A stretch of 64,000 nucleotides of DNA, taken from Gordius sp. MW1. Lineage: Eukaryota; Nematomorpha; Gordioida; Gordea; Gordiidae. The first letter of the stretch is position 1. The number at the start of each line of letters is the position of its first letter. Shown here piece by piece: positions 1-64,000 of this stretch. Where the stretch lies: contig OZ038526.1 of NCBI GenBank assembly GCA_964036665.1, positions 30,318,001 through 30,382,000 on the forward strand, written 5' to 3'. A program made the position numbers and the translations under genes. Under the pieces are notes generated by a model. The model did not search any database and was not told the origin of the DNA. It saw only the letters and a program-made list of their open reading frames with translations.

Positions 1-1584
1 CACGAGGGCCGAAGGCCCGAGTTTATAAATAAGTGTCGAATATTTTTTTGAATTTTTCTTCCCCCTTGAGAAAATCCTGGCTACGCGCCTGTGAGGGGTC
101 GATGCATGTTAATTATGCTAATTATTTTATATTAAATTATTCAAAAAGTATGGTTAAATTAGGCTAAACGTGCAGTTTTATAAAACTATATATATTAGTT
201 AATGTTAAACTCGTATGGGTTTACTATTATAACAATTTTTTTTAATGGCAAGGTTTATTCATCTCTCCTTCAAGAATATTAACTAAATCCTATTAAAGCG
301 AAATTAGAAATACCAACTTTTTTTTACAAATAATGCCAAAATAAATTTGTACCGAATTCTCAACCTAGTAATTATTAAAATCGGTGATGTATCTTAGCAA
401 AATATTGTGATACTATATGTATATCTTTCAACAAAGCTTTCAAAAGGTTTCATACCTTAAAAAAACATAATTTTGATGGTGCGATTTTGAAACACCAATG
501 TAGTAATCTCCGAGGAAAAATCTATAACTAAAATCTAACCAAGAAATTAAAATTAGTTTATTCCCTCTCTTTGCCCACATTTGTAGCTCATGTCAAACCC
601 ATGTTTTGGCGTTTTGATACTTGATTGATAGAAGTTTCTGCGCAGTCCTTGGTTTAATAGCAAATTTTAAATTAGACAATGTATTGGGGGCCATTTTAAC
701 TAATATTGAAGAACTAAAAGCTTGTTGTACTAATCAGGCCCTCAACTTTTATATGCAATATATATAGTAAATTCACCAGATGCTATATGTTTATTAAATT
801 TGTGAATGCCGAAAGACATTTTTTAATTTGATATAAATTTAATCATCAAAATTTATTAATAAACTTTTATCCTCTCAAAATATATTAGCCCGTCAGGACG
901 ATATTATTAGCATTACGAGGTCAACCATAATTTTAATTGTCAGATCAAAGGCAGTTTTGAGAGTTTAATCAAACAAATAACAGAAGCATAAAGACTTTTA
1001 AACCTGCTAACTTTTTATTGAGATTTAGGATATTAAACGTTTTATTTTGCTAGTAATAGCGCATGTCACTAACTAATTAGGCTACGAAAAAACTATTAAA
1101 ATCCATTGATGTAGCCCACGCCAGGTTATATATCTTTTAGAGTTCATAAAGGCCCTTGTTTAAACTCCCTCGATCTTCATAAAAACTAAAAAACACTTCA
1201 TAAATACTAAAAAACAATCAAATCTCAAAAAATATTTTACACTTCTATTAATAATCAAGACAGTTATTACAGCACTGATCATTACGAATAAAAACGAGTT
1301 CGTAAACTTAATCATACATCTCGCGGGTACCGTGGATAAATCATAATCTACAACGACATATTCCAAGGGAATAGCGTAAGTTTAACAAAATGTTGCAGGC
1401 ATATGATATACACATCGGATCGTCGTGTTTTAATATAAACAACGTCCCGTAGATTGAAATTTCGCGCATTTACCAAAGATGGAAGATTATGTAATTTGAA
1501 TTCATAAAGAGGTGGCGTCGGTATTTTCAACCAGTTAGTTGACAATGGGATAACGGAGTGAGGGGACGGCCTAGTGGAAGGTAA
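1..1584. other. Intergenic region with repeat fragments
   Basis: No coding exon could be supported. Bases 1-24 contain a small palindrome (GGGCCGAAGGCCC) that recurs at about 30343-30362. Bases 65-91 are the end of a dispersed inverted-repeat element (CTTGAGAAAATCCTGGCTAC...), whose opposite end type occurs at 6525-6556. The rest is AT-rich and unremarkable. Confidence 0.5.
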
Positions 1585-6394
<4,810 letters not shown>

Positions 6395-7149
6395 ATTAGC
6401 TACACTAACCGGTTATTTCTGATCAGACGTTGACCTAACCCAAAATGGAGTGCAAAGATTTAAAAAGTTTGAAAAAAAAATCTTTGGACGAGTTGGCTCT
6501 TACTACATTAACATACATACAATACAGGCGCGTAGCCAGGATTTTCTCAAGGGAGAGAGGAAAGCTACAAAAAAAAAATTTAAACATTTTATTTGTAATT
6601 AAAAATAAAAATTAAGCAACCAAAAAGTCGCGCCCGCTGCTCGACGCAAATCTAACACAGCTGGCTAAATGCACAGCTGGCGAAAAGTCAAAATAATCAT
6701 TGCCCGTTTACTTGAAACCATCTCGGCGAAATGTCCCCCTGTTAAAAAATGTCCCCTAATTTAAATATGTCCCCCAGCAAAATTTATTCAACCAATCACA
6801 AAATGTCCCAGGGTAAATTCGGCAAGATTGTTTTCGGCAAGTCCAAAATAATTGCAAAAAAGTGTTCTTATCTATATAATTTATAATATATGATTTATAT
6901 ATACAATATATATTATATTTCTCATTGGAATTGCAATATATAGTAAAATTTAACAATCCTATAGAAAATTAGTGTGCTTAAATATACAATGGAGAACCTA
7001 CGAGTGATAATGATATATAACTTGCAAGATATAATTGTAAAGAAAAATAAGTTATATTCTTTATAGAAAATATTCAAAATTTAGTGATAAATTATATGTT
7101 GCTTAATTCTGGATTCTTTTTTGCCTAATATTAGTAAATTCTCCACATG
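6395..7149. other. Upstream flank of eRF1 with repeat fragments
   Basis: The region just upstream of the eRF1 start is probably its promoter, but no clear element was identified. At 6525-6556 lies a TIR fragment (CAGGCGCGTAGCCAGG then ATTTTCTCAAGGG), the partner of the fragment at 65-91. At about 6719-6850 there is a decayed relative of the 9-bp-TSD MITE family (repeated AATGTCCC, then TTCGGCAAGATTG) without intact ends. Confidence 0.45.
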
Positions 7150-7270
7150 TGCAATTCGCCAGGTGTGCAGGAACGCTCGGCCCACTCGGCCAAGGGGCGG
7201 GGCAGGCAACAGTCGTAAATTAAGATTTTTAAGTAGGCTTGGGCTGGCACCATAACAAAAATTTTTTATA

Positions 7271-8163
7271 TCTTATATAAAAAAATGAAACTATGTATGT
7301 GTGTGTGTATGTATGCCGCCACCAATTTTGAAGAACTACCGGACCGATTTGGCTCAAAATTTCACAGTTTATTCCTGGCACTCCGGAGCGTGTTTTAAGA
7401 TATGTTCCAGTCAAATCGGTCGAGTAGTTTTCGAGATATTTTGTTTTATGCGTTTTGACGTTGTATCGAACGTCAATCAAACGCCCTGCCCTCATCACGT
7501 ACTGCTGCGTATCTATCTATCGTGTAGGTAGTGTGATAAATGCAGTAGGCATCTGTTGCGGAAAATAAAAACTTTATACGCACTTTGAAACATTAAATAT
7601 CAAAGCCATTTTTTGCTTATTTTTCTTCACGTCAATTATTATTATTATTATAGGACGGTCGTGTCCCCCCCCCTCCTGCGTGGCTAAAAAAAATCAAATT
7701 CTGTCATTTTTCGCACGTTAAATAAGGAGAAAAATGAAAATAGTGCCAATAAATGTTGATATATCCAAGGGCGTAGCCAGGTTTTGAATTAAGGGCAGAT
7801 TAAAAAAAAAGGTCTTGACTCTGAGAGCAAAAAAAAAAAAAGGTCTCGACTATCCGAAAATTTCCCTGTGACCGTAATTTAAATTTCATTTTACCAAAAT
7901 AACGATTGGAAACATTAAATCAAAGTCATTTTTTGCTTATTTTTCACGTCAACTATTATTATTATAGGACGGTCGTGTCCCCTCCTGCGTGGCTAAATAA
8001 ATTAAAAAATCTAATTTTCTCATTAAAATGAAAATACTTTTAACAAAGTGCCAATAAATGTTGATATATCCATGGGCGTTAGTTTTAAATTTTCTTATTT
8101 AAATTTTTAATTTTTTTTAAATAATTTTTAATATGGCAAAACAACGTTTGCCGGGTCAGCTAG
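7271..8163 (+). mobile_element. Non-autonomous Helitron A
   Basis: The 5' end is TCTTATATAAAAAAATGAAA preceded by A. The 3' end has the hairpin GGCAAAACAACGTTTGCC followed by GGGTCAGCTAG and then T. This is the Helitron pattern: 5' TC, a 3' hairpin, a CTRR end and insertion between A and T with no target duplication. The uninterrupted homologue at about 27816-27840 reads TTTTTTATATAGTTTAC on the minus strand, exactly the two flanks joined. No Rep/helicase ORF is present, so it depends on a partner element. It carries an ACCGATTTGGCTCAAAATTT block and a short TATG/TG run near the 5' end, also present in Helitron B. Confidence 0.9.
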
Positions 8164-8331
8164 TAGTTTATATTTTTTTGTCACTTTTTTATTATATATG
8201 TCAAAATTAATGCCTGAAATTTAAAATCGTCATTTTAGGCTAGGCAGTTCGGACAGCATTAGTGAATTGGGCAATTAAAGGGTTTGGGCTAGGCTTGGCT
8301 GGGAATTAGTTATCAAACCGTGATGAGTTTA

Positions 8332-9015
8332 TGGTGTTTTGATACGCTTTTAGTCATTGAAGAAATGATATAAGGGTTTTATTGAAAGAATATTGATGAA
8401 TAACAGCGCGAAGGAAATAAGGAATATAATATGTTATTCGAATAATCGAGCGGAAAAGGGAGTAATGAATGTAACGGTAAATTAACAGCTGGTGTTACAA
8501 CGCGTGGCACAAGGAATATACAAGTTACATCATATCTTGTCAACTAGTATTTTATATCCTACAAATAGTCCCCTTAGTACGTGGAGCGTTATATAAAATA
8601 GCAAAACTTCTTGGGCCAACGGACATGACGGCCGGACTTGGTGGTAGTTGGTGTAGGAGTGATTTTGGTTGGTGGAGAAGAAGAATTGTTTGCTTTGGGA
8701 GGAGTGAACATAGTGGGTTGTATGGTAGGTTTGCTTAACGTAAGTTGGCTTGGAGGGGAGGGACATGGATTTGGGGGGTCACCACTTTGGTGTTTTGATA
8801 CGCTTATAGTCATTGAAGTAATGATAAAAGGGTTTTATTGAATAAATATTGATGAATAACAGCGCGAAGGAAGTAAGGAATATAATATGTTAATCTAATA
8901 ATCGAGCGGAAAAGGGAGTAATGAATGTAACGGTAAATTAACAGCTGGTGATCGCGTAGCATAAGAAATATAGAAGTTACATCATATCTTGTCAACTCGT
9001 ATTTTATATCCTACA
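8332..9015 (-). mobile_element. Internally deleted LTR retrotransposon (Ty3/gypsy, CsRn1-like)
   Basis: Two direct repeats of about 230 bp, 8332-8563 and 8788-9015, each run TG...CA. Read on the minus strand, the sequence after the 5' LTR is TGGTGACCCC, which resembles the tRNA-Trp primer site of some Ty3/gypsy elements. Before the 3' LTR there is a purine tract (AAGGGGA). Between the LTRs only the end of a polyprotein remains: the minus-strand reading ends TKSGRHVRWPKKFCYFI*, like the C-terminus of gypsy pol. The element lies inside repeat R1. The empty copy at about 27626 shows the original site (GATGAGTTCTAGC), giving an imperfect 4-5 bp target duplication. Confidence 0.8.
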
Positions 9016-9390
9016 GGTTCTAGCAAAAATTTTAGACAAATATATGCTAAAAAATTAACTTAATATTTATAGCAATTGAAATATATAAGAAATTAATTGC
9101 TATATTAAACTTAAACCACTTCCTGGGGCGGTGTGTTGTTTTCACGGAAAAAAATGTTCAACCAAGTTTTTTTCATATCAATTTTCACTATCATATTCGG
9201 AAATTTTATAATGCATTTTGTCGAAAATTAAATTAAAAAAATTAAATGTATATAGTATGTTTCCAGATCTTTATAAGTGTCTTAAAATCTTTTATGCAAC
9301 TAAACTACAATATTTCAAACCATTTAATTTAGTTATTAATAAAAAAAAATTTATATTTTGGCCAAGGGGGGGGGGCCTTTGCTACGCACT

Positions 9391-10699
9391 TGTGAATATC
9401 ATTAGCTCTCGAACACTGATTCTGTCCCTTTTCCAGTAGTAATCATATAAAGCTATGACAGCAGCTATGCTAAATAACAAGATTGGTAGGTTTGTTGAGT
9501 GTGACGCTCTGTCTACCTAATTTCGAGTGCAAGACTTTACAACCTTTATCAGGTTATCACCTATTGCCACTAATGACTAAAATGTATCACAGGCAAATAC
9601 TCTGGGCTTTTGGTTTCAAATCCTGAAACTTCATTAGCATAGTCGTGAGAGTAGGTATTGCAATTACCATTAAATCTCATTAAAATAGGATAGGGACTCT
9701 TCACCCACGGCATAGCTAGCTATATAAATAACGGTTTAAATGTCATCGATAAATTAACATGAACAAATAGCCAAGGAACATCGTCCACTTGTTATGTAAC
9801 TTTAAAGAAGGATATATCTAAAAATAAGAGAAGTTTATGAACCTTAAAAAAGAAAGGCTAATGCGTCGACTAGTGCTAAATACCATAAGAAAGTCTCCCT
9901 GGAAAGAACGAGACAACTATTGGGAGACGCTAAATGCGATCATAGAGCAAATAGATTAAGGTTGAAGGGCAGAAAAAAGATGTAATCAAAATAAAGTAGA
10001 TGTTAATTTTTTAATAGATACTCGTTCATTAATCACCTTAATGGCGGAGTCAGAATTTGAAATATCACACAGCTTGTAGAAAACAAATGTGTTGGCTGGC
10101 AACCACAATTGGAAATTTAGTCGCCAAAGCTCTCGCTCTCCCGAAACAGATTGGAAAAGCGATCTCCCACGTCTCATTATATTTGAAAGAGTACTTTTTA
10201 TCAGGCAAAAGATCACAATGGAAATCGTTAAATCCAACACGATTTCTATTCACGGATCAATGCCATCTGTTTAGTTATAACGCGTTTTCATATCTTATTT
10301 TAGTCGTGAATGTTAATTTTTGTATACCATTCAATAAAGATCATTTTATTATAAAAAAACAAGTTAATGGCGACTGTCTTGAGTAAACTGGTTGTACCTG
10401 GGTTTATGTTCGCGTTGGTGAAGATATTTTATGTTCAAAATTATAGTTAGGTAAGTAAAAGGTTGAAAACATTTTAGGATGGTTGTGGATACAAAAGTTA
10501 CCCTCTTTAAATAAATGGTGAGCGTTTGTGATAAAGTATCAAATAAACCCGTTATAAGGAATGTAGGTCAAGTAACTAACATTCATGTAAATTACTCATT
10601 TTTGTCTGGCTTATGAGATAGATCTCCAAGGGCGAGAGTTCTTTGTCGACGGTTTGGTGTAAAGTTCTATAAATACTGGTAGGGCTTGGGGTATAAAAT
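9391..10699. other. No supported gene
   Basis: Short open frames near 9986-10386 are on both strands, look unlike coding sequence and match nothing I recognise. The stretch may include decayed 5' sequence (LTR or gag) of the adjacent gypsy element, but no LTR could be delimited. Confidence 0.4.
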
Positions 10700-12473
10700 T
10701 TGATGTTCTTACGATACAAAATGGTTTAAACAATAATAGTCAGAAAAATAAGGCTCAAATATTTGAAAATACGCTAGGATGCCTAAAGGACGCTATGTCT
10801 ACTATCAAGCTTAATGAAAATGTTCATGACGAGCAAAGCACATACCCTTTTTATGGCGTGAACAGGTATAACAGGTTTTGAATAAATCGCGACAGATGAC
10901 GTAATAGAACCCATTAAATTTGCTGAGTGGGCTACTGCGCTAGTGCCAGTTAAAAAGGCTGATGGTTCAATACGCGTGTGCGCGGATTATAGAACAAATA
11001 TGTGGTCGATATCAAATAACCATTACCAGGGTCAGAATTTATTTCATCTAATTTGCGCTGTGCGACTTTTTTTCTAGGGTTAATCTTGCAAATGCGTAAT
11101 TGCAGTTAAGGGTAGATTATAAAACGGCGCTCGTATTAACAATTAACACTAACCAACGGTTGTCTGCATTTAAAAGATCTTTTGGACTTAGCGTGTCAGC
11201 GCCGATTTTTCACTGTGGCCTCCTGGTTTGCTAACTTGGAGGGTGACTTATTATTTAGACGATATCTTGATCACTGGATTGGTTAAATAGCGAATATGAC
11301 ATGGTCTTAATTAAAAATAAAGGTTTTCTATAAGCAAAGATGTGTTTTTTGGTGTGCAGGAGACTACATATTTAGGACACGTATTAGGTAATGGTACAAT
11401 TCGTCCCTTAATTAGTATAATTAAAAATATACAGCAGTTGTAAGCGCCGAATAATAAAAAGGAATCGAAGTCGTTTTTGGGAATGATAAAATTTTGTAAT
11501 CGGTTCATTCCTAACTTTACTCGGTGGTCAGGACGCTAAATGAATTAAATATAAGATCCTACCTTTCAAGGGGACTTAATTTGAGACCAACTATTTTGCC
11601 AAATTGCGCGAAGCCATGTTAGATCGTTTTGACGCTTTAAAAGAGCATGCTTTAATGGTAGACGCATTTAATAGCGGTTTTAGAGGTGCATTATGTTAGT
11701 TTGAAAATCAAGTTGAGCATCAAGTTTTGCCAAAAAGTTAAATATCACCGATGTTAACTACTCTGTAAATGAGAAGGAAGCTTTGGTTTGGTGTATGGTT
11801 TTACACAATTGTTAAAAGATTTATCGTATACACCGATCATAGGCCGTTATTAGGTTTGTTTAGAAAGGATAACAACGAAATGTTGATTTCCCCAGGGTTA
11901 CGGCGGTGGTTATTGGTTTTAGATAATTTTTTAATAAAGTTGGTTTATCGTAAAGGAAATGATAATGGATTGGCCGATGTTCTGACAAGATTAAGTCCGG
12001 GGAACCCTAGTGTACAGGTTTAAATCTACTTTATTACTAATAGCTGACCCGGCAAACGTTGTTTTGCTAAAAATACAATTTTCTTTAATGTATAATAAAA
12101 TTCAAGAAAACTTCAGCCTTGTATGTATGACGTCATTATTGTATATGATGCTATAAATGAAACTCGGGAAATGTTTGATATTTTTAAAACTAAAAGAAAT
12201 TTTAGGATTCTGAAAAATTTTTACCCCTGGCCGCCCTGAGCATCTATGGCTAAATTTTTGCGCGAATCTGGACGGTAGTTTCAGAGTTTAGCGTTTTTTA
12301 AAACGTAATGTCCGATATTTTTAAAACTAAAAGGAATTTTACGATTATGAAAAAGCTATTTTACCCCTGGCCGCCATGGGCATCTACGCCTAAATTTTCG
12401 CGCGAATCGGGCCGGTAGTTTCAGAATTTAGCCCTTACATACATAACTTTTTTATTATACTTTTAGATGGATA

Positions 12474-12698
12474 GGGGTCAAAGTAGCAGAATGATGAAAA
12501 AGTAGCAGAAAAATATAATTTTTAGATAATCAATATATTAAAATTAAATCTCAAATTGGGAGGGAATTTGATGTGCATCTAACCCTAACCTAAAACGTTG
12601 ACCTAAAACACTAACCCTAACCCTCCTGACCAATCGTGATCTTGATGAGTTCTGACCAGTTCTGACCAATTTGGCTGCTTTTTTTCTGCTTTGACCGG
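12474..12698. mobile_element. MITE with GGGGTCAAAATAGCAG ends, copy 1
   Basis: The ends read GGGGTCAAAGTAGCAGAA and CTGCTTTTTTTCTGCTTTGA, inverted relative to each other, with TCTGACCAGTTCTGACCAAT inside the right arm. It interrupts the tandem units of Helitron C. The interior has AACCCTAACC-type telomere-like words. A second copy at 28091-28337 has the interior in the opposite orientation. Confidence 0.7.
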
Positions 12699-13048
12699 TT
12701 TCCCTTTTAAATATCTAATTCAGCCTTGTATGTATAACGTCATTATTGTATATGATGCTATAAATGAAACTGGCCGGGAAATGTCCGGTATTTTCAAAAC
12801 TATAAGGAATTTTAGGATTCTGAAAAGCTATTTTACCCCTGGCCGCTGGGAATCTATGGCTAAATTTTCGCGCGAATCGGGCCGGTAGTTTCAAAGTTTA
12901 GCCCTTTTTTAAAACGTAATGTCCGATATTTTAAAACTAAAAGGAATTTTAGGATTCTGAAAAAGCTATTTTACCCCTGGCCCTCCTGGGCATCTATGGC
13001 TAAATTTCGCGCGAATCGGGCCGGTAGTTTCAGAATTTAGTCCTTATC

Positions 13049-13852
13049 CACATACATACATACATACATACATACATACATACATACATACATACATACA
13101 TACATACATACATACATACATACATACATACATACATACATACATACATACATACATACATACATACATACATACATACATACATACATACATACATACA
13201 TACATACATACATACATACATACATACATACATACATACATACATACATACATACATACATACATACATACATACATACATACATACATACATACATACA
13301 TACATACATACATACATACATACATACATACATACATACATACATACATACATACATACATACATACATACATACATACATACATACATACATACATACA
13401 TACATACATACATACATACATACATACATACATACATACATACATACATACATACATACATACATACATACATACATACATACATACATACATACATACA
13501 TACATACATACATACATACATACATACATACATACATACATACATACATACATACATACATACATACATACATACATACATACATACATACATACATACA
13601 TACATACATACATACATACATACATACATACATACATACATACATACATACATACATACATACATACATACATACATACATACATACATACATACATACA
13701 TACATACATACATACATACATACATACATACATACATACATACATACATACATACATACATACATACATACATACATACATACATACATACATACATACA
13801 TACATACATACATACATACATACATACATACATACATACATACATACATACA
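13049..13852. repeat. Pure (CATA)n microsatellite, about 200 units
   Basis: About 800 bases of CATA without a visible interruption, followed by a short CA run (13851-13860). The long open frames over it (repeating Met-Tyr-Val-Cys) are artefacts of the repeat and do not represent genes. It occupies the same position as the short TATG/TG run at the 5' ends of Helitrons A and B, so it probably grew from the Helitron's own terminal sequence. Confidence 0.98.
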
Positions 13853-15010
13853 CACACACATACATAGACTTTACTTTATATATATAGATATAGAGTAAGT
13901 TTATTAATACCAAAAGTTAGAAGTCTAGTGTATTATCGTTAAGCATTAGTTTATATATAATTGTATAGAGGTTATTATGAATAACATTGTTAAATCGTAA
14001 GGTATTCAAACATCAACTTCAATGTCCCTTTTATATTCAAATTATAGTGAAGGGTGTCAATAGTGATATCCAAATTATAAACGTGCGCCAGTATTCTAAT
14101 TAGGGAATACTATACTAGGTTAGAGAAAATTCTGTTGGCGTTCAAATAGTGGGCGATCATGTTTTTAACGCCTTAAATGTATTGGATATTAATCATTGCT
14201 GCTTGCAACACTGATAGGTATATTAGTGTGGTCAAGAGAGTATTACTTGTCGATGAAGCTCCAGAAAATGTGTTAATGAAAGCTTTTGCTAGGCAATACA
14301 TATGGTGGCCTAGGATATCTAAAGCTATCGAAGAGAGGAGTAAAGGATGTGAATTATGCAAGTCCAATGCTTCTATGCCTCGTAGAGATAGGAGTGCGAA
14401 ATGACCGCGACCTAGGGAATGGGTTCACATAAATTTTTTGAATGGGAAAATAAAGAATACATCACGAAATTTCAGAAAATAACAAATATTTGTGCTACAC
14501 TGACCAAGGTTTTTAAAGAATTTGATAGATTCTTATGATTTTTTAGTATGCTTGTCATGGATTACGGCAGAGCGTTTATAGGCTTATAATTTAAAACTGT
14601 TTGCCAAACAAGTAAAATAAAGCATGTGTTGACGCCGCCCTAGTATCCAAGCCCAAATGGTCAGGTGGATCGGTGGTATGTGGGTATTGTAAAAAGTGGC
14701 TAAGAATGGCAAAATGGGAGAGTGATGGTGTTTGGTTAACTAAGTAGTTTTTTAACGCAGTGCCTGGTAGTTATCAACGGCCTCCTATCGGAATGGAATT
14801 TTTAGGTAGAAAATTAAGGTGTCCGTTAGATTTAATTAACAAGAAAAACATTACATTCAGGGAGCGGCTTAGTTGGAAATAAAATATAGACCACCAGGAG
14901 TCACTTTACACCAGGCCTAAAGGGTTTTTATCGCGTATAGTTGAAGGACTTAGTCCCAAGATTTTTAAAGTGCGCGTGCTGCATACAGTCAGATCGTTTA
15001 AGTGAGAATC

Positions 15011-16165
15011 ACTGGCCTGAAATTTGAAAAAATCATCATTTAATCGATTTTAACACTTATACGATTAAAATAAATTTCAACATACTAACTTTTACGAAGG
15101 GCAAGTGTACAACAGATGATAACTTAGAAAAATCGTGACGTTGCCCTTCCCCGATCAAAATGAAAAACTAAATAAAGCAGACCCCGCGACTGTAAAATCC
15201 AATACATGATAAAGCGATAAATTCAAATTACGGCCTAACAAATATAATAGCTATTCGAATTCATTTCGTGGTTAAAGAAATTCCCATTATAGTTAAGGGT
15301 TAACTTTGATTGCGAAGCAATAAATTTAAGGGGCCAGAAAGTTATTAATGCTTTAAGAACTATATGACTTTGAAACAATTCTTTAAGGGATGTGAGCAGT
15401 CCCTTTCTTTCTCTGGCTACGGCCTTATGCGCCTTTAAAATTTCAAGATTTTTAAACGTTAGTCAATCAACATTTTTTTTATTTCTTATGGTTAATCATG
15501 GCTAATGATGCAAAAGCCCCGAGAAAATTCTAGACGTAATTTTGATTTATTTTCAACATATTTATATGATTCTATAGACCATTGATTAATTTACAGGGCT
15601 ATAATATAATTTTTTGTTTCAACTCTATTTAAAAATTATCGCCGTTAAAGCAAATCCCATCCCCTTTTCAAAATTCTTCCCAATATGTCTCGAAAAGTAT
15701 ATTAGTTAGAGTAACACCTCATGCAATGTATAACAACATTTCACTTCCACTTACTCTCTCTCCATCCTCCCCATCCTCTCCGCTCCCGCCCCTTCTTGAT
15801 TTGGCTAGATATGAGGGCGGAGGAAGAGTAGAAAGGGGAGGGGACTACCGGATGATTGCTTTCAGAAGCACAATGACACCGTAAAATGGTACACTTCCCA
15901 TTTTAAATCTCAAAAGGCATTATGTTTGTTTTGCCATCTGCATTACTTTTTAAAAAATTATCTGAGTTGATAACTGCAAAAATTGTGTAGCAAAGCACCA
16001 CCCTTACATTAGCGCGACGCATGCTGTCATGGAAGTTAGCTCTTTTCCGAATGCTAAGGAGCAATATAAAATACCTTTTAAATTAATTAAATGTTCATAT
16101 CACGTCGGGGTCACCAATATCGGGAAGTAAATACCAAGTTATAAAGTAATAAATACTTTATTAAA
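15011..16165. other. No supported gene
   Basis: AT-rich stretch between the gypsy remnant and Helitron B. Includes a pyrimidine-rich patch near 15745-15800. Nothing recognisable. Confidence 0.4.
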
Positions 16166-16229
16166 TCTTATATATAAAAATGAAACTATGTATGTATGTT
16201 TGTGTGTTTGTTTGATTGTGTTTGTTTGT

Positions 16230-16860
16230 ATCTATGCCACCACCAAATTTGGAAAACTAACAGACCGATTTGGCTCAAAATTTCACAGTTTATTCCCCAT
16301 ACTCTGGAGCATGTTTTAAGATTTGTTTGAGCCAAATCGGTCCAGTAGTTTTTGAGGGGTCACGTTCTTTTGTTTTATACATTTTGGCACTTAATAAAGA
16401 CGTCCCTCAAAAACTACTAGACCGATTTGGCTCAAAATTTCACAGTTTATTCCCTATACTTCGGAGCATGTTTTAAAATTTGTTCGAGCCAAATCGGTCC
16501 AGTAGTTTTCGAGGGGTTACGTTTTTTTGTTTTATACGTTGGTTTATACGTTTTGACACTTAATAAAGACGTCCCTCAAAAACTACTCGACCGATTTGGC
16601 TCAAAATTTCATACTTTATTCCCCATACTTCGGAGCATGTTTTAAGATTTGTTCGAGCCAAATCGGTCCAGTAGTTTTCGAGGGGTCACGTTTTTTTGTT
16701 TTATACGTTGGTTTATACGTTTTGACACTTAATAAAGACGTCCCTCAAAAACTACTGGTCCGCTTTGGCTCAAAATTGCATACTTTATTCCCTATACTCC
16801 GGAGCATGTTTTAAAATTTGTTCAAGCCAAATCGGTCCAGTAGTTTTTGAGGGGTTAATA
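16230..16860. repeat. Four tandem units of about 168 bp
   Basis: Each unit has ACCGATTTGGCTCAAAATTT near its start and GAGCCAAATCGGTCCAGTAG near its end, so each is itself an inverted repeat. Units are joined by TTTTGACACTTAATAAAGACGTCC. The same palindromic unit occurs once in Helitron A (about 7318-7440). Open frames in this array are by-products of the repeat. Confidence 0.85.
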
Positions 16861-16899
16861 AGTTTTAATATGCTCTTTACCAATTAATTACATATATGC

Positions 16900-18085
16900 T
16901 TTTGAAGAGGGATGGCGGGCGCATAAATGATTTATTTTCATCGTTTATGTAAGTTTCATAAAATGTAAAAATAGACAAAATTTCTCCTGTTTATAAACTA
17001 TGATAATCTAAATCCTCTAAATTATGTTTTTCCAGATCTTCCAATCGAAGGACGGTGGGGTGGAGAGGAGGGATGGCGGGCGCATAAAGGATTTATTTTC
17101 ATCGTTTATGTAAGTTTCATAAAATGTAAAAATAGACAAAATTTCTCCTGTTTATAAACTATGATAATCTAAATCCTCTAAATTATGTTTTTCCAGATCT
17201 TCCATTCGAAGGACGGTGGGATGGAGAGCAGGGATGGCGGGCGCATAAAGGATTTATTTTCATCGTTTATGTAAGTTTCATAAAATGTAAAAATAGACAA
17301 AATTTCTCCTGTTTATAAACTATGATAATCTTAATTGTCAAAATTATGTTTTTCCAGATCTTCAATCGTAGGACGGTGGGGTGGAAAGGAGGGATGGCGG
17401 GCGCATAAAGGATTTATTTTCATCGTTTATGTAAATTTCAAAAAATGTAAAAATAGACAAAATTTCTCCTGTTTATAAACTATGATAATCTAAATCCTCT
17501 AAATTATGTTTTTCCAGATCTTCCAATCGATGGACGGTGGGGTGGAGAGGAGGGATGGCGGGCGCATAAAGGATTTATTTTCATCGTTTATGTAAGTTTC
17601 AATAAATGTAAAAATAGACAAAATATCTCCTGTTTATAAATTATGATAATCTAAATTGTCAATATTATGTTTTTCCAGATCTTCCAATCGAAGGACGGTG
17701 GGGTGAAGAGGAGGGATGGCGGGCGCATAAAGGATTTATTTTCATCGTTTATGTAAGTTTTAAAAAATGTAAAAATAGACATCTCCTGTTTATAAACTAT
17801 GATAATTTAAATCCTCTAAATTATGTTTTTCCAGATCTTCCAATCGAAGGACGGTGGGGTGGAGAGGAGGGATGGCGGTCGCATAAAGGATTTATTTTCA
17901 TCGTTTATGTAAGTTTTAAAAAATGTAAATATAGACAAAATTTCTCCTGTTTATAAACTATGATAATCTAAATCCTCTAAATTATGTTTTTCTAGATCTT
18001 CTAATCGAAGGACGGTGGGGTGGAGAGGAGGGATGGCGGGCGCATAAAGGATTTATTTTCATCGTTTATGTAAGTTTTAAAAAAT
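16900..18085 (+). repeat. Tandem array of about 161-bp units with exon-like structure
   Basis: Seven to eight units. Each holds a G-rich 74-base block (GGACGGTGGGGTGGAGAGG ... ATTTTCATCGTTTAT), preceded by TTATGTTTTTCCAG and followed by GTAAGTTT, that is, a good 3' splice site and a good 5' splice site. The 87-base spacer is AT-rich. One clean example is block 17036-17109. Blocks contain stops in most frames and 74 is not a multiple of three, so protein coding is unlikely. Confidence 0.85.
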
Positions 18086-18645
18086 AAAAGTAGAACATAT
18101 AGATATTAATTGGTAGTTTTTTTCTTATTTAAATTTTCTATTTTTTTAATATTTTTAATAGGGCAAAACAACGTTTGCCGGGTCAGCTAGTATCCAATAA
18201 AAGTGAAACGTTTGCGTGAAAAGTAAGTTACACTTCTTTATATAATCGCAAACTAATCGAAATAATCCATTAAGTCAATTAACATTTAGTGGTGAATCCG
18301 TGAGCTATATGTGATAAGTCAACGTCGCGAGTTATATAAGGTAATATAAATGAGTCATTTGAAGTAGACGCAAGTGAAATGCCGCGAGCAATCAGTTAAA
18401 TAATTATGGATGCAACAAGTTAATTAATTTCAAATGCATATGTGTCAATATCATATTAAGAGAAAACTTAATTTTTTGCTCCTTAATCAAAAATGTTTAA
18501 TAGGACTTAAGAGTAATTGGATACCAAAGGGTTATTTTTAGGCTTACAAATTGAATTTGTTTGATGAACATTTTTTAATATCAAATTTTTAAGAATAAAA
18601 GGAGAGAATTTGTTAAAATTATATACAGATGCACTCATGGGCGTA

Positions 18646-18835
18646 GGCAGGGGGGGGGCTGGGATGAGAATTTTTCTTTTTTTTAATGTAAATTTTTGTA
18701 AAAATTGGAAAAAATTAGTGTTTCGCCCCCCCCCCTAATTGAAATTGGCGACCTTTTTTTTTTTGCTCTCACTTAGTCTCGGCGAATATTTTTTGCTCGC
18801 CCCCCCCCCTAATCCGAAAGCTGGCTACGCCCATG
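18646..18835. mobile_element. MITE of the CATGGGCGTAGCCAGG family
   Basis: Starts CATGGGCGTAGGCAGG and ends GCTGGCTACGCCCATG. Contains a G-run after the left end and C-runs before the right end. Its right half (TTTGCTCTCACTTAG ... GGCGAATATTTTTTGC) recurs at 53935-54027. Confidence 0.75.
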
Positions 18836-19586
18836 GATGCACTTGGCTATCAACATAAAGGTTAAATTTAATTTGGATAAAAAAATTTAACTCTATGTTT
18901 ATTAACATTTTCCTGCCTTGATGAAGTTAACGAAAAGAACATAATGAAATAACAGCCTATTGTGCTAAGTAGTTATTTATAATTTTTATATCAAAGTAAC
19001 ATTTTCTAAATTTGTGTCTCCAAAGTTATGAAGAGATGGGTGGCCCATGCAAGGCCCCAATGCCTACCTCCTTAAGTCATATTTACCATTAGATTAATCT
19101 ATTATGCACATTTCTTGAAAATTTCAAAAATAAAAATTTATCAAAATGGTATTGAATTTAAATTACTCTATAATTTCATTATGTAGAGACATATTAAAAG
19201 AAGTAATAATTGAGTATTTGTGTACATAGTTATCTAAAGAGATGGAAGTAGGATATCCTTTTTTAAACATTAACACATTATAACTTTAATCTTTGATTTA
19301 CAAGTTAAAATTGTATATTTAAAGCAAAATTATATCAAATATATTTACATAGAACTAAATGTAAAAAAACATTTTTACAAATTTTTTAAAGAAATTTGTC
19401 AATCACATTTAGAAGAGCCATCTACACATAAGAAAATTTTACTAACCATTTTGTCATATCAAAGTGCCAAATGTATTTAAACAAATAGATTATCACTATG
19501 TTTAAAACAACTGAAAGCCAAAAAAATAATTACAATAAATTTTTAAAATGCACATCAAAACACAATATACTATAATAGTTTATATG
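18836..19586. other. No supported gene
   Basis: AT-rich sequence downstream (3') of NDUFAB1. No coding potential or repeat was recognised. Confidence 0.4.
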
Positions 19587-20293
<707 letters not shown>

Positions 20294-20345
20294 GGTATTA
20301 TTAGAATGGCAATTAATTACATATCTTCATGAATACATAAATAAA

Positions 20346-20598
20346 GGTGCCCTATCAACTCGCCGAAAACAATCTTGCCGAATTCACCCTAGGACATTAA
20401 TAATTATTTCCCAATTATCATAAAGAAGTTCCTAAATTGAGTACCTATTATAATAATTATTAATTTTTATTAAATAATACCAAAATATTAACTTTTATTC
20501 AAAATTGAATGGTTAGTATGCTTATTTTTTGGGGGACATTTTTTAACATTGGGACATTCAATTCGGCAAGATGAGTTTCGGCAAGTTGACGGGCCACG
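20346..20598. mobile_element. MITE with 9-bp target duplication (Mutator-like), copy 1
   Basis: Ends are GGTGCCCTATCAACTCGCCG and, at the right, GGCAAGTTGACGGGCCACG, inverted. Flanked by the direct repeat ATAAATAAA (20337-20345 and 20599-20607). Nine-base duplications with long inverted ends point to a Mutator-like origin. It stands in the likely promoter or 5' UTR of NDUFAB1. Confidence 0.8.
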
Positions 20599-20978
20599 AT
20601 AAATAAATATATAAGCAGACTAATAAAGCCATAGACTGCGAAATAGCTGGTATTTTTTAAGTAAAAGTGTAGGTCGCCATTACTTTCCTGTTATAAACAG
20701 CCTAGGCGCAATTTATTTTGCTGAATTTAATATTTATTCTATAATTTTGTGGTGTTCACCCTACGCGCGATTTTTATTACTCATCTTTATCGTGTTCACC
20801 CTAGGCTACTATTTTTATTACTCATCTTTCGATTTTAATTGTGTCAATTTTGCTCTACGCGTAGTTAGGATGACTGATGAGTCATGATTGTTAACATCTC
20901 TACGATATAAATAGATCGTTTATTATTACCATTTTCATCTTATGCGTAGTAAAAATTAAAAAGGAAAGAAAATGTAAC

Positions 20979-21118
20979 GGTGCCCTATCAACTCGCCGAA
21001 TTTAATGTCCCCAGCTTAAAATCGTCCCCCATCCAACCAATCACAAAATGGGGGACCTTTTTTTAGCTGGGGGACATTAAATTCGGCGAGACTGTTTTCG
21101 GCGAGTTGACGGGCCACC
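20979..21118. mobile_element. MITE with 9-bp target duplication, copy 2
   Basis: 140 bp, GGTGCCCTATCAACTCGCCG to CGGCGAGTTGACGGGCCACC, flanked by AAATGTAAC at 20970-20978 and 21119-21127. The inner parts (GTCCCC and GGGGGAC runs) are also inverted, so most of the element folds back. Confidence 0.88.
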
Positions 21119-21565
21119 AAATGTAACGTATTCTTAAAACCAAGAAATATTCGCGGATCCGTTTTATCGCGAATACTTTTTATCGCGGACATATAAATAA
21201 ATTCAATAAATTTTTTAGTTATATCATTGGGGATTTATTAAATTTATATAAAGCTAATAAAAGCTAAAAAAGCCCAAATAAAGAGTAAAACTTATGTTAA
21301 GATTAAAATAAATCAAACTACATTAAAAACAATTAAAATTGTGTAGAACTTCTACATTTATAAGGAGATAAAATATTAACGTTAAAAATAACATTAGCGC
21401 CATCTATCTTAAATTTTCTACACGCTATAAAACATTAGTATAGTATAGCAGTGATTCTTAACCTAGGGGTCGCGACCCCCAAGGGGGTCGCGAGAAGTTT
21501 GCCGGGGGGTCGCCAAATTTTTTTAGAATAAAATAAAAATATTCAGAAAAGCTTTAGAAAAAATA

Positions 21566-21638
21566 CTCACCTTGCGATTCGAACTCGTGGCATTATGTTT
21601 GTTTACATTTACAAGACGTCGCTATAACCACTCACACC
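21566..21638 (-). other. tRNA-Thr-like sequence inside the hAT element
   Basis: On the minus strand, TGGTTATAGCGACG resembles an A box, GAGTTCGAATC a B box, and between them CTTGTAA looks like a Thr (TGT) anticodon loop. The acceptor stem does not pair and the T stem is poor, so this is not a functional tRNA gene. The deleted sister hAT at 28355-30975 keeps the B-box end (about 30839-30865), so the segment belongs to the transposon. Confidence 0.5.
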
Positions 21639-21899
21639 ATGCTGCTATTAAATTACGTTGTGAAACTTATTATTTATAATGAAAATAATTTTTTGAATGG
21701 TAGATTTTTTTGCTGTTTCATAATTTATTCATTTTCTAATCTTTAAAATAATTATCTTCATTTAATTTTACAATTCAACAAATTTAACTTCTGAAATTTA
21801 AAAATAAAGCGAACTTCTCACCACAGACTTTGGATCGCAAAATAGTGCATTATTTCTTATATTGTTTGTTCATTTTAAATAGTTATTATATTCCATATT

Positions 21900-23840
21900 A
21901 TGAGCAAAAAGCAGAAAGAAACATTGGAAATTTTTTTTGATCTAAATAATCGCGGACCAGGAACTTCAAATATTAGTGAAGGTTCCGATGATGATACAGC
22001 GAAAAATGAAACGGAAAAAACCAATAGTCCTAAAACTAAAGGTATAAAATCAAGTAACAATAGAATTAGAAAATACTATCGTGATTATATTAAATATGGG
22101 TTTGTAAGCATAGAAGTTCGAGGAACTACAAAACCACAATGTGTTATATGTGGTGTAGTTCTCTCTAATGAATCAATGAAACCTAATAAATTGTGGAGGC
22201 ATTTAAATCTTAACCATGATAAATATAAAAATAAAAAGGAAGATTTTTTTATAAGAAAAAGAGATGAATTAAAAAATCAAAAGACGCTCATAAATGTGAC
22301 AACTACTACCAATAAAAATTTATTAAAAGCTTCATTTATTGCAGCTTTGTACATTGCAAAAGCAAAAAAACCATTTACTATAGCCGAAGAATTATTAAAA
22401 CCTGCCATGTTTAATATTTGTAAAGAGCTATTTGAACCCTTTGTGTCAAACAAAATTAAAGAAATACCTTTGTCAAATGATGCAATTTATAATAGAACTT
22501 TATTAATAGCTAATGATCTTCAGGAACAGTTAACTGGCTATATTAAAAATTCTCCTTGGTTCTCATTACAAATAGATGAATCTACAGATGTTTCTAACAG
22601 GAGCATTTGCTTAGGATACATTCGATTTATTGATTTTATAAAAATGGATATATCTGAAGAATTTCTCTTTTGCATAGACTTAGAAACAGATACAACAAGT
22701 GAAAATATATTTAACAAAATAGATTCCTTTCTGAATACTAATGGCTTACTCTGGAAAAACTGTGTTGGAATTTGCACAGATGGTGCTGCCTCTATGACTG
22801 GCTGTTATAAGGGCATTACATCAAGAATAAAACGTATTGCACATGCAAACATAACAACTACTCATTGTTTTATTCATAGGGAACAATTAGCCTCCAAGGA
22901 AATGAGTGAAGAATTGAATGAAGTTTTGATAATTTCAGTAAAGATTATAAATTTCATAAAAGGAAGTTCACTAAAGTCAAGATTATTTTCAATTTTTTGT
23001 GAAGAAGTTGGCGCAGATAATAGTTCTCTTTTATTTCACACAGAAGTGAGATGGCTATCACGAGGAAAAATCTTAACTCGTTTATTTGAATTGAGACTGG
23101 AAGTTGAACTTTTTTTAAATGATAAAAACTCCAGCCTATCAAGCTATTTTGATGACAATAATTGGGTCGCTAAATTGTCATATCTAGCGGATATTTTTAC
23201 AATTCTAAATCAGTTGAATATATCTATGCAAGGACCTAAATCTGATATTTTTACTATGCATAACAAAATTGAGGCTATGAAAATGAAATTACAAAGATGG
23301 ATTCAAAGAATAGACTCAAATATATATGAAATGTTTCCATTCTATTCACAACTAATCTCTGATTCAAAATTTCAATTCGAGAAAGAAAATGTAAATTACT
23401 TGATTAAATGTCATATTTTAAAATTAATTGATAAATTTGAAAAATATTTCCCTAATGATGAAGGTCACATTACAAAACTCTGGATTCAAGATCCATACAA
23501 CAATTATAAAAATACCAATTTATCATCAGATGATGAAGATTCATTATTAGAATTAATAAATGATTGTAATTTAAAATCTTTGTTTAAAACTAAAAGTTTG
23601 GCGCAAGTTTGGATACAAATTCGTGCAGAATATCCTCCATTATTTTCAGCAGCAATGCAAAATTTGCTGCCTTTCGCTAGTACATATTTGTGTGAAAAAG
23701 GTTTCTCAACTATGGTGGATATAAAAACTAAAAAACGCAATCGATTGCGACTAGATTCCTGCATGAGGATAGCATTACAATCAATTGAACCAAGAATTAA
23801 CAAATTGGTTGATGATGTTCAGCAGCAGAAATCTCATTAA
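21900..23840 (+). CDS. hAT-family transposase, 646 aa
   Basis: Cut-and-paste transposase of the hAT superfamily, similar in layout to domesticated ZBED5/FAM200/SCAND3 proteins. One uninterrupted exon. About residues 60-115 hold a BED-type zinc finger (CVIC ... HLNLNH). The RNase H-like core has QIDESTDVSNRS (first catalytic Asp, around residue 225), then CTDGAASMTG, the THCFIHREQLA segment, and TEVRWLSRGK. The C-terminal dimerisation part contains FASTYLCEKGFSTMVDIKTK and ends in QQQKSH. Length is normal for a complete transposase and no stop or frameshift is visible. The minus-strand frames inside it are shadows. Confidence 0.95.
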   Translation: MSKKQKETLEIFFDLNNRGPGTSNISEGSDDDTAKNETEKTNSPKTKGIKSSNNRIRKYYRDYIKYGFVSIEVRGTTKPQCVICGVVLSNESMKPNKLWRHLNLNHDKYKNKKEDFFIRKRDELKNQKTLINVTTTTNKNLLKASFIAALYIAKAKKPFTIAEELLKPAMFNICKELFEPFVSNKIKEIPLSNDAIYNRTLLIANDLQEQLTGYIKNSPWFSLQIDESTDVSNRSICLGYIRFIDFIKMDISEEFLFCIDLETDTTSENIFNKIDSFLNTNGLLWKNCVGICTDGAASMTGCYKGITSRIKRIAHANITTTHCFIHREQLASKEMSEELNEVLIISVKIINFIKGSSLKSRLFSIFCEEVGADNSSLLFHTEVRWLSRGKILTRLFELRLEVELFLNDKNSSLSSYFDDNNWVAKLSYLADIFTILNQLNISMQGPKSDIFTMHNKIEAMKMKLQRWIQRIDSNIYEMFPFYSQLISDSKFQFEKENVNYLIKCHILKLIDKFEKYFPNDEGHITKLWIQDPYNNYKNTNLSSDDEDSLLELINDCNLKSLFKTKSLAQVWIQIRAEYPPLFSAAMQNLLPFASTYLCEKGFSTMVDIKTKKRNRLRLDSCMRIALQSIEPRINKLVDDVQQQKSH

Positions 23841-24133
23841 ATATATTTCCGAATGCATATCCTTTTTATTATAAATGAATTGTTTTTATGTTTAATTATG
23901 AAGTTTTTATGTTGATATTATTTCATTATCTATTTAAATTTTAAATAGATAATGAAATAATAAAGTTGTGTTTTATGTTTATTATTTAATAAAATGAAAC
24001 AATAATAAAAAATCATATAATAGATAATTTAACAAATATAAATTATTATAAAAAAAATGGGGGGGTCGCAAAAAAATTATAAAATATTTGGGGGGTCGCA
24101 TGTATAAAAAGGTTAAGAACCACTGTAGTATAG

Positions 24134-26257
24134 TATTATATTTAACATTATAGTTTTTTGTATATATAAAATTTACCTAAATATAAAGTTGGCATTTTAA
24201 ATTAAGAGCGTATAATACTAATTAATTGTCAACTAAAAAAATTATTCACCCTTAAAAATTAAAGTTTTATTTTATTTTTGCCTAATATTAGTTTTAACTT
24301 GTGGTTAAAATTATTCAAAAAATTATAAAGCAAAATTTTGGTATAATATTTAATGCTTCATGTAATTAAAAATTGCAAATGATTTAATGATCTCCATTCC
24401 TGATCTACATTATGATGTACAAAAGATAAAAGATATCAAAAAACTTTTATTTCAATCTTTCTGGAAAAAAGTATTTTTGCTTTTATAAAAATTACTGATT
24501 CATCATAAGTATAAATTCAAAAGTTGCTTAGCAACCCTAAACGAGACAGGATTTATTGCCCTACAATTCTAAAAGTAGGCTCTGCTTAAGATTGCTAAAA
24601 AAAAATTTAAAAGTTTATTTCATAAGTATAAAAAGAATAAAATACAATACAGTTCATGCATGTAATCGTATAAAAATAAACATCTACAAGTTTTTAAATG
24701 GTTGGTTTAATCGCAACACACTCCATTACCTCGGCAGATTGGGCCGTGTTAATACGTATAAGGGATGCACTCATCGCCTCTGGCAGCAGTCAAAACCTTT
24801 GCCCACATTGACACACGTTTGAGATATTATATAAATAAGAATTAATTACTACCTTTCAAAAACATCTTATAATTAAGATAAGGCCTTTAGCAATCTGGTT
24901 GTAGTGAAACAAAATCATCTGTCGTGAAACAAATTCAATTTACCTTGAATGAGATTTAGTTGTGATATGCACAAGGTGAAAAGTTAAAGAATACACGAAC
25001 AGGGTTAACGTTAATTTGAATGTTTATCGTTATCTATTGCTATATAAACTCGCGATTTATCGATTCGTAACCACTGCTATAATTTTCCTTTAATAAAGTA
25101 TATTCCTTTCCTTTTAACTAAAACTCGTGAGGTGACCCTTAAAATAATCAAAACAATATCTTTGAATATTGCAGCTGCATGATCTTGTGTAGGAAATACG
25201 TTACAACTAGATTATTTATTAAAAACAAAGGCATATAAAGATATTTATTGAAAATAAATAATATGTTAGTGTAGAGAGGTAATTGGAGTGTGAAGTGCCT
25301 CAGGCGATACTTTATTTACCGATGTGTTGTCAATCAAATTATCGTTAATTGCTTGTAACTTATTTATGCGTTTGATATACACGGCTTCCTCACTTTTCTA
25401 TTATTGTATCGCGTCGAAACATGTAGTAAATAAAGTTTCCCAGACATAACAGTTAGATTGTTTGTTTAAATTATGTAAAACAAGGTAATTATTAAAAACA
25501 AAGGCATATAATGATAATTTATTAAAATAACCATAAAATAACTTGATTACTTGATCCAAGTTTAATTTTGTTACCCCTCAATGTGCCTTTTATATTGATA
25601 AAAATCTTTTATGGCAAAATGTTTGCCACATACAGTGGATGTTTTCCGGAGTTCAAATTCAGTACCCAGAATTAATATCTATTTTTATATTATTTCTGAA
25701 TTTTTTTAGGACATCAATATAAAATATTATATATTAAAAAAAATTAGGTATGGAAAGATATCTCTGAATCTTTATTTCCATAATTACTTGTGCAATCTGC
25801 ACAAGTGCGCATATTGGCGGCTGATAAGTAATGGCGGCCTGAGTTGCCTAATAAATTTGAACGCAAATATCAGCTGTTCAGCAGACTATAATTTTATTAG
25901 TCTATGTATATAAGTAATCAAAAAAAAAAATTTCATCTTTGCTTATGTATTAAAATAAAAATATAACAATATAAATGTCACCTAATTAAATAAAGTATTT
26001 ATAAAGGTAATTTTATTCTACAAGAAATTAATGTGAGATAATAAAGGAATAGCACTATAGCAATTTTTGGGTGTATTTTATAAAAATGCTTCATGGAACT
26101 TTATAACACATTGGGTCGCGGAGGAGACACACTATTTAAGAGTACAATCTAATAAGGTTTTCAATGGCAATTTTTTTCAGAAGAAATGAAGGTTTATTTC
26201 ATCAGTGTTGTGGGGGTGAGATAGAGTGTGCATAACGTTTATGATTTAGCTATATAC
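24134..26257. other. No supported gene
   Basis: AT-rich. A word of about 25 bases (ATTAAAAACAAAGGCATATAA) occurs at about 25218 and 25490, each preceded by related sequence, suggesting remnants of a diverged direct repeat. No ORF looks coding. Confidence 0.4.
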
Positions 26258-26266
26258 ATTTGTTTT

Positions 26267-26491
26267 GGTGGCCCGTCAACTCACAAGGTTAAAAAATGTC
26301 GCCCAATTCCAAAATGTCCCCCACCAAAAAAAGATTATTTCAGATTAGACTTAGAATTTTGATTTTTTAAATTTGAATTTATAATTATTATAATAAGCAC
26401 TTTTTTAGGGCTTTCTTAATTATAATGAGGAGAATTGTAATTAATGTTTCAGGGTAAATAAGGCAAGATGTTTTCCGGCTGATAGGGCACC
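26267..26491. mobile_element. MITE with 9-bp target duplication, copy 3
   Basis: Starts GGTGGCCCGTCAACTCACAA and ends CCGGCTGATAGGGCACC, flanked by ATTTGTTTT at 26258-26266 and 26492-26500. The interior is diverged from copies 1 and 2 apart from AATGTC/GTCCCCC words. Confidence 0.85.
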
Positions 26492-26500
26492 ATTTGTTTT

Positions 26501-27261
26501 ATATTTCTATGCTCCTTGCGGAGTTATGTTCAATGTGTAATTCGAAGATTTCATTTTTGTTTTATCGCGTCGCGTGCCTCTGGGTAGAATGAGATGTACA
26601 ATGTACATACGTTGCGATTGCGATAGCGTATAGAATCCTTCTTCCAAATAAATAAAATAAATCAAAAATAAATAAATGAATAAATAGTCCTTCCTCCTCA
26701 ACAATTAGGATTAGATGTACTATATATTGCAAAAATATGAATCAAAATAAATATTGAACGTTTAAATTTTTTTGTCATAGGTTTATCTGTGAAATTCTTT
26801 ATCTTTAGTTGTATAGTGCGTGAGCTAAATAATATTTTAAATTGAGATAGCGGCAATGTAGCATTAATTTAAATGTAATTATGTTTTATTATAGTTAAAC
26901 ACTAATTAAAATCCTTCATAAATTATATTTAGTTATAAATCATACGCATAGTTAAAAGCACGATTAATTTAGTAAATGTCATTAACATTATCACTTCGTA
27001 CATTCGACAAGTCTTTTATATCAGCTCCGATGACATACAGATTACAGCATATTTTTGAAAAAAATAATGACTGCCATTAAAATGAATAAATTATGTTTCA
27101 TTAAAACCCCTAACACTTTTATTGTAGATACTTGGGTAAAAAAACTATAATGATATTTGACCTCAATTTATAAAAATAAGTGCTCCCAGGCATATGATTT
27201 GTTTTAATACAACATCAAACTAAAAATAAAATTATAGAATTATCATATAGAATGAATTTTC
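26501..27261. other. No supported gene
   Basis: AT-rich, no recognised coding sequence. Short open frame 26507-26704 (minus) has low complexity and no homology I recognise. Confidence 0.4.
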
Positions 27262-27930
27262 AGTGGCGTAAATGAGGGGGGTTCCCGTTCCCCCGGCAAA
27301 AATTTGAAATATGTTTGATTAATAACTAAATCAAATGGGTTAAAATATTATAGTTTAGTTACATCAGGACTTTACACTTATAAGAACCTAGAAACATAAT
27401 ATATACATTTATTTTTTAATTTAATTTTTGACAAAATGCATTGTAAAATTTCCGAATATGATTGTGAAAATTGCTATGAAAAAAAACTTGTTTGAATATT
27501 TATTTCCCGTGAAAACATCAGACAGCCCCAGGAATTAGATAACCAAGCGATTATTATAATATTTCTCATTCTATATATTATAAATACTTTTATCATTTAT
27601 CATATTTGTCTTAAATTCTCTGCTAGAACTCATCACGGTTTGATAACTAAATTGCCTGCCAAGGCCAGCCAAAACCCTTTAATTGCCCAATTCACTAATG
27701 CTGTCCGAACAGCCGGGCCCAAAACACGATTTTAAATTTCAAGAATTAATTTTGTCTTATTTTCAAAATTTTTGGTCTAATTCTAGAATTTTTATAAATA
27801 GAAAGTGACAAAAAAATAGTAAACTATATAAAAAATCTCATTATGGTGCCCGCCCCGGCCTACTTGAAAATCTCAATATAAAACATTAGCCTTCCCAACC
27901 CCTTAGCCGAGTGGGCCCAGCAACGAGTTC
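27262..27930 (-). repeat. Dispersed repeat R1, copy 2 (uninterrupted)
   Basis: Begins CAGTGGCGTAAATGAGGGG and runs to the CGAGTGGGCCCAGCAACGAG region. It matches 7150-9390 in the opposite orientation but lacks the insertions there: the Helitron site is the junction at about 27826/27827 and the LTR-element site is at about 27626-27632. Confidence 0.7.
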
Positions 27931-28090
27931 GATTTTTGGTTGTTTAATTTTTTCTTTTAATTACATAAAATGTAAAAAAAAAATGACGCAACCTACCCTC
28001 TAGAGAGGATCGAATGGTCTGAGGGTGGAAGGTATGCCGGCCTTTTATAAAGTGGTTTGTATTGGAATGTTTATCTTTTGATTAAGTTGG

Positions 28091-28337
28091 GACCGGGTCA
28101 AAATATCAGAAAAAAACAGCAGAATTGGTCAGAACTGGTCAGATCAAGATTGGTCAGGAGGGTTAAGGTTTGGGTTAGTGTTTTAGGTCAGCGTTTTAGG
28201 TTAGGGTCAGGGTTAGGATTAGATGCACATCAAATTCCCTCCCCATTTGAGATTTAATTCTAATATATTGATTATCTAAAATCTTGTTCTGACCAGTTCT
28301 GACCAATTCTGCTGTTTTTTCTGCTATTTTGACCCCG
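28091..28337. mobile_element. MITE with GGGGTCAAAATAGCAG ends, copy 2
   Basis: Arms of about 50 bp: CAGCAGAATTGGTCAGAACT on the left and AGTTCTGACCAATTCTGCTG on the right, ending TGCTATTTTGACCCC. The interior has GGTTAGGGTCAGGGTTAGG, telomere-like. It ends 17 bp before the hAT remnant that starts at 28355. Confidence 0.8.
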
Positions 28338-29077
28338 ATTCATTAAGTTTAGAGCAACGGTTCTTAACTTTTTTATACACGCGGCCTTCCAAATATTTTA
28401 TAATTTGTTTGCGGCCCCCCCATTTTTTTCGTAATAATTTATATTTATATCTATAATATATTGATTTTCTATTAATTGCTATGCAATTTATGGGCTCGTT
28501 TTTTGGTTGTCCGTTGTCCATTGTCTACCCTCCCTATCTATTTGCATTGGGTATATTAGGTTATCGATTTTTAAATTAATGCATGAGAAAGAGGTGCCCC
28601 ACCCCTCATCTCTATCTCCCTCGCTGTGTTATTTTTTAAATTAATGCATAAGAGGTGCCCCACCCCTCATCTCTATCTCCCTCGGTGTGTTATATATAAG
28701 ATTTGTTAAATTAGTTATTATATAATAAACATAAATAAAAGTTGTTTACTTTTAATTGCTATGCAATTTAACTAGTTTTTGGGTTAGAATCCCGGAGTTT
28801 TTTTTGACTCTTATGATTGTTCTTACTATCATTGATAATAAGAATTTTTGGCCGTCCGCTGGCTCCTGACCGATGGAAAAAATGACCATTGGCCAAAATG
28901 TGATTCGAAAATTTTTTTTCGTTTTTTTTTACTATTATGATTGTTCCTGTTCCTACCATTGCTATTATGACTTTTTGGCCGTCCGCTGGCTGCTGACCAA
29001 TGGAATAAAATGACCATTGGCTAATATGTGATTCGAAAATTTTTTTTCGTTTTTTTTTGACTATTATGAATTTATAT

Positions 29078-29663
29078 TAGAGATGCACCGATACCACTAT
29101 TTTGTGCCGATACCGATACCAGCCGATACTTAAGATTTTTTTGCCGATACCGATACCATGCCGATACTTATAATAAAAAAAATTTTATACTAAATGTCTA
29201 GTTTTTAAATGTTTCCTTAAATTTGAAGTGTTAACGGAATGTTTGTCTTTGCCCCCACGACTTATTTTAGCTTTGCATAATTCACAGATTACAATTTTTT
29301 CATCTGCTGACACAACAAAATAACTCCATAGTGTATCTAAAGAATCCATCTAAGGCTTAATATATAATAATTTTTAAAATAAAATAATATTTACTTAAAA
29401 GCGCAGTCGGAACAGATGGTCAATGAGTTTATTATACTCCACATAGAAATATTTATAGCCAATCAAATGAAACAATTTTCAAAAAATTTGAAAAGTCCTC
29501 TATTTTTTAATCGTAGGAGATACTATAAGTATTATTTTTTGAGTTTCAAATTAAAAAAGGTATCGGCTTGGTAATTGCCGATACTAGCAAAGTATCGGGC
29601 CGATTCTTTTGGCAAGGTATCGGCGCCGATACCATGCCGATACTTGGTATCGGTGCATCTCTA
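29078..29663. mobile_element. Deleted hAT element with ZBED-type gene remnant
   Basis: Ends TAGAGATGCACCGATACC and GGTATCGGTGCATCTCTA, with an 8-bp duplication ATTTATAT at 29070-29077 and 29664-29671. Sub-terminal CCGATACC words repeat several times. It inserted into the minisatellite. Confidence 0.93.
29185..29349 (-). pseudogene. BED zinc-finger N-terminus of a hAT transposase, truncated
   Basis: A 54-aa frame starting MDSLDTLWSYFVVS and containing CELCKAKISRGG then TSNLRKHLK, the Cys2...His pattern of a BED finger as in ZBED1/ZBED4-type transposases. The catalytic part is absent. This identifies the surrounding element as an internally deleted hAT of a different lineage from 21449-24125. 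Confidence 0.75.
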
Positions 29664-30983
29664 ATTTATATCCACTTTTACCGTGTCCTGGCTGCTGACC
29701 AATGGAAAAAAATGACCATTGGCCAAAATGTGTTTCGAAATTTTTTTTTTCGTTTTTTTTACTCTTATGAATTTATATCCACTTTTACCGTGTGCTGGCT
29801 GCTGACCAATGGAAAAAAATGACCATTGGCCACACTAAGCATCAAAATTTTTTTTCCGTTTTTTTGGCTATCATTGACTTATAGAGTATCTGTTGGTACT
29901 GACCAATGGAGAAAAAATGACCATTGGCCAAATTTTTGATTTTTTTAATTAAAAATTGTTCAAATTCAACAAAAAATTTCTCCCAACAATTCTGCAAATT
30001 CTTAACATTGTGGTGTTTTATAATATAATGTTTGTTAGACCCATAATCACTAAAGGCCGTAAAAACTAATGTAATACGCAACTAGATGCAAACACTAAAT
30101 CTAACCCTAACCCTTGCCTATATTACATTTTGCCTATATTAAATTTTGCTTATAAATGGAAAATATGTATAAATAATTAATTAATCATTAGGCATTTAAT
30201 ACCCCCCTATAGGCATTCTCGCCCCTTCCCACCTTTCTCGCCCATAAATTGCATAGCAAATATGATACATTTATACGGAGTATAGATGAGTCGTCCCCCT
30301 TCCCTTCCCCTCCTCCCCATCCCCTTCCCTTCTCCCCCTTCCCACGAGGGCCGAAGGCCCGAGTTTTATTTTTTCATTTTATTATATAATAAACATAAAA
30401 CACAACTTTATTATTTCATTATCTATTTAAAATTTAAATAGATAGTAAAATAATAATAACATAAAAACTTCATAATTCAACATAAAAACAATGTTTAAAA
30501 TAAAAAATATATGCATTCGGAAATACATTTAATGAGATTTCTGCTGCTGAACATCTTCAGCCAATTTGTTAATTCTTCGTTCAATTGATTGTAATGCTAT
30601 CCTCATGCAGGAATCTAGTCGCAATCGATTGCGTTTTTTAGTTTTTATATCCACCATAGCTGAGAAGCCTTTTTCACAAAAATATGTACTAGCGAAAGGC
30701 TGCAAATTTTGAATTGCTGCTGAAAACAATGGAGGATATTCTGCACGAATTTGTATCCAAAATTGCGGCAAACTTTTAGTTTTAAATAAAGATTTTAAAT
30801 TACAATCATTTATTAATTCTAATAATGAATCTTAAGGCAACGAGTTCGAATCCCCTGGTGAGTATTTTTTCTAAAGCTTTTCTGAATATTTTTATTTAAT
30901 TCTAATAAAATTTGGCGGCCCCCTGACAAACTTTCGCGACCCCCTAGGGGGTCACCCCCAGGTTAAGAATCACTGGTTTAGAA

Positions 30984-31447
30984 GATATTTATTCTATTAA
31001 CAATGAAGTGGGTGATAAATATTACCTTACTACAATTTTTGCATGGATATTTTTTAAAAATCTTTTTACCAAGTTTTAAAGGAATTGCCCCTTAAATTCC
31101 ATGATTAAAAAGTAAGTCCCCAATATTTGTTTAAAGTACATTCCAGTAATTGGTGACCAGAGTAGGTCGTATGACCTGCAAATATAATAATAAGATATCA
31201 GACATTTAAAATTTTTATGTCCACATCAATTTCAAACTTATATGAACCAATTTTGATACATGATCTGTAAATATAGTAAATTATTGTTTTTTTTATTTAA
31301 TTTTATATAATTGCAATTAATTAACATTTTTTGATAGTCAAACTTAAATAATTAGCTTAATAGGTATTAATTGATTGTTATAACAATGGCTTTTAGTTTA
31401 ATATGTGCCGATCTATTTAATGTTATACAAAAATATTTTTGCCAAAG
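30984..31447. other. Intergenic, likely promoter side of the next gene
   Basis: AT-rich, no recognised feature. The next gene starts at 31448. Confidence 0.4.
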
Positions 31448-34400
31448 ATGATCATGGAAAAAATGCCTAGTAATAATTTAGGTGAGAAAAGCTTGGAAGG
31501 TGAATCCACCCCTCGAATTTCATGGTATAGTGAGGAATTCGACAGCATGCTTAATGAAGATATAGTAAATTATGGATCGCCATTTGTTGATTTTGCGTAT
31601 ACATAAAATGTTCTTTATTTCTTTCACATTATAAGATTTTTGAGGCTTCAAATATAAATATGGCTGATTAACAATGAGAGTTTTTATTACGCATATATAT
31701 ATAGGAATGTGAAGAGTTAAAATTTGAAGAGAAAAGTAACAAACTCGAGCCGAGGAGTTCTGTTTTTGAGGAGGTCTTGTTCGGGGTGCTATGTGACATT
31801 TTTCCAGAAACAGAGACCGAACTTAAAATTGTTTTAGGTACTTAGCGATTGTGAAATTACCATATTTTTTTACACAACTTACATGAATTTGTAGAAATTT
31901 GTGACCGTCGATTGATAAACGCCGCCAAAATCATAGTGGAAAAGGCTTTTGAAAGAAAATTGAAGCAAGCTCAAAGCTCGGGAAAAGAGAAGGATGTATT
32001 GCTTAAACAAAGCGTCATTGAAGTATACATTTTAGATGCAATATTTTGCCTAATATAATTAATCTTTTAAATATTATGGTATTTCAAGAGTGCAGTATAT
32101 GTAGTCTCAATACTGTACAATTATTTAAAGACCACAGCTTAATTTTCTCTTCCCTATCATAATATTATAAAAAGCATAACCATTGATGGGTCAAGGGCAA
32201 TTAGTCGGCTTTAGCTCGAAAGCTGATTATTTTAATTAAAAGGTTTTTTAAAATTTATTATTATCAAAAGTTGAAAAAACTTATCGAACCCATGGTATTA
32301 TATGGTACAAAATAAAAATTTTAATATATCCGTTAAGGTCTAGAAAAGATGTTTAAAATTGTTTAGGTATTAACTTGGGATATGTCAGATGTGGAGAAAC
32401 AAGTAGTGGACAGTTTTGTGTGTGAATTCGGTGGCGATTTAATGGATGCGATTTGCTGTATCTTAGAGGGAACTGATTACCTAGCTGCAATATATGACAA
32501 ATTTCCACAAGACGTAAAATTATTTGATTGTGTTTTTCAAAAATAATTTTTTAATTTATATTTTGCAATGTACATTTTAAAAATAGGACTACTTAAAAAT
32601 ATAGAGAAACGGACGAAATTAAATTTTTTGGTTTAAGGCATAGTTGTTAGTTTTTTTTGTGCTAACTATAGACTTTACTTTAAATACGGATCTTTAGGCA
32701 GTGTTTTGCAAGCTTTTTTTAAGCAGATTACTCATTTTTTAAACGTCAATCTTGTAAAAAGAACTTTATGTACACAGTACACCCATGGGCGTAGCCGGGG
32801 GGGCCTAATTTACGAAAAAAAAATTTTCAATGCAAAAACTTTGAAAAAATAAAAAAATTTATGTTTTGCCTCCCCCCCCCTCTAATTGAACTTTCAAACG
32901 TTTTGCCCCCCCCCACCCCCCTAATCCAAAACCTGGCTACGCCCATGTGTACACCGAAATTATGCAAAACACATAAAATTGCTAAATATTTTACATTTAA
33001 TGCGAATTCAAAGGCCGAATGGATGAAAGAGGCCATCAATAACTGTCACTGTGCCTCTAAATATATCCCATTTACTCCCGAATGTCCTGAGACTTTAGCT
33101 ACACAACCCGAACAGGAAAATATTGCTGAAATTGATAATAAAAGTTTGACACGGAAAAAACTCAGCGATAGCGATATTTTATCTAACGCCGCTGTATTGA
33201 GTACGACGAAATACCAGAAAAAACGCAAAGATTCGGTCATAAAACATCCCCCATCGCGTCTCACATCAGTTCTCAAAAGTAATTTTAACATATTTAATTA
33301 TGGTTAATCTTTGAATACACTTAATTGTATTTGAATTTAGGCTCAAATCAAAGCTTTAGTTAAACCCGTCAGGTACTCAATTTGTTGAGTTACCCTAAGA
33401 CATTTTATGATCTTTAGAATTTTAAAAAAATATGATAATTAATTTAATCATATCGCTTATTGGATAAGATTCATATTCATATTCGTTATAATATTACCTT
33501 ATCTAAATTCGAAATGCGAACTAAACCTTTTACTGTTCTGAATAATCCCATTTGTAATATAATATCAGTTATTATTTCATGGGCGTAGCCAAGGTGGGGC
33601 AGGAACGGGCAGCTGCCCCCTCTAAATCCAAAAACTTGTTGAAATTTATTAGAATTATGGCTAAAGTTTTAAAAATGATTCTTTTGCCCCTCCCTCAATT
33701 ATTATTGCCCCCCCCTCTAATTCGAATGCTGGCTATGCCCTTGTATAATGTAACTTAATTATAAGGATTATAACAAACAATTTCCCTTAGAACCAGCCAA
33801 TCTATTAAGTATTGGACACTTTCCAGCCATTCCCTCTCGAGAACAAGTCGATTTCACGGCAAAGCTCAAATTGAACTATAGTTTGAAAGCCATACACAAA
33901 CGTATAGCCGAACTACAAACTATAAAGGAAGTTAGCAAAAGGGTAGAATCACCGACTCTATTGAAACTTCGAGAGAACCCTGTGTCCCAAAAAGTAATTT
34001 AACAATTATAAAAATTATCGATCTTTACTTTAAAACGATTATAAAAATTTGCAAACACTTTAAAATAATTCACAAGGTGTTAACAGCGGCTGCGGAGTTT
34101 GAAGAAAAGGCACGGACAAGTTTATTTGATCACAGAATGCACGAAAAAAAGGAGATGAGACTGAAGAAGATGAGAGAAAAAATGTTGGGCGGATTAACTC
34201 CTATTGAAGATTCGAACGAACCCGGCCCATCCTTATCTCAGAGTCAAACTCCTATCACGTCAAGAACATTAGTGTCGAGAAATACAAGGCTGTCACGGCC
34301 GGGAAACGTCGATGTTAAAAATGATGTTTTGCGAATATTTTCGAAATTTTTTCCTACCCACGAAGTCATGTTGGATTATGTGAAAGGTCAAGATGATGCT

Positions 34401-34913
34401 TTAAATATAAAAATAATCCCTCAACGCGTATATGACAAATTATCCTTACAGAATTTTGACAAGGAAAAAGCATGCATTTGGATTTGTGATCAAATGTATA
34501 AACAGTTAATTAAAGGGAATAACCAATGTCAAGAGTTAGACAAAAATACGAATAAGATGAATGATTCAAGTAACTTTGAAGAAGTTACTAGCTTAATTTT
34601 AAAATCTCTAGGCCAGGAGGACCAACTAATTCTAAGTATTAATACATTAGAGACTCTGTTCAAAATTTAATCATAACTCTTTATCATTAATTATTAACAA
34701 TTTTAAAATTATTATTCATAAGCACGTTTCAATATGTTTATTATTTAAGGTTCTTATATTGAGTCATGTGAAGGCTCTCTAAACAACGGGATCATGAAAA
34801 TTATCAGCAATCCAAAATACTTGGAGATTGTCTTAAATATGGCTGATCTTATTAAAGAAAATAGAGTAAGGCCACAAAACTCGGAAACACAAACGCCAAA
34901 ACCAACATCTTAA
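31448..34913 (+). CDS. Unrecognised multi-exon protein, eight inferred exons
   Basis: Not recognised. Exons inferred from splice sites and phase: 31448-31564, 31705-31837, 31895-32022, 32367-32513, about 32949(or 33012)-33278, 33791-33993, 34077-34635, 34750-34913. All phases agree except the entry of exon 5, where a MITE sits at the 3' splice site. The product starts MIMEKMPSNNLGEKS and ends TQTPKPTS. Exons 2-3 (LCDIFPETETELKIVL, INAAKIIVEKAFERK) have the spacing of a CUE-like three-helix fold, a weak resemblance. Exons 6-7 are charged and helical (AIHKRIAELQTIKEV, RMHEKKEMRLKKMREKM). No signal peptide or membrane segment is seen. AATAAA at 34966-34971 is a probable poly(A) signal. Confidence 0.7.
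32784..32947. mobile_element. MITE of the CATGGGCGTAGCCAGG family at a splice acceptor
   Basis: CATGGGCGTAGCCGGG to CCTGGCTACGCCCATG, flanked by GTACAC-like words on both sides. The sequence directly before it (TTATGTACACAG) looks like a 3' splice site and the reading frame after it (TPKLCKTHKIAKYF) looks coding, so the element seems to have landed at the intron-exon boundary of the surrounding gene. Confidence 0.75.
33578..33743. mobile_element. MITE of the CATGGGCGTAGCCAGG family in an intron
   Basis: CATGGGCGTAGCCAAG to GCTGGCTATGCCCTTG. It lies in the intron 33279-33790 of the gene above and is slightly more decayed than the copy at 32784. Confidence 0.7.
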
Positions 34914-36245
34914 AAATCCACTTTGAAATTCAGATTTATATTTGGATTATTGTAGTCTGAAGTTAAATAAATGGGTCGTTATAATCAATAACTATAAACG
35001 TAAAATTTTGAAATAAATAAGATCATACAAATGTAAACAATATTTTGATTTAGTCTATAAATTAAGCTAGCGCTTATATTATCGGCGTTAAATTAAAGCG
35101 ATGACATCAAATTGACAAAAAGCATGGTTTCATTCGTATACTCTTTAGGACTGCAATTAAAATATTTAATAAATAGTGCTAAAAATAATATTGTTTTAGC
35201 TATAATAACTAAGTATGGAGGGGAACATGTGTTTGTCTTCAAATCACTTATAGAGTTATGGGAATTTTAAGTAGACTAAATCATAGTTTGGAATTTCTTG
35301 CTCAAGCCTGGCTAACAAAAGTATCCTTGCAATATTGATAAGGAAGGTCTTTCCTTTTAAAATTTTAATAAATAGGAGCAAAGGATCGCATCACAATCAT
35401 CTATAAACTAACCTACTTTTTTGAATTTATAAACTTATAACAATAGTATAAAAAGGATTTAAGTTTAAATTAATAGTGACTAGAACGTAATTTGCAAAAA
35501 ACCATGTATTATATAATTTATACATATAAAAAAAATTGTTCGGAAATAATCATAGATCAACATGCGTCAATGATTTGTATTAAATCATTACTTAAATACT
35601 GTAAATATAGGCTTTCTTAAAAACAATATTATAAAATCCATATTTAAGAAGTTCAAATCCAAGATAAAAATGGATAGCCCAAAAAACACTCGAAGTTAAT
35701 CGTTAAGAGACTTCTTAAACAAGTCTATCATAATTAATCAATTTAGATTTTCATATTTGAATGATGTCAGCATTTCTCATAAAACATTTTCAAATCTAAT
35801 GACTTGCTTAAAATATATGGTAAAATGGAATAATACGCGTTATTTTAAAAATTAGCCAAATCTATTGGTGCATATGCATAACAGGATTAACATTAGATTT
35901 TATTTTTCCCTTTAAATTATCCTTAGTGCTATTATAAATTCACAGGAGTCGGCTGTTGACCATATGGAATACCCTAAATTTAAAATTTTATTATTCTAAG
36001 AGAACCATTATTTTAATAAATCGCTAAATTAAAGAATCAATTTAACCAATAAGTTATTATGTAAAGCCTATTATTGAACCTTTTGCGATTATTAAATACT
36101 CACGACTTACGTCATCTTTCTAACATTTAATGGTAAATATCTAATAACAATAATTTATGTATTCCATGTAAAGCACGGTGTTGCTTAAATAAATGTTGAT
36201 TCCTTATATCGTCGTTTCGAGGCCTGCATGAATTTCTAATAAGTG
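34914..36245. other. Intergenic, nothing recognised
   Basis: AT-rich spacer between two plus-strand genes. No repeat or ORF of interest. Confidence 0.45.
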
Positions 36246-38541
36246 ATGGCTGATCCTCCGGATGATGATGATGCCATTGATAATCCTGATGATAAAGAGC
36301 CTCAAAGTAAACGAGAATCTCTTGCAGTGGAAGACGAGGAAGAAGATGGGATGGATGAAAAGGAAAATGATCCGGAAGATACGAGTACATTTCCCAAAAT
36401 TACTATACAATCTACGACTGCCTCTCCAGAAACTCAATCATCCGAAGAGCAAAGTAATATAGTCGATGAGGATGGAGATAAAGAAAACGTAGTAGAACCC
36501 TTGCCTATCGCAAAGACTGGTAGCATTACAACCTCGGTTAAAATTATTCTAAATGTGGAGAATAAGAAAGATCAAGAGAAAGGAGAAAAGAGTAAACTTG
36601 TAAAAGAATCTACTGTGTCCGCTGGAGGAAAAGAGATGGCTACAAGCAGCGAAATTAGGGAGTCACCGGTAATCTTCATAAGTATTTTATAGTAATTAAG
36701 TTAATTTAACAAATGTATTAAAAATAGACATTTTTATATTATATATACGCAAAATAAATAATACTTTCAAAAATTAATTTATAACAAAATTTTATAATTT
36801 GTATAAGGGTACGAAAAAGATTAAAGGATCGACTTTTCCAACACCCATATCCAAAACAGAAACCGAAAAAGACGGTAAACAAATTTCACGAAATGCCAGT
36901 ATAGGTAAAATAAAACACCCTGAAGAAAGGGCTAAAACGACAGAACCTAAAAAACAGCATATGAATACCACAACGCGTTCTAAAATAGCTGATATAAGAG
37001 CTCTGTGGAAAGAACGAGATTCCCGTGCCTCCCAAGCTAGGGGTACCAAGCTCGGAACCCCTGTTCCTGTGCCACGCTTGGCATTATTGCAAGGCTCAGA
37101 ACCAGTTTCAACAAGACTTGAAATGTGGGAAGATAGGACTGATAAAAGTATATTCTCTTCGGTTACATCTTCGAGAACAAGTATAAGCGGAGCGGGAGGC
37201 AAAGGACCTAGCCCACCTAAAGGAGTGAGGCCCATCGTAAAACCGAATAAAAACATTTCAAGCATAACTGAAACGGTTTTCGAAGGCAAAGGTGTGGCAA
37301 CACCCAAGCCCTTAGCTCCGATGAAGCAAATTTTTGTAGGCTCGAACAAAATTGATAAAACCTCAACTAAGGATGTGATAACACGAAGTGATAGTACTAA
37401 ACCCATAGTAACTCCTTCACCATCCCCAAAATATAAAGCTAATATGGCTTTAAACAAGATTGGTACAAAGTTACCAGTTTTAGCGGACAAGGACAGTGAA
37501 ACAAAGAAACCGGAAAGTCAGGAAATGACTAAAACAGTTATTGGGACAGCTGTAATTAGTAAAACACATGAACCAATCCCGACTCCAATGTCGGATGTTA
37601 AAATGAATATTAAAAAAATAGGCATTGCTCTACCCATGTTAGCCACCGCAGGTCCAGGTAATTAAATTAATAAATAACATTTTAATTTTTAATTTACAAA
37701 TATTTATTACTAAATGGATTTAAACAAACGAAAGAGTAGCGGCCGTTCAAACTCAGCCCTCAACGTTGTCCCATGTGAAAACTTCGGTACCAGTCGCAGC
37801 AGAACCCAGTGTGGGGAAAACAATTGCGGCAGGAGCTAAATTGAATTTTAATCCAGCTATGATGATGCCTGGTATGCCAAAAGGTGGGTTCGTAAGCGTT
37901 AAAGATATCAAAAAAGCCAAACTTGAAGAGTCGTCTCTACCTTCAAGTGTTTCCGATGTTACTGCGAATCAACAAACCCATAATGTAACAAGCACTACAA
38001 CAACATTTTCAAACCAGGATATTACAATCCCTTCAAATAGTGATTTTGCGATTAAACCGCACGTTCCAAAAGTGGCTAGTGGTATAGTTAATGTTGAAAA
38101 ATGGGGAGCCTTAGGGGGAGCTGTCGCTAATATTATAAAGATTAAAAAGGGTGAAGATGTAACTGATAAAGATGCAACTGCCGCATCTGGCATAAAAAGT
38201 GGCAGTCCTATGACTTTAACCGATTTCGAGAAAGGTTCAAAAAGTGATAGTAATGTCTTTAATTCGTTCAAAGGTTTTTCTCCCGATAAATTTGATTTCA
38301 TTAATACTGACAAAGATTATGATGACGACGCAGAATCTCCCGAAATAGGAAGTGATACATCGCAAGGTAGGTTTCATTAATTGCTTTAATTCTATTATTA
38401 ATTATTATGTGAAAATCTTATTTAATAAAAATATTTAACAAAATAGCCGTAAATTTGCCGGATATACAAATGCATGACCTATTGCAATCAAAAGCTAAAG
38501 TTAAACCTCACAAGAAGAGCAGGCCAACTAAAGGAAGTTGA
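36246..38541 (+). CDS. Unrecognised acidic, low-complexity protein, 664 aa, four exons
   Basis: Not recognised. Exons 36246-36668, 36808-37657, 37740-38366, 38447-38541 give 1995 nt with all phases consistent. It starts MADPPDDDDAIDNPDDKEPQ. The first 100 residues are very acidic. The middle is rich in Ser, Thr, Lys and Pro, with SKIADIRALWKERDSRASQA (a short amphipathic stretch) and PVPRLALLQG. It ends QMHDLLQSKAKVKPHKKS then RPTKGS. That basic tail resembles the capping-protein-interaction (CPI) motif (L...K.R.KP..RRP) of actin regulators such as FAM21, CapZIP and CD2AP; this is a visual resemblance only. No membrane segment; probably largely disordered. AATAAA follows at 38550. It converges with the minus-strand gene ending at 38648. 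Confidence 0.8.
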
Positions 38542-38647
38542 TACATGTAAATAAAATATATGGTTTATATAGTGTTAATAATGTTTTACATACTAAGTTA
38601 TGTTTAAATCAATGGTGAATAAAATGCTATGCTAACACGTTTACATT

Positions 38648-39607
38648 TTATATATCTTTGTCAAAATCCGATTCTAAAAAAGACAGCTGTGACGTTAAAT
38701 TCAATTGGATTTGGTGCATAGACATTTGACGTTTAAGTAATGTCGCTAAATGTTCAATATAGCTTTCTTGGCTTTGTATGAGAACATCTTGAGCTTTGAT
38801 TTTTTTGTAAATGTAATTTAATGGTATATCTGCAATGTCATTTTTGCTAAACGTTTCAGGTGAATTGTCTAAATTATTCATTTCAAATAGGCCGCTAGAA
38901 GATCGCAAAACTGGATTCACTAAATACCCATTACTTAAATGGTTGTCTTTAATAGTTTTATTAATTTCACCAGTTTTAGCGTCACCAGCAATATTAGCAA
39001 TGTCTCCTGGTTGATTGACGCCTCCATTTAACGTATTCGCATTTGTTTCAAATAAACCTTTTAATTCTAATAGGCATAAATTTTGCTGTTGGTTGGGAGC
39101 CAGCTCTTGCTTTAAATCATCAAGCAAAATTCCTGAAGATACGTTTTGGGAGGAATCGCTTAAATCAATTAAATTAAAATCTAAATCGACTGTTTCTTTA
39201 TTTGTTGATATATGCTTAACCTTATTCGGAATTTCAGTTAAGGTTTCTTTGATATAAATTCCAAAATTTTCAAATTTCATTATGCTTTCTTTTAAACTGT
39301 TCAAAGTATTTTTGAGACATTTTAATTTACGAGATAAATTAATGAATTCGTTTATCCGACATTCTTCTTTACTTTTTAATATTTGAACTCGTTTTTCCAT
39401 ATGAGTTCTAAACACTAAGTTTTCATTAATAATATCATCTCTTTCGCGTGATGCCGTTTTAATTTCTTGCTGGAGTTTATATATGAATTCCTCTTGTGCT
39501 TTTAATGCATTATCCTTTTCACTTAAGGTTGATTTTAATTGTTCAAAATCCTTTTTAACGTTATACAAAAATTTTAATCGATCATCAACATTATCTGAAA
39601 AAAACAT
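38648..39607 (-). CDS. Coiled-coil protein, 319 aa or 3' exon of a longer gene
   Basis: Not recognised. Residues about 1-130 are a strongly charged heptad-like coiled coil (KDFEQLKSTLSEKDNALKAQ, YKLQQEIKTASRERDD, INEFINLSRKLKCLKNTL). The middle is acidic and polar. The end is again helical (YIEHLATLLKRQMSMHQI) and stops at FDKDI. Two readings: it starts at the ATG at 39607 (MFFSDNVDD), or 39594 is a phase-1 3' splice site (TTTTTTTCAG) and this is a terminal exon. The upstream minus-strand gene has a phase-1 donor at 40170 that would fit. Clearly coding; the gene boundary is uncertain. Confidence 0.7.
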   Translation of the reverse strand: MFFSDNVDDRLKFLYNVKKDFEQLKSTLSEKDNALKAQEEFIYKLQQEIKTASRERDDIINENLVFRTHMEKRVQILKSKEECRINEFINLSRKLKCLKNTLNSLKESIMKFENFGIYIKETLTEIPNKVKHISTNKETVDLDFNLIDLSDSSQNVSSGILLDDLKQELAPNQQQNLCLLELKGLFETNANTLNGGVNQPGDIANIAGDAKTGEINKTIKDNHLSNGYLVNPVLRSSSGLFEMNNLDNSPETFSKNDIADIPLNYIYKKIKAQDVLIQSQESYIEHLATLLKRQMSMHQIQLNLTSQLSFLESDFDKDI

Positions 39608-39897
39608 ATATATATACTTTATCAACAGTTTTAAAGCAAATTAAGAAAGGTGATAATGAAACCATAATGCATTGTTGACAGACTATATATATTTATATAG
39701 TTGAAAAATCCTATTTGTTTGAGATATAGACAATGGCTTACGTCTTAAACTAACTTCTTAATTTTTTATATTTTTGTTTGTATACCAAAAATAAAAAGAG
39801 AAGTTGCTTTTAAACCAAACTACTAAATCATAAAGAATTATTTTTCGCAATTTTATTTTCATAATTATGAAATTTTGTACAAACGAAAAACATGACT

Positions 39898-42387
39898 TCA
39901 ACAAATGTTTAGTTTGCAAGCTTTGACATCTTTGAGCGGGCTCCCACAATTTTGCAAAGAACCTCGACATAATTTTTCCCTCGATTTTATTCCCACTCCA
40001 CATGTTACGCTACATGGACTCCAGTCGCTCCATTCTAACCAAACTAACCATTTTTATAGCAAAACTAACGTTTGATTAAAATATTCGAGAAATTTAGTTA
40101 ATTACATTTATTTAATTATTTATTTTCGCAAGATTTATGAGTTTATTATTGATAAAATTAAAAACGTACCAACTTTCGGAGTGTTCTCATATAAGTGGGT
40201 GTTTTGTTCTTCCAAAAACACTTGCATATCCGGAACGATTTCATTCCCACTGGTTACTTTCACACTATCTAACTTGGGTGACTTAGGTATGCCTAGCAAA
40301 CTAAAGCTACTTTCGGCAGGGTTATCCGGATCTAGTAGTTCATATTTATTATTTTTGTCAACGGCTAAATGCTTATTAAGCCATGATTGTTCATCTTGAC
40401 TATGGGCATCCATCATGTTAGGGTGATGTATATGGTGTTGATGTCGCAGTCTAAAAGAGTTTTCTAGGCTGTCTCCACTTTTACCTTGGTTCATGGTAAA
40501 ATCCAAATCGGCCGATTTAAGGTTTAAGTCAGGATTATAGGAGCCAAAGGCTAATAAGCCATCATCGTCCCCAATCTTAGGTTTTTCAATCGATGATTGA
40601 ATTAGTTTCGTCTTACTCAATAATTCATTTTTTGTTATATTTAAAGTTGGAGTTATTTTTAACGTTGTAGTAGTTAACATTAAAAATGTTGAGGGAGAAT
40701 TTTTATTTAATGCCAGCGTCTCATTTTGTAATCGAGGGGAGGCACTTTTATTTAGAGAAGAGTAATTAGTTAAATGCGTTTTTTCATTTAAACGCCTGAG
40801 TGTTATATTCGGTATAATTGACAAAGTTTGAGGATACTCTGTTTCATTATACGTAAAATTGAACTTCTGGTAAATATTGGTTTGCGATGCTATAATACTT
40901 TTTCCCGTTTTATATTGACCAGTTTCATTGTAGACACCTAAAGCCATTGGCTTAGGCTGGCTTAACCAACTAGTCAGATTAAAGGTTTGATTCCCGTTTA
41001 CATCTATAAATTTGAAACGTTTGTGATGGAGGTAACGTCCCTTATCATTATTTTTTTGGTAGGATTTTTGACTTAAAGTAGTTGGGTAGTAATAAGTATT
41101 AATTTTTTGTTGGGTATTATTGAGCCATTTCAAATTTTCAACTAATTTATACTGCGTAGCAAATGACTGAGAGCTTGTTTCAAGCGAAGTGCCAACAATT
41201 TGTTTCAACAGCGTTCCTGCTATCGCTTTCGACATGTTAAGCACCCCATTAACCCACTTGCCTCCCGGTATAACTGAATTTGTAAAATAAAGTTTGATAA
41301 AGTTGACCTTATCGTGAATTTCGTCGAATTGATAAGAAAAGTGGGTGGGAAGGGTTCCATGTTGTGTTGTAAAAAGGCTGGGATTTGCTTGATCGATCTT
41401 TGGTTTTAGTCAACTAAATATAAACAGACCATGGGTTTTAGGTCTTCTTACGTTTAGTCGACTAAAACCAAAGATCGAAAAAATAAAACCTTAAAACACT
41501 AGTTCGAAGACTTCGGGCCACATGTTTTTATCAAATATAGAAACCATCAATTAACCAACTTTCTCATTGATATGGCTATCAAAAATTATTATATTTTAAA
41601 TAGTTCATTTAATAATAAATTCAACTTGGTATCACGGTAGTTTCTGGAGAGTTAAAAGTGATTTTAGTCGAGGAGACAGTTTCATTCTTCCCTTTACCCA
41701 CATTTGGCCACCCATAAACAGCTCGTCGGTATAACTCATCTATCGATGGGGTCGTAGTTAATTTATCAAAACTCTCCAATTTCAAAGAATTCCAATCCAA
41801 CGTAAAAACGCTAGGCTCAATCGACCCATTTAAATGAAAACGTGCAATTGGACTAACACCAGAACCCATTATAGACGCCTTGCCAGGGTCCAACAAGCCT
41901 GTTTCTATATCCTCTGCTAAGCTGCGCTCGCCGGGCAACATAATTTTGTGTGGATCGTCATATCTGTGTAATGCCACTACACTCATACGTTTTACTAAAT
42001 GTTTCTTTTTATGGTTAGTGGTATGGTTTGAATCGACTTTAGTTTCATTTTTGAAATCTTTAGTGTATAATTATATTTAACTCATTTAATGCTAAATTCA
42101 TTATTAAATGGCATTACAGATTACAACAAAATTATGATAATAATGAACAAATGATAAAAACAAATTTTAAAGGAATGTTTCAGAAACTACATTTTTGTTT
42201 ATTTACCTCGTAGTTTAATAATAGAGGGTCGAATTGTAGCAAAATTGATACTAGGGGTTAGAAAATATGAATCATTTTTTGTGGCTAATAAATGTGTAAA
42301 CTTAGTTCGATATAAAATTGTACATTCTATTAATTTATAGAACCAGTATGCAGAGCAATATTTCGATAGTAAAGATATTTTACACAT
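39898..42387 (-). CDS. Probable secreted glycoprotein with C-terminal thrombospondin type-1 repeat
   Basis: Exons (minus) 42387-42207, 42057-41636, 41397-40170, 40034-39898 give 1968 nt (655 aa), phases consistent. The last exon is a TSP1 repeat: EWSDWSPCSVTCGVGIKSRE, then further Cys residues (LCRG, NCGS, ACKLNIC) to the stop. Such domains act outside the cell, binding matrix or glycans. The rest was not recognised. It is Asn/Ser/Thr-rich with many N-glycosylation sequons (NQT, NLT, NET, NIT, NYS), consistent with secretion. The N-terminus (MCKISLLSKYCSAYWFYK) is not a clear signal peptide, so a further 5' exon may exist. Exon 2 uses a weak donor (ACC/GTGATA). The exon 3 acceptor lies inside an inverted-repeat element. 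Confidence 0.75.
41394..41477. mobile_element. 84-bp foldback element at exon 3 of the TSP1 gene
   Basis: Arms 41394-41418 and 41453-41477 (CGATCTTTGGTTTTAGTC and its complement, 25 bases each, two mismatches) around a 34-base loop. The AG used as exon 3 acceptor (AACCAAAG, minus strand) is within the arm. A diverged relative is at about 43368-43440. Confidence 0.75.
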
Positions 42388-42613
42388 TTAATAATAAGTG
42401 ATTGTTACACATTTCACGTGCTTGTATTGTCAAATTAGATTAATTAATGTCGAATACAAATATTGTAATAACACAAATGTAAATATAACATTTTTGCTTA
42501 TTTATGAACTCCATAAAACATATATATAAACGATATTTAAAGGAAAAACAAAATTAGATAAATATGTAAAAATTTTGGTGCTAAAACCATGTATTTACTG
42601 TGGAATAATCAAT

Positions 42614-42976
42614 CTAAAGGGTGTTTATTACTCTAGAACGAAGCACTTTAATAGGTTGTAAGGACGTGGATGTAGTCAAAGAATTCTTGGCAATTTTTGA
42701 ATTCGCATTTTTGGACATTGATCCATGGGCTGATTTTGATTTTTTGGCTCTGAAATTAATTTCTGGCCTACCTTTTAAAGCTTCTTTTTGGCAGGAATTT
42801 GTTGTATTCATATTATGGCAAAGTAATGTAGGAGGATGATTAATATTTAATGCTATTATTTCTTTATGCAAACTGTGTCTCATTAACCGTTTTCTATCAT
42901 TTTTTGCTATTTTATCGGCCAATTTCATGTTAGAATCATCTTCTGCACTCTTGGATTCATTTTTCCTCTTATCACA
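42614..42976 (-). CDS. Terminal exon of an unrecognised basic protein
   Basis: An exon bounded by TTATATATTCAG at its 5' side (phase 0) and a TAG stop, encoding 120 residues: CDKRKNESKSAEDD, KLADKIAKNDRKRLMRHSLH, then a Ser/Lys/Asn-rich tail ending VLRSRVINTL. No domain recognised. Upstream exons are not certain. A tiny candidate (ATGGAATTTACTTC..., about 43098) would be in phase but is weakly supported. An internal Met at 42928 could also be a start. Confidence 0.55.
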   Translation of the reverse strand, partial: CDKRKNESKSAEDDSNMKLADKIAKNDRKRLMRHSLHKEIIALNINHPPTLLCHNMNTTNSCQKEALKGRPEINFRAKKSKSAHGSMSKNANSKIAKNSLTTSTSLQPIKVLRSRVINTL

Positions 42977-44351
42977 CTGAATATATAAAATAGTTATGAG
43001 AAAGTTGAATTAACATTCCGTATGCCTCTTAATCATAGTAATCGATTATATAAATTGAAATTTAATTAATAACTAGGATAAATGAAGTAAATTCCATGTT
43101 AGCTAAGAGATGGTATCATAGACTAATAGCCTGCTCAATTCCTTTTAAAACGTGTTCCACATTTTGACGTCCATCTTGTAAACTCTCTTATATAAAATTT
43201 GTTATTAACGCGTTGTGGACTGGGGATGAAGTTTAGAGAGTCTGTAACCTCTACGAACTAGGAGAAAGAAAAAACGTGATGGAGATTACCCGTTCAACAC
43301 TCCTTACACATCCATCACACTCGTATTATATGGTTCTGGAATCTAGTGTTCACAAAACATTTGGTTTTTGTCAACTAACATTTGGTCTGTTAATATTTAG
43401 TCGTCTAAACTTAAGGTCGACGAAACAAAACCCATATATTTTTACAACACCATTAGAATCTCTTTATATGCATAATCACTTTCTGTGTTTTCTCCTTTCG
43501 CGTTATCGATACTAATTTTAACGCTTAATTCGCGGCGCTTTTAAATTAATTAATTATGATAATACTCTAAAAAATTAATTTGTATTTATTTTGAAGTATA
43601 ATAATCTCCGAAAAGTATCCCTTGCATAACACTAAAATTTAATCCTTTGTCTTTTTTTGATTCTTTTAATTAATATAAACTTAATCAGCTGCTTGGGAAA
43701 ATGCCAAAAGAATATCGGTTAGGGTTACGCCTTACATATTGATTTTGATATAAGGATACACATCATTTAAAATTTTACCAACTTGAGCCTCTTAAATTAG
43801 AATATTGAGTTAAATATAAAATGAAATTTATAAATAAGATTAATTTTTACAACGTCATCTACAATTACATTTTTTTCTAACATGAATTCTGCTCAATTTA
43901 CATGGTTTGCCGAATTCTTAAGATCGCTGTAATGTTTAAAATGGGTTGTTACAAATATTAAGATTAATGATTATTGACCCATACAATCCATCGCTATATA
44001 AGAACTAAGTAGATTTTCAAGATGGCGATCACATTAGCAACACCATATAAGCGTGAAGCAGTCTATTAGTCTATGGATAGATGGAAATATTATCATTTCC
44101 CTACGGAAAAACATTACTTATGGTCTTTCCTAAATCTGGACTAATGGCTTTTAAAGCAAAAAGAACTGTTATATTAAAATAGATTAAAACTACTTCTACA
44201 ATATAATATACAAACATCTTAATGTATATAATTAAAAAGAAATAAAAATTTGGGCAGAGATTATGTTTAACTTAAGAAAAAGAAATGTTTTTTTAAATGG
44301 TGAATTGTATTATTAATTCTAAAAGCAACAAAAAGGGGATTTGTTTAAAAA
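42977..44351. other. Intergenic, little recognised
   Basis: Contains a diverged relative of the 41394-41477 foldback near 43368-43440. Otherwise AT-rich with no supported gene. Confidence 0.4.
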
Positions 44352-44675
44352 TCATTTTACATTATAAATAGGAATTACAAGTATGGATTTTGCGTCTTGT
44401 TTCGGTAGGTAATCATTGTCCTCCAGTAATAAGTCAATTCTTGAAACGTTTCTGGAAACACGCTTAGAGACCGCCCCGTTAGAATCTAAATTTTAGCATT
44501 AGTTAAAACAGGAATATATCTTACTATTATCGAGATTGTAGGTTCCTAACGCTTTAATTTCCTTCTTTAAGCAATATCTATTTGATTGTGCTTTTTCGGC
44601 TTTCAAAATTTCTGCAATTAACATCGCGCTAGCTTCTTCCTCTCGCGCCCAAGAATCCATCCTTTCTTTTTCGTG
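44352..44675 (-). CDS. Small two-exon protein, about 89 aa or 3' end of a gene
   Basis: Exons 44675-44525 and 44485-44352, joined phase 1 (AAT A/AT TCT) across a 39-nt intron. If translation starts at ATG 44660 the product is 89 aa: MDSWAREEEASAMLIAEI, LKAEKAQSNRYCLKKEIKAL, then VSKRVSRNVSRIDLLLEDND, ending IPIYNVK. The first half is a charged helix. HEKER precedes the Met in frame and an acceptor-like CTAG precedes that, so more 5' exons are possible. No family recognised. Confidence 0.6.
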
Positions 44676-44749
44676 CTAGATTAAGGAGAAAATTGTATGG
44701 AATTCATTCGTGCCATTATAATTTTCATTAAAGCTTACAAATGCATGTC

Positions 44750-44920
44750 CATGGGCGTAGCCAGGGGGTGGCAGGGAGGGGCGGCTGCCCCCCCCCTCTT
44801 AATTCAAAAATTCTTTAAAATTTAATATAGTTATGACTTAAATTGCTTAAAAAAATTGCCCCTCCCTAAATCATTTTTGCCCCCCCCACCCCCCTTTAAA
44901 TATAATCCTAGCTATGCAGG
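44750..44920. mobile_element. MITE of the CATGGGCGTAGCCAGG family
   Basis: Left end CATGGGCGTAGCCAGG intact. The right end is decayed (CCTAGCTATGCAGG). Contains CCCCCCC tracts. Confidence 0.7.
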
Positions 44921-45553
44921 TTGGCGTAGGTGGATTTTTCCAAAATGTAAATTAAAAATTTTATATCGATAATATTCAATTAATAATTTGATTTTTTAAA
45001 CTAAGGACAGAAATCATTACCACTATTATTTTAAATTAAGTTGATTAATAATAGTACGACAATTAATATAAAAATATGCAAAGTAGAAAATTTTCTACAA
45101 ATTTATAGATAATGTATAAATAAAATATTATGTAGCGCTTAAATTCTTTACAAAACTGTGTTAAAATATTTCATATATAAGTTGCCACTGTAACAATTTA
45201 AAAGCCCGTTAAACACTCATAAAGTAGCTTTTCAGCACATGAAGGATTCGAGTGTTTCACGAGGTTTGCTGTGCTTTTGCGGGATATAATTAGCTATTTA
45301 CTAACAAATTACAAAGTACACATTTTAAAAACAGTTAAGGACGATAATATTGAATTAGCCAATAATGGCATGAAATTATTTATAATTTATGGTTCGACAA
45401 CCAAGGAGATGTCCCTGATTTAATACAAATAACAGTTGAACGTTGAATTTGTCCCGCACTAATATCAACCGATTTTGTCATGAGTTAAAGGGAAACATTA
45501 TAGACTTGATTGAACTGACGGATCCTACGTTTAATAAAAACAATGCCTGGCTC

Positions 45554-45699
45554 CATGGGCGTTGCCAGGGGGGGGGGAGGGGGCAGGGAGGAGCGGCTGC
45601 CCCCCTCTAAATCCAAAAATTTATAAAAATTATGGCTAAAACTTCAAAAAATTTTCATTTTGCTCCCCCTTCTCTAATGTCAATGTGGCTATGCCCATG
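45554..45699. mobile_element. MITE of the CATGGGCGTAGCCAGG family
   Basis: CATGGGCGTTGCCAGG to GTGGCTATGCCCATG, with the shared TTATGGCTAAAACTTCAAAA core. Confidence 0.7.
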
Positions 45700-46986
45700 C
45701 CTGTCTCAACAAATGCAATAGATTAAAGCCCTATGGTCTTTCCAGAGATATTAACCATAGACTATATAGATTGCTCATGTTATTTTCATATGATAAATCG
45801 TGTACCATTAAATCAATCATTTTGAATTTAAATTATTATTTAACAAAAATGCAGAGGGCACTAAATTGTTTCAACATCACAATATGTTTCGTTTTTCTTT
45901 TTAAGAAATTTTATAAATGATATATTTTAAATTGCTGTTTTCAATGTTTATTAGTTTAATATCTTTTTTATTCAAAATTACTATATTCTCTATGTCTGTC
46001 CCTTATTTATGCACATTTCAGAATGGTGGAACTAATACACTTATTTAAAGTTGATGAGCAGTCTATCTAGTTGTAGTCCATGGTATTAGCTTAAAATAAC
46101 TCTTTCTATGCTTTTAGTAAAATGATTTAAATTAAATTAGAAGATCATAATATATGTAAACATAAATTATTTTGGTTTCAACAGACCTTTAAAATTATTC
46201 TTAATCCATTATTACTGTAAAAAGAAGATAAGAAAGTCATAGAAATTAAAATTTAACCACTTTAAAATTTTACAAAGTTGAAACAGGTCAAATTGAATAT
46301 GAAATTTATTATTATTAAAATTGAATATAAAATAAATTCATTATTAACTCTAAGTTTTTAGACTTTAATATGGTTATTTATAACCTTTAAGATCTCTTAC
46401 AATAATATGTATCTAGATATATACATGTTATAAAAATATTTTTAAAGTTGAAAATAAAATTGAATTCAATCCAACTTATAATTTATGTCATGCAAAAATA
46501 TTCCAAAAATATTAAGAATAATATAATAGGCAAAAGAATATATATCTATGTTTGTTGCAAAAAATAACTAATATTTTAATTTGCCAAAATTAACCATAAA
46601 AACTCAATATTTAATAATAAATGTTAAAATATTTCAAATAAACAAGAGGGCATGGTTACAGACAGGATTTAAGTCATGGGTAGGGGGAGTGAGTTAAGTA
46701 ATAATGATTGAATCTATTTGTTTAATTGATAGAATATTTATTTGATTAGCTGCATCCATGTAGGTTGCCTTTTAATAAGATCTTAAATATTTAAAAAAGC
46801 CTAAGGTACACATAATGGTTATTTTCATCAAAGAAAAGACAAAACATAATTTATACATTTTAATAATTGGTACTATATTGAACCTAACCAAATTAGAAAT
46901 ATAAAGTGAATGTCCTATATTAATTTGAACAAAAAATCTAACAATTTGTTAAAATTATGAGTTTAAAAGTGGAAAACTTAGTGAAA
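45700..46986. other. AT-rich intergenic with one dispersed repeat
   Basis: 46342-46520 matches 51748-51915 in direct orientation (ATTAACTCTAAGTTTTTAGA, CTCTTACAATAATATGTAT, TGTCATGCAAAAATATT) with gaps. No ORF. The family is unknown. Confidence 0.5.
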
Positions 46987-47340
46987 TTATACTTTCTCAA
47001 GTGTTTTTATGTACTCCTCATTTATTTCTCCAGGTTTTGCTATACATCTACCTAAGTTTACCATGAGAATCTTGTAAATTATTATACCTCTACATATTTG
47101 CTCACAAGCTTTTTTATTTATTGCCCTTGGTTTTTCACTCGTTTGATCAAGTAATGTGTTTTTTAGAGTAGCAGTACGAGCCCAGGAATGAAACGTCTTC
47201 CTGCAAAAAGGACAGGTATCCATAAATGAGCTTTGAAAGCATTCCAAACATATTCCATGCCTACAGGGAAACGTGACTCTCTTTTTCAAACTGCATAAAC
47301 ATATTGGACAATCGGTATTGGTTAAACAGCTTTTTGACAT
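46987..47340 (-). CDS. RNF168-like RING E3 ubiquitin ligase (short)
   Basis: 117 aa starting MSKSCLTNTDCPICLCSL. A C3HC4 RING covers residues about 11-50: CPIC, CRHGICLECF, DTCPFCRK. Directly after it comes HSWART, matching the SSWTR region of vertebrate RNF168, and near the end AKPGEINEEYIKTLEKV, matching RNF168's SKPGELRREYEEEISKV. RNF168 ubiquitinates histone H2A at DNA double-strand breaks. Here the reading stops right after that motif, without the long ubiquitin-binding C-terminus (human protein 571 aa). AAA/GTATAA at the stop could be a weak splice donor, so a continuing exon cannot be excluded, but none was found in the next kilobase. Confidence 0.75.
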   Translation of the reverse strand: MSKSCLTNTDCPICLCSLKKRVTFPCRHGICLECFQSSFMDTCPFCRKTFHSWARTATLKNTLLDQTSEKPRAINKKACEQICRGIIIYKILMVNLGRCIAKPGEINEEYIKTLEKV

Positions 47341-47559
47341 GTGTGAACTTAGAACTTAGTCATAAAAGCAGACGATAATATATTAAACGAACGATATTCT
47401 AATTAGATTAAAGTAAGTTAAATTTTGTATGGTCTAATCAAATTGATTAAGAAAGTGAGAAGGAATGTGTTCCAATTTGGGCTGCATGGGCCCATTATCA
47501 ATGGAAAAAAGAAGAAGAAAAGGTATTTTAAAATTTTGGGGGCCGGGTGATCGGAATCC

Positions 47560-50330
47560 ACCGTTTCGACTTATGTTAGGTTTTCGCCCGGGACTTTCAT
47601 TTGCGCGAAAAATACATATATATTTTATACAATTGCGAGCTTAGATAAAGAATCGCGAGCGGTAACGGAATGCGAATTTTAAGGTAGTTGTACACCGTAT
47701 GGAGAGAAGATAAGGGACGTAAAAGGGGCGTTGAGAGAAGAAAGATAGAGTAACGCCCCAAGGCAGAAGCGTGCCTTATTTAGTAATTAGTTAGTGATGG
47801 GAGGGATTTTGTTATTGATCTAAGCCCGCGACTTCTATCGAAAAATCGCTTTCCCGCGTCATCGGTTGACAGGGTGTATAGTATAAAATTATATCGTTTT
47901 CTGTAGGTCCCTCAGTGTTTAGTGTTTGTGGAAACCATTACCGTGATGGTTTATCTGCCAGATTTTAATCGGTTGGGGTCAATGTGATGTTTGATATTAA
48001 GCAGATGCTTAAACCGTAAGTCTTGACGAAGGTTGCCATCACTTCTTCTATAATCGGTGAATCCATCTTTTCAAAACGTAATGTTCTGTTAGTGAGTAGG
48101 TAACCAGCTTGATGTGGTTGTACCTTTATGCCTTGTAACCATATAAGACGGCTACCGTTTCAGTGAGCGTGTGTGGTGGTCTCGCCACTTCCAATCAAAC
48201 GAGCTTGCAGCATCTTCGAATGTGACCGAGTGGGAGCCATTCTCATCTACGAGTCTAATGTGGATGCCGGAGACACCAACGTGGAACTTTGTTGAAGGCT
48301 TACGCACTGCGGGACAGTTCATGGGTAAACTGAAGAATTGCGCAAAGCTTGGCTGCCGCAAAGGATTTGGTCAGGCTGTAAGAGGTAGAAAATATTTTAG
48401 ACATGCCGGGTAGGTTATAGAAAAAGTAATTTTGGACACCGAGAGCCTCGAGCACGTCATTATCAGTTATAACGTTTTTGAGTGCTAAGAACAGGACGTC
48501 GGCCGCTATTTGGCGTGGATTTGCTATGTCAGGCTTGCACCTGATGGAGGAAACGTCGAGTTTGAGTTCCATTCACAGATATTCGATTTGTTGGGTTGAA
48601 AGGATAGATGACTTAGACAGGTTGATGGTCAAACCTCACTGTTTAGCTAGGATGATCTAGGCCTTGTACATCATGGTACCTATTAAGCAGGTCATCTAAG
48701 TAAAGAATTCACCGCGATTTGGTGATTGCTTTATTAGCGAGGTCGCTGATCATCATTTGGAGCACAAAAGGTGAAAAAGAAGCTCCCATTGGGGGGGGGC
48801 ATTGTAGTGGTAGGCCCTTTTGTATACATAGCCGAAGAGCTTTTGGCCTGGGTTTATGGGTATAAGAGGCCGTCTTTAGGTCAATCTTGTCAGCATAACA
48901 AGAACTGGCTAGGTGTTAGGCCGTTATGGGCATGTTTGCTAGCTTCATCTGTTTAAGTATGAAGTTTGTAGAGGCATCGCTTAAGTCTATGATGACCCAA
49001 GCGTGACCATTAAGTATGGCTATGAAGAATGTCACAGAGGGGAGGGCTAGCGAGGTTGTGGGTGACACGATGCCCTCTTGACTATCTAAGGCGGGCGACC
49101 TTTTGGAGTATCGTTTGCTTTTTGGAGGGATAAATTGCCCTTTGTTTGCGATAAGGGGCGTTTTTGCCTGTCACGATCTCACCCGCATGCGGGGTCAGCT
49201 TCGTTTAGCGGATGTATGACTTGCCCGATGGTTTAGATGATATTGGGGCCTTCGCCCACCAGTATTACACTGTATGTGCTAGCAACAAGGGTCCGATGGA
49301 TCCCGACCCCTTCCGGCCGAGGGAAGATTAAGAATCAGTACGCTGTTCTGAGTCGTGTGGTATTGGTTGTAGTAATGGCGTCGCTTGTGGAGGCTGAGTA
49401 GGTGTCGGCGATTCCGGTAAATGCGGGCCGTCATCTTTAAGAGGGAAAAAATAATCCGGCGCGTATCTCTAGAAAAAAAGTAATATTAGGCAGCCACGCA
49501 GGAGAAACGATATTATCATCCCCGTTGGGAGTCGGTAAGATACTCGGCTCGTACTCCCAGTTATCTACTAACTTTGGGCAGCGGCCGCGCCCTTTTTTAT
49601 GTTGCTCGGCTCCTGCCAGCTGCCGGAAAAACTGTTTTTAAGCCGGCTGCGAGACTTCTACATCTTTAAACCCGATTTCTTTAGAGTCTTGGCGAGTTAC
49701 CATTGTCTAATTGGATTTTATTGCCAGACACATAATCTTAAGCTGGTCGTCTATCGGTATCTTTCAATATTATAGGTGCGCGGGTTAGTTTAGCGCAGTG
49801 GATGGCTAAGCGAGCCTCATGTTTGTCTCTTTTAAGCGTTTTGTTATCGGATTCCTGTATTAGTTCCTCTAGACCTTTATTGCCTGGTTATATTAGCGAG
49901 TAACGATTCGATTGTACGAGTGCGGATAGTGTCTGCATGGTAAGTGGCTTAAATGTTGAGAGTAGTGGCAAGTTCGGCACTCTAAATCCCGTAACTGCCA
50001 AGTTGTTTTGCAGCAGCTGCATCAAACCCGCTTGCTTCTTAAGGCTGCTGTAATCACTTACATTTTCTTCAATCTTATCAAAAAGTTATCCATCGCATTT
50101 TCAGGTGCACCTTAGTTCCCCGTGTTGGCAGGTGGGAAGTCATTGTAGCGTCTGGCGTAAGTGGGAAGGAGCTGGGACTACCTTGTGACCTAGTAAGTGG
50201 CATTAACTAGACACGCAAAAAAGGCTTAAGACTAATACACGTAAATTTTACAATAGTAGTACACCGAAAGGAGAGAAGGTAAGGGACGTAAAAGAGGCGT
50301 TGAGAGAAGGAAGAGAATCTCTTTTGTATG
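47560..50330 (-). pseudogene. Degenerate retroelement with reverse transcriptase
   Basis: Minus-strand fragments, in several frames: KIDLKTASYTHKP near 48890-48850 (the RT KIDL motif), a LDDLL-like active site near 48700, LTINLSKSS and TQQIEYL near 48620-48570, and RNase-H-side frames 48572-48300 and 48361-48152. The order and the SS.LSTQQIEYL segment resemble DIRS-type or gypsy-type elements. A repeat of about 85 bp (TACACCG...GGAGAGAAG, GTTGAGAGAAG) occurs at 47685-47750 and 50255-50320, probably terminal repeats. Base composition is much richer in GC than its surroundings. Multiple stops: inactive. Confidence 0.6.
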
Positions 50331-50364
50331 ACAAAACTTACAATATTATCATATTTAAAAACAC

Positions 50365-53093
50365 TCAATTTCTATAGCTTTCCTTTCCAAAAATCAATGA
50401 GATTTTTTTGTACTTCTTAACATACGTTGTAGTTCCTTCATTAAAGTTGAGCCGATAAGTTATAGAAACAACCGGCAAACTGTCTGCATATTCTGGTACA
50501 GTTTGCACGGTTAGGGTTTCCCTATACTTGAGGTTTCTGACTTGCTGACAAAGATGCAAAGAACAACAATTTTGGCGTTTTCAAATGTCAAACATGCAAA
50601 TTAATCGGTAAAATTTTAGTTTAATAAATTTGATTTACAAATAAAGTAAAAATTCATTAAATTTTTGTCAATTTAATACACATCGATAACATTTAAAACT
50701 GGAACGTTATAAAAATTTTGTAATGAGCTTTTAGCGAGCCTTACGTATATCAGACATGGCCCGAACACGTAGATTATAATACGGCCCGTCCAGCCTCGGC
50801 CGGTTGTTTCATTTTAGGGCTGAAGCCCGCCCAGGCCCGCTGACCGGGCTGTGATGTGAATCAGTAGTTGTAAATAAACAACAGGTCGCTATTAATTCCT
50901 AGTGTTAAATGGAAGGAAGGGCGACCTGAAATCTGGGGTAATTTGCTAAGATAAAAAGATATAAATAAGTTAATTTTGAATATATATCTAAAATGAAAAG
51001 AGCTAAAGTTGTAATGCTCTAGTTGCTGTAATGGGTCTTTAAATTTTTAAATGGTTCAATTTAAAAGCAAAGTCATAAAACGTAAAATGTCTAGATTTAA
51101 TAATAACTCGAAGCTATTTCTGGTCTCAAGCTGGCTCTGCTACTATTCAACAGTTTTACATCTAGACAGGTCTTTGCTTGTCTATGAAGATGTCTAAACA
51201 CTGTTTAATATTTTCGTCAGTGTTGTTTACATTGAAATATTAACAAGGATCGATATTCTGGCCATACCAGTTAAGCCTTAATCAACGGTTCTTTAGCAAG
51301 TCAAATTACCCTTTGAAAGCATATACTTTGTGGTCCTTCAATAAGAAAATATGTCGTCATATTGTCCTGATTTTTAAGGTCTTGCCGAAATTTGGCTAGG
51401 TCCTAAGGAAGTTTTCCTCAAAATTAAACAAATAACCCATGACATCCTTCCGCCATATATTAAGAACATCATATCTATATTGTTACCAGAACTCTTATTT
51501 CTTTTAGTCCCTAAGCATTAGCACTAGAAAAGATAGAAAAACTTATAACCTTTATCTTAGGTTACACTCAGCAATCTTACAGCAATTTTAATTTAACAAA
51601 ATTATTGGAATAATGTTATATAATTTTTTTCATGATTTTTGAACATTGATGGCTGATTTATTGCATCTAATGTTTACAATTTTTATATATTAAATCTATG
51701 TATAAATAGTAAAATGGATAATTCTGTATAATATATTAGATAAATGTATCATTAACTCTAAGTTTTTAGATTAAATATGGTTAATTATAACCTTTTATTT
51801 AATCTCTTACAATAATATGTATGTAAATATTATCATTTTATTCAAATATTTCAGAAATAAACTTCAATCCAACCCCTAATTTGTGTCATGCAAAAATATT
51901 AAAAATATATCAGAAGAGACGGATCAAATAGGCTAGTTTTGCTAATTATCATAGTTATATTAATATAAGGAACTTATAATTCGCTGAATCTCAATCCACC
52001 TATATTATGAAACTACGGGTGAATGTAATAGCGATTTTGATGAAGAAAAATATTAGTTTTAATGTGTTAAAGATATTTAAATGAATGTAATAAAGTAAAC
52101 ATCACGAACATTTCTACCAAACAGAAAACCAGGAGCGGACACATGCATTTAATTTTATTTAATCCCATATTATCTATTCTTTGCCGACAAATCAAAAACT
52201 TTATTAGGCATAGCAATAATACAAGTGAGCGTATTATTAGTGCTTATAAATTTAAGGCCTTCTGTGGATTTCGTTTTGCAAGGTAGAATTCTGACATTCT
52301 TCTGAAAAACCAAGATAAAGACCTGATTGACATAGAGGCTGTCGGACGCCCCCACTTTTAATGCACTTTCCTGGTTTCTGTATGGTCTATAAAAAAGTTA
52401 TTAGCTAGGTTATATCTGCAAATAAGAGACTTATAAATAAAAGTCAAGTCCGCTAAAATATAAATTGTATACACGTGTAATATTGGAGTTGTACTTCAAC
52501 TTTTATATAATTTGTTACGGTTTTAAAACATTAATCAAAATCAAAGAAACAGTTTATTTGAGTTGGCTTGAAGTAAAACTGTAAAGAAAAACTTTTATAA
52601 TGCCCGATTGCCTTCCATAATAAACATCGTCTCCTACATTTTGGATTATAAATATATCTTTTTCACATCGTTATTCTTTAATCCAGCACAATTTTTTTAC
52701 GCGGATCAAATAGTTGAAACATTAAACTAGTTTAAGAAGGGTACTAACTTTACATAAAATCACAAATACTTAATCAGAATTTTATTAATCATAAAAATTA
52801 AATAGTAGACGTTTTAAATTTAAATTAAATAACAATGTCACTTAACTCAGTTGTTTTATGATTGTACCTCTGTTTCCAAAGGGTTATATAATACATTATG
52901 AATTAGATTAGACCATTTAAGATAGATGATTTAGCTAATAGATTCGCATAATGCTTACGGTTCTAACTTCAATTTCTACTGAGCAATCAAAGTCGGTAGG
53001 AAGAGTAGGGACTATATTTGTAAAAACGTAAGGAACCGTACCATCTAAAGAAGTAGGTCCTAGAAAACCTTTGCTTTCATTGACTCCTACCAT
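50365..53093 (-). CDS. Possible three-exon gene, 161 aa, unrecognised
   Basis: Proposed exons (minus) 53093-52959, 52370-52200, 50544-50365, all phase 0, with good donors and acceptors (ACC/GTAAGC; GAAACCAG/GAA; TCTTTGTCAG/CAA). The product starts MVGVNESKGFLGPTSLDG, continues PYVFTNIVPTLPTDFDCSVE, NQVFILVFQKNVRILPCKT, and ends KKISLIFGKESYRN. It looks like alternating beta strands without signal peptide or membrane segment. No family recognised. Each exon alone is weak. The matching phases and protein-like composition are the evidence. Confidence 0.4.
50740..50860. repeat. GCCCG-rich repeat fragment
   Basis: Words such as GGCCCGTCCAGCC, AGCCCGCCCAGGCCCGC and CGGGCT. Related to 2958-3305. 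It lies in the long intron of the proposed gene 50365-53093. Confidence 0.5.
51748..51915. repeat. Dispersed repeat matching 46342-46520
   Basis: Direct-orientation match with indels; shared words ATTAACTCTAAGTTTTTAGA, AATAATATGTAT and TGTCATGCAAAAATATT. Confidence 0.6.
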
Positions 53094-53219
53094 AGGGTTT
53101 TTGGTTACCTTTAGGAATAAAATTTAAAGTTTTTTTTAGCAACTTGAGATTTTTTAGTCACGAAATTTAGCAAAAGGTATAGTTGGTTTTAAAAAATGAT
53201 TAGAGAAAAAGAGAGGGCA

Positions 53220-53640
53220 AGAGGAACCAGAGACCGGAAAAGCCCGGTGGGCTGCCCGAATCCGCCCGCCCGGCCCAAGGACCGAACCGGACAATTGTCA
53301 TAAATTTAGAATTTCGGTCACCATAACAGAATTCGGACAATTCGGGCTTAATGATATTTTTATTAAATATATTATTTTGTTTCCGTGTTTTATTCTGTCT
53401 TTTTTTATTTTACTGTATTTTAATTTTTAATCCTTGTTCTTATCCAAAAAATCGTAAATTAAAATAAAACTTATTGGAAGATTTAACGATAGTACTGCTT
53501 ATAAATTTAAACCATCTTTTCAGGTCGGGCACTTCGGGCAACTCCCGGGATGACACTTAGAAGGGTTCTGGCGGGCCCAGACGGGTAGTTTAGTCATAAA
53601 ATCGAACCGGGTCAGGCTCGGGCAGAAAAATTCAAACGAA
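53220..53640. repeat. GCCCG-rich repeat pair
   Basis: GC-rich blocks at 53235-53300 and 53520-53625 (AAGCCCGGTGGGCTGCCCG, CCGGGTCAGGCTCGGGC) around an AT-rich core, similar in layout to 2958-3305. Confidence 0.55.
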
Positions 53641-54599
53641 TCTGATCCTCTCATAGGATTTAATTAGAGAAGGAGTGGCATAGCGAATAGCGACTATGCA
53701 CTACAAATGGTTTCTCTTTTTTTCCACCCTTTACTATCATCTTATTTTTGACCATATTTTACTAACATCTATCTCCATAAGTACCATTCTTTTCCCACTC
53801 ATGCCCTGCTTACTATTTTTACCTATTAACCTATTTGTCAAGTTAACCAAAACCTCTTATTTTTTCACTTTTTGTATAGCTCTTTGAAGATGGTCCTTGT
53901 GATCTAGGATGATCTTTCCTTCTACTCATTTCATCTTGGCGACCTTTTTTTTTTTTTTGCTCTCACTTAGTTTTGGCGAATATTTTTTGCTGCCCCCCCC
54001 CCTAATCCGAAAGCTGGCTACGCTAATGAATCCAGCCCTACCATTTAACAAAATTTTAGATGGAAAGTTTGTTTTATACATTTTTTAAAATAAATATTAT
54101 TAATTTTGACATTCCATTTCCATTGCATAAATCGACTATTAATTTAAAATTATGATTGCGAATAAGTTTTTGAATGGTTAATAAAATCAAACTTAAAATT
54201 CATTATAATCTTCTGTTTATTTTATGTTAAATTTAACTATATATTTAAAAAAGTAAACTAGTATGCACATAGAGCGATAACGTATAAAAGCACTATTTTC
54301 CCATTATTTTATTGCTCATTTAGTTTCTTAATTTCTCATTCCCAAAATTCACTCAAAATAAGATTAACTATAACTTTAACTTTTAAAGGAAAAATATTAT
54401 TAGATATACAAGAACACAGGATTTAAAACAGCTTTATCATGCTATAAGCCCCCCCCCCCTACTTAAAAAAATAGTATATCAAAACATCGATTAAAATGTT
54501 CCCTTCAGGTGAAATTCTAGACAGGCAATCGCTGAACAAAAGAAAAATCAACATTGATGATAGACTAATTTTTTATAATGCTTTATATTCTAAACATAG
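53641..54599. other. Intergenic with a MITE right end
   Basis: 53930-54027 is the right half of the CATGGGCGTAGCCAGG family (GGCGAATATTTTTTGC ... AAAGCTGGCTACG), nearly identical to 18745-18830. The frame at 53696-53887 (plus) is hydrophobic by composition only and was not accepted as a gene. Confidence 0.5.
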
Positions 54600-55115
54600 A
54601 ATATATCAAGAGGTCAGATGTGTTTGAATATTTTGCCCGAACTTAGCACGGTCCAATTCTATAACTATATTGCCCCATCCTGCTCTAACTTACTGAGAAT
54701 TAGCCCGGTCATCCACAAATTATTTAAGCCCGGCCCGAAAAGATGAATTATAAAATTTTTAGTAGCAGTTTCGTTACATTTTTGGAAATTTTAATCCAAT
54801 CCTCATATTTTTTAATGACAAGAACTACGATAATCTACAATCATATAAACAAGTGTCAAAATAATACACGAAAACAAAAAAAATACACTACACATACAAA
54901 TGTCATTGAGCCCCAATTGCCTAAATTTTGTTAGAGTGTCCGCCCGAGCCTGCCCAAAGTTTTAATACACGAAAGTTACCTTTCCGGCCCGTATGCCAAG
55001 CTGGCCGGGCAGCGGGCCGGGATTTTCTGGTCTATGACTTTATTATATTATAATAAATATAAAAAAATTGGCACTTTCCCCTTCCTCTTGAGAAAATCCT
55101 GGCTATGCGCTTACT
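54600..55115. repeat. GCCCG-rich repeat and adjoining TIR fragment
   Basis: GC-rich blocks at about 54625-54740 and 54940-55030 flank AT-rich sequence. 55075-55112 is a copy of the CTTGAGAAAATCCTGGCTA(C/T)GCGC end also seen at 65-91 and 6525-6556. Confidence 0.5.
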
Positions 55116-55194
55116 ATAAAACACTTATTGATAAAGCCGACAATAAACACTTAGGAATTTATGTAAATACATAGTAAAAAAGAACTATATTTAC

Positions 55195-55446
55195 CTTGTC
55201 AGTTATTTCTTTAAATCCGATTGGTTTTTTCGCCTTACTATACCCACTGCTTTTTAGCAGGGTCTGATTTAAGTAACTATGATGATATAAATTTTGAAAA
55301 CTCTCTTCAGTTTCTGCTCCTGATATAATTGGTTTTATAGTGGATTTGATAAGTAAAAAATTGCACTCTGCAAGCAACCATAATAAAATGGCTGATAGAG
55401 TTACTAATTTGTAATTTGAGATTTGAAAGCGCAAGATCTGATTCAT
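55195..55446 (-). CDS. First exon of a probable secreted or membrane protein
   Basis: 84 codons from ATG 55446 to a donor AAG/GTAAAT (phase 0). Residues about 13-36 are hydrophobic (LVTLSAILLWLLAECNFLLI), fitting a signal peptide or anchor. Then ESFQNLYHHSYLNQTLLKSS with one N-glycosylation sequon, and KAKKPIGFKEITDK. Later exons should lie below 55195 but repeats fill that region and none was found. The gene may be truncated by the insertions. Confidence 0.5.
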
Positions 55447-56015
55447 TAATAAATTGTTAAGTTACAATTTGATTATGTTTCTAATCATGGAATGATTTTT
55501 ACAATTGAATTGAAATTAAGTCCTTATTATATGTTATTCTCAAATTAGTCAATAATTTTCGAACTATAAGGAAACAGGTTTCGAGTACCTAGTACGATGA
55601 AATTAATATTGCCTATCTAATAATTATGATTTATATCCAAGCTAAATTTAATCAATGTTTGATTTATGTTTTTCGTCTAGACCAATATGTTTTCGTGTGA
55701 GCAAAATATGATAAACATTGATTAACTTTTTTTAAGCCATTTGATCTTTATTAATTTATCTATAAAATATATCAAAATAAATTATTTTCGATTTATATTT
55801 ATTGAAGTCAGTACGATTTATTTTAAAGATGGTTTTGAGCTTAAGTGATTTTAGGTAAGTTGTTATTAGAATTAGATATTAATAATATAATTAACGTAAC
55901 TAACATACTTAAAAGATAAATTATGTTAATTTTAAAACATTTATTGAACATTTTTGTACATTGATTCATCATCTTTATGCATAAATACATTCGTACCATC
56001 AAATTATTTTTGCAT

Positions 56016-56683
56016 CTATTCTTTTTTACGCTTCTTTTTTTTGACCTTTCTTTTACCCTGTGAAGTTTGACTCGTATTAGGGAGCCCCGTTGTTGCTCCA
56101 TCAACATTTTGTGCTAGAGATGAGCTATCCGTAGCGTTTTTATTTACTCGCCTTTTAACTTTTTTCCTTTTCTTTCTCTTGCCCGAACTACCATCTTTGC
56201 CCCTCTTTAACCATAAAAATTAAATTTCGTGTAAATGTTGCAACAAAATTCGATGGTATATATTTTATAAATATTGATAAAACTATGATAGTGCACAGAT
56301 CGGCTAAAGTTAGGTTAAGCTAGAATTCTAAATATTAATGAACACTCATTTTAAATTAAAAATGTTGCAATTTAGAATATTATACTTTATAAGTATATAA
56401 TAATAATACTTATATTAGAAATATATGTCATTCGAAAAGTTAATAATAGAGATAGTTGCCTAGCATAATTGTACTTTTGTATAATATCTTTTAAATTGCT
56501 TTACCTTAAGGAAACAATAGAATTCATCGTAAACAGATTTAAAATATTATATTAATATTCAATTATAGATTTGTTAAATACTTGAGATTTTTTAGGTGGC
56601 GGCTTTTTAGAGACCAGGCAGGCGATTAGCGCTATAATACTTATACCAACCATGGCTCCCAAAGCAACCAATTTAGTTATCAT
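56016..56683 (-). CDS. Small single-pass membrane protein with Lys/Arg-rich tail, 96 aa
   Basis: Two exons, 56683-56582 (34 codons) and 56204-56016 (62 codons plus stop), both phase 0. Exon 1 begins MITKLVALGAMVGISIIALI and continues ACLVSKKPPPKKSQ, one membrane helix from about residue 4 to 24 followed by basic residues, so the tail should face the cytosol. Exon 2 is basic clusters (GKRKKRKKVKRR, GKRKVKKKKRKKE) around a Ser/Thr/Asn-rich stretch. No family recognised. The neighbours on the same strand are large membrane receptors. A translated product is inferred from phase agreement and composition; each exon is short. Confidence 0.55.
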
Positions 56684-57819
56684 AATTTACATCTCATAAA
56701 GCCATCGGGCTTAATGAGTAACCTTGTATAATAAATAATTGTTATGTTATATTTAAAAAAGTTACAATAATTAATATTGCTTCATATTTGAAACAACAAC
56801 TGTAGTATATGAAAAAATTTGCCTTTAATATAAATAGTTGCACCAAATAATTCTGGTATATATAAATTGTCTAAAGATAGAATGGACGTAATTGTATTAT
56901 CAATATTCCTTTTTTTATAGAAACTTATAAATTTTATTATACCTAAACACACAAACATTGGAAAAGAGATAAAATTTAGCATGCCCAATAAGGCGTTTTA
57001 ATTTAAATAAATGCATATTAAGTAATATTTAAGATAATTTATAAACTTTAATGGTTTAGGAAGGTCCTCAAACATGAAACATATCACAGTTCATATATAA
57101 ATTAAATAATTATCTAGTAAACAACTCTAAAACTGACAATATGTTTGAACTTATTTATAAAGCTTTCGATTAATTAGAAAAATTCTTACTGAGAGTCAAG
57201 GAAATCCGCCATACCTAAACCTTTATATTAATTTATTGAAGCAAATGCATTTTAAGCTATATTTATTGTTGAATATAATATTCATATGTTGTGATTGTTG
57301 CTGTTAGGTTAAGTAAATTTTTTAAATTATCGCTCAAAATTAGTGATACATAACAATGAGTTATACTAGTTGTCACAAATAATGATTTGCAAAAACTAAC
57401 ATTATTTAAGCTTTATTAGGATAATTTTATATTACTTTATGCGTAATACACTTTAAGTAGACTAAAACCAATCCAAAGCCAAAACCTAGAGTGTATTTTA
57501 CTAAATTTGGCACATATTTTTAAAGGATTCGTCGCAGTAATATGATTTTAAATATGATATCTAAAAAACGTTAATGTCTGATTTGGCTGTGTACATTGCA
57601 AAGTTTGATAGATAATTTATCATTTAAGTTTTTATGACAATGATCTATAACACGGCTGATCTTCTTACATTACACATAACACATTTTTGAAACAAAAAAT
57701 AATATTGGGATAAATAATTTAGAAATCTATAAGTCAAAATCGCCCAATATAAGATACTTAATAACACAGTGTGATGTGACTTGCTTAATAATATTTAAAA
57801 ATTTAATATAACATGACTA
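56684..57819. other. Intergenic, nothing supported
   Basis: AT-rich. A 68-codon frame at 56782-56988 (minus, MGMLNFISFPMFVCLGIIKF) is hydrophobic but lacks supporting splice context and was not called. Confidence 0.4.
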
Positions 57820-60800
57820 TTACACCATAAAGTCAGTGTAATCAAAATTCTCTGTAAAAGATATTGTTTTCGTAACTTCTTTATTTTCGATTAAAGTTTC
57901 TGGCTGATAGTTTTGCTCGACAACGTTTTTCGATTTATTAGAGGACGATGAAAATATAGAAGTATATAAAGTGAGTCCATCTATGCCACTTTTTGCGCTA
58001 AAAGAGGAGCCTGTTCCACCAGATATTGTCCCGGAACCTGCTGTTTTACCGCTAGAATTTTTATCACTGGAGGAATAATTATTTCCTTCATATTCGTAAT
58101 CGTATGTGTTTTCATCATCATTCTCCGATTGATTATGAGGATAATCGTTTCCTAATCCTGTACCTGGCAATGGGCCTTTTTCTTTTGCAAGTTTTTGGTC
58201 GCTTTCCTTAATTACACTAATCTATGGAAAAATTAAGTCAAAATTAGCTAAAAAATAGTTTAATTAGAATTATGTAAGATTATCGAAACTGTTTTTTCCG
58301 ACGGCTCGCTAATCAATTTAATATATAATAGAAGTGGCCAATTTATCTTTTAGTTTGTTCATAAAATATAGCTTCATTCATACCGTAATCAAAAAAAAAA
58401 TAATTCTAATAAATTTGGAGGCAAAGCTGTATAAAAAACATTTAAAATTTATATTAAATTATAGCAATCGAATTACCCGATTTTTAACGAACCTTTTTCT
58501 TGCTACCATGTAAGCAGATAATGCGGTTAAACACGAAACAATTATAATTGCTCCGACAACATAACTCACTACCACTAATATAGATGTATTATACGTAACT
58601 ATATTTGATCCAGTTTGTTTATTTTCATCGAATTGCCTTGATTTTCCATTCTTGAGCATTCCAGAGGCTTTCTCTAGCGTGTCAATATTTTCGTTTAAAT
58701 TATCGTTTATTTTTTTGGGTCCGTAGGCGACTTTTTTGCATTCATCCCTCGATGAATCGTAGACGTACTGTTTTAAACACGACAAAGGCATGACGTACAA
58801 TAGCCAAGCACTAGCCTTGGTGCCGCCATCACTATACTCATAAGCCGCATGGTAGCACTTACGGTAATATGACTCTTTCATACCTATCGCAGTTGTTCTT
58901 GGGTTAAATTCTAGGGCTTGCATTTTGTGCAAAGCTGTGAAATTGCGAAAGATCTTGCGTCTCACGTTAGCCAATCGCCAAGAAGCCGATCCATCGGCAT
59001 GTTGTTTATAACAATAACTCTGGGTGTAGTTGGTGTCTCTCGTTTCAGATGGAATCAATTTTTGAACTAATCTAACCTGCTTCTCCGTTAAGTCACTATG
59101 TTTTTTATACTTGGCACCTACCAATATCAATAAAGAGCAAGTACAAATCAAATCGTTCCCCGAGACCGTTAACTCGTCAAGTTCCATGAAATTTATTTGC
59201 GGGGGCATGTATTCTAAAAAATTGTTATCTACATAAAGGGAATTTAATCTTGGTGGAAATTGACCTCCAAGCGTTGTTAATTTGTTAGACATTAAGGATA
59301 GAATTTGCAATTTATTGAGAGCAGCGAAGGCTTGTGCGTGAAGATATGTAATGGCGTTTTGTGATAAAAGGAGAACTTTTAAAGTGTCGTTTAGCCCGCT
59401 AAAGTACGCAGGTAAAATTTGAGTTAATAAATTAGACGATAAATCCAAAAATTGTAGCGTTTTAAAAGAAGCAAAAAAATTGTCGGCAATGTCTGTCAGG
59501 TAGCAAATTGTGAACCCTAAGTTTATGGACTTATTGGCTAGATCATAACCAAAATAATCAAAATTTAGATTCTTCAGCTTGGTTTTCGACACGTATATCG
59601 TGTCTGTAAGATTACTTAAATAGCCTAAAAAAGCTCTAGATGCCATTGCCTCGTTTGGAGAATAGTTTAATATGTTAACCAAGTTGACTCCGGTGGCATT
59701 AAGACTTTTCGCCATGCTAATCCCTGCTATGCTAGTTAAAGTTGAAAGAACACATGGTATTGAATAATCTATACAATTAATCCATCCACTTTCTGCATCA
59801 AATCGACAAACTTGTGGCATGGAACTGCTTTTGAAACATGGACTAACACCCTTTAAACTCCCTTTATCGTTCTCAGTCAAGTTATTCTTAAAATCTTTAA
59901 AAGACACTAAGATAACCTTAGATTTACTCGAGCCATTAAAATTTTCTATTTTGCATTGTAATTGATTCAAAATTTTTATGTCCTTTACATCCCCATTACC
60001 TAAAAGCTGCCGCTGGCTCAACCACAAATCAAACTTAAGCACCTTTTCATCACAAATAAAGGAGTTTTGGGCAAACTTAAATGATTTGAGGTTCAACGGC
60101 AAGTCGGGGATATAGTGTAGATCATTATTTGAAAAATCAAGGCACTTCAATTTTTCTCCAAATTTGAGATTAATTACCTCTTGGAGCTTATTATTTTGAA
60201 AAAATATTTCCTCCAAAGAGGTAATATAGGGAGAAGCTTGAAAATCCCAACTTTGCAACAAATTAAACTCCATATGAAGTGTTTTAAGACTAGGCAATCC
60301 GTAAAAATAATTATTTTTAATATAACTAATGCTATTATGATCCAGCTTTAATGTGATGAGTGCAAAATCACCACGAAAAGAATAATTACTCAAATGAGTT
60401 AGTTGGTTGTAACTTAAATCCAATACTTCGAGACTCAGCATCCCAGCAAAGGCGTCAATATCGAGCGTCGCTATTTGGTTAGCTGAAATGTTTAGTGTTA
60501 TCAAGGTAGAACAGCCGGTAAACTCGGAGACGCCGACCAAGGGTAATTGATTATTAGTTAACACGATGGTCCGAATGTTAGTAAATCTAACAAATTGATA
60601 TTTTCCAAGACTTCTTATAGTGGTATTATTAATGACCATTGAATCAAAATGTATAGGAGCAACCAAAGAATCATCTAACCCGAAATACTGACTTGAAACC
60701 GGACCGATAATAGCCAGTAACTCTGAATTATATGAATACTTTACAGAATTTCTATTCCACTTCATAAGGCATCCAAACAAATTCCATGGATTTAAATGTG

Positions 60801-61158
60801 TTATGCAAGAAGATCCTTGAATAGTGACGGCTGAAAGATTATAACAAAAATTTCCTAATGGATATGCTATCTCATCTGAGTATTGATCGATCAAGTTATT
60901 GATGTAAATAGAATATATTTCGAAGTTTTTGATATTTTTGGAGTGTATGTCTTTAAATATTACTTGACAAAAAGCTAGTATATCTTTGAATGTTACATTG
61001 TAACATGATATAATAAGGGATGTTGACATTTGATGCTGGCAACTAGCATTAATATAAGGAATATTAAATATTAGCTTTATGCAAAAAGGTAAGAAAATGA
61101 ATGTCGCAAATTTAGTTTTTCTCCATAACGAGCACAGATCAACTATTTTGGTGGGCAT
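57820..61158 (-). CDS. Leucine-rich-repeat transmembrane receptor 1, 1027 aa
   Basis: Exon 61158-58477 (894 codons) and exon 58221-57820 (133 codons plus stop), phase 0. Residues about 15-38 form a signal peptide (FATFIFLPFCIKLIFNIPY). Two LRR blocks follow, about residues 190-370 (TLNISANQIATLDIDAFAGM) and 550-680 (LQFLDLSSNLLTQILPAYF), the second capped by CTCS. Next is a Cys-containing juxtamembrane module (SYCYKQHADG ... YYRKCYHAAYEY ... PLSCLKQYVYDSSRDECKK), then one membrane helix at about 860-886 (VVGAIIIVSCLTALSAYMVA). The cytoplasmic exon is Ser/Asn/Gly-rich with an acidic Tyr patch (TYDYEYEGNNYSS) and ends ENFDYTDFMV. It is probably a cell-surface recognition or adhesion receptor; ligand unknown. 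No kinase or TIR domain. Tandem paralogue of the next gene. Confidence 0.9.
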
Positions 61159-61535
61159 ATAAACATTGCACTCACATTTGACACGTCTTAATACAATAGA
61201 AAAATGTGTATTAAAGCATTAAAAAAATTTAAGTTGATATTTGTTCTACATAACTATAATCGTGTCGTTCTAAAACATTAATTTAAAGAAAATAGGCATT
61301 TAAATATGAGCTAGTTTATATATCAACACAATTATATAAAAAAACGTATTAAATTATATCTTGTCCGAATGATATAAATGTTTTTTTAGTATACATGTAA
61401 AAATTTAATCGCAGCAAACAATTAATTATTTTTATAATTGTCACCAAAATTAAGTTGGCTCAAGTTTAGATTAACTCCATGTTTTTGAAGTTTAGACAAA
61501 TTACATAGCATTAGATTTTTAAATTAACTTTAACA
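61159..61535. other. Spacer between the two LRR receptor genes
   Basis: 377 bases of AT-rich sequence. It must contain the promoter of receptor 1 and the 3' end of receptor 2. No specific element was recognised. Confidence 0.5.
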
Positions 61536-64000
61536 TTAATTCATAAAATCGGTATAATCAAAATGTTCTTTGAAATAAAGTATGCTATCAAGTTTTTGTC
61601 GCTCGATTTCATTGATTGACAAACGTAAATTGTTTGATGCGATGTCATTAGGCAAGGCTGATGGTTTGCCATCTTTGCCAAATGTGTCAACGAGAGTAGC
61701 TAAATTATAATTGATTTTATCGTCTACTTTTTCGTAATGCTGTTTTTCATGATCCAAATCTGACTTTTTGTTTTTCCTCCTCTTTTTACGCCCAGCATGA
61801 ATCTCGTTACTGCTGCTTTCGTGCTCTGAAGAATGGTAACCATCTGAAGATGTGTTAGGAAATATTGAAGATCTAGTTGCGCTACTTCTAGCATCAGAGC
61901 TTAAGGCTGTTGAGTTAGTTCCACTATGGCCCCTGCTTCCGCCCGATGTATAGGTATCGCTTTCTGTTTTATCGTAGTAATATTCGTAAGAATTATCATC
62001 TTGACTTTCGTAACAACCATCATTTGCAATATTAGGCTTAAGATTGTTTACAGCGACCGGCAAAGTTGATAGCTTTTTAATGGATTTGGCTTGGCGATAT
62101 TTGTAGGCAACAAACGCGATCAATAAGAAAAGTATGAAAAATGCAATGAGACTAAACAATATAATGAGTGCAAGGAATGCTATTGGATGAGTGGTCCGAA
62201 AAGCTTTCCATCCATATTCCACATTATGCTTCGACTTTTGACTAAAATTTTCAAAATATAATTTATAAATTATATGATTTAATTTGTATAATTTTACCTT
62301 TCTGCATTATCATTCGAGTTGAATGTATTATTGGTTTCATTAAAATTCGGAGAGAATGGAGTGGTTAAAGATTTCAAATTGTTTATCATATCCTCGTTTG
62401 CTGATTCACATTCCCTTTTTACGTCTGCATACCATGGCTTGCTTAAACAATCAACCCTTATATAGTATTTTCTATATAAAAATTCCCCCATTTTATACAT
62501 ACTGTCCACATCATGCCAAGCACAATCTTTTATTTCATCCGTTTTTCCTGGGCCATCGTTTCGAAAAAAAAGAACATTGTTACGTTGCATAAATTGTTCC
62601 CTTTCGTTCCATTTGCTGGAATCATTGCCAGCAGCACGGCCAATTTGACCTCGAAACAAAGATTCGGCTGTTAATTTGTAACAAAACGTTTGATAATAAG
62701 CCGATTGAGTCATTTTTAAACCAAAGTATTTTGTAGGCAAGTCTTTCATAGATGTAGCCTCTCCAGGCTTAGGTCCATATCCTTTTTGTGCCATGTACAA
62801 GTGTGAACAAGAACAAATCATATCATTGTAAGCCAGTGTCAATTGATCCATATCTCTGGCAACTAGGTACATTGGGACAGTAGAAATCATATTCACATCT
62901 AGGTAAAGGGTAAGAAGCAAAGGGCTAAAAGCATCATCTGGTAGCCTCTTAATTAAATTGTTACGGAGAGATAGATATTTAAGTTTTTTCATCACAGTCA
63001 TGGCATTCTCTTGTATGGTGACTATAAAATTATTTTCGATAATTAAAATTTCTAAAGTCATATTTAAGTGACTCCAATAGTTAGCTTCAATTGTGGTAAG
63101 GCTGTTATAGGACAAATCCAAAATACGCAAGTTGGTAAAATTTGCGAAGAATTCTTTGCTTATCTTACTAACACAATTAGCTAGCAATATTAATTGTGAT
63201 AACTGTCTCAGCCCAGGGGCAAGATATCGTTCACTTAAATCGCAAATTTGTGAATTTGATAGCGTTAACGAATTTATGTTATAGTTTTTTAAGCTATCGA
63301 GAAGATTTTTTAGTGCCGGGTAAAAATCAAGCGGATAATGCACTAAATGGTTAAAAATAAACGTCTTCGAGTATGTAATAACACCCGAATTGTTTTTCAG
63401 CATCTTTTCAACGCACATTGGACTAACCCGCACACATTCAAAGGATGTTGATTTATCGAAACATCTAGAAGCACTTTCCTTACACCAAGGATCCTCGTTA
63501 TTGTTTAATATTGATTGATAAGTTTCATCTTTTAATAAATTTGAAATTTTTGTTTTGTTTTTATTCGTTCTATGTGTACACGTTAGCGATTTCAATTCCT
63601 CTATCGTATTTTCAAATTCCTTGCCTTCCTTACCTTTAGACCATTTTTGTATCCATTTGTATAATAAGTAGGATGAGGCATCACAATTTAAATTATTGTT
63701 GCCTAACCCTATATATTTTATTGATAGAGGTATGTTAAAAGGGTAAGTTAGTGATGTTAAGAAGTTACTAGACAAATTCAAACTCTTTAAACGCGACGCT
63801 TTCAAAATGCCCGGTATGAACTGTAATAAATTGTTTTGTAAATGTAATGTTTCAATAGTTTCCCAGAATAAAGGAACATTAAGGCCCAAATGAGTTAATC
63901 TGTTATTTTGTAGATGCAACTCTTTTAAGTTGACGACCTTTATGACATCAGCAATGTCCAAAATCTCGATGACGTTGTTATCGAGATACAGCATTTGTAA
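61536..64000 (-). CDS. Leucine-rich-repeat transmembrane receptor 2 (5' end outside window)
   Basis: Exon running from the window edge to 62298, then exon 62241-61536 (join in phase 2, AG/T). The reading frame is open at base 64000, so the N-terminus is missing. Layout parallels receptor 1: an LRR block at the edge (LKELHLQNNRLTHLGLNVPL), a Cys-bearing linker (CVRVSPMCVEKM), a second LRR block (LRILDLSYNSLTTIEANYW), the cap CSCSHLYM, the juxtamembrane module (FCYKL ... DCAWHDV ... VDCLSKPWYADVKRECESA), then a membrane helix in exon 2 (IAFLALIILFSLIAFFILFL). The cytoplasmic tail has SRGHSGTNSTALSSDARSSA, a basic cluster GRKKRRKNKKS, and ends KEHFDYTDFMN. The join intron is 56 nt. Confidence 0.9.

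Follow-up and report, generated by a model that had tools for sequence, protein, structure and literature searches.

A neighboring pair of predicted TIR-less, Toll-like LRR receptors with a conserved tyrosine-centered motif in the cytoplasmic tail

Two neighboring genes on the minus strand of the window (the whole stretch of 64,000 nucleotides analyzed here) encode predicted single-span receptors of 1027 (gene 1) and 1080 residues (gene 2), and the unusual part of these receptors is a conserved tail motif. With somewhat less than even confidence, we tentatively regard them as TIR-less Toll-like surface receptors which may act through a long tail carrying a conserved tyrosine-centered docking motif, E-x-F-D-Y-T-D-F-(M/L). 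The features of the two genes are listed below.

57820-61158, minus strand: gene 1, whole, with one intron; from the frame and splice consensus.
58477..61158, minus strand: gene 1 exon A, a stop-free open frame of 894 codons with the N-terminal region, an LRR ectodomain bearing two putative caps, and the transmembrane (TM) segment; landmarks read from the open frame are the ATG at 61158 and a GT donor.
58738..59145, minus strand: gene 1 putative six-cysteine enlarged LRRCT-like cap, residues 672-807; from Cys positions, coordinates by arithmetic.
58525..58581, minus strand: gene 1 predicted TM segment, residues 860-878; hydropathy 2.69 over 19 residues, coordinates by arithmetic.
58222..58476, minus strand: gene 1 predicted intron, phase 0, GT..AG; from the frame and splice consensus.
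57820..58221, minus strand: gene 1 exon B, cytoplasmic tail, stop codon 57820-57822; no Pfam family.
57826..57846, minus strand: gene 1 FDYTDFM motif, then one residue (V); from the translation.
61536 to 64834, minus strand: gene 2, whole, with one intron; its start lies 834 bases past the window.
62298..64000, minus strand: gene 2 exon A, in-window part of an open frame that runs on to 64834 outside.
62408..62815, minus strand: gene 2 putative six-cysteine enlarged LRRCT-like cap, residues 674-809; from Cys positions, coordinates by arithmetic.
62242..62297, minus strand: gene 2 predicted intron of 56 bases, phase 2, GT..AG; from the frame and splice consensus.
61536..62241, minus strand: gene 2 exon B, TM segment and cytoplasmic tail, stop codon 61536-61538; no Pfam family over the cut-off.
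62118..62174, minus strand: gene 2 predicted TM segment, residues 869-887; hydropathy 3.32 over 19 residues, coordinates by arithmetic.
61542..61562, minus strand: gene 2 FDYTDFM motif, then one residue (N); from the translation.

The two genes are separated by a gap of 377 bases. Pfam identified LRR_8 in the frame containing exon A of gene 1 (E 2.3e-33) and, using part of the gene, in gene 2 (E 1.1e-21), and the ectodomains are 27% identical over their matched stretch. The initial, sequence-only reading had described two divergent genes whose products both finish with E(N/H)FDYTDFM and one further residue, which is borne out at the sequence level. It had also assigned the tail to the final exon, and this holds for both genes, although they have no common exon structure: the final exon of gene 2 also holds the membrane span, and the introns do not correspond, being located after the TM segment in gene 1 (phase 0) and before it in gene 2 (phase 2), while a third carrier of the motif, described below, is one open frame. 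A larger tandem cluster of such receptors, suggested in the same reading, had to be rejected, as two copies were found at the locus. Apart from the remainder of gene 2, no LRR frame was seen among the open frames of at least 90 residues in the 29 kb past the window, and a genome search with gene 1 gave, among the matches listed at its own locus, only genes 1 and 2.

Ahead of the membrane span, both proteins contain the cysteine module that had been pointed out earlier, with six cysteines in nearly equal spacing (positions 672-674-716-768-794-807 in gene 1 and 674-676-718-771-796-809 in gene 2). We read this module as a probable enlarged second LRRCT-like cap; the alignments show cysteine patterns for a pair of caps, but Pfam reported no LRRCT or LRRNT family. 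Since the third motif carrier has four cysteines in the cap, the last two being missing, the six-cysteine form is special to the pair.

By scanning the 212 Mb genome for exact matches to E-x-FDY(T/S)DF-(hydrophobic), we obtained three listed matches, all three in LRR receptors, namely genes 1 and 2 and a receptor on contig C7 (in the region C7:20062200-20065500), with the consensus E-x-F-D-Y-T-D-F-(M/L); such scans are blind to a motif split by an intron, and their counts are lower bounds. The shorter pattern FDYTDF was found in at least eight places (reversed control: one), i.e. the three receptors and five frames of 21-65 residues, all reading FDYTDFCHK, which look like one dispersed repeat. 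Three places with one mismatch were rejected, those at C5:10.29 and C8:6.25 Mb because their open frames have only 23 and 37 residues, respectively, and that at C4:13.56 Mb because the motif lies in no open frame of at least 15 residues. The string FDYTDF was not found in the literature searched for it.

The tails are long and of low-complexity character, and by eye all three run from an acidic/Tyr stretch through a Ser/Thr/Gly stretch to the motif. Aligned as a whole, the tails of genes 1 and 2 score mildly above shuffles (8 out of 2000 reach the score), while their common 7-mer FDYTDFM was reached in none of 2000 shuffles of one tail, and the two 6-mers shared between tails in 1 and 3 out of 2000, respectively. 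As a protein query against the genome (E up to 10), the gene 2 tail matched itself only and missed the other two tails, and this search is thus insensitive. Across the six motif codons of the three genes, 4 out of 18 columns differ, all of them at third positions, a restriction with a chance of about 0.005 by arithmetic. Because the codons change only there, the pattern points to selection acting on the protein sequence of the motif. The adjoining position of genes 1 and 2, 377 bases apart, is what a recent duplication or gene conversion leaving an identical patch without selection might be expected to produce, but this explanation is hardly credible and was rejected on account of the synonymous differences: between the gene pairs, 3/6, 2/6 and 3/6 of the motif third positions differ with the protein unchanged, the ectodomains have diverged to the 27% identity given above, and the third carrier is situated on another contig. 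Constraint of this kind in the tail argues for working genes, and is of use in distinguishing genuine receptors from decayed Tolls.

The third carrier is an LRR receptor very divergent from the pair (LRR_8, E 4.1e-33). Judged by hydropathy only, a single strong hydrophobic stretch lies past the ectodomain in each of the three carriers; the C7 protein has two more segments, one at the N-terminus and a weak one within an LRR. In this protein, 25 residues follow FDYTDF. The motif is thereby internal, which marks it as a cytoplasmic linear motif rather than the C-terminal ligand that had been considered at the outset. A ligand of a PDZ-type domain would suit the ends of genes 1 and 2, one residue past FDYTDFM, but the final residues differ (V versus N), and the internal motif of the third carrier led us to reject this very improbable reading, which could stand only if the third gene were spliced immediately behind the motif.

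The motif is not general to LRR receptors of this layout, since five other LRR receptor-like frames are without it, some of which may miss a tail exon: four were scored and have no TIR by Pfam (C1:21.58, C1:21.50, C1:27.50 and C4:16.88 Mb), and the fifth was judged by eye (C1:17.97 Mb). A degenerate fourth motif in the tail at C1:21.50 Mb, HENYNYDDL, was rejected, its score being reached by 349 out of 2000 shuffles. An ectodomain tree of nine proteins, with long branches and no node starred, grouped genes 1 and 2 (80/91) and did not join the third carrier to them; it is consequently likely, short of shown, that the three carriers have the motif by common descent.

In the action that we propose, the ectodomain would bind a ligand outside the cell. 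Upon this binding, or upon clustering, the tyrosine within its acidic-hydrophobic FDY context would become phosphorylated, and an adaptor of the SH2 type or similar would dock at the phosphotyrosine, replacing the TIR/MyD88 route. A common partner may explain why the motif residues were retained as the ectodomain and the remaining tail sequence changed. That the motif is a candidate site for a cytoplasmic partner, as first proposed from the pair, is supported by its recurrence in the third, very divergent receptor, and by the longer form being without an exact match elsewhere among the genome matches listed. Counting against docking, the sequence analysis linked the receptor genes to no kinase, SH2 adaptor or ligand. 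The ITIM consensus is (I/V/L/S)xYxx(I/V/L), and its strict form does not cover FDYTDF, which has F at both hydrophobic positions.

Around the tyrosine, F-2, D-1, T+1 and D+2 are kept. The retention of F, D, Y, T, D and F together, and not of the tyrosine alone, would also fit a partner independent of tyrosine or phosphorylation, e.g. a cytoskeletal or ubiquitin-pathway adaptor with a pocket for an aromatic-acidic peptide; we know of no class that fits the motif, and consider such a partner improbable. Somewhat less doubtful, yet still unlikely, is that YTDF is a constitutive YXXPhi endocytic or sorting signal, read by AP-2 mu or another AP complex, in which case the receptors would be recycled adhesion receptors or internalizing receptors of the scavenger type. 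YTDF fits YXXPhi in all three tails as a sequence match (Phi being bulky and hydrophobic by the definition in PMC2882754), a sorting signal needs no fixed distance from the C-terminus, and adaptor mu-type domains are present in the genome (12 matched stretches). However, both x positions and the residues before the tyrosine are kept beyond what a bare YXXPhi needs, and the three tails have 2, 2 and 3 YXXPhi matches including YTDF, which makes the match alone weak. We infer that tyrosine docking is the most likely role, with AP-2 sorting second. It is also possible, at a confidence further below even, that the receptors represent a small lineage family with a Toll-type ectodomain (about 20-27% identity between ectodomains) and no TIR, which signals or traffics via the previously undescribed E-x-FDYTDF-(M/L) at any C-terminal distance. 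The conserved motif gives a starting point for working out how receptors of this kind could act when there is no TIR route, and its peptide can serve as bait for the partner.

No TIR was called by Pfam in genes 1 and 2, nor in the 911 scanned residues of the third carrier, tail included. The whole-genome Pfam search gave no TIR match either, and was insensitive, as it missed a sub-threshold TIR in the genome's own Toll candidate (L047). A profile of seven such ectodomains placed a TIR-domain protein and TLR3 at the top ranks against PDB, whereas single-sequence searches ranked first a generic LRR protein, the acid labile subunit of the IGF-binding complex, and not a Toll; Toll kinship consequently rests more on layout than on sequence. 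The NCBIfam matches are LRR resemblances, far below the cut-offs.

Among other observations on the genome, the mitochondrial contig has 14,798 bp (8,000 read) with cob(+), rRNA(-), nad1(-), cox1, cox2, atp6 and cox3(+), these names being taken from translations and cox1 alone checked against PDB. CCCTAA repeats make up the initial 400 bases of both C1 and C8. Arthropods typically have the telomere repeat TTAGG, and an arthropod origin is therefore not established.

The initial impression of an architecture matching no named family did not hold. In a published survey (PMC8609888), TLR-like, LRR-only proteins combine an LRR ectodomain that has two or more Cys-rich caps (the mcc shape) with one span and no TIR, and the survey keeps Toll-like proteins that lack TIR separate from TLRs; in that usage, the predicted pair are TLR-like, LRR-only proteins. 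Onychophoran LRR-only homologs are on record (PMC7056985). With mcc (P-type) Toll and Toll-like receptors, the receptors described here share the LRR ectodomain, one span and, putatively, two Cys-rich caps, the second of them beside the membrane; unlike them, they are without TIR and have a long tail with E-x-FDYTDF-(M/L). The Toll candidate L047 (C8:20.03 Mb, 1578 aa) likewise combines an LRR ectodomain with what looks by eye like one hydrophobic span ahead of the cytoplasmic part, but it has a weak, sub-threshold TIR-like domain, and against the tail motif its best-scoring window does not stand out from shuffles, of which 468 out of 500 reach it. The published TLR-like LRR-only proteins are alike in the Toll-like LRR ectodomain without TIR, while the tail motif and the enlarged six-Cys cap are absent from their descriptions in the available parts of PMC8609888 and PMC7056985. 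Lastly, the amphioxus phagocytic receptor FrLRR, compared by its description in PMC10199209, is predicted to be GPI-anchored, with Slit2-type LRR and a folate-receptor domain, and differs in this from the present receptors, but it too is a surface LRR receptor, and one linked to a Grb2 route instead of TIR.

The two LRR receptor genes at the end of the window lie in the same direction, both on the minus strand, with 377 bases between them. Their exon joins are predicted from reading frame and splice consensus, as follows.

Gene 1 start: ATG at 61158, minus strand, from the frame; predicted product of 1027 residues
Gene 1 exon A: 61158 to 58477, minus strand, open frame and splice consensus
Gene 1 intron: 58222-58476, minus strand, phase 0, frame and splice consensus
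Gene 1 exon B: up to the stop at 57820, minus strand, frame and splice consensus
Gene 2 start: ATG at 64834 on the scale of the window, past its end in the adjoining DNA L003, minus strand; predicted product of 1080 residues
Gene 2 exon A: 64834 to 62298, minus strand, open frame and splice consensus
Gene 2 intron: 62242-62297, minus strand, phase 2, frame and splice consensus
Gene 2 exon B: up to the stop at 61536, minus strand, frame and splice consensus

LRRs were found by Pfam in both proteins, each of which has a single strong hydrophobic segment (residues 860-878 in gene 1, 869-887 in gene 2), and neither tail contains a TIR or any other Pfam domain above cut-off. As the sequence-only reading had held, both receptors end in a shared motif plus one residue, namely SFTENFDYTDFM-V in gene 1 and YFKEHFDYTDFM-N in gene 2. 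By searching the genome with gene 1, a third receptor was found on another contig (C7:20062231-20065428, minus strand), in one open frame giving 1052 residues when counted from a methionine of our choosing. Its tail is EFKERFDYTDFL, and since 25 residues separate FDYTDF from the stop, the motif is internal here, which contradicts both the proposed C-terminal ligand and PDZ binding.

The tail motif is constrained at the protein level, and its place is not tied to the C-terminus. The longest word common to two tails measures seven residues for genes 1 and 2 and six for each of the other pairs, lengths equalled by 0, 1 and 3 of 2000 tail shuffles, respectively. Whole-tail local alignment scores were equalled by 8 (genes 1 and 2), 0 and 0 of 2000 shuffles; as 8 shuffles reach the score of genes 1 and 2, these tails are barely alike outside the motif. 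Across the three receptors, 4 of the 18 FDYTDF codon columns vary, all at third positions, an outcome expected from random placement in 15/3060 cases (~0.005, by hand arithmetic). Unselected gene conversion as the source of the shared patch is contradicted.

The 212 Mb assembly was scanned for the motif, with all pattern counts being lower bounds; an intron-interrupted motif is invisible to the scan. Judged by exact matches to E-x-F-D-Y-(T/S)-D-F-(hydrophobic), whose degenerate codons also let in a few other residues at the T/S position, the motif is confined to these receptors (at least three matches listed, 3/3 in the receptors). With up to two mismatches allowed, the pattern gave at least 45 places and its reversed control at least 146, which marks the weaker matches as background. 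Of the three one-mismatch places, two fall within open frames 23 and 37 residues long; at the remaining one, no open frame of 15 residues or more contains the motif. FDYTDF itself occurs at 8 places (reversed control: 1): besides the three receptors there are five others, which sit in open frames of 21-65 residues. These five (fetched stretches L034, L035, L036, L037 and L039) all run on as FDYTDFCHK, and are probably one dispersed repeat that carries the six-residue word by chance.

The motif would serve as a docking site centred on its tyrosine. Its main rival function is AP-2 sorting, with YTDF read as a YXXPhi signal as defined in PMC2882754; the residues kept on both sides of the tyrosine (F-2, D-1, T+1, D+2 and F+3) exceed what YXXPhi needs, and phosphotyrosine docking therefore appears the favoured reading.

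A Cys-spaced module before the membrane, also proposed for both receptors, was recovered: the second-cap cysteines fall at residues 672, 674, 716, 768, 794 and 807 in gene 1 and at 674, 676, 718, 771, 796 and 809 in gene 2, with successive spacings equal within one residue across approximately 135 residues. The third receptor has cap cysteines at 768, 770, 813 and 837, the first three spaced nearly as in the pair, and lacks the fifth and sixth. No LRRCT was called by Pfam for genes 1 and 2; the module is read as a putative LRRCT-type cap, enlarged in the pair.

Gene 1 gave 27 matched genomic stretches at E <= 0.001. The nearest is gene 2 (27% identity, E 7.9e-42), followed by the third receptor (E 2.1e-14, 21-24% identity in alignments), and many of the remainder resemble generic LRR. 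In an ectodomain tree of nine proteins, genes 1 and 2 group together at 80/91, with the third receptor unplaced. Searched singly against PDB, gene 1 and the third receptor each matched a generic LRR protein best, namely the acid labile subunit; a seven-sequence profile placed a TIR-domain protein and TLR3 at the top.

Further LRR receptor-like open frames (five): C1:21.58, C1:21.50, C1:27.50, C4:16.88 and C1:17.97 Mb

A Pfam scan of the first four found no TIR, and the motif was seen in none of the five (four scored against it, C1:17.97 by eye); the best motif-like window at C1:21.50 is at shuffle level (349/2000 shuffles reach its score). The C1:21.50 frame, an LRR receptor (L044, C1:21496001-21506000, ORF 4041-6848, minus strand), has a 220-residue tail rich in tyrosines and acidic residues.

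A protein of 1578 residues in a single open frame (L047, C8:20027001-20037000, ORF 3393-8126, minus strand) is a Toll candidate with a strongly diverged, weak TIR-like domain. TIR_2 scored 15.3 bits in a partial scan and 14.6 bits with the whole protein, both under the Pfam cut-off, and the TIR structures of TLR6, TLR1 and TLR2 were matched in PDB at E 0.008-0.08, below an unrelated flagellar protein as top match. Its last 236 residues had no other genome match at E <= 1, i.e. no second domain copy. Rel-homology (one locus), Death (one match) and AP-mu type domains occur in the genome.

Elsewhere in the window, an open frame of 653 residues (21879-23840, plus strand) resembles a hAT-type transposase, with DUF4371 and a hAT dimerisation region both below cut-off, and a long tract at ~12961-13916, with all six frames open and YIHT/YVCM words repeated, is a tandem simple repeat. 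The first 400 bases of contigs C1 (L048, C1:1-400) and C8 (L049, C8:1-400) consist of CCCTAA repeats; these starts are TTAGGG-type telomeres. The part of the mitochondrial contig covered carries cox1-cox2-atp6-cox3 on one strand and nad1 and an rRNA on the opposite one (names from translations).

The architecture of the pair had not been recognised as a named family. In PMC8609888, TIR-less proteins are classed as TLR-like, LRR-only rather than as TLRs, and more than one LRRCT defines the mcc shape; the TIR-less LRR architecture is thus already covered, and all three receptors would fall under TLR-like, LRR-only. Unusual Toll systems are already known in Ecdysozoa: according to PMC7056985, an onychophoran has LRR-only homologues, and intracellular Toll components were not detected in tardigrades and a nematomorph.
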